From the NCBI GenBank assembly GCA_017538995.1, contig JAFYHV010000102.1:1-38262 (forward strand): a DNA stretch of 38,262 nucleotides. Direction: 5' to 3'. The notes below the pieces were generated by a model, which searched no databases, was not told where the DNA came from, and worked only from the letters and a program-made list of their open reading frames with translations. This DNA is from Lachnospiraceae bacterium (GTDB lineage: Bacteria > Bacillota > Clostridia > Lachnospirales > Lachnospiraceae). Shown here piece by piece: positions 1 through 38,262 of this stretch (position 1 is its first letter; each line of letters opens with the position of its first letter). The translations under genes and the position numbers were made by a program.

Positions 1-572
1 CCGAAAAATGGCCTGACGGAAAACTCATTTCAGACAAACAGTTTATTATTATCGAACAAAATCCCGAAACGTTTATTCAAAGTCCTTATGAAGGAGAAGA
101 AGGAAAAAAGAAACTCGAAAATACAGTTGTGGAATACTTGAAATTATTCCGCAAGTCAGCAGGTTCAGAAGACTTATATGACCGTCTGGTTGAGGATGCG
201 AAGCAGATTATGGACGATCCTGTTCTTGCATCGGAATGCGTTTATTTCCTTCCCGAAATTCTTGCAACGCATGCAGTAATAAGTAAGTTTGATAAAAAAT
301 ATGAAATATCCGATAAAGTGACATTTAATATGCCTGACGGACCTTGCGAAGTATGTGTTTCGCAACTTCTCGATTATGATATGCTTGATAAATGCATATG
401 CGGAATCATTAATAAAAAGGTTTTCGGAGATGATACCAACGAGCTTTATTTTGAATTGCTGGGATGCAGTTCCATAACCAAAATGATTGATCAGGTTATG
501 CAAAAAGATCTGCGTGATATTAAGCCGATAAAAATTTATTACAACATGGGAAAAGATTTTGTTTTACGATAA
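1..572 (+). CDS. Hypothetical protein, 3' end only (5' end outside window)
   Basis: The reading frame of this protein is open from base 3 to the TAA at 570-572, so the gene starts upstream of the window. The GTG at 129 would give 147 residues but has no convincing ribosome site, and the 42 codons before it read as normal protein (EKWPDGKLISDKQF...). The visible part has about 189 residues, is soluble and acidic, and has several cysteines (CEVCV and CICG in the middle). I do not recognise the family. Two small genes follow on the same strand with short gaps, which suggests one transcript. That it is a real gene is fairly certain; its function is unknown. Confidence 0.7.
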   Translation, partial: EKWPDGKLISDKQFIIIEQNPETFIQSPYEGEEGKKKLENTVVEYLKLFRKSAGSEDLYDRLVEDAKQIMDDPVLASECVYFLPEILATHAVISKFDKKYEISDKVTFNMPDGPCEVCVSQLLDYDMLDKCICGIINKKVFGDDTNELYFELLGCSSITKMIDQVMQKDLRDIKPIKIYYNMGKDFVLR

Positions 573-590
573 AGAAGAGAGATATTGCCT

Positions 591-893
591 ATGTCGAAAG
601 ATAAAAACTCAAATGCATTATATAAAAAGCATCTGATGATAATGATATTCATTAATATCTGCCCCATATTTCACTGGATGCGCAATAATAAAAGACTGTT
701 AAACTATTATTTTTATATAGTCCTTGCTGAATTTGAAAAAGTCAAAAACAAGGATTCGGAAATACTGGATATGCTCTACCAGGACCTGCTTGCTTCAAAG
801 AATTCGTTTGACGCACTATACGGTGTTGCGAATTTTATGAACAGCAGAGAATACAGAGCTTTGGTTGCAGCGGCACCTGATAAAAAAGAATAA
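591..893 (+). CDS. Small hypothetical protein (100 aa)
   Basis: An ATG at 591 lies 9 bases after a purine-rich GAAGAGAG ribosome site (574-581); an in-frame TTG two codons earlier is less likely. The product begins MSKDKNSN. It has a moderately hydrophobic stretch around residues 15-45 (LMIMIFINICPIFHWM, then YYFYIVLAEF) and a helical charged C-terminal half. The hydrophobic stretch is interrupted by basic residues, so it may be a buried helix pair rather than a membrane anchor. It lies 18 bases after the previous gene and its stop touches the next gene's leader. I recognise no family. Confidence 0.55.
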   Translation: MSKDKNSNALYKKHLMIMIFINICPIFHWMRNNKRLLNYYFYIVLAEFEKVKNKDSEILDMLYQDLLASKNSFDALYGVANFMNSREYRALVAAAPDKKE

Positions 894-916
894 TGAAATT
901 TAAGGAGGCAAACGAA

Positions 917-1135
917 ATGGCTAATGAGACCGAAATGAACATTGATTACGAGAAGCTTAGAAAAGCGTTAGTTGCGAGAGAGTATGCGAGAACAGCTTTA
1001 GTTCCGCTTCCTTCAAATGTATCAACAACGAATAATATTTATTCGGCAAATCCTGAACAGCTGTTAAATTATGCGAGAAGAGCCGGAATAAATGTCCAGA
1101 AATTCAGGATAAAAGAAAAAAAGAAAAAGAAATAA
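917..1135 (+). CDS. Small basic-tailed hypothetical protein (72 aa)
   Basis: The start is placed at the ATG at 917 because a perfect AAGGAGG (902-908) precedes it by 8 bases; the in-frame ATG at 893 overlaps the previous stop and has no such site. The product begins MANETEMNIDYEKLRKALV and ends in a run of lysines (RIKEKKKKK), so it may bind nucleic acid or an acidic surface, but that is a guess. The residues between (SANPEQLLNYARRAGINVQKF) look like a helix-turn-helix-sized helical segment without a recognisable motif. The next gene starts 6 bases downstream. Confidence 0.55.
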   Translation: MANETEMNIDYEKLRKALVAREYARTALVPLPSNVSTTNNIYSANPEQLLNYARRAGINVQKFRIKEKKKKK

Positions 1136-1141
1136 AAACTT

Positions 1142-1747
1142 ATGACAAATGTTAAACAGATAATTGATATTGTTTTAAATCTGATAGTGATTGTGAACAT
1201 GATATTTTTTACGATCATGTCCTTTAAAAAAGACGGGGAATGGAAACTTCAAAACGGAAAAAGACCGCTTAAGTATTTTACGTTTTTAAGTAACGTACAT
1301 CTGGCAATAGCTTCGCTTTTGATAATCCTTTTCCCGCGTTCTTTTATAATTTGGATGTTAAAATACACAGGCACGGCAGCAGTAACGGTCACCATGATTA
1401 CTGTACTTGTATTTTTAGGACCGACCATAGGATATAAGAAGGTTCTTACAGGCCGCGAACTCTGGATGCATTTAATCAATCCGCTTATAGCGATAGTTAC
1501 TTTTACGATCCTTGAAAGAAGAAGCCTTTCATTTGTGTATTCACTCTTTGGAATGCTTCCGGTAGTTTTGTACGGAATTCTTTATTACTACAAAGTTCTG
1601 CTGGTTAAAAATGAAGAAAAGAAATGGGACGATTTTTACGGCTATAACAAAGGCGGGAAATGGTATATTTCCATAATCCTTATGTTAGTCGGCACATTTG
1701 CCATTTGCTTGGCTTATTATTTTACGGGAAAGATTAATCTTTTATGA
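1142..1747 (+). CDS. Six-helix integral membrane protein, Pr6Pr-like
   Basis: This 201-residue protein is almost entirely hydrophobic, with about six membrane segments near residues 7-25, 42-62, 70-92, 108-124, 132-150 and 174-196. The layout (a short polar loop GKRPLKYFTFLSNVHLA after helix 1, and LWMHLINPLIAIVTF before helix 4) resembles the Pr6Pr family of bacterial membrane proteins of unknown function; this assignment is from memory of the motif. The start ATG at 1142 has only an A-rich leader, so translation may depend on coupling to the gene 6 bases upstream. Its stop overlaps the next start (ATGA at 1744-1747), which implies translational coupling with the methyltransferase. Confidence 0.6.
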   Translation: MTNVKQIIDIVLNLIVIVNMIFFTIMSFKKDGEWKLQNGKRPLKYFTFLSNVHLAIASLLIILFPRSFIIWMLKYTGTAAVTVTMITVLVFLGPTIGYKKVLTGRELWMHLINPLIAIVTFTILERRSLSFVYSLFGMLPVVLYGILYYYKVLLVKNEEKKWDDFYGYNKGGKWYISIILMLVGTFAICLAYYFTGKINLL

Positions 1748-2358
1748 GCATAAGAACCAACTACGAAAAATGGTATGAAGGCGATGAATATTACTGGGGC
1801 CTGGAACCCGGTGATTTTTTATTTGAATTGATAAACCTTTGTCCTCCTACGGAGAATACTAAAGTTCTCGATATAGGTTGCGGTGAGGGAAAAGACGCGG
1901 TTTTTATGGCCGAGAAAGGCTATGATGTAACTGCTTTCGATTTAACAGAAAACGGCATCAGAAAGACAATTGCTCTTGCTCATAAAAGAGGCGTAAAAGT
2001 CAATGCCTATGTTGACGACATCAATACCTTCGAAACAGACGAGAAGTTTGATATTATCTTTTCCACGGGAACGGTTCAGTATATTTTTGATGAGAATAAA
2101 GAAACATTCTTTAAAAAGTTAGAGAAAATAACAAAACCGAACGGAATTGTTTTTATCAATGTATTTGTTGAAAAATCATTTCTTGAATTACCTCCTGACT
2201 GGGATAAGGAAGAGAAAATGTGGAAGTCGGGCGAGCTGTTCACATACTTTTCCGACTGGAAATTTGAAAAGATTGATGAAGTTATTTTCGAGGATAACAG
2301 CGGAGGAATATCGCATTATCACTGCATGGATACAATTATCTGCAGAAAGGTTAATTAA
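1744..2358 (+). CDS. Class I SAM-dependent methyltransferase, TehB-like
   Basis: A 204-residue Rossmann-fold methyltransferase. The SAM-binding motif I is VLDIGCGEGKDAVFMAEKG (residues 41-59), followed by an acidic end of strand 2 (VTAFDLTENGI) and a D-D pair (VDDINTF) at motif III. The N-terminal YYWGLEPGDFLFE and the C-terminal WKSGELFTYFSDWKF with a final SHYHC segment match the TehB/tellurite-resistance methyltransferase family, whose natural substrate is often unknown; I do not infer tellurite resistance. It overlaps the membrane-protein gene upstream by 4 bases, so the two are probably translated together. Confidence 0.75.
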   Translation: MSIRTNYEKWYEGDEYYWGLEPGDFLFELINLCPPTENTKVLDIGCGEGKDAVFMAEKGYDVTAFDLTENGIRKTIALAHKRGVKVNAYVDDINTFETDEKFDIIFSTGTVQYIFDENKETFFKKLEKITKPNGIVFINVFVEKSFLELPPDWDKEEKMWKSGELFTYFSDWKFEKIDEVIFEDNSGGISHYHCMDTIICRKVN

Positions 2359-2373
2359 GAAAGAAGAAAACTG

Positions 2374-3189
2374 ATGAAAGTTAAAAAGAATCATATATTA
2401 CTCATAATTACAATATTTGTTTTTCTTTTCTCCGGATGTTCTTTTGCAAGCCATACAGAACAGCCGGTTGAGCCTGATCCGATTGTAGTCAATGATGATG
2501 ATAATCAGAACAGTTATGTGTCAAATCCTTGGAAGGAAGTAACAAAAGCTGATGTTGAAGAAGGTTTAGGCATCGAAATAAATCTTCCTGATGATGCCCA
2601 AAATATCGTTGCCCGTCAGAATTCATCAGTCGACTTATATGAAATTCTTTTTAACTACAACAATTTGGACTTTACATATCGAATCAAAATGTCTGCAGGA
2701 GATGAAGATATTTCAGGTCTTTATTATGACTGGACGATATCATCCGACGAAAATATAAAGGGCTTTGAAGGAAAGTCATACCGTGCAATAACAGATGAAG
2801 AAACAGTTGACCTTGTTACATGGGTAGATGAAGAAAATGACATTACCTATTCGCTCAGCACATCTGCGGCGGATTTGGACGGATTTGATATTATTGCAAT
2901 TGTTGAAAAATTAATTAACAACGGAGAAGAATTATCCGAAGAAATTCTTTACGATCAGGAAACGATACGTGAAATCTTGGCAAGAAAGTATACCTGCGAC
3001 ACACCGCCTTTTTACACAGTTCTAGATCATATAACCGAAGACGGCCTTTACGTATATCACATATATGAAAGCGTGGACAATGAAATTGAAGCGCATTCTG
3101 CTACTATAGACTGGGTTACGGTAGATCCTAAAACAGGCGAAGCGACAACCTTCTTTGATGAAACATTTAATATCGGAGACTACAAATAA
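2374..3189 (+). CDS. Predicted lipoprotein of unknown function (271 aa)
   Basis: The N-terminus has three lysines, a hydrophobic core and a lipobox LFSGC with the modified cysteine at residue 22, so it should be a lipid-anchored extracytoplasmic protein. The mature part is strongly acidic (many D and E), begins with a low-complexity linker (HTEQPVEPDPIVVNDDD) and continues as mixed alpha/beta sequence without a motif I can name. A GAAAGAAG ribosome site precedes the ATG, 15 bases after the methyltransferase stop. It closes the first gene cluster; a promoter for the next gene begins 6 bases after its stop. Confidence 0.7.
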   Translation: MKVKKNHILLIITIFVFLFSGCSFASHTEQPVEPDPIVVNDDDNQNSYVSNPWKEVTKADVEEGLGIEINLPDDAQNIVARQNSSVDLYEILFNYNNLDFTYRIKMSAGDEDISGLYYDWTISSDENIKGFEGKSYRAITDEETVDLVTWVDEENDITYSLSTSAADLDGFDIIAIVEKLINNGEELSEEILYDQETIREILARKYTCDTPPFYTVLDHITEDGLYVYHIYESVDNEIEAHSATIDWVTVDPKTGEATTFFDETFNIGDYK

Positions 3190-3194
3190 GTTCA

Positions 3195-3223
3195 TTGAAA
3201 AATGGCTCGAAATTTGGTAAAAT
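3195..3223 (+). promoter_or_regulatory. Predicted sigma-A promoter for the beta-CASP nuclease gene
   Basis: TTGAAA (3195-3200), a 17-base spacer and TAAAAT (3218-3223) lie about 55 bases before the start codon at 3278. The spacer begins AATGG, as it does in the lysC promoter at 7915. Confidence 0.65.
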
Positions 3224-3277
3224 AAACTATGATGTGAGGTAGGAATACTTCAGGGTTTTAAGGGGGCAAAATTTAAT

Positions 3278-4882
3278 ATGAGACTTCATTTTATCGGGGC
3301 GGATCACGAGGTAACCGGAAGCTGTCACTGCATAGAAGCATGCGGCAAATGGATTCTGGTTGACTATGGTATGGAGCAGGGTATTAATGTTTATGAAAAT
3401 GCCGAGCTTCCCTGCGCGGAGTGCGATATAGATTATGTTTTTCTTACGCACGCGCATATTGACCATACGGGACTTCTGCCTCTTTTATATTCCAAGGGAT
3501 TCAAAGGAAAAGTCATTGCTACCGAAGCTACGAGAGACCTATGCAGTATAATGCTTCGTGACTGTGCACACATTCAGATGCAGGAAGCAGAATGGAAGAG
3601 TAGGAAAGCTAAAAGAGGCGCAAAGGACTTTGATGTTAAACCGCTTTATACAATGGAAGATGCAGAAGGAATCATTCGTAAAATTCTTCCGTTTGCATAT
3701 AACGCAGAATACGATCTCTGTGAAGGTATATCATTCAGATTTACCGATGTTGGGCATCTTTTAGGATCTTCAAGTATCGAAATCTGGATTACCGAAATGG
3801 GTATTACCAAGAAGATTGTTTTCTCGGGAGATTTGGGAAATGTAAACGATCCGATTTTAAAAGATCCGACATACACCGATGAAGCCGATTATGTAGTAAT
3901 GGAATCCACATACGGCGACAGATATCACTCAAAAGATCAGCCTGATTATGTCAAAGAACTTGCCAATATAATTCAGACAACCTTTGACAGAGGCGGTAAT
4001 GTTGTTATTCCTTCTTTTGCGGTCGGCAGAACGCAGGAAATGCTTTATTTCCTCCGTCAGATTAAAACCGAAAAGCGCATACAGGGCCATGATGATTTTA
4101 AGGTATTTGTAGACTCACCTCTGGCGGTTGAAGCAACGGAAGTTTTCCAGAAAAACATTTACAACTGCTTCTCGGATCAGGCTATGGAACTTGTAAGACA
4201 GGGAATCAACCCCCTTGTATTCCCGGGACTTAATCTTACGATTACATCCGACGAATCCAAAGAAATTAACTTCGATTCAGAGCCCAAGGTAATTATTTCC
4301 GCATCAGGCATGTGTGAGGCAGGACGTATCAGACATCATTTAAAACACAACCTCTGGAGAGAAGAGTGTACGATTCTTTTCGTAGGTTACCAGGCTAACG
4401 GAACTCTCGGCAGAATGCTCGTAGACGGAGTTGAAGAAGTTAAACTTTTCGGTGAGCCGATTGAAGTAAATGCACATATCGAGGTTCTTGCCGGAATGAG
4501 CGGACATGCCGATAAGGGCGGACTTATTGACTGGGTAAGTGCTTTTAAGAGAAAGCCCAACAAAGTATTTCTTGTTCACGGTGAAGATTCCGTCTGCAAC
4601 ATGTTTGCGGACTGCTTAAGAGACGAATACGGATTCGATACATATGCTCCGTTCTCAGGTACCATCTATGATCTGATGGCCGACGAAATCGAATACGAGG
4701 CATATCCGAAGCCCGTGGAGAAAAAAGATCCTTCGAAGAGAGTTACCGAAGTATTTGCCCGCCTCCTTGCAGCTGGAAACAGACTCTTACAGGTTATCGA
4801 AAGAAACCAGGGCGGTGCAAACAAAGATCTTGCGAAATTCGCAGACCAGATCAACTCGCTGTGTGATAAATGGGACAGATAA
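3278..4882 (+). CDS. Beta-CASP metallo-beta-lactamase-fold nuclease (YSH1/COG1236 type)
   Basis: A 534-residue protein of the metallo-beta-lactamase superfamily with a beta-CASP insert, the group of RNases J and CPSF-73-like RNA-processing enzymes. Visible motifs are the zinc motif HAHIDHTG (residues 58-65), a downstream ligand in DVGHLLGSSSIE, the phosphate-ligand aspartate in FSGDLGN, the beta-CASP motif A glutamate in VMESTYGDR, motif B in SASGMCEAGRIRHH, and the terminal histidine motif in VFLVHGED preceded by GMSGHAD. It lacks the KH-like C-terminal extension expected of RNase J and instead ends in a helical tail of about 60 residues. A GGGGG ribosome site precedes the ATG. Likely an RNA exo- or endonuclease; substrate unknown. 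Confidence 0.85.
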   Translation: MRLHFIGADHEVTGSCHCIEACGKWILVDYGMEQGINVYENAELPCAECDIDYVFLTHAHIDHTGLLPLLYSKGFKGKVIATEATRDLCSIMLRDCAHIQMQEAEWKSRKAKRGAKDFDVKPLYTMEDAEGIIRKILPFAYNAEYDLCEGISFRFTDVGHLLGSSSIEIWITEMGITKKIVFSGDLGNVNDPILKDPTYTDEADYVVMESTYGDRYHSKDQPDYVKELANIIQTTFDRGGNVVIPSFAVGRTQEMLYFLRQIKTEKRIQGHDDFKVFVDSPLAVEATEVFQKNIYNCFSDQAMELVRQGINPLVFPGLNLTITSDESKEINFDSEPKVIISASGMCEAGRIRHHLKHNLWREECTILFVGYQANGTLGRMLVDGVEEVKLFGEPIEVNAHIEVLAGMSGHADKGGLIDWVSAFKRKPNKVFLVHGEDSVCNMFADCLRDEYGFDTYAPFSGTIYDLMADEIEYEAYPKPVEKKDPSKRVTEVFARLLAAGNRLLQVIERNQGGANKDLAKFADQINSLCDKWDR

Positions 4883-4884
4883 TA

Positions 4885-4923
4885 AAAAAAGCCCAAAGGG
4901 GACGGTTCTCTTTTGGCTTTTTT
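4885..4923 (+). terminator. Rho-independent terminator formed on a repeat unit
   Basis: AAAAAAGCCCAAAG (4885-4898) pairs, with one mismatch, with CTTTTGGCTTTTTT (4910-4923) around the loop GGGACGGTTCT. The U-run follows the stem directly. It lies just after the nuclease stop. The loop carries the GGGGACGGTTCT word of the local extragenic repeat. Confidence 0.65.
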
Positions 4924-4925
4924 GA

Positions 4926-4984
4926 CCAGTTGGGGACGGTTCTATTTTGGCCTTTTTTACCATTTTAGAACCGTCCCCAATTGG
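4926..4984. repeat. Inverted extragenic repeat (GGGGACGGTTCT family), copy A
   Basis: The 19-base arm at 4926-4944 and the arm at 4966-4984 are reverse complements with one mismatch (18 of 19). Each contains TTGGGGACGGTTCT or its complement. The first arm plus its extension (4930-4962) is repeated with 32 of 33 identical bases at 19051-19083. It sits between two convergent genes and may also serve as a terminator for the minus-strand gene. Similar words are, as far as I recall, widespread in Firmicutes near REP-associated tyrosine transposases; no such gene is in this window. Confidence 0.75.
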
Positions 4985-5752
4985 CTATTTCTTTTGCTGA
5001 TATACGGGATCGGCAGGATAGCCGCCTTTTAATTTCTGCATGCCGCGCTGGATGGCATCCTTTGAATTCTTCCAGTCGGCATCTTTATTTCTGTAGTCGT
5101 ATTTTTCGATGAGCCATGAAACATCTTCCTGAAGACGGTCCATGTTTTTCTGCATCAGAGGGAAGAGCATATTGAAGAATTCTTCCTTCTGCTTGTCGTT
5201 AAGTCTGGTTTCTGCGGCTTCGCACAGATCTCCGAAATGTGTGATGCAGAAGCCTTTTGAGTTTTTAATCTTTTCAACGAATTCATCGTCTTTTTTATAC
5301 ATTACAAAGAAAGTATCAAGATATCTTTCGTACATTTCGTTGAATGAATTGCAGATGTAGCAGGATTCTTCTTTGGCCTTGGCCCAAGCTGCAACGGAGT
5401 TTCTCATTTCAGTGCCCGAAGACTTGGTAAACTTCGCCATAAAAGGAGTTTTGCCGGGCTTGTAAGCATCCATGGCATCTTTCATCTGGCGGCGCATCTC
5501 CATGTAGTGTGTTTTTAGAATCCATGCATTGCCTAATGTATTGCCGTAATCAAACATCTTTTTGAAATGCATTTTGCAAAAGCCTGCTTTGTCTGTTTTT
5601 TCTCTCATATCGGCTTCCATATAGGATGAACCGGAGCCTAAAACCAGGTCCAAAAGATCCTGTTCAACATCTCTTTCCACGAAGCAGAAAGGACATTCAT
5701 CCTTGGCGTTTACGGCGTCGTTCATGGGTATTGTATATAATTTTTCTTTCAT
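4985..5752 (-). CDS. DUF6062 family Cys-rich protein (255 aa)
   Basis: The start is the ATG at 5752 because GGAGG lies 6 bases upstream on this strand; a longer reading to 5791 has no ribosome site. The N-terminus KLYTIPMNDAV followed by CPFC (residues 20-23) is what I associate with DUF6062 of Clostridia. Further Cys/His pairs are CKMH, CYIC and CITHF, so the protein may hold two metal sites or disulfides, each made of a CxxC and a CxxH half. It is soluble and rich in charged helices. Its function is not known to me. It has a divergent promoter region with hom and is convergent with the nuclease gene. Confidence 0.75.
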   Translation of the reverse strand: MKEKLYTIPMNDAVNAKDECPFCFVERDVEQDLLDLVLGSGSSYMEADMREKTDKAGFCKMHFKKMFDYGNTLGNAWILKTHYMEMRRQMKDAMDAYKPGKTPFMAKFTKSSGTEMRNSVAAWAKAKEESCYICNSFNEMYERYLDTFFVMYKKDDEFVEKIKNSKGFCITHFGDLCEAAETRLNDKQKEEFFNMLFPLMQKNMDRLQEDVSWLIEKYDYRNKDADWKNSKDAIQRGMQKLKGGYPADPVYQQKK

Positions 5753-5781
5753 AGGAAGCCTCCTGAAATTTTCTTTTATAC

Positions 5782-5811
5782 ATTTTAACAACCTGAGGGG
5801 ACAAGTGTCAA
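5782..5811 (-). promoter_or_regulatory. Predicted promoter for the DUF6062 gene
   Basis: On the minus strand TTGACA (5811-5806), an 18-base spacer and TAAAAT (5787-5782) preceded by TGT (extended -10) lie about 30 bases before the start codon at 5752. The -35 box lies inside the TGTCAAAC repeat described separately. Confidence 0.55.
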
Positions 5812-5838
5812 ACTTGTTTTCAACTTGTCAAACACTTG
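5802..5838. promoter_or_regulatory. Candidate operator between divergent DUF6062 and hom promoters
   Basis: TGTCAAAC occurs at 5806-5813 and again at 5826-5833, exactly 20 bases apart, about two helical turns. The block is also bounded by an inverted pair CAAGTGT (5802-5808) and ACACTTG (5832-5838). The repeats coincide with the -35 boxes of both divergent promoters, so a bound regulator would affect both. Confidence 0.35.
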
Positions 5839-5853
5839 CAAAAATGTTATAAT
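5825..5853 (+). promoter_or_regulatory. Predicted promoter for the hom gene
   Basis: TTGTCA (5825-5830), a 17-base spacer and a perfect TATAAT (5848-5853) with a TGT extension just upstream. The hom start codon is about 42 bases further on. Confidence 0.75.
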
Positions 5854-5894
5854 TTCTGTTGTTTTGGCATTATTTTGTCATAAAGGAGATAGTT

Positions 5895-7103
5895 ATGATA
5901 AGTGTTGCTGTTATGGGATACGGCACTGTCGGCAGCGGTGTTGTGGAAATAATCGACAAAAACAAAAAAGAGATAAACGAGAAAGCCGGCGATGAGGTAT
6001 CTGTCAAGTACATACTTGATTTAAGAGATTTCCCGGGCGATCCTCATCAGGACAAATTCATAAAAGATTACAAGATTCTCGTGGATGACCCCGAAGTGGA
6101 TATCGTTGTAGAAGCTATGGGCGGAATCGGAACTGCATATAAATTTACCAAGGAAGCACTCCTTGCAGGGAAGAGTGTGTGTACATCCAATAAGGCTGTA
6201 GTGGCAGAGCACGGCCCTGAGCTTCTTAAAATTGCAAAAGAAAATAACTGTACATATATTTTTGAAGCCAGCGTAGGCGGCGGTATTCCCATCATCAGAC
6301 CGCTTCACACAAGCTTCACCGCAGAAAAAATCGAAAGCATTACAGGTATCTTAAACGGTACGACGAACTATATGCTTACGAAGATGGATGAAGAGAACTG
6401 CGATTATGACGAAGTGCTTAAGGAAGCACAGGCTAAGGGTTATGCCGAGCAGAACCCCGAAGCAGACGTATGCGGATACGACGCATGCAGAAAGATTGCA
6501 ATCCTCACATCTTTAAGCTGCGGCAAGACTGTTCATTATCAGGATATCCGCACGGAAGGTATCACAAATATCGACAAGGCGGATTTTGAATATGCCAAGA
6601 AACTTAATTCTTCTATTAAGCTTCTCGGTTTAAGCCGTATGGAAAACGGAAAGTGTTTATGTATCGTTGCTCCTTTTATGGTAAATGAAAAACATCCTCT
6701 TTCCATGGTTCGTGGCGTATTCAATGCAATTATGGTAAAAGGAAACATGGTCGGCGATACACTCTTTTATGGTCAGGGCGCAGGCAAACTTGCAACTGCA
6801 TCCGCAATTGTGGCTGATATCGTAGACTGTGCTGTAAATAAGGGGAAAACAATCGAATGTCTCTGGAAGGATGAAGATGCTATCCTCGCCGATGACAGCG
6901 AAAAATACTTCAGTTATTTCGTTCGTGTAAAGAAGGATTCTTTCGAAGAGATTTCAAAGAGCCTTCAGGCGGAAAAAGTTCTTGATTCGGAAAATGAAGA
7001 AATCGGTTTTGTAAGCAAAAAGATTTCCGAAGAAGAATTCCTTAAAATCAAAGACAATTACGAAGCAGCGATAATCAATTACATTCGTATTTTAGACTGT
7101 TAA
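5895..7103 (+). CDS. hom: Homoserine dehydrogenase
   Basis: Reduces aspartate semialdehyde to homoserine with NAD(P)H, the branch point to threonine, methionine and isoleucine. The ATG at 5895 follows AAGGAGAT by 5 bases; upstream in-frame codons have no ribosome site and lie in the promoter. The 402-residue product has the nucleotide-binding GYGTVGSG at residues 8-15, TSNKAVVAEHG carrying the catalytic-region lysine, GGGIPIIRP and ILNGTTNYML of the substrate domain, and ADVCGYDACRKIAIL with the second conserved lysine. The tail after about residue 350 (FSYFVRVKK...) looks like a short ACT domain, as in feedback-regulated forms. It is followed 30 bases later by the ApgM-like gene and then lysC. 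Confidence 0.93.
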   Translation: MISVAVMGYGTVGSGVVEIIDKNKKEINEKAGDEVSVKYILDLRDFPGDPHQDKFIKDYKILVDDPEVDIVVEAMGGIGTAYKFTKEALLAGKSVCTSNKAVVAEHGPELLKIAKENNCTYIFEASVGGGIPIIRPLHTSFTAEKIESITGILNGTTNYMLTKMDEENCDYDEVLKEAQAKGYAEQNPEADVCGYDACRKIAILTSLSCGKTVHYQDIRTEGITNIDKADFEYAKKLNSSIKLLGLSRMENGKCLCIVAPFMVNEKHPLSMVRGVFNAIMVKGNMVGDTLFYGQGAGKLATASAIVADIVDCAVNKGKTIECLWKDEDAILADDSEKYFSYFVRVKKDSFEEISKSLQAEKVLDSENEEIGFVSKKISEEEFLKIKDNYEAAIINYIRILDC

Positions 7104-7133
7104 CAGGTCTTTAGTTTTTGACAGGTAGTAAAC

Positions 7134-7907
7134 ATGAAGTATGTAGTTATAATTTGTGACGGTATGTCGGATGAACCTCTTGAAGAGCTTGGCGGAAAGA
7201 CTCCTCTTTTTGCAGCCAAGACTTCGCATACCGATACACTTGCAAGGGTTTCGGAGTTAGGCATCGTTCATACAATTCCCAAGGGAATGGATGCCGAATC
7301 CGCGACTGCAATTCTTTCTGTACTCGGATATAATCCCTCACTCATTGAAAATATATTAAAGGATGAACCTAGTGAAACATCCTTTGATTTTTATACTAAT
7401 ACGGGTAAAAAAGGCGCCATTGTCACAGCCGATGACAAAATAAAAGCTGTTGCGAAAAAAATAAATCTTTCCGTAATAGAAGCAGAAGGTGCGACAGGCG
7501 ATTTATCCACCAACTATGCCGGTAAAAAAGATGCGGCTGTAAAAGCATTCTTTGACGATGATATGGACCTTGTAATGATTCATGTCAAAGCACCCGGTGT
7601 GGCAGGCGAAAACAAGGATCTTGATAAAAAGATTTCCGCGATTGAAAGCCTTGATGCCTACATCGTAGGACCTCTGGTGGAAGAGATGCAGGGCAGGGAT
7701 GCTGAATTCAGACTCCTTTTAATGCCGGGGTATCCTACACCCGTCAGACTCGGAAGCAATTCCAAGGAAGCCGTTCCTTATCTTTTATACGATTCATCCA
7801 TGGAAGAGGACGGAGACCCTGTATTTTCGGAAAAAACAGCACTCGAGAAGGGCTTCTTTTATGATGAAGGATACCTTCTTTCCAATCATTTTTTGGAAGC
7901 AGAGTAG
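7134..7907 (+). CDS. Degenerate ApgM-type phosphoglycerate mutase homolog, probably catalytically inactive
   Basis: The 257-residue product matches the two ends of the archaeal-type cofactor-independent phosphoglycerate mutase family (about 400 residues), some members of which are proposed to serve as homoserine kinases beside hom. The N-terminus has CDGMSDEPLEELGGKTPL with the metal-binding Asp9 and the nucleophile region GMDAESATAILSVLGY with Ser56. After residue 70 about 140 family residues are missing, and the match resumes at SFDFY. In the C-terminal half, all expected metal ligands are changed: the family APDEAGH reads APGVAGE (153-159), the DH of DHPTP reads GY (199-200), and the later TH reads SN. 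The frame is intact and codon use ordinary, so it appears to be kept as a protein. A scaffold or regulatory role is inference only. Confidence 0.75.
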   Translation: MKYVVIICDGMSDEPLEELGGKTPLFAAKTSHTDTLARVSELGIVHTIPKGMDAESATAILSVLGYNPSLIENILKDEPSETSFDFYTNTGKKGAIVTADDKIKAVAKKINLSVIEAEGATGDLSTNYAGKKDAAVKAFFDDDMDLVMIHVKAPGVAGENKDLDKKISAIESLDAYIVGPLVEEMQGRDAEFRLLLMPGYPTPVRLGSNSKEAVPYLLYDSSMEEDGDPVFSEKTALEKGFFYDEGYLLSNHFLEAE

Positions 7908-7914
7908 TTTTTTG

Positions 7915-7943
7915 TTGAAAAATGGATTAAATGGAATTAAAAT
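7915..7943 (+). promoter_or_regulatory. Predicted promoter for lysC
   Basis: TTGAAA (7915-7920), a 17-base spacer and TAAAAT (7938-7943) lie 43 bases before the lysC start. lysC can therefore be transcribed apart from hom and the ApgM-like gene. No lysine riboswitch fits in the short leader. Confidence 0.65.
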
Positions 7944-7985
7944 AGTGATGTTTTGGGGATAAAATCTTAACTCAAGGAGGAAAAA

Positions 7986-9194
7986 ATGTTAGTCGTTAAG
8001 AAATTTGGCGGTACATCTGTTGCCAACAAAGAGAGAATCTATAACGTAGCTCGTCGCTGTATTGAAGATTACAATGCAGGTAATGATGTAGTAGTTATTC
8101 TTTCGGCAATGGGAAAGATGACCGACGAACTCATTGAAAAAGCAAAAGATATTAATCCCAACCCATCCAGAAGAGAGCTTGATATGCTCCTTACAGTAGG
8201 CGAACAGACAAGCGTTGCTTTGATGGCTATGGCGATGGCAAACCTTGGCGTACCTGCAATCAGCTTAAATGCTTTCCAGGTGTCCATGCATACAACTTCC
8301 AATTACGGAAATGCAAGACTTAAAAGAATCGATACCGAAAGAATTTCACACGAACTTGAAAGCCGTAAGATTGTTATCATCACAGGTTTCCAGGGCGTAA
8401 ATAAATACGACGATTATACCACTCTCGGAAGAGGCGGTTCAGATACAACTGCTGTTGCAATCGCAGCTGCACTCCGTGCAGACAAGTGCGAAATTTACAC
8501 AGACGTTGACGGTGTATACACAGCAGACCCGAGAATTGTTAAGAAAGCAAGAAAGTTAAACGAAATCACATATGATGAAATGCTCGATCTTGCCACACTC
8601 GGTGCGGGAGTATTACACAACCGTTCAGTTGAAATGGCTAAGAAATACGGAGTTACTTTGGTAGTTCGTTCATCCCTTACAAGTGAGGAAGGAACAATCG
8701 TTAAGGAGGATGTTAAAGTGGAAAAAATGCTTGTTAGCGGCGTAGCCGTAGATAAAAGTGCTGAAAGAATTTCAATCATCGGTCTTGAAGATAAGCCCGG
8801 TACTGCATTCAGAGTATTCGATGCTCTTGCAAAGGCAAATGTAAACGTAGATATGATCTTACAGTCTGTAGGTCGTGACAATACAAAGGATATTTCATTT
8901 ACTGTTGACGGAAACTTCGGTGAAGATGCTCTTAAGGTCCTTGAAGAGAATCAGGCAAGACTTAAATATCAGAACATCGAAATGGAAAAGAACGTTGCAA
9001 AGGTATCAATCGTTGGTGCCGGCATGATGTCTAACCCCGGTGTTGCTGCAAAGATGTTTGAGTGCCTCTACAACGAGCACATCAACATCAAGATGATTTC
9101 AACTTCCGAAATCAGAGTAACAGTTCTTATCGACGTAAATGATGCAGAGAAAGCAGCAAATGCTATTCACGACATCTTCGGTCTTGATGAATAA
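7986..9194 (+). CDS. lysC: Aspartate kinase
   Basis: Phosphorylates aspartate, the first step to lysine, threonine and methionine. AAGGAGG lies 5 bases before the ATG. The 402-residue length and layout fit the class with separable regulatory subunit: kinase motif KFGGTS at residues 6-11, TGFQG, TTLGRGGSDTTAVA in the catalytic core, EIYTDVDGVYTADPR, and two ACT domains from about residue 265 (ISIIGLEDKPGTAFRVFDAL) and 340 (VSIVGAGMMSNPGVAAKMFE) to the end. An internal AAGGAGG before GTG codon 245 suggests that the ACT part is also made alone (separate entry). The gene is followed by a bidirectional terminator. Confidence 0.95.
   Translation: MLVVKKFGGTSVANKERIYNVARRCIEDYNAGNDVVVILSAMGKMTDELIEKAKDINPNPSRRELDMLLTVGEQTSVALMAMAMANLGVPAISLNAFQVSMHTTSNYGNARLKRIDTERISHELESRKIVIITGFQGVNKYDDYTTLGRGGSDTTAVAIAAALRADKCEIYTDVDGVYTADPRIVKKARKLNEITYDEMLDLATLGAGVLHNRSVEMAKKYGVTLVVRSSLTSEEGTIVKEDVKVEKMLVSGVAVDKSAERISIIGLEDKPGTAFRVFDALAKANVNVDMILQSVGRDNTKDISFTVDGNFGEDALKVLEENQARLKYQNIEMEKNVAKVSIVGAGMMSNPGVAAKMFECLYNEHINIKMISTSEIRVTVLIDVNDAEKAANAIHDIFGLDE
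8703..9194 (+). CDS. lysC: Candidate internal start for a separate aspartokinase beta subunit
   Basis: Inside lysC a perfect AAGGAGG (8703-8709) is followed 8 bases later by an in-frame GTG (8718, codon 245), with an ATG three codons further (8727). Starting at 8718 gives a 158-residue protein consisting of just the two ACT domains. Bacillus subtilis aspartokinase II and the Corynebacterium glutamicum enzyme are known to make an alpha2-beta2 complex from such nested in-frame starts at nearly the same place. The interval given includes the ribosome site; the coding part begins at 8718. Confidence 0.6.
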   Translation, partial: KEDVKVEKMLVSGVAVDKSAERISIIGLEDKPGTAFRVFDALAKANVNVDMILQSVGRDNTKDISFTVDGNFGEDALKVLEENQARLKYQNIEMEKNVAKVSIVGAGMMSNPGVAAKMFECLYNEHINIKMISTSEIRVTVLIDVNDAEKAANAIHDIFGLDE

Positions 9195-9216
9195 TTAGTA
9201 TTTATCATAAAATTAA

Positions 9217-9255
9217 AACTGCCCGACACAACTTTGTGCCGGGCAGTTATTTTTT
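9217..9255. terminator. Bidirectional terminator between lysC and the RHH gene
   Basis: AACTGCCCGACACA (9217-9230) pairs with TGTGCCGGGCAGTT (9235-9248) with one mismatch and a 4-base loop. A T-run follows on the plus strand and a T-rich stretch on the minus strand, so it can end both convergent transcripts. Confidence 0.85.
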
Positions 9256-9264
9256 GTTTAAAGC

Positions 9265-9456
9265 TTATTTCTGATCAGTACCTTTTCTCTTTTTAACTGC
9301 TTCTGAAAGGAGATATTCTATCTGACCGTTTATAGATCTGAAATCGTCCTCTGCCCATTTGGCAAGGTCGCTGTGCAAAGAAGGAGAAAGGCGAAGCAGA
9401 ATCTGCTTTTTTTCCAAAGCGGAATTATCTGTATTTTTTTTATCTGTATTTCCCAT
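9265..9456 (-). CDS. Ribbon-helix-helix (Arc-like) DNA-binding protein
   Basis: A 63-residue protein, MGNTDKKN..., whose C-terminal 40 residues fit a ribbon-helix-helix fold: a beta strand KQILLRLSP, helix SLHSDLAKWAEDDF, turn RSIN and helix GQIEYLLSEAVKKR. RHH proteins bind DNA as dimers through the strand, usually cooperatively on tandem short boxes. The start is the ATG at 9456, 6 bases after AGGTG; a GTG three codons earlier overlaps that site. It lies 37 bases after the SPFH gene in the same direction, so it is probably its operon partner and a candidate autoregulator acting on the TGATATCA boxes at 10567-10606. No toxin gene is adjacent, which argues against a toxin-antitoxin pair. Confidence 0.75.
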   Translation of the reverse strand: MGNTDKKNTDNSALEKKQILLRLSPSLHSDLAKWAEDDFRSINGQIEYLLSEAVKKRKGTDQK

Positions 9457-9493
9457 AATTTTCACCTTTTCCTAATTCAAAGGTTAACGCTGC

Positions 9494-10486
9494 TTAGTAA
9501 ATTGATCCGCTGTTAACGATGGGCTGAGCTTCCTTGTTGCCGCAAAGAACAACCATTAAGTTACTTACCATCTGAGCTTTTCTTTCATCGTCCAAATTTA
9601 CGATCTGGTTTTCAGAAAGCTGATCGATAGCCATTTCTACCATGCTTACAGCACCTTCAACGATTTTCTTTCTTGCTGCGATAATTGCAACTGCCTGCTG
9701 TCTCTGGAGCATAGCTGCTGCGATTTCTTCAGAATATGAAAGATGTGTGATACGTACTTCGATTACTTCGATACCTGCGTCAGCAACACGTGTCTGAAGT
9801 TCTTCTTTCATTCTGTCAGCAATTTCCTGTGATGAACCACGAAGTGTTTTCTCATCGATCCCGTCATTGTCATCCATATCGTCGTAAGGATAAAGTCTTG
9901 CAATATTTCTGATGGTAGAGTCGCACTGGATTGAAAGGAAGTTGTTGTAGTTTTCAACTGCGAATACGGCTCTTGTGGGATCTACGACTTTCCAGATAAC
10001 AACTGCACCGATGATGATAGGGTTACCGAGAATATCGTTAACTTTCTGTTTCTGGTTGTCGAGAGTTCTGACCTTCATTGATACTGTCTTTGAACCTACG
10101 GTAATTCTCTGGCCGTTGGGCTGTGTCACGGTTGTAAGTCCGGGATTGAATGCACTTGCAAAAGGATTTACAAGGAAGAAACCGGATTTCTTAATGGTTC
10201 CGTGATATTTACCGAAGAGTGTAAGTACCATTGCTTCATTGGGTTTAACTGTTTTAAGTCCTCCGAAGAGTACGCAGGAGATAATGAAGAATAATACGCA
10301 AAGTAAAATAATCAAAATTCCTACGATTGTGAAGTAGCTGCCTGCTGCGGCAAGTCCGCATCCTACGAAGAAGAAAGCAACTTCGATGCAAATAGCTATT
10401 ATATTTAAGAAGAGCATTAAGATTCCGGATGCCGGACGAAGTTCTCTCTCCTGAATTGTGTAATTGTTTTTGTTGAGTTTATCCAT
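9494..10486 (-). CDS. SPFH/band 7 domain membrane protein
   Basis: A 330-residue stomatin/prohibitin/flotillin/HflK-C family protein. Residues 20-75 hold two membrane helices (ASGILMLFLNIIAICIEVAF and SYFTIVGILIILLCVLFFII), after which the SPFH domain starts at VKPNEAMVLTLFGKYHGTIKKSGFFLVNPF. Typical features are the conserved strand KVRTLDNQKQKVNDILGNPI, FAVENY, and the coiled region with EEIAAAMLQRQQAVAIIAARK and IVEGAVSMVEMAI. Such proteins form large membrane rings and organise microdomains; the partner here is unknown. A GGAGG ribosome site precedes the ATG. First gene of a two-gene operon with the RHH protein. Confidence 0.85.
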   Translation of the reverse strand: MDKLNKNNYTIQERELRPASGILMLFLNIIAICIEVAFFFVGCGLAAAGSYFTIVGILIILLCVLFFIISCVLFGGLKTVKPNEAMVLTLFGKYHGTIKKSGFFLVNPFASAFNPGLTTVTQPNGQRITVGSKTVSMKVRTLDNQKQKVNDILGNPIIIGAVVIWKVVDPTRAVFAVENYNNFLSIQCDSTIRNIARLYPYDDMDDNDGIDEKTLRGSSQEIADRMKEELQTRVADAGIEVIEVRITHLSYSEEIAAAMLQRQQAVAIIAARKKIVEGAVSMVEMAIDQLSENQIVNLDDERKAQMVSNLMVVLCGNKEAQPIVNSGSIY

Positions 10487-10511
10487 AATTGTTCCTCCAA
10501 AAAATTCAACC

Positions 10512-10534
10512 TTTCGCTGCCTTATGGAGCGAAA
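10512..10534 (-). other. Small hairpin in the SPFH leader
   Basis: TTTCGCT (10512-10518) and AGCGAAA (10528-10534) are perfect inverse repeats with a 9-base loop. It lies in the untranslated leader about 25 bases upstream of the SPFH start and has no U-run; its role is unknown. Confidence 0.35.
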
Positions 10535-10555
10535 ATCAAAATGTATCGCTGACTA

Positions 10556-10606
10556 AGATATATGTTTGATATTTCCTGATATCATTTTGATATCATCACG
10601 ATAACA
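10556..10606. promoter_or_regulatory. Tandem TGATATCA operator boxes over the SPFH promoter
   Basis: Two perfect palindromic boxes TGATATCA lie at 10577-10584 and 10588-10595. Diverged boxes continue on both sides in the same phase: TGATATTT at 10567, CGATAACA at 10599 and a weaker AGATATAT at 10556. Box starts are 11, 10, 11 and 11 bases apart, one helical turn. The array overlaps the -10 box and start region of the SPFH promoter. This is the architecture of MetJ- or CopG-type RHH operators. Confidence 0.6.
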
Positions 10607-10626
10607 TGCTGTTAAATATATGTCAA
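10598..10626 (-). promoter_or_regulatory. Predicted promoter for the SPFH-RHH operon
   Basis: On the minus strand a perfect TTGACA (10626-10621), a 17-base spacer and TATCGT (10603-10598) with a TGT extension. The predicted RNA start near 10591 falls inside the TGATATCA boxes and leaves a leader of about 105 bases. Confidence 0.6.
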
Positions 10627-10663
10627 TATATTTTTTAAAAATATTTTTTGGTACCTTTTTAAC

Positions 10664-10690
10664 TTGATATATTCTTTATAATTGTATAAT
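10664..10690 (+). promoter_or_regulatory. Weak candidate promoter for the PIG-L gene
   Basis: TTGATA (10664-10669) and TATAAT (10685-10690) are separated by only 15 bases; another TATAAT lies at 10677-10682. The very AT-rich stretch makes chance matches likely, but a promoter is expected here for the divergent gene starting at 10729. Confidence 0.35.
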
Positions 10691-10728
10691 CTTTATAAGG
10701 ACGTTTTTATCATAAAAGAGAGAATAGT

Positions 10729-12330
10729 ATGAATTTAAAAGAAAAATCACTTACACATATAAGAAAATTATTATTATCGGCTGCACCTTTACTGGTTGCA
10801 TTTTTTATGATGCCTTTAAATGTTATGGCAGCGATTAAGGTGCCTGTGGATACTTCCATAGAGCCCAACAAGGATGCGGGCACAGATCTTTATGAGAGCA
10901 AGTGTTATTATCACAATGCACTTCCTCTTAACATATCGATTTCTTCGGGACAGGATTCGTCCGTTCTTCATGACGAAAAATATTCGACCAGCATTAAGCT
11001 TGACGAAGGAACACTGGTTACCGTTTCAAGCGAAACAAAAATGCATAGTCTTTATATTATCTGGGATTCTATGGTTCCCGAGTGGACTTTAAAAATCGGT
11101 GAGAATTCGTACACCTACGGAAAATACAATTTCCTTCACGAGTACATTGAACTTCCCGAAGAAACAACAGAACTTACAATAGTAATTCCCGACGCCGGAG
11201 ATCAGACTCCGATTAAGGGTCTTAATAAAATGAGAATATCCGATATCATAGCTTTTGATACCGCAGATGTTCCAATCTGGGTTCAGAAATGGGAGCCCAC
11301 CTGCGAAGAAGCTGACATTCTTGCTTTTTCGACACACTCGGATGATGAGCAGATTTTCCTTGGCGGAATTACGCCCATTTATCAGGCAGAAAAGAATATG
11401 AGAGTTCAGTTTGCGTTCTTTACCACGCACTGGAATGGATACGAACCGATCAGAGAGCATGAAAAATTAAACGGTTTATGGCTTGCCGGAGCGAAGTATT
11501 ATCCGATTATGGGTATTTTTGACGATGCTTATTCAAAGACTTACGAAGGCGCTGCCCAGACCATAAATGAAGATGAAGCAGCTTTATTTGAAACAAGAAT
11601 CATAAGAAGAGTTCATCCTCAGGTAGTTGTTACACAGGACTATTTAAATGGTGAGTACGGACACGGCCAGCATATCTTTATGGCAACAAATACAATTAAG
11701 GCTGTGGAGTTTGCCAAAGACGAGACCTATGATCCGGACAGCGTGGCACAGTATGGTGTATGGAATGTTTCGAAGTTCTACGTTCACTTAAATTCAGACG
11801 ACCCTACTTTGCTTGATATGCGTTCTCCTCTTGAGAGTTTTGGCGGCAAGAGAGCAATTGATGTTGCAAGACAGGCATATCTTTGCCATCAGACTCAGCA
11901 GTGGTGTGATTTTAGTGTGGATGATTACGGTCCTTATTCGGCAGCCAACTGGGGACTTTATAAAACAAACGTAGGTCCCGATGTTGCCAAGAATGACCTT
12001 ATGGAAAATCTTACCTCTTATGACGAGCAGGAAAGAATAAGACTCGAGGAAGAGGAAAAAATACGTCTCGAAGAAGAAAAGAAAAAAGCCGCAGAAGAAG
12101 AAAAAGCCAGACTTGAAAAAGAAGCTTTGGAGAAAGAGCAGGCTGAAAAAGAAGACGGCGGTAAAGATAAGGATAAAGACAAAACAAAGGATGAGTCCGG
12201 CCTGTCCGGAACAGAAATATTTGTTATCGCAGCCATAATTGTTATCGTTTTAATGGCCGGCGGATTCGTGGCATATTTTATAGTAAGCAATAATCAGAAA
12301 AAGAAAAGACGTAAAAAGAGACGTCGTTAA
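10729..12330 (+). CDS. Secreted, C-terminally anchored PIG-L family deacetylase
   Basis: The 533-residue protein has a signal peptide (residues 1-35, ending NVMAA), a beta-rich N-terminal part of about 145 residues, and a PIG-L/LmbE zinc deacetylase domain from about residue 195. Its metal motif reads HSDDE (203-207) where most members have HPDDE, and GHGQH lower down supplies the last histidine. These enzymes remove N-acetyl groups from sugars. After the domain come a charged coiled-coil stalk rich in E and K (about 434-490), one membrane helix (498-520) and a KKKRRKKRRR tail, so the enzyme faces outward on a membrane stalk. The substrate is unknown; a surface glycan is plausible. The next gene, 24 bases on, has the same anchor design. 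Confidence 0.8.
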   Translation: MNLKEKSLTHIRKLLLSAAPLLVAFFMMPLNVMAAIKVPVDTSIEPNKDAGTDLYESKCYYHNALPLNISISSGQDSSVLHDEKYSTSIKLDEGTLVTVSSETKMHSLYIIWDSMVPEWTLKIGENSYTYGKYNFLHEYIELPEETTELTIVIPDAGDQTPIKGLNKMRISDIIAFDTADVPIWVQKWEPTCEEADILAFSTHSDDEQIFLGGITPIYQAEKNMRVQFAFFTTHWNGYEPIREHEKLNGLWLAGAKYYPIMGIFDDAYSKTYEGAAQTINEDEAALFETRIIRRVHPQVVVTQDYLNGEYGHGQHIFMATNTIKAVEFAKDETYDPDSVAQYGVWNVSKFYVHLNSDDPTLLDMRSPLESFGGKRAIDVARQAYLCHQTQQWCDFSVDDYGPYSAANWGLYKTNVGPDVAKNDLMENLTSYDEQERIRLEEEEKIRLEEEKKKAAEEEKARLEKEALEKEQAEKEDGGKDKDKDKTKDESGLSGTEIFVIAAIIVIVLMAGGFVAYFIVSNNQKKKRRKKRRR

Positions 12331-12354
12331 TATTAAAACGGAAAAGAAACGGAT

Positions 12355-13740
12355 ATGAAAAACACTTTTAAAATAATACTTACATCAATGCTTTTCTTTG
12401 TTGTTGCATTTATGTCTTTTAGGATAAATGCAAATGCTGAAGGTGAAGCGATAAAGATTTATACCGCAGATGATTTACTTGCCGTGGCTGAAAATATCGA
12501 TGCTGACTATATTCTTATGAATGACATCGATATGGCAGGTATCGAATGGACTCCGCTTGATTATAACGGAAACTTCGACGGCAACAATCATGCAATTTTA
12601 AATCTCGAGATTAAAACAACATCACAGGGTATTCGTACAACATACGACGGAAACTACAAGACTTACGACACATGTTTCGCAGGTCTTTTCGGTGTACTCG
12701 AAAACGGCAGTGTCAAAAATCTCACCTTAAAAGGATTAAACGTTAAAGTTAATAAAGAAGAACCCTGCTTTATCGGTTCGATAGCCGGATTTGCAGAGGG
12801 CAGCAGCATCGAAAACTGTAATATCGAAGGCACCTTAAGACTGGATGTTTCCGCGAAGATGTTCGGTGTAGGCGGAATCGTCGGATACGGCGGTGACGGC
12901 TCAATCAAATCCACAAATGCAGAGGTTACGCTTATCTGTATCGACCATGACAAGGAAAACCGTGACGAGCAGTTTATGGGCGGCGGATATTCCGCAGGAT
13001 ATCTCGATGTCGACAAATGCTTTATTAAGATAGACGGTTATGATTCGGACCACGGCTACGTTCATGACGGCGGACTCGTCGGAATGTACATTCTTTATCC
13101 TTTCGGAAACAATTACGCGGGATATATCAACAATACCAGAGTCGAAGGCATGATTACCTTCTTCGAAGACAATACCGACAGAAGAGCCTACTGCAAGGAT
13201 TTTATCGGTGAGGTTATGAACTGGACCTATGAGTATGTGGGCAATTCGTCTGATTTTACCCGCAATGAGATAAAAGAGTATTCCAAAGATCTGCTTCCTC
13301 ATTACTGCGAGGGCGACAACTATACCAGGGAAACAGTTGAAAGTACCTGCGACGAATTCGGATATACAATCTATAAGTGCAATGACTGCGGCTATTCTTT
13401 TAAGAGCGATTACACACTTAAAAATCACAATATAACCGACTGGACGGACGAAATCGAAGCCACATACGAAGAAGAGGGTCTTGCAAAAGGCATCTGCTCG
13501 AACTGTGGCAGCGAAGTATATAAGATTACGCCCGTAAAAGAGCCGGAAGTGATTGAAGAGCCTGAAATTGTGCCCGAAGAGCCGGAATACCCCTCAAAAG
13601 ATGATGCAGAACCCACGACGGTAGAAGAGGAACAAAACAATACTCTTTTAGGGGTTGTTCTTATAGTCGGACTCATTATTTCAATAGGCCTTGTAATAGC
13701 CATTGCGGTGGTTTTGTTCAGAGGCGGCAAAAAGAGATAG
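12355..13740 (+). CDS. Secreted GLUG-type repeat surface protein with C-terminal membrane anchor
   Basis: The 461-residue protein has a signal peptide ending near residue 29 (NANAEG). The body begins IKIYTADDLLAVAENIDADYILMNDIDM, the usual opening of right-handed beta-helix/GLUG proteins, and continues with glycine-rich turns (FAGLFGVLENGSVKNLTLKG, IGSIAGFAEGSSIENCNIEG, GVGGIVGYGGDGSIKS). Near residues 325-385 are pairs of CxxC (YKCNDCGY and GICSNCGS) in a segment with H-N-I-T, common in clostridial surface proteins. A P/E-rich linker, one membrane helix and a GGKKR tail follow. It is likely an adhesin or carbohydrate-associated protein; it is probably co-transcribed with the PIG-L gene. Confidence 0.7.
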   Translation: MKNTFKIILTSMLFFVVAFMSFRINANAEGEAIKIYTADDLLAVAENIDADYILMNDIDMAGIEWTPLDYNGNFDGNNHAILNLEIKTTSQGIRTTYDGNYKTYDTCFAGLFGVLENGSVKNLTLKGLNVKVNKEEPCFIGSIAGFAEGSSIENCNIEGTLRLDVSAKMFGVGGIVGYGGDGSIKSTNAEVTLICIDHDKENRDEQFMGGGYSAGYLDVDKCFIKIDGYDSDHGYVHDGGLVGMYILYPFGNNYAGYINNTRVEGMITFFEDNTDRRAYCKDFIGEVMNWTYEYVGNSSDFTRNEIKEYSKDLLPHYCEGDNYTRETVESTCDEFGYTIYKCNDCGYSFKSDYTLKNHNITDWTDEIEATYEEEGLAKGICSNCGSEVYKITPVKEPEVIEEPEIVPEEPEYPSKDDAEPTTVEEEQNNTLLGVVLIVGLIISIGLVIAIAVVLFRGGKKR

Positions 13741-13744
13741 TCTA

Positions 13745-13774
13745 TTTACACAAATGCCCGTTTTATGCTATAAT
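13745..13774 (+). promoter_or_regulatory. Predicted promoter for pseB (and probably groESL)
   Basis: TTTACA (13745-13750), an 18-base spacer and a perfect TATAAT (13769-13774) with a TGC extension. The leader to the pseB start is about 95 bases long. No CIRCE operator (TTAGCACTC-N9-GAGTGCTAA) is present here. Confidence 0.75.
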
Positions 13775-13790
13775 ATATGTCTGTTGCGGA

Positions 13791-13849
13791 CTGATTCAAA
13801 GCGTTAATTTTATGAATCATTAAGCGGTGGAAAACACATACCGAATCAG
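13791..13849 (+). other. Leader RNA with mutually exclusive pairings before pseB
   Basis: CTGATTC (13791-13797) can pair with GAATCAG (13843-13849), while the overlapping GATTCA (13793-13798) can instead pair with TGAATC (13813-13818). The pairings exclude one another. This could be a structural switch or chance in a short leader; no known riboswitch core is seen. Confidence 0.25.
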
Positions 13850-13876
13850 GATTAAAATCCGAAAGGAACAAGAAGA

Positions 13877-14875
13877 ATGTTAAACGACAAAGTTATCCTT
13901 CTTACCGGCGGAACGGGTTCGTTTGGTAAGGCCTTTACAAAGTATGTTTTAAACAATTACGATCCTAAGAAAATTATCATTTATTCACGTGACGAATTTA
14001 AACAGTTCATCATGCAGAATGAATTCAAAAAGGAATTTCCCGACAAGTTTTCAAAACTCAGATTTTTCATAGGTGATGTCAGAGATAAAGACAGATTAAA
14101 ACGCGCGATGGAGGGCGTTGATTTTGTTATTCATGCAGCTGCATTAAAACAGGTTCCCGCGTGTGAATACAACCCTCAGGAAGCGATTAAGACAAATATT
14201 CACGGTGCGCAGAACGTAATCGATGCGGCACTTGATTCAGGCGTTAAAAAAGTTGTCGCTCTTTCAACAGACAAGGCTGTTAACCCCGTAAACCTTTACG
14301 GCGGTACCAAACTTGTTTCAGACAAACTTTTCATTGCGGCCAACTCATACGTAGGCGAAAAAGATATCTGCTTCTCAATCGTCCGTTACGGTAACGTTGC
14401 AGGAAGCAGAGGTTCGGTTATTCCTTTCTTCAAGGATTTAATCGACAAGGGTGCTACCGAACTTCCCATCACTGATTTCAGAATGACCAGATTCTGGATA
14501 TCACTTGAGGAAGGCGTGGAACTCGTAATCAAAGCTCTTAACGAATCCAAGGGCGGCGAAACATTTATTTCAAAGATTCCTTCTTTTAAGATCACGGATC
14601 TTGCAGAGGCAATGCTTCCCGGCTGTTCCAAAAAGGAAATCGGCATCAGAGAAGGCGAAAAGCTTCACGAGATAATGATTACCACAGAGGATTCTTTCAC
14701 TACATACGAATTTGACAAGCATTTCATCGTATATCCTCAGATGATTTTCGCAAAGAGAATGCTTCCTTCAAACGAAGGCAAGAAGGTTGAAGAAGGATTC
14801 TCCTATTCATCAGGCAACAATACCTGGTGGCTCACTGTAGAGGAAATCAGAGAGAGATTAAATACGTTAAAATAA
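13877..14875 (+). CDS. pseB: UDP-N-acetylglucosamine 4,6-dehydratase (inverting)
   Basis: A 332-residue short-chain dehydrogenase of the FlaA1/PseB group. It converts UDP-GlcNAc to the 4-keto-6-deoxy-L-hexose used for pseudaminic acid or related flagellin and surface sugars. The cofactor site is TGGTGSFGKAF (residues 10-20), GDVRD binds the adenine side, and the catalytic residues Thr131, Asp132, Lys133, Tyr141 and Lys145 (TDKAVNP, YGGTK) occupy the positions known from Helicobacter PseB. No pseC or other pathway genes lie nearby. AAGGAACAAG precedes the ATG. It is followed after 27 bases by groES without terminator or promoter, an unusual coupling. Confidence 0.87.
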   Translation: MLNDKVILLTGGTGSFGKAFTKYVLNNYDPKKIIIYSRDEFKQFIMQNEFKKEFPDKFSKLRFFIGDVRDKDRLKRAMEGVDFVIHAAALKQVPACEYNPQEAIKTNIHGAQNVIDAALDSGVKKVVALSTDKAVNPVNLYGGTKLVSDKLFIAANSYVGEKDICFSIVRYGNVAGSRGSVIPFFKDLIDKGATELPITDFRMTRFWISLEEGVELVIKALNESKGGETFISKIPSFKITDLAEAMLPGCSKKEIGIREGEKLHEIMITTEDSFTTYEFDKHFIVYPQMIFAKRMLPSNEGKKVEEGFSYSSGNNTWWLTVEEIRERLNTLK

Positions 14876-14902
14876 AGCTAAAATTTTAAGGAGGATACAA
14901 TT

Positions 14903-15187
14903 ATGAAGTTAGTTCCATTAGGCGACAGAGTTGTATTGAAGCAGTTAATCGCAGAAGAGACCACAAAGTCCGGCATCGTAATCCCCGGTCAGAACAAAGA
15001 AAAACCCCAGCAGGCTGAGGTTATTGCAGTAGGCCCCGGAATCCTTGCAGACGGCAAAGAAGTAAAAATGGAAGTTAAGGTTGGCGATCAGGTAATCTAC
15101 TCCAAGTACTCGGGAACCGAAGTTAAGATCGATGACGAAGAAGTTATCATCGTAAAACAGTCGGATATTCTTGCTATTGTAGAATAA
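14903..15187 (+). CDS. groES: Co-chaperonin GroES
   Basis: The 94-residue Hsp10 forms the heptameric lid of GroEL. It has the N-terminal PLGDRVVLKQL, the mobile loop EETTKSGIVIPGQ and the C-terminal half ending VKQSDILAIVE. AAGGAGG (14890-14896) precedes the ATG. The 27 bases between pseB and this gene hold no promoter, no CIRCE box and no terminator, so groES must be read from the pseB promoter or from one inside pseB. Confidence 0.97.
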   Translation: MKLVPLGDRVVLKQLIAEETTKSGIVIPGQNKEKPQQAEVIAVGPGILADGKEVKMEVKVGDQVIYSKYSGTEVKIDDEEVIIVKQSDILAIVE

Positions 15188-15217
15188 TTATTTTTTATAA
15201 ATATTCAGGAGGTTTAG

Positions 15218-16846
<1,629 letters not shown>

Positions 16847-16877
16847 AAAGTCGAAATATCGACAGAGAGGTGATTTC

Positions 16878-17609
16878 ATGAAAAAATTTTTATGCTTGGC
16901 TGCAGGTTTACTTATGATTGCTTCACTTGCAGCATGTACGTCAAAAAAAGATGAACTCGTTATGGCAACAAACGCTGAGTTTCCTCCTTACGAGTTTCAT
17001 GAAGGGGACAAAATAGTAGGAATAGACGTTGAAATCTGCCAGGCAATCGCTGATGAGTTAGGGAAAGAGCTCGTTATCGAGGATATGGCATTCGATTCGG
17101 TTATCACTTCTGTATATACAGGAAAAGCAGATTTGGGAGCAGCTGGTCTTACAATAACGGAGGACAGACTTAAAAACATTAATTTCTCCGATCCTTATGC
17201 AACTGCAGCTCAGGTTATCATTATCAAAGAGGATTCCGACATTGCTTCACCCGACGATTTAGTCGGCAAGACAATCGGTGTTCAGCTTGGTACAACAGGC
17301 GATATTTATGCCGAAGACATTGAAGATGCAACACTTGAACGTTACAACAAGGGATTTGAAGCTGTTCAGGCACTTCTTCAGGGCAAAATCGATGCGGTTA
17401 TTATCGACAACGAGCCCGCAAAGGTTTATGTATCACAGAACGACGGTTTAAAGATTGTTGATGAAGCATTTACCTATGAGGAATACGCAATTGCAATCGC
17501 AAAAGACAACACAAAGTTACTTGACGATGTAAATGCAGCTATTAAGAAATTAAAGGATTCCGGCAAGCTTGATGAGATTGTGGCCAAATACATTTCTGCC
17601 GACAACTAG
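16878..17609 (+). CDS. Polar amino acid ABC transporter, substrate-binding lipoprotein
   Basis: The ATG at 16878 follows AGAGAGGTGAT; a reading from 16776 would run inside groEL and is rejected. The 243-residue product has a lipoprotein signal with Cys20 in SLAAC. It continues with the family 3 binding-protein pattern: LVMATNAEFPPYEF, IVGIDVEICQAIADELG, ADLGAAGLTITEDRLKNINFSDPY, VGKTIGVQLGTTGD and IDAVIIDNEPAK. It should bind a polar amino acid outside the membrane; glutamine, cystine or arginine cannot be told apart by eye. It is the first of three genes for a complete importer. Confidence 0.9.
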   Translation: MKKFLCLAAGLLMIASLAACTSKKDELVMATNAEFPPYEFHEGDKIVGIDVEICQAIADELGKELVIEDMAFDSVITSVYTGKADLGAAGLTITEDRLKNINFSDPYATAAQVIIIKEDSDIASPDDLVGKTIGVQLGTTGDIYAEDIEDATLERYNKGFEAVQALLQGKIDAVIIDNEPAKVYVSQNDGLKIVDEAFTYEEYAIAIAKDNTKLLDDVNAAIKKLKDSGKLDEIVAKYISADN

Positions 17610-17617
17610 GTGTTCAT

Positions 17618-18304
17618 ATGGCGTTTTTTGATGGTTTTTATTTAAACTTCATAAAAGACAACAGATGGAAATACATTGTAAACGGTTTGGGAGTTACTCT
17701 GAGAGTAACTCTCTTTGCCGTTTTAATCGGTATCGCTATCGGCTTTGTAATAGCGATAATCCGTTCGACTTATGAAAAGACGGGAAAGCTTAAAATACTT
17801 AATTTTTTGGCAAATATTTATCTGACGGTAATCAGAGGAACGCCCGTTGTAGTTCAGCTTTTGATTATTTATTTTGTTATCTTCGGATCTGTTCGAATTG
17901 ACAAAGTTTTTGTCGCTATTGTAGCGTTCGGTATCAACTCCGGCGCGTACGTTGCGGAAATAATCCGAAGCGGAATTATGTCCATAGATCCGGGACAGAT
18001 GGAAGCAGGAAGATCTCTCGGATTTAACTACATTCAGACCATGTGGCATATCATTATTCCGCAGGCCTTTAAGAATGTACTTCCCGCACTCGGCAACGAG
18101 TTTATAGTTCTCCTAAAAGAGACTTCGGTTGCAGGTTATATCGCACTCGAAGATTTAACAAAAGGAGCGGACATCATAAGAAGTCAGACTTACAGTCCGT
18201 TTATTCCTCTTTTATCCGTTGCCGCAATTTATTTAGGCATAGTAATGCTTTTATCATTCCTTCTTAAGAAATTAGAGAGGAGGTTGAGAAGCAGTGAGCG
18301 ATAA
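17618..18304 (+). CDS. Polar amino acid ABC transporter, permease
   Basis: A 228-residue HisM/GlnP-family permease with about five membrane helices. It has the N-terminal [16 protein letters not shown] typical of the group, [16 protein letters not shown], and the ATPase-contacting EAA loop [29 protein letters not shown]. The SD sequence TAGGTG overlaps the stop of the binding-protein gene 8 bases upstream. Its end overlaps the ATPase gene by 11 bases, so the two are translationally coupled. Confidence 0.93.
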
Positions 18305-19043
18305 TAATGAAAAACAGCTCCTTATAAGTGTTGACAATCTTTCAAAACATTTTGATGATTTACATGCGCTTAACGGAGTATCGATAGATATTTACAAAGG
18401 TGATGTTATTTTTGTGGTAGGTCCTTCCGGTTCCGGAAAATCCACGTTCTTACGCTGTCTTAACAGACTTGAGGAACCCACAGGCGGAACGATTCTTTTT
18501 GAAGGAATCGATATCACCGACAAGAAAACAGACATCAACAAGCATCGTCAGAAAATGGGAATGGTATTCCAGCAGTTTAATTTATTCCCTCACATGACGG
18601 TATTAAAGAATCTTACCTTGGGACCCATTAAGCTTCAGGGGAAATCAAAGGCAGAAGCCGAAGAAGAAGCCATGAAACTTTTGGAGAGAGTAGGACTTGC
18701 AGACAGAGCAAAAGCTTATCCCAATCAGCTCTCGGGCGGTCAGAAGCAGCGTATCGCCATTGTTCGTGCGCTTTGCATGAAGCCCGACGTAATGCTTTTT
18801 GACGAGCCCACATCCGCACTCGATCCCGAAATGGTAGGCGAGGTTCTCGAAGTTATGCGTGAGCTTGCAAAAGAAAACATGACCATGGTAGTTGTAACTC
18901 ACGAAATCGCATTCGCCAAAGAAATCGCCAACCGCGTTATCTTTATGGCAGAAGGCAAAATCGAAGAAGAAGGCCCTGCAGCCGAGTTCTTCGACAACCC
19001 CAAGTCAGAACGTCTTAAGAGCTTCCTCGCCAAGGTGCTTTAA
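18294..19043 (+). CDS. Polar amino acid ABC transporter, ATP-binding protein
   Basis: A 249-residue ABC ATPase of the GlnQ/HisP family. It has Walker [10 protein letters not shown], the Q-loop [13 protein letters not shown], the signature LSGGQKQR, Walker [13 protein letters not shown] and the H-loop VVTHEIAFA. The start is GTG at 18294, placed by GAGAGGAGG (18275-18283) about 10 bases upstream. It is the last gene of the importer and is followed at once by a repeat-derived terminator. Confidence 0.94.
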
Positions 19044-19044
19044 T

Positions 19045-19079
19045 AGCCAATTGGGGACGGTTCTGTTTTGGCCTTTTTT
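19045..19079 (+). terminator. Terminator after the transporter, embedded in the extragenic repeat
   Basis: GCCAA (19046-19050) can pair with TTGGC (19068-19072), followed by C and a run of six T (19074-19079). The stem is short but lies at the proper place, as at the first repeat copy. Confidence 0.45.
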
Positions 19080-19095
19080 ACCACTTGGGGACACA
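19051..19095. repeat. Extragenic repeat (GGGGACGGTTCT family), copy B
   Basis: Bases 19051-19083 match 4930-4962 at 32 of 33 positions (the only change is A to G at position 15). The inverted arm of copy A is missing; instead a diverged direct unit GGGGACACATCT follows at 19087-19098. It lies between the transporter terminator and purL. Confidence 0.75.
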
Positions 19096-19105
19096 TCTTT
19101 ATAAA
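19077..19105 (+). promoter_or_regulatory. Weak candidate promoter for purL
   Basis: TTTACC (19077-19082), a 17-base spacer and TATAAA (19100-19105). The -35 box is supplied by the end of the repeat, whose first copy has the same TTTACC. No PurR box or guanine riboswitch is seen in the 40-base leader. Confidence 0.4.
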
Positions 19106-19142
19106 GAAAAAAATAAACTAACATACACTACGGAGGTAGAAC

Positions 19143-22100
19143 ATGAGTAACGTAAGAAGAATCTATGTTGAAAAAAAGCTTGCATATGCAGTCAAGGCGA
19201 AAGAATTGATGGGAGATATTAAAGGATATCTCGGTATTAATAGTGTGACAGGAGTTAGATATCTCATTCGTTACGATGTAGAGAATATATCTGATGACAT
19301 TTTTGAAAGAGCATGCAAGACGGTTTTCTCGGAGCCTCCCGTAGATAATTATTTCCTTGAAGATTTAAAGGTTAATGACGGAGACAAGGTATTCAGCGTT
19401 GAGTATTTACCCGGTCAGTACGATCAGAGAGCGGACTCTGCAGTTCAGTGCGTACAGTTCTTAAATGCAGAAGAGAATCCTACAATTCAGACTGCGATCA
19501 CATATGTTCTCGAAGGAAATGTTTCCGATGAAGAACTTGAAAAAATCAAAGCATACTGTATTAACCCCGTAGATTCAAGAGAGGCTTCAATTACCAAGCC
19601 CGAAACTCTTCAGAGCGTTTTCGCAACACCCGATGATGTTTCGGTATTCGAAAACTTTACAACAATGCCCGAAGACGAATTCAAGAAGCTTTATGATTCT
19701 CTCGGACTTGCAATGACTTATAAGGATTTTGCTTTTATCAGAGAATACTTTGCTAACGATGAAAAGAGAAATCCTACATTCACAGAAATCAAAGTACTTG
19801 ATACATACTGGTCAGACCACTGCCGTCACACAACATTCTCCACAGAACTTGAGAATGTTAAGTTCCTTGCAGGTGACTACGCAGGCGTACTTGAAGATAC
19901 ATACAATGAATATCTTTCCACAAGAAAAGATGTATACGGCGACAACTCCAAGAAGTATGTATGCCTTATGGACCTTGCCCTCATGGCTATGAAAAAGCTT
20001 AAAAAAGACGGCAAGCTTGAAGATATGGAAAAATCCGATGAGATTAACGCTTGTTCAATCGTTGTTCCCATCGATGTTGAATATGAAGACGGTAAGGTTG
20101 TAAACGAAGAGTGGCTTATCAACTTCAAGAACGAAACACATAACCATCCTACAGAAATCGAGCCTTTCGGTGGTGCAGCAACATGTCTTGGCGGCGCTAT
20201 CAGAGATCCGCTTTCAGGAAGAACATATGTATATCAGGCAATGAGAGTTACCGGTGCCGCAGATCCTACAGTTTCCGTTAACGAAACTCTTAAGGGTAAG
20301 CTTTCACAGAAGAAGCTTGTCCGCGGTGCGGCAGCAGGTTATTCATCCTACGGTAACCAGATTGGTCTTGCAACAGGACTCGTAAAAGAAATTTACCATC
20401 CTAACTATGTTGCAAAGAGAATGGAAATCGGTGCAGTTATGGGTGCAGCTCCCAGACGTGCCGTTATCAGAGAAACATCCAATCCCGGTGACGTAATCGT
20501 TCTTTTAGGAGGACGTACAGGTAGGGATGGCTGCGGCGGTGCTACAGGTTCTTCAAAGGTACATACCGTTCAGTCAATCGAAACCTGCGGTGCGGAAGTA
20601 CAGAAAGGTAATCCTCCCACAGAAAGAAAGATTCAGAGACTCTTTAGACGTGAAGAAGTTTCAGCACTTATTAAGAAATGTAACGACTTTGGTGCAGGCG
20701 GTGTATCCGTAGCCATCGGCGAGCTTGCAGACGGCTTAAGAGTAAACCTTGACCTTGTACCCAAGAAATACGAAGGTCTTGACGGAACAGAACTTTCGAT
20801 TTCCGAATCACAGGAAAGAATGGCAGTTGTTCTTGATCCCAAGGATCTTGACCAGTTCCTTAAATATGCTGAGGAAGAAAATCTTGAAGCAATCAAGGTT
20901 GCAGATGTTACCGAAGATCCCAGACTTGTACTTGTCTGGAGAGGCAAAGAAATCGTTAACATCAAGAGAGAATTCCTTAACACAAACGGTGCTCATCAGG
21001 CTACAAACGTAGAAGTTGAATCACCGAGCAAAGCTGACAATTATTTCTGCAAAGCAGCCAACAAGAAAGTTGAAGCAGCTTTGGCAACGGGCGATATTAA
21101 GACCGCTGTTATCGAAAGCGTATCAGATCTTAACACCTGTTCACAGAAGGGTCTTGTTGAAATGTTTGACTCATCTATCGGTGCAGGTACGGTTCTTATG
21201 CCTTACGGCGGTGCAAACCAGCTCACAGAAATCCAGACAATGGTTGCAAAGGTTCCCGTTATGAAGGGCAAATCCGATGCAGTTACAATGATGAGCTACG
21301 GCTTCGATCCTTATCTTTCTTCATGGTCACCTTACCACGGCGCAATTTATGCTGTAACAGAATCCATGAGTAAGATCTGTGCAGCAGGCGGCGATGTAAA
21401 TAAGATCAGATTTACATTCCAGGAATACTTTAGAAGAATGAGCGAGGTTCCTTCAAGATGGAGCCAGCCTTTTGCGGCTCTTTTAGGAGCGTTTAAGGCT
21501 CAGATGGCTTACGGCCTTCCTTCAATCGGCGGTAAGGACTCAATGTCCGGAACATTCCAGGATATCGACGTTCCGCCCACACTCGTTTCCTTCGCGGTTG
21601 ACGTTGCAAAGAACGACGAAGTTATCACACCCGAGCTTAAGAAAGCAGGCAACTCACTCGTTATTTTCAGAATTCCCAAGGATGAGAATTCAATTCCTGT
21701 ATTCGACAAGGTTCTTGCTCTTTACGATGAAGTTGCAAAGCTCATAAAAGACAAAAAGATTGTTTCAGCATATGTAACCGATGCATACGGAATCGTTCCC
21801 GCAGCTGCAAAGATGGCATTCGGTAACGGTCTCGGCGTTAAGATTGACGCAGCAGATGTTAAGTCACTTTTCTCAAATGAGATGGGCAGCATCCTCTGCG
21901 AAATGACTGAAGCAGTTAATGACGAATTTGCTTCAACAATCGGTACGGTTGCTGAAAAAGATATCGAAATCAATTCTGTTAAGGTAAGCCTTGACGATGT
22001 ACTTGCATCATACAAGAAGCCTCTTGAAAAAGTATTCCATTCAAGAGTAACCGAGGATTACACAAAGCTTGACAGACCTGCATACAAGGCAGAGAGCGTA

Positions 22101-22922
22101 TACATCTGCAAGAACAAGGTTGCAAAGCCCCATGTATTTATTCCCGTATTCCCCGGAACAAACTGCGAATACGATTCAACAAGAGCATTTGAGAGAGCAG
22201 GCGCTACCGTAACCACAAAGATATTCAGAAACCTTAATTCCGCAATGATTAAGGAAAGCGTGGATGAATACGTAAAAGAAATAAAGAACGCACAGATCAT
22301 CATGTTCCCCGGCGGATTCTCCGCAGGTGACGAACCCGACGGTTCAGCAAAGTTCTTCGCTACAGCATTCCAGAACGAAGCAATCAAGGAAGCTGTAACA
22401 GACTTACTTGATAACAGAGACGGTCTTGCACTCGGTATCTGTAACGGTTTCCAGGCACTTATCAAACTTGGCCTTGTACCTAACGGAAAGATTACGGGAC
22501 AGGATGAAAATTCCGCTACACTTACATTTAATACAATCAACCGTCACATCTCCAAGATGGCTTATACAAAGGTTGTTTCCAACAAGTCACCCTGGCTTCA
22601 GTTAGCAGAACTTGACGGTGTATACACATCACCCGCATCACACGGTGAAGGAAGATTTGTAGCGCCCAAGGAACTCATTGAGCAGCTCTTTGCAAACGGT
22701 CAGGTAGCTACAAGATACTGCGACAATAACGGTAACGTAAGCATGGATGAAGAATACAATATCAACGGTTCATTCGAATCAATTGAAGGTATCACATCAC
22801 CCGACGGCCGCGTACTTGGTAAGATGGCTCATGCAGAGCGTCGTGACAACGGTGTTGCAATTAACATCTACGGTGAGCAGGATCTTAAGATCTTCGAATC
22901 CGGTGTTAAGTATTTTAAATAA
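19143..22922 (+). CDS. purL: Phosphoribosylformylglycinamidine synthase (single-chain PurL with glutaminase domain)
   Basis: Fourth step of purine synthesis: FGAR plus glutamine and ATP to FGAM. At 1259 residues it is the large fused form, not the three-part PurS/PurL/PurQ of Bacillus. The N-terminal part replaces PurS, and the synthetase domains have LDTYWSDHCRHTTFSTE, FKNETHNHPTEIEPFGGAATCLGG and FGAGGVSVAIGELADG. The glutaminase domain from about residue 990 has IPVFPGTNCEYDS, FPGGFSAGDE, the nucleophile cysteine in LALGICNGFQ and SPASHGEGRFV. GGAGGT precedes the ATG. No other pur genes are nearby, and the next genes are unrelated, so it heads a long mixed run. Confidence 0.95.
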   Translation: MSNVRRIYVEKKLAYAVKAKELMGDIKGYLGINSVTGVRYLIRYDVENISDDIFERACKTVFSEPPVDNYFLEDLKVNDGDKVFSVEYLPGQYDQRADSAVQCVQFLNAEENPTIQTAITYVLEGNVSDEELEKIKAYCINPVDSREASITKPETLQSVFATPDDVSVFENFTTMPEDEFKKLYDSLGLAMTYKDFAFIREYFANDEKRNPTFTEIKVLDTYWSDHCRHTTFSTELENVKFLAGDYAGVLEDTYNEYLSTRKDVYGDNSKKYVCLMDLALMAMKKLKKDGKLEDMEKSDEINACSIVVPIDVEYEDGKVVNEEWLINFKNETHNHPTEIEPFGGAATCLGGAIRDPLSGRTYVYQAMRVTGAADPTVSVNETLKGKLSQKKLVRGAAAGYSSYGNQIGLATGLVKEIYHPNYVAKRMEIGAVMGAAPRRAVIRETSNPGDVIVLLGGRTGRDGCGGATGSSKVHTVQSIETCGAEVQKGNPPTERKIQRLFRREEVSALIKKCNDFGAGGVSVAIGELADGLRVNLDLVPKKYEGLDGTELSISESQERMAVVLDPKDLDQFLKYAEEENLEAIKVADVTEDPRLVLVWRGKEIVNIKREFLNTNGAHQATNVEVESPSKADNYFCKAANKKVEAALATGDIKTAVIESVSDLNTCSQKGLVEMFDSSIGAGTVLMPYGGANQLTEIQTMVAKVPVMKGKSDAVTMMSYGFDPYLSSWSPYHGAIYAVTESMSKICAAGGDVNKIRFTFQEYFRRMSEVPSRWSQPFAALLGAFKAQMAYGLPSIGGKDSMSGTFQDIDVPPTLVSFAVDVAKNDEVITPELKKAGNSLVIFRIPKDENSIPVFDKVLALYDEVAKLIKDKKIVSAYVTDAYGIVPAAAKMAFGNGLGVKIDAADVKSLFSNEMGSILCEMTEAVNDEFASTIGTVAEKDIEINSVKVSLDDVLASYKKPLEKVFHSRVTEDYTKLDRPAYKAESVYICKNKVAKPHVFIPVFPGTNCEYDSTRAFERAGATVTTKIFRNLNSAMIKESVDEYVKEIKNAQIIMFPGGFSAGDEPDGSAKFFATAFQNEAIKEAVTDLLDNRDGLALGICNGFQALIKLGLVPNGKITGQDENSATLTFNTINRHISKMAYTKVVSNKSPWLQLAELDGVYTSPASHGEGRFVAPKELIEQLFANGQVATRYCDNNGNVSMDEEYNINGSFESIEGITSPDGRVLGKMAHAERRDNGVAINIYGEQDLKIFESGVKYFK

Positions 22923-22959
22923 TTTGAACTTTGGTCTTTTATAAAGATTGGAGAATTTT

Positions 22960-23184
22960 ATGAAGAAGAATTTCAAATATTTTTTATTAAGTCTGCTTGT
23001 TTGCGCGAGCGTAATAATGCCCGTGACAGGCTGTTCATGCAGCAATCCTGCTGAAGAAGCAACAGATACCATCGAAGGCATGGCTTCGCAGGAAGAAAAG
23101 GCACAGGATGCACTTGATGCGTTTAATGCCGATGCCGATGAAAAGGGTGCGGAAGCAGACGCTATATTTGAAATGGTTGAATAA
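22960..23184 (+). CDS. Small acidic lipoprotein (74 aa)
   Basis: The ATG at 22960 follows TTGGAGA (5-base gap); an in-frame TTG at 22948 overlaps that site and is rejected. The product has a KKNFKYFLL signal, a lipobox PVTGC (Cys near residue 25) with a second CSC, and then about 45 residues that are almost all A, E and D, predicted as one acidic helix. The function is unknown. It lies between purL and hisC with gaps of 37 and 11 bases. Confidence 0.65.
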   Translation: MKKNFKYFLLSLLVCASVIMPVTGCSCSNPAEEATDTIEGMASQEEKAQDALDAFNADADEKGAEADAIFEMVE

Positions 23185-23195
23185 CGGAGAAACAA

Positions 23196-24254
23196 ATGAA
23201 CTGGAGAGAATACGTAAGAAACGTTACCCCGTATATTCCGGGAGAACAGCCCAAGATTGACAATCTTATTAAATTAAATACAAACGAAAATCCTTATTCT
23301 CCTTCAGGCGTCGTAAAAGATGAGCTTAAAAAACTTGCCGAAGATTACGACTGCTTGAGAAGATATCCCAAGCCCAACTGCGACGCGCTTGAGGAAGCAT
23401 TAAGCGAATACACGGGACTTAAGCGTGAGCAGATTTTTACGGGTGTCGGATCGGATGATGTTATCTGTACATTGTTTTTAACATTTTTCCATTCTAAACT
23501 TCCGGTACTTTTTGCGGATATCACTTATTCCTTTTATGAGGTATGGGCCGAGTTTGCTGGATTTCCAAAGGAACTTGTTCCCGTAAAAGAAGATCTTTCA
23601 ATCGATATTAACGATTACAGAAAAGAAAACGGCGGTATTGTAATTGCCAATCCCAATGCGCCCACAGGCAAGGCACTTCCTTTAAGTAAGATTGAAGAAG
23701 TGCTTAAATTCAACAGGGATTCGGTGATTATAGTTGACGAAGCATACGTTGATTTTGGTGCTGAGTCGGCAATTTCGCTTGTAAACAAATACGATAACTT
23801 AATCGTAACCCAGACATATTCAAAATCCAGAAACCTTGCAGGTCTTCGTATAGGTATGGCATTTGCGAGCGAAGAGCTTATCGCAAAGGTGAAAGCCATC
23901 AAGTTTTCGATTAACTCCTATACAATGAACGAGCCTTCGCTTCGCCTCGCATCTGCGGTTCTTAAGGATGAAAAATATTTCAGAGAATGCTGCGACAAGG
24001 TTATTAAGACCAGAGAGTGGAGTGTTGAAGAGTTTAAAAAATTAGGCTTTTCATTCCCCGAAAGCAGTGCAAACTTTGTGTTTGTAACACATCCTAAAGT
24101 TAACGCAAACGATATCTACAAAGCGTTAAGAGAAAGAGGAATTCTGGTACGTCATTTCAGCATTCCGAGAATTGACAATTACCTTCGTATTTCCATCGGA
24201 ACAGACGAAGAGATGAAAGCACTTTTTGCAGCTTTAAAAGAAATAGTGGCTTAG
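23196..24254 (+). CDS. hisC: Histidinol-phosphate aminotransferase
   Basis: A 352-residue class I/II PLP aminotransferase. HisC features are YIPGEQP and KLNTNENPYSPS at the N-terminus, NPNAPTGKALP, VDEAYVDFG and the PLP lysine Lys210 in TYSKSRNLAGLRIG, with LRISIGTDEEM near the end. It would make L-histidinol phosphate from imidazole acetol phosphate; some relatives act on aromatic amino acids or cobalamin precursors, and no his cluster surrounds it, so the role is likely but not proven. Confidence 0.85.
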   Translation: MNWREYVRNVTPYIPGEQPKIDNLIKLNTNENPYSPSGVVKDELKKLAEDYDCLRRYPKPNCDALEEALSEYTGLKREQIFTGVGSDDVICTLFLTFFHSKLPVLFADITYSFYEVWAEFAGFPKELVPVKEDLSIDINDYRKENGGIVIANPNAPTGKALPLSKIEEVLKFNRDSVIIVDEAYVDFGAESAISLVNKYDNLIVTQTYSKSRNLAGLRIGMAFASEELIAKVKAIKFSINSYTMNEPSLRLASAVLKDEKYFRECCDKVIKTREWSVEEFKKLGFSFPESSANFVFVTHPKVNANDIYKALRERGILVRHFSIPRIDNYLRISIGTDEEMKALFAALKEIVA

Positions 24255-24288
24255 AAAACGAAAGGATTCAGTGTAAGCGTAAAAGATT

Positions 24289-24807
24289 ATGACAGCATTA
24301 AGAGACGCACTTGTAAACATGTTACTTGACCATCATATCGCACCCGTATGGATTTGCTTTATTGTAAGCATGATTCCGTTAATTGAACTTCGTGGCGGTC
24401 TGATTGTATCAAGTATTTTAAATGTTCCGCTTTGGAAAGCGATTATTTTCTGTATAGGCGGAAATATTATTCCGATTCCTTTTATTCTTCTTTTTATCAA
24501 GAGAATTTTAAAGTGGATGAAGAATATTCATTTTCTTAAAATCGACAAATTCGCCGAATGGCTTGAAAACAGAGCAAACAAAAAGAGCGATGCGCTTAAG
24601 AAAGGTGAGTTCTTGGGACTCATGCTTTTCGTAGGAATTCCTCTTCCCGGAACCGGTGCATGGATGGGTTCTCTTATGGCGGCACTTTTTGACGTAAAAC
24701 TTTGGAAGGCTGTAGTCGCAGAACTTTGCGGACTTATTCTCGCAACGATTATAATGTCGTTATTATCCTATGGCGCACTTGGATCGATTTTCCATTTTTT
24801 AGGTTAA
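24289..24807 (+). CDS. COG2426 membrane protein (so-called small multidrug export family)
   Basis: A 172-residue integral membrane protein. It has two half-motifs: IPLIELRGGLIVSSILNVPLWKA in the N-terminal half and GIPLPGTGAWMGSLMAALFDVKLWKA in the C-terminal half. These resemble re-entrant loops of the DedA/VTT fold. The family is called small multidrug export (PF06695) in databases, but transport of drugs is not well supported, so I would not infer resistance. The methyltransferase starts 4 bases after its stop. Confidence 0.8.
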   Translation: MTALRDALVNMLLDHHIAPVWICFIVSMIPLIELRGGLIVSSILNVPLWKAIIFCIGGNIIPIPFILLFIKRILKWMKNIHFLKIDKFAEWLENRANKKSDALKKGEFLGLMLFVGIPLPGTGAWMGSLMAALFDVKLWKAVVAELCGLILATIIMSLLSYGALGSIFHFLG

Positions 24808-24811
24808 ATAT

Positions 24812-25603
24812 ATGGAAGCATATTCGGAATTTGCAAAGCTTTATGACGGTTTTATGGAAGACGTTCCTTACGATGAATGGTTTGAATTCGTCAAAAAGAC
24901 TTTGTACGAAGACAATATAATAAACGGTATTATCTGCGAACTCGGTGCTGGCACCGGCAATTTTACGATGCGTCTTGCAGAAGTCGGATTTGACATGATC
25001 GGAATTGATAATTCGGACGATATGCTCAATGTGGCTTTGCATAAAAAAGATGAGTATGAATACACAGAAGATCCCGTAAATAAAGTGTCCGATATAATGT
25101 ATCTTAATCAGGATATGAGAGAGTTCGAATTATACGGCACCGTAAGAGCGATTGTAAGTGTTTTTGATTCAATTAATTATATTCTCGAAGACGAGGAAAT
25201 TATTCAGACATTTAAGCTCGTAAATAATTATCTCGACCCTAAGGGACTCTTTATATTTGATTTTAATACGCTTCATAAATACAGAGATGTAATCGGTGAT
25301 TCCACGATAGCCGATTCGAGTGATGAAGCTTCGTTTATCTGGTCAAATTACTTTGATAAGGAAAGTAACATAAACGAATACGAAATTACGTTTTTCGTGG
25401 CTTCGGATAATGAAAACGATGATTCGCTGTACAGAAGATTCGATGAATTTCATTATCAGAGAGGTTATACTCTCGAAGAAATAAAAGAATTTTTGGAAGA
25501 AGCCGGACTTGAATTCATCGCCGCTTATGATGCGGAAGGATTTATGGAAACAAGCGATGATTCGGAGAGAATCTTCGTAGTTGCAAGAGAGTCCGGGAAG
25601 TAA
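24812..25603 (+). CDS. Class I SAM-dependent methyltransferase
   Basis: A 263-residue methyltransferase. It opens YSEFAKLYDGFMEDVPYDEW, a pattern common in firmicute class I methyltransferases. Motif I is CELGAGTGNFTMRLAEVGF, then IGIDNSDDMLNVA, QDMREFEL at motif III and SVFDSINYILEDEE. The C-terminal half ends with RGYTLEEIKEFLEEAGLEF. Substrate unknown. It is tightly linked to the upstream membrane protein (4 bases) and to hslO (9 bases). Confidence 0.8.
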   Translation: MEAYSEFAKLYDGFMEDVPYDEWFEFVKKTLYEDNIINGIICELGAGTGNFTMRLAEVGFDMIGIDNSDDMLNVALHKKDEYEYTEDPVNKVSDIMYLNQDMREFELYGTVRAIVSVFDSINYILEDEEIIQTFKLVNNYLDPKGLFIFDFNTLHKYRDVIGDSTIADSSDEASFIWSNYFDKESNINEYEITFFVASDNENDDSLYRRFDEFHYQRGYTLEEIKEFLEEAGLEFIAAYDAEGFMETSDDSERIFVVARESGK

Positions 25604-25612
25604 GGATAAAGA

Positions 25613-26488
25613 ATGGATATAATCGTCAGGGCCACGGCCGCAAACGCACAGATAAGAGTATTCTCGGCATACACAAAGGACATGGTTGAAGAAGCCAGAA
25701 AAAGACACAATACTTCTCCTGTATGTACCGCAGCACTCGGAAGACTGATGACAGCGGCTTCAATTATGGGCTCGATGCTTAAAAGCGATAAAGATATATT
25801 AACACTTAAAATTGAATCCGACGGACCGATAGAAGGTGTTACCGTAACAGCCGATTCAAAAGGATTCGTAAAAGGTTATGTCGGAAACCCCAATGTGATT
25901 TTACCTGCGAACAAGGTCGGAAAACTTGACGTGGCAGGTGCTGTCGGAGTAGGATTTCTTGATGTAATAAAAGACTTGGGATTAAAAGAGCCGTATGTCG
26001 GTCAGACAGAGCTTCAGACCGGAGAGATTGCAGAGGATTTGACATATTATTTTGCAAGCTCCGAACAGACTCCTTCAAGTGTGGGCCTCGGTGTTTTAAT
26101 GAACAAAGACAACACCGTAAAACAGGCAGGCGGATTTATTTTACAGTTAATGCCTGATGTGTCTGAAGAGACCATAGAAAAAATCGAACAGAATTTATCG
26201 AAGATTTCTTCGGTTACAACACTTCTTGATGAAGGTAAGGGACCCAAGGAAATACTTGAGATTTTATGTGAAGGATTAGATCCTAAAATCATCGATATTA
26301 TTCCTGTCGGCTTTAAGTGCAACTGCTCAAAAGAGAGAGTATCAAAAGCACTTATAAGTGTCGGAAAAGAAGAGCTTTCAAAGATAGTAAAAGAGGAAGA
26401 TTCAATCAATCTTCACTGTGATTTCTGCAATACGGATTACGAGTTCACAAAAGCGGAACTTAAAGAATTATTGCAGTACGCAAAATAG
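25613..26488 (+). CDS. hslO: Redox-regulated chaperone Hsp33
   Basis: A 291-residue holdase activated by oxidation. The C-terminal zinc switch is present: Cys236-x-Cys238 (CNCS) and Cys269-x-x-Cys272 (CDFC). The N-terminal domain has VRATAANAQIRVFSA, LGRLMTAASIMGSML and the VDGPIEG-like ESDGPIEGVTVTA, then GYVGNP. AAGGAT precedes the ATG. In an anaerobe it would protect proteins during oxygen or hypochlorite exposure. Confidence 0.93.
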   Translation: MDIIVRATAANAQIRVFSAYTKDMVEEARKRHNTSPVCTAALGRLMTAASIMGSMLKSDKDILTLKIESDGPIEGVTVTADSKGFVKGYVGNPNVILPANKVGKLDVAGAVGVGFLDVIKDLGLKEPYVGQTELQTGEIAEDLTYYFASSEQTPSSVGLGVLMNKDNTVKQAGGFILQLMPDVSEETIEKIEQNLSKISSVTTLLDEGKGPKEILEILCEGLDPKIIDIIPVGFKCNCSKERVSKALISVGKEELSKIVKEEDSINLHCDFCNTDYEFTKAELKELLQYAK

Positions 26489-26548
26489 AAACGGTTTAAG
26501 ACTGTAATGTATTGTTTTGGGGAAATTGAATAAAACGAGGTTATGAAA

Positions 26549-27697
26549 ATGACACAAGCAGAAACAGCCTTAAAACTTCATGAAGAGTGGCAGGGCAAAC
26601 TCGAAACCAAAAGCAAAGTAGAAGTAAAAACAAAGGAAGCACTTGCACTTGCGTACACTCCCGGTGTGGCAGAACCCTGCAAGGTAATTGCAAAAGATAA
26701 GGAAGCGGCTTACGTATATACGGGCAAGGCCAATACAGTAGCTGTTATTTCCGACGGTTCGGCAGTTTTGGGACTCGGAAATATCGGTGCGAGCGCAGGC
26801 ATTCCCGTTATGGAAGGAAAAGCAGTGCTTTTTAAAGAGTTTGGCGGTGTAAATGCCGTACCTCTCTGCATAGATACGCAGGATACCGAAGAGATAATTA
26901 AAACGGTTACTTATCTTGCACCCAACTTCGGCGGAATCAACCTCGAAGATATTTCCGCTCCGAGATGTTTCGAGATAGAAGAAAGACTTAAAGCAACACT
27001 TGATATTCCGGTTTTCCATGACGATCAGCACGGAACCGCAATCGTTGTTCTGGCAGGTCTTATCAATGCTTTAAAGGTTACGAAAAAGAATAAAGAAGAG
27101 TGTAAAGTGGTTGTTAACGGTGCAGGCAGTGCAGGTATCGCAATCACAAAACTTCTTTTAAGATACGGATTTAAGAATGTCACCATGTGCGACAAACTGG
27201 GTATCATTTCAAAGGATTATCCCAATCTTAACTGGATGCAGGAAAAGATGGCGGAAGTTACCAACCTTGAAGGTGCAAACGGTACTCTGGCAGATGCCTT
27301 AAAGGGTGCGGATGTATTTGTAGGTGTAAGTGCTCCGAACATTGTATCCGCAGAAATGGTTCAGTCAATGAACAAGGACGCAATCATTTTTGCAATGGCA
27401 AATCCCGTTCCTGAAATTATGCCCGATGTGGCTAAGGCTGCAGGTGCTAAGGTAGTTGGTACCGGAAGATCTGATTTTCCTAATCAGGTTAACAATGTTA
27501 TTGCTTTCCCGGGTATCTTTAAGGGTGCGCTTGAAGGCAGGGCAAAACAGATAACCGAGGAAATGAAACTTGCTGCAGCAACAGCTATTGCAGGTCTTAT
27601 ACCCGAAGATGAATTAAACGAAGACAATATTATTGTTCCGCCTTTCCATCCTACAGTTGCAAGCGTGGTATGCGAGGCAGTAAAGAACAACATTTAA
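26549..27697 (+). CDS. NAD(P)-dependent malic enzyme
   Basis: Oxidative decarboxylation of malate to pyruvate. The 382-residue length is that of the short bacterial type without phosphotransacetylase domain. Motifs are [13 protein letters not shown] with the catalytic tyrosine, [48 protein letters not shown] and the nucleotide-binding [14 protein letters not shown]. Two ATG codons lie 6 bases apart; the second (26549) is chosen because it is 8 bases from GAGG, while the first (26543) is only 2. Gap to hslO is 60 bases without a clear promoter. Confidence 0.92.
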
Positions 27698-27710
27698 TGC
27701 AGGGGATTTT

Positions 27711-28226
27711 ATGAATTACAATTCCGATACATTATACAAACTGATGATTTTGTATATGTTAAAATCGGCGGCAGAACCTTTGACCTTATTACAGATAAGC
27801 ACGTTTTTCGTCGAAAAGGAATATACGGATTTTCTGAAGATTCAGGGGCATGTAAAAGCTCTCGAAGATCAGAATTTCCTGGCCGTCAAAGAAAATCACA
27901 ATAAAACACTTATCTCCATTACCGAAGAAGGAATGGAGTCTCTTCAGTATTTTTTGGGAGATATAAGTTCCGAGATTAAATGTGACATTCAGGAATATCT
28001 GAAAGTCAATTCTACGGAATTAAGAAGAGAAGCATCCATCGTTTCGGACTATTACAAGAATCAGTACGGCGAGTATGAGGCAATTCTCTGGGCAAAAGAC
28101 AGAGATACCGAACTTTGTACGATTAAGATGACGGTACCGAGCGAAAAAATGGCTGCCGCAATCTGCGATAACTGGCAGGAAAAAAATCAGGAGATTTATC
28201 AGTTCTTAACTGAAAATCTTTTCTAA
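27711..28226 (+). CDS. DUF4364 family protein (winged-helix-like)
   Basis: A 171-residue protein of a family found mainly in Clostridia. The N-terminal 75 residues look like a winged helix (LYKLMILYMLKSAAEPLTL, LQISTFFVEKEYTDFLKIQGHVKALEDQNFL, ITEEG). The C-terminal half starts with LRREASIVSDYYK and is mixed alpha/beta. It may be a transcription regulator, but no target is known. GGGGATTTT precedes the ATG, 13 bases after the malic enzyme. Confidence 0.8.
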   Translation: MNYNSDTLYKLMILYMLKSAAEPLTLLQISTFFVEKEYTDFLKIQGHVKALEDQNFLAVKENHNKTLISITEEGMESLQYFLGDISSEIKCDIQEYLKVNSTELRREASIVSDYYKNQYGEYEAILWAKDRDTELCTIKMTVPSEKMAAAICDNWQEKNQEIYQFLTENLF

Positions 28227-28250
28227 AATAATTATGGACGGGGAATAGAA

Positions 28251-29579
28251 ATGGCCGACAGGAGAAGAAAAAGAAAAAAGAAAAAATCCAATTCCGTATA
28301 TAAGGTCGTAGCCGCAGCCGTAGGTGTCTGCATGGTAGCGTTAATAGGTCTTCTTGCTGCTTATTTTATCAGCAATATTGATTTTAATTTCAATGAAAAG
28401 ACACCCGGTACAATTGCCGAAGTTAAGATACTTCCGACATACGAAGCAGCCGTAACACCGACAGAATGGGCAGAACTTGAAAAGAATGTGCCTGTGGAAA
28501 TAAGCCAGAACCTTCAGATAATGATGGTCGGCGATATGCTTATGCACCTTAATGTTACGCAGTCAGGTTTTAAGGATGACGGTACAAAGAATTACGATCA
28601 TCTTTTTGAAAGAATTTTGCCCGATATTCAGGCGGCTGATATCAGAATCGTCAACGAAGAGATAGTATTTGCCGGCGAAGATATGGGCTTTTCCGGATAT
28701 CCGATGTTTAATACCGCAGAGGAAGTTGGCGATGCCGAAGCAAAGGCAGGCTTTAACGTAATTCTTCATGCGACCAACCATACCATGGATAAATGGAAAC
28801 AGGGTCTTATGAACACCATTAATTTCTGGAAAAAATATCCCGACATTATGGTGCTCGGCGTAAACGAAACCAAGGAGCAGCAGGATGAAATTACCGTTTT
28901 TGAAAAGAACGGAATGAAGATTGCGCTTCTTAACTATACATACGGACTTAACGGAATGCCTCAGCCCGACGATATGCCTTTTGCAGTCAATCTGATTGAT
29001 GCCGATTTAATGGACAGAAATATCAAAAAGGCTCATGAAGTGGCAGATTTCGTTGTAGTTTTAATCCACTGGGGCAACGAGTATCAGCTTTTTGCATCAA
29101 ACGATCAGAAGTACTGGTGCAACTGGTTTCTTGAAAGAGACGTGGATCTGATAATCGGTGCGCATCCTCATGTTATTCAGCCCATAGAATGGTATACAGA
29201 CCCTAACGATGGTGACGAAATGCTTGTTTACTATTCGCTCGGCAATTATGTTACAGGTACCAGAGCAGTCAGAGCAGGCGTATACGAGCAGGCTGTAGGC
29301 GGTATGGCAAAAGTCGAACTTACCAAGAATGCACAGGGTGAAGTTGTTATCTCAAGATACGGCGTTGAACCTCTTGTAGCCAACATCGGTAAGGGCGGAT
29401 ATCAGAGTATTTACACTTGTCCTTTAAGTGAATATACTGAAGAGGAGAGGAAGAATACTATTCTTGCTTCAAACGACCCTACTTTCACAATAGAGAACTG
29501 CGAAAATCTTTGCGAGAAAGTCTGGGGCGATTTGTATAATAAAGGTGAGAAGGAAACCTGGATAACAAAAGAGTATTAG
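28251..29579 (+). CDS. CapA/PgsA-like membrane-anchored metallophosphatase family protein
   Basis: The 442-residue protein begins with a very basic segment (RRRKRKKKKS), then one membrane helix (about 18-42), and an extracellular CapA domain from about residue 88. Family motifs are MVGDMLMHLNVT, IVNEEIVF, FNVILHATNHTMDKW, VVLIHWGNEYQ, LIIGAHPHVIQPIEWY and VYYSLGNYV. The family is related to calcineurin-like phosphoesterases and includes the poly-gamma-glutamate proteins CapA and PgsA; no pgsB or pgsC is nearby, so capsule synthesis cannot be claimed. Substrate unknown. Confidence 0.85.
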   Translation: MADRRRKRKKKKSNSVYKVVAAAVGVCMVALIGLLAAYFISNIDFNFNEKTPGTIAEVKILPTYEAAVTPTEWAELEKNVPVEISQNLQIMMVGDMLMHLNVTQSGFKDDGTKNYDHLFERILPDIQAADIRIVNEEIVFAGEDMGFSGYPMFNTAEEVGDAEAKAGFNVILHATNHTMDKWKQGLMNTINFWKKYPDIMVLGVNETKEQQDEITVFEKNGMKIALLNYTYGLNGMPQPDDMPFAVNLIDADLMDRNIKKAHEVADFVVVLIHWGNEYQLFASNDQKYWCNWFLERDVDLIIGAHPHVIQPIEWYTDPNDGDEMLVYYSLGNYVTGTRAVRAGVYEQAVGGMAKVELTKNAQGEVVISRYGVEPLVANIGKGGYQSIYTCPLSEYTEEERKNTILASNDPTFTIENCENLCEKVWGDLYNKGEKETWITKEY

Positions 29580-29591
29580 GAGGGTTAAAAA

Positions 29592-30161
29592 ATGAGTGGT
29601 GAGAAAAAATCATCAAGATCGCCGTATTTGCTGATTTCGGCAATTGCATTTATTGTTCTCGGAATCGTAGTAATTGTGTTCAAGAGTACTATAGTAAAAG
29701 AAATTAATGATATTATCAAGTGGGTAGCAGTTGGAATACTTGGGGTTATTGCTATAGTAAATATTCTCTCGTTTGTGAAGAATACGAAAGAGAATATTAA
29801 AGAATTGATTATAGGAATTCTTTCTTTTTTAGCTGCAATTGTGTTGCTTATTTCAAATAATGTATTTCATATAGAATCTCTAGTGCTTTCAGTAATTGGA
29901 GTTATGCTTGGTCTTTATCTGATTGTAGAAGGTTTCTATAAACTTAAAGCTTCATTTAAAAGCAAAAAGAGCAGTGTTAAAGCTTGGTTTGTCCCGTTTA
30001 TTTTAGGAATATTAAGTATAGTATTTGGGGTAGGCTTTATCTATTGTTCAATCTTTTATTCAGCAAAAGCAACTGCGTATGTAGTTGTTGCTTTAGGAAT
30101 TTTATTTATCTATGCCGGCATTCAGAACATCGTTAATATGTTTTTTAACACCAAAGATTAA
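29592..30161 (+). CDS. DUF308/HdeD-like membrane protein
   Basis: A 189-residue protein with six predicted membrane helices arranged as repeated pairs (LLISAIAFIVLGIVVIVFKS, WVAVGILGVIAIVNILSF, IIGILSFLAAIVLLIS, VIGVMLGLYLIVEGFYKL, FVPFILGILSIVFGVGF, AYVVVALGILFIYAGI), which is the DUF308/HdeD pattern. Function unknown. AGGAGG lies just before the ATG. It ends the long run that starts with purL; no good terminator hairpin follows before the TPP promoter. Confidence 0.7.
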   Translation: MSGEKKSSRSPYLLISAIAFIVLGIVVIVFKSTIVKEINDIIKWVAVGILGVIAIVNILSFVKNTKENIKELIIGILSFLAAIVLLISNNVFHIESLVLSVIGVMLGLYLIVEGFYKLKASFKSKKSSVKAWFVPFILGILSIVFGVGFIYCSIFYSAKATAYVVVALGILFIYAGIQNIVNMFFNTKD

Positions 30162-30168
30162 TTTTTTC

Positions 30169-30197
30169 TTGCAAAAAAAATAATATAGTGATAGAGT
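30169..30197 (+). promoter_or_regulatory. Predicted promoter for the thiamin operon
   Basis: TTGCAA (30169-30174), a 17-base spacer and TAGAGT (30192-30197) with a TGA extension. RNA would begin near 30204, just before the riboswitch core. Confidence 0.5.
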
Positions 30198-30205
30198 ATT
30201 CGAAG

Positions 30206-30297
30206 ACAACAGGGGAGCTTGTAAAGGCAGGCTGAGAACGAGAGATACAGCTCGGACCCATAACCTGATTTGGATAATGCCAACGTAGGGATAGAAA
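30206..30297 (+). ncRNA. TPP (thiamin pyrophosphate) riboswitch
   Basis: The THI-box core is present: AGGGGAGCTT on the 5' side, GGCTGAGAACGAG, the ACCC of GGACCCATAACCTGA, GGATAATGCCAACG and GTAGGGA at the 3' side. It binds thiamin pyrophosphate and is followed by a terminator, so it should switch transcription of thiM-thiE-HAD-thiD-tenA off when TPP is plentiful. Confidence 0.95.
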
Positions 30298-30313
30298 TTG
30301 CTTTGATATTTTT

Positions 30314-30350
30314 AAGCAGATGTATCAAGAAGTTGGTATATCTGCTTTTT
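30314..30350 (+). terminator. Riboswitch-controlled Rho-independent terminator
   Basis: AAGCAGAT (30314-30321) pairs with ATCTGCTT (30340-30347), extended by flanking A-T pairs, and the stem runs into five T. A second AAGCAGAT at 30363-30370 can also pair with ATCTGCTT, giving an alternative structure after the terminator. Confidence 0.85.
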
Positions 30351-30408
30351 CTTATGTTTCTTAAGCAGATAAACCCAAACAAAGAATAATCACAAAGGAG
30401 ATTTATTT

Positions 30409-31230
30409 ATGTTAGGAGATTGCTTGGACAATGTGCGTAAAAACACGCCGTTGGTACACAACATCACAAATTATGTAACGGTTAACGATGTGGCAAATGT
30501 TTTGCTTGCCTCGGGAGGAAGTCCCATCATGTCGGACGAACCCGAAGATGTGGAAGATATAACTTCCATCTGCGGCGGTTTAAGCATAAATATCGGAACT
30601 CTTAACAAAAGCAGTATTGAGGGTATGTTTCTTGCAGGCAAAAAGGCAAATGAACTTAATCATCCTCTGCTTCTTGACCCTGTAGGCGCAGGTGCGTCAA
30701 AATTAAGAACAGAAACTGCCGTAAAACTTATGGATGAGGTAAATTTTACGGTAATAAGAGGAAATATATCAGAGATTAAAACTCTTGCACTTGGAAGCGG
30801 AACAACCAAAGGAGTTGATGCGGATGTGGCAGATGCTGTAAGTGAAGATAATCTTGATGCTGCAGTTAATTTTGTAAAGGATTTTGCAAAGAAGAGCGGA
30901 GCAGTCATTGCTGTTACCGGCGCCATCGACCTGGTAAGCGATGCTGATAAATGTTACGTTATAAGAAACGGACGTCCCGAAATGGGTAAAATTACCGGAA
31001 CAGGATGCCAGTTATCAGGCCTGATGACTGCTTATATTGTTGCAAACCCCGACAACCTTCTGGAAGCGGCCGCTGCATCTGTCTGCGCGATGGGACTTGC
31101 GGGAGAAATAGGATGGAATAATATGTTACCCGGTGACGGAAATTCAACATACAGAAACCGTATTATAGATGCCATTTACAATATGGATGCGGAAACTCTC
31201 GATAAGGGGGCAAAATATGAACTGCGATAA
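30409..31230 (+). CDS. thiM: Hydroxyethylthiazole kinase
   Basis: Phosphorylates the thiazole alcohol salvaged from the medium. The 273-residue ribokinase-fold protein has PLVHNITNYVTVNDVANVLL, GGSPIMSDEPEDVEDI, LLDPVGAGASKLR, VIRGNISEI, VTGAIDLVSD and the anion-hole/base motif ITGTGCQLSGL with the catalytic cysteine region GTGC. AAAGGAGAT precedes the ATG. It is the first gene under the TPP riboswitch and overlaps thiE by 14 bases. Confidence 0.95.
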   Translation: MLGDCLDNVRKNTPLVHNITNYVTVNDVANVLLASGGSPIMSDEPEDVEDITSICGGLSINIGTLNKSSIEGMFLAGKKANELNHPLLLDPVGAGASKLRTETAVKLMDEVNFTVIRGNISEIKTLALGSGTTKGVDADVADAVSEDNLDAAVNFVKDFAKKSGAVIAVTGAIDLVSDADKCYVIRNGRPEMGKITGTGCQLSGLMTAYIVANPDNLLEAAAASVCAMGLAGEIGWNNMLPGDGNSTYRNRIIDAIYNMDAETLDKGAKYELR

Positions 31231-31864
31231 AAAAGATCTGCTTCTCTACGCTGTAACGGACCGCCACTGGCTTGACGGAAGAAGTCTTAAGGACGTCGTA
31301 AAAGAAAGCCTCGACGGAGGCGTAACTTTTGTGCAGCTTCGCGAAAAAACGCTTGAAGATGATAAATTTCTTGAGGAAGCCCTGGAATTAAAGGAGCTTT
31401 GCAGGGAATACAAAGTGCCTTTTGTAATCAATGACAATGTGGATATTGCGCTTGCGATGGATGCGGACGGAGTTCATGTCGGCCAGAGCGATATGGAAGC
31501 GGGAAATGTCAGAGCAAAATTAGGATCTGATAAAATAATAGGTGTTTCCGCACAAACCGTTGAACAGGCTGTTTTAGCCGAGCAGAGAGGAGCGGATTAT
31601 CTGGGAGTGGGAGCGGTATTTCCCACGGGCTCCAAGGATGATGCGGTAGAAGTATCACACGAAACCCTTAAGGCAATATGCGAAGCGGTATCAATACCCG
31701 TAATCGCAATAGGCGGAATAAGCGTTAACAACGTAAAAGAACTAACGGGAAGCGGTATAGTCGGGATAGCTGTTATCAGCGCAATTTATGCGGCTGAAGA
31801 TATTAAAAAAGCAACAGAGGATTTAAAGGCGGAAACGGCCCGTGCCGTGGATGCGGAGTATTAA
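31217..31864 (+). CDS. thiE: Thiamin-phosphate synthase
   Basis: Joins HMP pyrophosphate and thiazole phosphate to thiamin phosphate. The ATG at 31217 has GGGGG 7 bases upstream; the earlier in-frame ATG at 31169 lies deep in thiM without a site. The 215-residue TIM barrel has LYAVTDRHWLDGR, VTFVQLREKTLEDDKF, VINDNVDIALAMDADGVHVGQSDM, ADYLGVGAVFPTGSKDDA and the phosphate-binding IPVIAIGGISVNNV. Confidence 0.95.
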   Translation: MNCDKKDLLLYAVTDRHWLDGRSLKDVVKESLDGGVTFVQLREKTLEDDKFLEEALELKELCREYKVPFVINDNVDIALAMDADGVHVGQSDMEAGNVRAKLGSDKIIGVSAQTVEQAVLAEQRGADYLGVGAVFPTGSKDDAVEVSHETLKAICEAVSIPVIAIGGISVNNVKELTGSGIVGIAVISAIYAAEDIKKATEDLKAETARAVDAEY

Positions 31865-31892
31865 TTCGTTAAAACGTTTTTTGGAGAAAAGA

Positions 31893-32552
31893 ATGATTAA
31901 AGGATGCATATTTGATATAGACGGAGTATTGCTTGATTCCATGGGAATCTGGGACGATCTGGGAGCAAGGTATTTAAGAAGCCTTGGAAAGATCCCCGAA
32001 GAAGGATTAAATACAATTCTTTTTTCAATGAGCATGGAACAGGGAGCGGAGTATCTTAAAAACAAATATGAATTAAGTCAGAGCGTCAGCGAAATTACGG
32101 ACGGGCTGGGAAAGATGCTCGAAGATTATTACTTTTATGAGGTATCCTCCAAACAGGGAGCCAAAGAAGTATTGGAATTTCTAAAATCCAAAAATATTAG
32201 AATGGCTGCAGCGACCTCTAGCCCGAGAGAGCATATCGAAAAAGCGTTACTAAGAAACGGACTGCTTGAATATATTGAAAAAATATATACAACAAGCGAA
32301 GTGGGAATAAGCAAACATTCGCCTGAAATTTATTATCTTGCCGCGGATTTTCTTAAAACCAAACCTGAAGAAACGCTTGTTTTCGAAGATTCTCTGTATG
32401 CCTTAAAAACTGCTAAAGAAGCAGGGTTTGTAAGCATCGGGGTTTATGATGAGAAGGGCGAGAGCAATCAGGAGGGTCTTAAAAGTCTGGCGGATATTTA
32501 TTTAACGAGCCTTGGTGATTTTATCCGCATGTCTGAAAAACTGTTTAATTAA
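31893..32552 (+). CDS. HAD-family phosphatase in the thiamin operon
   Basis: A 219-residue HAD hydrolase with the nucleophile motif FDIDGVLLDSMGIW, motif II AAATSSPREHIE, the lysine in GISKHSPEIYY and motif III VFEDSLYALKTAKEAGF, and a helical cap between, as in beta-phosphoglucomutase-type enzymes. TTGGAGA precedes the ATG at 31893; an upstream ATG at 31842 lies inside thiE. Its place between thiE and thiD under the TPP riboswitch suggests it acts on a thiamin-pathway phosphate, such as thiamin monophosphate or a damaged intermediate. That is inference from context. Confidence 0.82.
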   Translation: MIKGCIFDIDGVLLDSMGIWDDLGARYLRSLGKIPEEGLNTILFSMSMEQGAEYLKNKYELSQSVSEITDGLGKMLEDYYFYEVSSKQGAKEVLEFLKSKNIRMAAATSSPREHIEKALLRNGLLEYIEKIYTTSEVGISKHSPEIYYLAADFLKTKPEETLVFEDSLYALKTAKEAGFVSIGVYDEKGESNQEGLKSLADIYLTSLGDFIRMSEKLFN

Positions 32553-32563
32553 ATTTCGAAAGA

Positions 32564-32617
32564 ATATGTGAAAACATATCAATCAGCGGCAGATCGGGGG
32601 CACCACCTTTTGTCGCT
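32564..32617 (+). other. Two hairpins between the HAD gene and thiD
   Basis: ATATGT-GAAA-ACATAT (32564-32579) is a 6-pair stem with a GNRA-type loop. AGCGGCA (32585-32591) pairs with TGTCGCT (32611-32617), counting one G-U pair, around a G/C-rich loop. No U-run follows, so they are not typical terminators; RNA processing or stability sites are possible. The 101-base gap is the largest in the operon. Confidence 0.35.
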
Positions 32618-32653
32618 ATAAAAAATTAATGCTAAAGAAAGAAGGTAAAGACT

Positions 32654-33436
32654 ATGAACACAGCATTAACAATCGCAGGAAGCGATTCCTGCGGAGGCGC
32701 CGGTATACAGGCAGATATCAAGACAATGACGGCTAACGGCGTATACGCCATGTCAGTCATCACTGCATTAACTGCACAGAATACTACCGGCGTTACAGGA
32801 ATAATGGAGGTAACGCCGGAATTTTTATCCCTTCAGCTTGAAGCTGTATTTACGGATATTTATCCCGATGCAGTCAAAACGGGAATGGTATCATCCAGCG
32901 AACTTATCAAAACCATTTCGAAAACACTTAAAAAGTACAATGCAAAAAACATTGTTGTCGATCCGGTAATGGTGGCAACAAGCGGAGCAAAGCTGATAAG
33001 CGACGAAGCCATTGAAATTTTAAAGGCAGAGTTACTGCCTCTGGCTACGGTTATTACGCCCAATATTCCGGAAGCCGAAGTACTGTCTGAAATGAAAATT
33101 GAAGACGAAGAAGGCATGATTGCAGCAGCAAAAGCAATATATGAAAAGTATAAATGCAATGTTCTTTTAAAAGGCGGCCATCAGATAAACGATGCCAACG
33201 ATTTATTGTATCGTGAGGGAGGATATATATGGTTTAAGGGTAAAAGAATCGACAATCCCAATACTCACGGTACCGGCTGTACGCTTTCATCTGCGATAGC
33301 ATCCAATTTAGCCAAGGGAGAAAGCCTTGACGATGCTGTTAAACATGCAAAGGATTATATTTCCGGAGCGCTCGCTTATATGCTTGATTTAGGCAGGGGA
33401 AGCGGACCTCTGGCGCATTGCTACAATATTTTATAG
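32654..33436 (+). CDS. thiD: Hydroxymethylpyrimidine (phosphate) kinase
   Basis: Phosphorylates HMP twice to HMP pyrophosphate. The 260-residue ribokinase-fold protein has [20 protein letters not shown] at the N-terminus, [51 protein letters not shown] and the catalytic [25 protein letters not shown] precedes the ATG. Confidence 0.95.
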
Positions 33437-33464
33437 GCATTGGAATAAAAGAAGGAGAATAAAA

Positions 33465-34118
33465 ATGAAAATATCGGAAATATTATTTAATAACGTTAAA
33501 CCCCTCTGGGATGAGGCATCGGACAAGGAATTCGTGCTTCAGATGGCAAAAGGAAGTCTTAATCCGGAATGCTTTAAAAAATATATGATTCAGGATTATT
33601 TGTATCTTTATGATTATATTGACATTTTAAAAGATATAAAAGCCCTCTCAAACAACGTGGATATTACTTCGTTCATTGAAGCAATCATAAAAGAAGTGGA
33701 AGAAGAGTTAAAAAGAGTTCATGTTCCGAATATGGAGAATCTCGGAATAAAAGTTGATGAAATTACCAAATCGGATCAGAACGAAGTTTTCAAAAAATAT
33801 ATAGCTTACATGAAAACAAGCGTAAAAGAAAACGGATTGCATGCCGGAATAATCACACTCCTGCAATGTTCGTGGTGCTACGCATATATCGCGGAAAAAG
33901 TATCGGAAAAATACGCTGACACATTGCCGTCTTCAGCGTATAAAGAATGGTTTGATGCATATACATGTAAAGCTTACACGGATGCAAATCAGATATGGAT
34001 TGATACGGTAGACAGGGAATGTGCCGATATTGACAAATCCGAAATTGAAAAAATGGCAGAGATATTCACTGAATGTGCCAAGTATGAGAATAAAATCTGG
34101 GATACCATGATTAAATAA
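33465..34118 (+). CDS. tenA: TenA aminopyrimidine aminohydrolase (thiaminase II)
   Basis: Hydrolyses amino-HMP from degraded thiamin to HMP for salvage. The 217-residue all-helical protein has the active-site residues of TenA: Asp44 in IQDYLYLYDY, Cys135 in LLQCSWCYAYI and Glu208 in AKYENKIWD. AAGGAG precedes the ATG. It is the last gene of the salvage operon; no thiC, thiG or thiS is here, so this operon recycles or imports precursors rather than making them from scratch. Confidence 0.9.
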   Translation: MKISEILFNNVKPLWDEASDKEFVLQMAKGSLNPECFKKYMIQDYLYLYDYIDILKDIKALSNNVDITSFIEAIIKEVEEELKRVHVPNMENLGIKVDEITKSDQNEVFKKYIAYMKTSVKENGLHAGIITLLQCSWCYAYIAEKVSEKYADTLPSSAYKEWFDAYTCKAYTDANQIWIDTVDRECADIDKSEIEKMAEIFTECAKYENKIWDTMIK

Positions 34119-34135
34119 TCATCAAACTATGAAGT

Positions 34136-34177
34136 ACTAAAGAGCCGACAATATAAGAAGCCGGCTCCTTAGTTTTA
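34136..34177 (+). terminator. Terminator of the thiamin operon
   Basis: ACTAAAGAGCCG (34136-34147) pairs with CGGCTCCTTAGT (34162-34173) with one internal mismatch, followed by TTTAT. Confidence 0.8.
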
Positions 34178-34179
34178 TC

Positions 34180-34208
34180 TTGACAATAAAGGGCGCTTGC
34201 GATAAAAT
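34180..34208 (+). promoter_or_regulatory. Strong promoter for the tRNA-Arg gene
   Basis: A perfect TTGACA (34180-34185), a 17-base spacer and TAAAAT (34203-34208). RNA would begin about 12 bases before the tRNA. Confidence 0.85.
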
Positions 34209-34227
34209 ATCATTTGCGTTTAAAAAT

Positions 34228-34301
34228 GTGCATTTAGCTCAGCTGGATAGAGCGTTTGGCTACGGACCAAAAGGTCGGGGGTTCGAATCCTCTAATGCAC
34301 G
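34228..34301 (+). tRNA. tRNA-Arg (anticodon ACG)
   Basis: A complete cloverleaf can be drawn: acceptor GTGCATT/AATGCAC, D arm GCTC-AGCTGGATA-GAGC, anticodon stem TTTGG/CCAAA with loop CTACGGA (anticodon ACG), variable loop AGGTC, T arm GGGGG-TTCGAAT-CCTCT with G-U pairs, and discriminator G. The 3' CCA is not encoded. ACG would be read as inosine to decode CGU, CGC and CGA. Confidence 0.96.
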
Positions 34302-34308
34302 GGTAAAG

Positions 34309-34340
34309 AAAAAGCGACAGGAAAACCTGTCGCTTTTTTC
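34309..34340 (+). terminator. Terminator after tRNA-Arg
   Basis: AAAAAGCGACAGG (34309-34321), loop AAAA, CCTGTCGCTTTTTT (34326-34339): a long perfect stem running into the U-tract. Confidence 0.92.
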
Positions 34341-34470
34341 TTTAGCCGGCATCTCGACTTCGCCCCGGGGTTCGAAGTCTCGCCTGCCGGCTCGGTCGGC
34401 TCGCAAACGTGTCGTCCACTGGACGACGCTCGCCCTCTAATGCACGTATATCTTACGCGCGGGGTTCGAT
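34341..34470. repeat. GC-rich palindromic block with tRNA 3'-end copies
   Basis: Bases 34341-34440 contain 65 G or C in 100, far above the surroundings. AGCCGGCA (34344-34351) pairs with TGCCGGCT (34385-34392), and inside it GACTTCG (34356-34362) with CGAAGTC (34373-34379) around CCCCGGGG. GTCGTCC-ACT-GGACGAC (34411-34427) is a second perfect hairpin. CCTCTAATGCACG at 34434-34446 is identical to the last 13 bases of tRNA-Arg (34289-34301), and the T-loop word GGGGTTCGA recurs at 34367 and 34461. No gene is supported in the 34302-34563 interval; it looks like tRNA-derived debris or a small palindromic element. Confidence 0.7.
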
Positions 34471-34479
34471 GTGAAAAAT

Positions 34480-34513
34480 AAAAGAGTGATGCCAGGGGAG
34501 CATCACTCTTTTT
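34480..34513. terminator. Bidirectional terminator below the vWA gene
   Basis: AAAGAGTGATGC (34481-34492) and GCATCACTCTTT (34500-34511) form a perfect 12-pair stem with a 7-base loop. T-runs follow on both strands. It ends the minus-strand vWA gene and guards against read-through from the tRNA side. Confidence 0.88.
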
Positions 34514-34563
34514 GGAAAGGGGAACGATTGTCGTTCGTATATAATCACAGTCGAAGCAGGAGA

Positions 34564-36258
34564 TTAAAGGTTTACTTTGTCGACGAGAGTGGCGAATTCT
34601 CGGCGATATTCGTCTTTCAGGGGAATTGTGTTAAGTTCTTCGACTATGTGATTCAAACTGCCGTCAGCGACGTATTCGCTGTTTCTTACTACCATTGCAA
34701 ATTCTGCAACTGCTGCGGAGAAGATGAAATCTTCCGAAGGCTTGTCTGTGTAGTAGTTTGAACCGATTTCGTATTCAAGGAGCTTGGATTCGTCTTCATC
34801 TGGCTCTTTGTAACGAACGGAAAGTGTAAGCCAGTCGTTTGATTTTAATGCTTCTTCGGTAAGGTTGCTTGTCTGGTATTTAAGGTCTTTGCCGTTGTCT
34901 GTGTTTTCTTCTGTTGTGGGAACGATTTCGTAAAGGACTGTTACAGAATGTCCTGCGCCGATTTCGCCCGCATCCTTTGTATCATCATCAAAATCTTCGT
35001 TGTTAAGTGCACGGTTTTCGTAGCCGATAAGTCTGTATTCTGAAACGTACTTGGGGTTGAATTCAACCTGGAACTTAACGTCCTTTGCTACTGTGAGCAT
35101 GTTGGCTCCGAGTTCTTCAACGAGTACTTTCTTTGCTTCGTGTAATGTGTCGATATATGCGTAATTTCCGTTGCCATCATCTGCAAGAGTTTCCATTCTT
35201 GTGTCTGAATAGTTGTACATACCGTATCCTAAAACTGAAAGGTAGATACCCTTTTTAGCCTTTTCCTGAATCTGCTTTGAAAGGTCACTTGCAGAAGATT
35301 TTCCTACGTTGAAATCGCCATCTGATGCGATGATGACTCTGTTGTTTCCGTTCTTAATGAAGTTGGCTTCGGCAACTCTGTAGGCTTCGTCGATACCGCC
35401 GGTACCATTTGTAGAACCGCCTGCTCTTAAGGATTCGAGTGCTTCTGAGATTTTATCTTTTCTGTCGCCGCTTACGCCTTCAAGTACTACATTTACACCG
35501 CTTGCATAAGTTACGATTGAAACAGTGTCTTTTTCGGATAAGTTGTCAAGTAAAAGAGAGAAAGATTCTTTTACGAGGGGAAGCTTGTTCTCATCGCTCA
35601 TTGATCCGGAAACATCGACAAGAAGTACGATATTTGAATCGGGAGTTTCAGAAAAATCTATAGCTTCGGTCTGAAGTCCGAGGTGTAAAAGCTTGTGCTC
35701 GCTGTTCCAGGGACAGGTTGAAATTTCTGCGTTAACTCCGAAAGGATCGTTTCCTTCGGGACCGTTGTAATTATATGAAAAATAGTTAATCATTTCTTCG
35801 GCTCTTATCGCACCTTCTGGAATTTCGTCGGGAGTGTATCCGCTGTTTAAAAGTCTTCTTAAATTTGAATAGGAAGCGGAGTCAACATCTGCCGAAAAAG
35901 TTGATAAAGGAGAAGTTGCAACATCTTTGAAAACATTTTCTCTTATGCTGTCATATTCTTCCGTATTCCAGTTAGTTCCGTCTTCGGGTACTCCCCAGAA
36001 TTCGTCTGCAGCGACAAGTCTGTCATAATTTTCTGCTTCTACCGCATATGAAAGAGTTGCGTTAGCGGTTTTGGAATAGCTGTCGGTATAATCGATATAT
36101 TCCATGGGTGCTGTGTCAACTGCGGTTGTTGTGGGCTCCGAGGCAACGGTGGTATAGTCTGCAGTAGTCGTTGTTGCAACATTAGCAGGACCACATGCTG
36201 CAAGAGATAAAAGAGTGGTTGAAGCGATAATACTTCTTAAAACAGTTTTTCTTTTCAT
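34564..36258 (-). CDS. YfbK-type von Willebrand factor A lipoprotein
   Basis: The start is the ATG at 36258, 7 bases after GGAGG; an in-frame ATG two codons earlier is only one base from that site. The 564-residue product has a lipoprotein signal with Cys22 (LSLAACGPA) and a Thr-rich linker. The YfbK N-terminal domain follows (PLSTFSADVDSASYSNLRR, EEMINYFSYNY, CPWNSEHKLLHLGL), then a vWA domain with an intact MIDAS motif DVSGS (from Asp215) and SDGDFNVG. The DUF3520-like C-terminal domain contains VEFNPKYVSEYRLIGYENR and ends DEYRREFATLVDKV. It is probably an outward-facing metal-dependent adhesion or assembly protein; ligands are unknown. Confidence 0.85.
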   Translation of the reverse strand: MKRKTVLRSIIASTTLLSLAACGPANVATTTTADYTTVASEPTTTAVDTAPMEYIDYTDSYSKTANATLSYAVEAENYDRLVAADEFWGVPEDGTNWNTEEYDSIRENVFKDVATSPLSTFSADVDSASYSNLRRLLNSGYTPDEIPEGAIRAEEMINYFSYNYNGPEGNDPFGVNAEISTCPWNSEHKLLHLGLQTEAIDFSETPDSNIVLLVDVSGSMSDENKLPLVKESFSLLLDNLSEKDTVSIVTYASGVNVVLEGVSGDRKDKISEALESLRAGGSTNGTGGIDEAYRVAEANFIKNGNNRVIIASDGDFNVGKSSASDLSKQIQEKAKKGIYLSVLGYGMYNYSDTRMETLADDGNGNYAYIDTLHEAKKVLVEELGANMLTVAKDVKFQVEFNPKYVSEYRLIGYENRALNNEDFDDDTKDAGEIGAGHSVTVLYEIVPTTEENTDNGKDLKYQTSNLTEEALKSNDWLTLSVRYKEPDEDESKLLEYEIGSNYYTDKPSEDFIFSAAVAEFAMVVRNSEYVADGSLNHIVEELNTIPLKDEYRREFATLVDKVNL

Positions 36259-36394
36259 AATCATTCCTCCGTTTTTTGCTATTGTTAATTTGTTTTTCAG
36301 ATCTTTTTTTCCATTGTTTTTCATCGTTTACATTTCATATACGGATTCACCGTAAAAGATTTATGGGGATTTTTAAAAAAATTTTTTAAGAGAC

Positions 36395-36423
36395 TTGAGG
36401 AAATGTGATTTTTGTCTGATAAT
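36395..36423 (+). promoter_or_regulatory. Predicted promoter for the small Cys-rich protein
   Basis: TTGAGG (36395-36400), a 17-base spacer and GATAAT (36418-36423), about 38 bases before the ATG at 36461. Confidence 0.5.
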
Positions 36424-36460
36424 TAGGGAAGAATATAGAAAAACAATCAGGTAAAACGAT

Positions 36461-36700
36461 ATGGAAAACTCATATAAATTTTTTAAGAATACGGCATGTG
36501 AATATTATCCCTGTCATAAGGGAATAGATGAAATAAACTGTCTTTTCTGCTACTGTCCGCTGTACAGGCTTGAAAACTGTCCCGGAAATCCCGAATATAA
36601 GCAGAAAGGCGATAAGATCATAAAGGTCTGCACGAACTGTACTTTCCCTCACAGGGCTGAAAATTATGCGAAAATAAATGATATTTTAAAGAATATGTAA
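36461..36700 (+). CDS. Cysteine-rich small domain protein (79 aa, probable zinc binder)
   Basis: The 79-residue protein has eight cysteines and two likely ligand histidines: Cys13, Cys18-His19, Cys27-x-x-Cys30-x-Cys32, Cys40, Cys57-x-x-Cys60 and His64. The pattern CEYYPCH, NCLFCYCPLY and CTNCTFPH matches the cysteine-rich small domain family (PF04071), seen alone or fused to cobalamin-related proteins. Function is not established; no cobalamin gene is nearby. A weak AGG is the only ribosome site. Confidence 0.82.
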   Translation: MENSYKFFKNTACEYYPCHKGIDEINCLFCYCPLYRLENCPGNPEYKQKGDKIIKVCTNCTFPHRAENYAKINDILKNM

Positions 36701-36737
36701 GAGCCTCTAAAAAATGTTTTAAGAAGCCCTGCAAATC

Positions 36738-36766
36738 TTGTGCCTTTGCCCCTAAAATGTTATAAT
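36738..36766 (+). promoter_or_regulatory. Predicted promoter for the right-edge lipoprotein gene
   Basis: TTGTGC (36738-36743), a 17-base spacer and a perfect TATAAT (36761-36766) with a TGT extension. The leader of about 90 bases holds an AT-rich hairpin, TTAAGGGCATTTTT with AAAAATGCTTAA (36774-36812), with a GG bulge. Confidence 0.65.
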
Positions 36767-36864
36767 TTATGGGTTAAGGGCATTTTTATTTTTTATGTAA
36801 AAAATGCTTAAATATGCAGATGAATATTTAATATATAAATCATATGCAAGAGGGAGAATTCATT

Positions 36865-38262
36865 ATGATTATAGGTAATTTTAAAAAGGGATTTAAAGGC
36901 TTTGCGGTTAAAGGTATTGCATCACTTTCCATGGCTGCACTTTTGTTAACCACAGGATGTACTTTAGGCGGTTCAAATTTTTCCGCAATCGATAAAGATG
37001 TCAATACCAATTATCAGGCAAAACTGGTTCCTTCAACTGATAAGGAAACTGTAGATAACGGTACGGATTCACAGATAACATTCCCGGATGGCACGGACAA
37101 CCAGAATTTAAATACCGACAACGGATCGGATACAACCGACAGTGAAAACGTCCTTGGAGGTAAACCCATTATTCCCGGCGGTTTCTTATGCGTGGATAAC
37201 TGCGGATTTGAAGTATACAATTCAAATTCGTTTGCAAACCGTGCCCAGGGGGTTTACAAAATAGTTTCCGACGGCAGAGTAGAAGAATATATTGAGTTCT
37301 ACAATGTAAACGACAATCTTTATGCTTTTTATTCGGGCAACGGATACGGCGGTATGGAATTCTTTACCGACGATCGTTCGGGATTTGCTTCCGAATACGC
37401 CAACAGCATGAGAGTAAAGATACTTTCTTTCTCAGGTTTGACGAATAACGGAAATTATATTTCGAACGGTAAACCCGCAGAAATGGATATGACATTTACC
37501 GAAGACGGTATTGAATTTACCAATTACGATACATCTTCGGGTGATACATTATTTGCTCCTTCAGAAGTTAAGCTTGAAAGAATCACCGGCGAAATGGGTT
37601 ACCTTGACGGATTTGCTTATATGGATGACGAATATTCGGCCAAGCTTCTCTGCGAAGATCTTGATATCGAGACAACAGATATTCCCGAAGAAATTTTAGG
37701 CGGCTGGATTCTTTTAGGAGATCTCGAGAGCGGAATAGCATTTGAATTTACCGAAGACGGTTATGTTCAGGCATATCTTAAAAACCGCAATACGGAAGTA
37801 ACATTCTTAAGAGGTACTTATACCGTCGGCAAGGAAAAGGTTAACGGCGGAACAAATATCTACATGAACATTGTTTATTTCGGTATGGGACAGGGACTTC
37901 CCTTCAATCTCTGCTACGAAATGGAAGAAGGTAACCTTTCTCTCGTAAAAGGCAATTCAAAGTATGGTGAGGATGTTGCATGGGAAGGCGCAATGTTTAT
38001 TCCTTACGAAATGAGCAATATCCAGAGACAGAATCTTGACGGATCGGCTGCAGTTTCCGAGGGTTCGGTTTACGGTACTTATATTTCCGAAGACGATCAG
38101 CTCCTTTTGCTGACTGAGGGCGATTATTTCTTCCTTTACAAAACCATAGATCTTGAAGACTTTTCTGATTTTGTGGAAGGTCATTTTGAATCAACTCCCG
38201 GAAGTCTTGAACTTTATGAACTTGACTATGTGGACGGGAATGACATTTATTACGGATCTATA
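36865..38262 (+). CDS. Predicted lipoprotein, 3' end outside window (466 residues visible)
   Basis: An ATG at 36865, 8 bases after AGGGAGA, opens a frame that runs to the right edge without a stop. The N-terminus MIIGNFKKGFKGFAVKG is followed by a hydrophobic core and the lipobox LLTTGC (Cys32). A linker rich in D, N, T and S (about 55-95) leads to a body with three similar units of about 100-120 residues, each with a phrase like GGxxxxGDLESGIAFEFTEDGYVQ, GVYKIVSDGRVEEYIEFYN or GTYISEDDQLLLLTEGDYF. Such G-x-W/Y-x(n)-F-x-x-D-G repeats recall lipocalin-like DUF domains of clostridial lipoproteins. Function unknown. Confidence 0.75.
   Translation, partial: MIIGNFKKGFKGFAVKGIASLSMAALLLTTGCTLGGSNFSAIDKDVNTNYQAKLVPSTDKETVDNGTDSQITFPDGTDNQNLNTDNGSDTTDSENVLGGKPIIPGGFLCVDNCGFEVYNSNSFANRAQGVYKIVSDGRVEEYIEFYNVNDNLYAFYSGNGYGGMEFFTDDRSGFASEYANSMRVKILSFSGLTNNGNYISNGKPAEMDMTFTEDGIEFTNYDTSSGDTLFAPSEVKLERITGEMGYLDGFAYMDDEYSAKLLCEDLDIETTDIPEEILGGWILLGDLESGIAFEFTEDGYVQAYLKNRNTEVTFLRGTYTVGKEKVNGGTNIYMNIVYFGMGQGLPFNLCYEMEEGNLSLVKGNSKYGEDVAWEGAMFIPYEMSNIQRQNLDGSAAVSEGSVYGTYISEDDQLLLLTEGDYFFLYKTIDLEDFSDFVEGHFESTPGSLELYELDYVDGNDIYYGSI

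Follow-up and report, generated by a model that had tools for sequence, protein, structure and literature searches.

Between the genes for homoserine dehydrogenase (hom) and aspartate kinase (lysC) of a Lachnospiraceae bacterium lies a gene for a protein much shorter than its closest intact relatives, which raises the question of whether it is the decaying remnant of an enzyme or a protein kept for some other purpose. In the 38,262-nucleotide stretch of DNA that we analysed (hereafter, the window), a sequence-only reading had described this gene as keeping both ends of ApgM in a clean frame, with about 140 central residues gone, and had proposed a regulatory or scaffold role rather than decay. 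The locus comprises the following features.

4985..5752, minus strand: gene adjoining hom, for a DUF6062 protein (PF19538)
5825..5853, plus strand: promoter-like site upstream of hom (11 of 12 consensus positions; consensus match only)
5895..7103, plus strand: hom, homoserine dehydrogenase, 402 aa (PF00742, NF004976), ending 30 nt before the short gene
7134..7907, plus strand: short ApgM/ThrB2-derived pseudoenzyme gene (open reading frame with an ATG start, 257 aa, PF01676 match)
7915-7943: promoter-like site between the short gene and lysC (10 of 12 consensus positions; consensus match only)
7986..9194, plus strand: lysC, aspartate kinase (NF005155, TIGR00656, ACT domains), beginning 78 nt after the short gene
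9217..9248, minus strand: terminator-like hairpin after lysC (consensus match only)

Positions 5700-9500 contain 13 promoter-like sites, compared to a mean of 8.1 in shuffled sequences, and 2 terminator-like hairpins were found, compared to a mean of 3.0 in shuffles. Because a promoter-like site precedes lysC, co-transcription of the short gene with lysC is unproven. At the gathering score, Rfam models matched a single tRNA in the whole window, and no riboswitch at the hom cluster.

The frame has no internal stop, as had been read from the sequence. Residues 1-235 of its product match PF01676 with 88.6 bits (gathering cut-off 24.3), and the match to PF10143 is confined to model positions 1-33 of 170, so that the complete domain is missing. 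The score is below the cut-off for every NCBIfam model matched, including TIGR00306 (ApgM; 219.3 bits vs. 320) and TIGR02535 (207.3 vs. a curated cut-off of 446.3, which the full-length protein of the sister genome G403 exceeds with 491.5). The closest intact relatives have 401-402 aa, that is, approximately 144 residues more. In an alignment with full-length sequences both ends align, including to the solved ApgM enzymes (2zkt, 3kd8 and 3idd), and 139 columns that are filled in all 7 full-length sequences from the genus are empty in all 11 short forms, in agreement with the earlier estimate of the missing part. The borders of the excision coincide with the borders of the domain, such that the loss of PF10143 is clean, and a linker takes its place:

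7338..7385, plus strand: linker replacing the missing PF10143 domain, residues 69-84 (alignment with 7 full-length sequences from the genus and 9 from the family)

Judging from domain matches and alignment, the 257-aa protein is an ApgM/ThrB2-type (TIGR02535) protein minus the inserted PF10143 domain of approximately 140 residues. A search of the window genome for superfamily members found, besides the short gene, only GpmI and DeoB, and no full-length ApgM/ThrB2 paralogue.

The excision is accompanied by changes at the former active site, as follows.

7158..7160, plus strand: Asp9, former metal ligand; kept in the window protein, Glu in 3 of the 11 short forms
7299..7301, plus strand: Ser56, former phospho-serine position; kept in the window protein, replaced in 4 of the 11 short forms
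7596..7610, plus strand: residues 155-159 (GVAGE), the former D...H ligand motif, with both ligands lost (alignment)
7728..7733, plus strand: residues 199-200 (GY), the former DH ligand pair (alignment)
7758..7760, plus strand: Asn209, former His ligand (alignment)

Seven canonical residues, namely S56 and the positions D9, D155, H159, D199, H200 and H209, which we take to bind metal, are all present in 29 of 29 full-length sequences from outside the genus and in 7 of 7 from within it, and the full-length G403 protein shows the same ligand motifs when aligned to 2zkt and 3kd8. The window protein keeps two of the seven (D9 and S56) and has G155, E159, G199, Y200 and N209 at the others, so the replacement of all five C-terminal ligands that had been read from the sequence holds at each position; no short form keeps more than four. 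Among the 11 short forms, D9 is retained in 8, S56 in 7, D199 in 5, D155 in 2, H200 in 1, and H159 and H209 in none. The persistence of Asp9 and Ser56, correctly noticed in the window protein, does not extend to the clade as a conserved feature, given E9 in three short forms (G407, G397 and G416) and the replacement of S56 in four. The states at the other ligands differ as well: the G000 group has G155 and E159, and the short form of G420, with D9, D155, D199 and H200 still in place, carries F56, L159 and R209. Since ligand states differ within the clade, at least D9, S56, D155, D199 and H200 were eroded after the excision, and H159 and H209 may have been lost with it or before it. The short protein is thus a homologue without the conserved catalytic motifs, as a pseudoenzyme is expected to be.

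We searched 31 genomes of the genus for the gene and found matches in 20, of which 11 carry a continuous short form (this count includes the window copy), one (G424) carries the short form in two pieces, 7 carry a full-length gene, and one (G405) carries a full-length gene that is split over frames. Five relatives have short forms with 88-97% identity to the window protein, and the other five, which are deeper, have 54-60%. All 11 continuous copies are free of stops. The G424 gene is broken by contig ends, and because its N-terminal piece reads into an in-frame TGA near a contig end, one of the 12 copies cannot be counted as intact. The short form is unlikely to be an assembly artefact because it is carried by independent assemblies as well as by Lachnospiraceae bacterium G41, whose record is not labelled as a MAG. 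It is common to 11 of the 31 genus genomes, so a recent deletion in one strain is rejected, and the absence from all relatives that had been named beforehand as a sign of decay is not what was observed. Outside the genus, no short forms were found among the matches listed for 397 genomes of the family, 392 of the order and 391 of the class (overlapping draws); these matches include some shorter frames (e.g., G220, G782, G945, G665 and G688), and the two that were checked, in G706 and G503, run off contig ends. In G405, which is 70% complete, the full-length ApgM/ThrB2 gene (L142; G405:C16:3000-8000) lies in two overlapping frames, reflecting either decay or a sequencing error.

The search for short homologues beside hom and lysC, which had been suggested as a check, showed that the locus is kept. 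Each of the 11 continuous short copies directly follows hom, and 10 of them are directly followed by lysC (in G411 the contig stops short of lysC); the arrangement of the two G424 pieces is consistent with this order. Thus, the short gene has the threonine-pathway adjacency by which ThrB2 genes are recognised. A DUF6062 gene, 87.5-100% identical, neighbours hom at all 12 short-form loci and in G412. The remaining 11 genomes have no match to the gene, and in 9 of these hom is followed directly by lysC (the G421 contig ends after hom, and no hom was found in G410).

In a midpoint-rooted tree of 30 Hom proteins, all 12 short-form genomes fall on one side of a branch with support of 97/92, and G403 and then G412, both with full-length genes and intact active sites, are the successive sisters of this clade (99/97 and 100/99). 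Absence of the gene appears at two other places on the drawn tree. Because all short-form genomes form one clade, a single excision of PF10143 is the best reading. That G403 and G412 are highly identical to the residues invariant in short forms is largely expected from descent. Among full-length sequences, these two share 8 unique residues, 4 of which are kept by all 11 short forms, too few to weigh.

To what extent is the short protein still under selection? Comparison of synonymous and non-synonymous changes, also suggested earlier as a check, points to purifying selection: the median dN/dS (NG86) is 0.112 across all 15 pairs of 6 close species, compared to 0.057 for Hom. When the window gene was evolved neutrally in 2000 simulated trials, the frame stayed intact in 1.3% at 0.25 substitutions per site, and no stop arose in 0.05% at 0.5 substitutions per site. 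Together with the stop-free copies, these values do not resemble a pseudogene, for which broken frames or a dN/dS near 1 would be expected; with its low dN/dS in one clade, the gene is kept by selection as a protein. The constraint on the short core is nevertheless weaker than that on the enzyme, because the ratio of core distance to Hom distance has a median of 1.89 in short forms (52 pairs) vs. 0.70 in full-length relatives (18 pairs), counting only pairs whose Hom distance is above 0.03. Hence constraint fell but is still strong, with 92 of 248 core positions invariant across the 11 short forms.

The distribution of this constraint along the protein has changed. Comparison of per-site variability with that in the 29 full-length sequences from outside the genus yields a rank correlation (rho) of -0.02 for the 11 short forms and 0.71 for the 7 full-length sequences from the genus, with a mean of 0.91 in control splits of the 29 sequences at random; for the six deep short forms, rho is likewise -0.02 (control mean 0.86). 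When the active-site and hinge stretches are set aside, the remaining 142 columns give a rho of 0.29 for short forms and 0.62 for the genus full-length sequences, and because a correlation of 0.29 persists there, much of the decoupling reflects relaxation at the old site. Part of the earlier conservation of the fold persists, with the old site released and other positions fixed: 25 of the 78 columns that are invariant in the family, and 66 of 169 that are variable, are invariant in the short forms. Given the low dN/dS of a protein whose site conservation no longer follows that of its family, it is the protein that is selected, not the old chemistry.

Within the short forms, conservation is lowest at the old ligand pocket. 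In a parallel sheet, the two ends of the strands lie on opposite faces, and in this fold the face after the strands carries the former active site. Short forms are invariant at 9 of the 47 positions in stretches after strands vs. 31 of 47 in the family, and at 21 of 39 vs. 4 of 39 in stretches before strands; these groups were chosen post hoc, after conservation was known, and the strands were taken from a weak structure model (pLDDT 55, pTM 0.62, 7 sequences), so that the structure prediction proposed earlier was obtained but at low quality. One of the stretches most variable in the family stands out:

7677..7700, plus strand: residues 182-189 (VEEMQGRD), with E183, E184, Q186, G187, R188 and D189 invariant in the 11 short forms

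H32, H46, H252 and K132 are likewise invariant in short forms at positions that vary in the family. Under the modelled topology, these patterns are a strong hint that invariance has shifted from the active-site loops to the strand ends on the other side. Constraint on that face already before the excision is weakly suggested, by the G403-G412 pair only (residual z 2.0, with 11 of 561 control pairs as high).

A further difference between the groups of genomes lies upstream of hom. Among 30 hom loci of the genus, 12 (6 in full-length and 6 in gene-less genomes) have directly upstream a gene for an ACT-domain protein (PRK04435), compared to 0 of 14 loci in the short clade, G403 and G412; the loci surveyed extend approximately 1.5 kb past the Hom domain match, and contig ends truncate a few of them. 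An example is:

L088:2475-2915, minus strand: ACT-domain gene (PRK04435)

From this distribution it is possible that the short form took over a regulatory role of the ACT-domain protein.

The product of thrC scores above the cut-off in 28 of the 31 genus genomes and in 9 of the 12 of the short clade; the three genomes in which it does not (G408, G419 and G424) are all short-form genomes, reflecting either incomplete assembly or loss of threonine synthesis, and G419 is 96% complete. As a replacement, a GHMP-type ThrB was rejected, with no match over the cut-off in 12 genomes (7 short-form genomes, the gene-less G120 and 4 of other genera), and so was an APH-type homoserine kinase, with none over the cut-off in the 31 genus genomes. 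The GHMP match in the window genome, found in the suggested search for an intact ThrB or ApgM, is IspE, as is that in G120 (the family-search classification covered these two of the twelve genomes). In the window genome, IspE (L074:236-1534, minus strand) is a protein of 433 aa with a C-terminal DUF1934 domain; in G120 (L115:585-1937, minus strand), IspE and DUF1934 are separate neighbouring genes. A second full-length match similar to shikimate kinase occurs in 12 of the 31 genomes, including 6 of the 12 short-form and 4 of the 11 gene-less ones, but such a kinase cannot be the common answer because G120 and G406 have only one match each. Other paralogues of the alkaline-phosphatase superfamily across the genus yielded nothing beyond partial or weak matches, and in 9 thrC neighbourhoods no kinase was recognised by eye. 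Two genomes without the gene, G120 and G406, have a listed completeness of 100% and retain hom and thrC; in G120, searched for both types, no GHMP or APH homoserine kinase passes the cut-off, and in G406, searched for the APH type, none does either. The genus is therefore very likely to have a homoserine kinase that these searches missed, a role that need not fall to the short protein.

Taken together, the earlier view that the gene is not decaying is well supported; retention under selection suggests a new, non-enzymatic job, and a regulatory or scaffold role for aspartate-family enzymes would be the most economical reading of the gene position and the relocated conservation. We slightly favour the explanation that the short form is a domesticated pseudoenzyme that works by binding and tunes Hom or LysC from the same cluster. 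A full-length ApgM/ThrB2-type gene between hom and lysC lost its PF10143 domain once, in the ancestor of the 12-genome clade, leaving the alkaline-phosphatase-type core; in this clade the metal and nucleophile positions have degraded differently by lineage while purifying selection persisted at the same locus. Under the favoured explanation, the core would act by binding rather than by phosphate transfer, presumably through the face opposite the former active site, formed by the stretches preceding the parallel strands (T35-R38, Y87-K92 and the EExQGRD loop), and the partner would be Hom or LysC, whose activity, stability or assembly would be tuned. Threonine synthesis would probably proceed via another homoserine kinase, which the gene-less relatives must also use. 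The absence of the gene from 11 genus genomes and the three short-form genomes without thrC above the cut-off count against this reading, as do the weaker constraint on the core, the residual correlation with the family outside the old site, the post hoc contrast between faces from a weak model, the TGA of G424 and the promoter-like site before lysC.

The same position beside hom and lysC, and the missing ACT-domain gene, which may point to a regulatory part being replaced, would also fit a core that senses rather than docks, binding threonine, lysine, O-phosphohomoserine or phosphate and signalling the state of the pathway, with the contrast between faces a by-product of folding; given that no part is less conserved than the old ligand pocket and that no new pocket was identified, we regard this as unlikely. 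Slow decay, in which the remnant stays in frame only because breakage would harm lysC expression by polarity, or because it folds harmlessly, is somewhat less likely still. The faster evolution of the core relative to Hom, the frame-split gene of G405, the 11 of 31 genomes without a match and the TGA in the G424 piece are all compatible with it, but polarity requires an open frame, not specific residues, and neither the dN/dS of 0.112 and the absence of stops from continuous copies nor the many invariant core positions, with charged residues fixed where the family varies, would be expected. Continued catalysis by migrated residues, as a homoserine kinase of a new type or another phosphotransferase, could draw on the invariant H32, H46, H252 and K132 and on the retention of thrC in most of the short clade in the face of missing GHMP and APH kinases. 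However, this kinase gap is not specific to the short form, because the gene-less G120 shows the same gap with hom and thrC kept (as does G406 with regard to APH), and the window protein has lost the substrate domain and every C-terminal ligand, so that we consider catalysis improbable. Finally, the clean excision at the domain borders could suggest a split enzyme whose excised domain is encoded elsewhere and reassembles with the core; this explanation is largely refuted, and its probability is close to nil, given that none of the 12 short-form genomes (incomplete assemblies) yielded the remainder of PF10143 and that the metal ligands are lost too.

The known system closest to the preferred reading by descent is TIGR02535/ThrB2 (BT2402 of Bacteroides thetaiotaomicron), which belongs to the same family and shares the neighbourhood with hom, whereas the short form has lost the substrate domain and the metal ligands; the same losses, of PF10143 and of the metal site, separate it from ApgM. 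PMC7311316 reports that BT2402, a TIGR02535 member, is required for growth when threonine is withheld and quotes a personal communication that it failed to rescue E. coli thrB; because of this failure, kinase activity is unproven even for full-length TIGR02535 proteins. The expectation that a homoserine kinase of this family should sit at the locus accordingly stands for the position beside hom and lysC but not for the kinase annotation, which is a proposal. ThrB2 appears by name in PMC9026213, whose available text counts 50 mostly clostridial human-gut genomes without ThrB or ThrB2, and a shikimate-kinase-like homoserine kinase is reported in the available part of PMC5764234.

Dead relatives that are kept and act on a pathway enzyme are described, in the portions available from PMC5201418 and PMC3663545, for the prozyme of trypanosomatid S-adenosylmethionine decarboxylase and for a dead paralogue of deoxyhypusine synthase. 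In those cases, as far as these sources go, the dead copy activates its own active paralogue, whereas the candidate partners of the short form belong to other families. A likeness within a bacterial amino-acid pathway is HisZ, in the accessible accounts a regulatory subunit of ATP phosphoribosyltransferase; its partner is proven, whereas Hom or LysC as partner of the short form is a candidate from synteny. HisZ is by origin a dead relative of histidyl-tRNA synthetase, and its fold is unrelated to that of the short form. Pseudoenzymes acting on pathway enzymes are thus already known, and no description of a short pseudoenzyme of the ApgM/ThrB2 family was found among the matches listed in literature searches that take in few papers from subscription journals.

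A genetic requirement without complementation of E. coli thrB (PMC7311316) raises the question of what TIGR02535 proteins do in threonine synthesis. A genus in which one and the same locus holds the full-length gene, the stripped form or neither is a natural experiment that can set the chemistry of the family against any other role, and it marks the genomes in which to look for a further homoserine kinase. A bolder and rather doubtful extension is that proteins of the ThrB2 family served the aspartate pathway in a structural or regulatory role, either alongside homoserine phosphorylation or in place of it, that the short form kept only that role and replaced the ACT-domain protein in its clade, and that the interface was already under extra constraint in G403 and G412; if true, this would help to explain why BT2402 is needed for threonine and yet does not rescue E. 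coli thrB.

Elsewhere in the window, the best NCBIfam match of the plus-strand frame at 3278-4882 is the type VII CRISPR Cas14 (MBL/beta-CASP) model, with 405.5 bits vs. a cut-off of 800, and its product is probably an ordinary beta-CASP relative.
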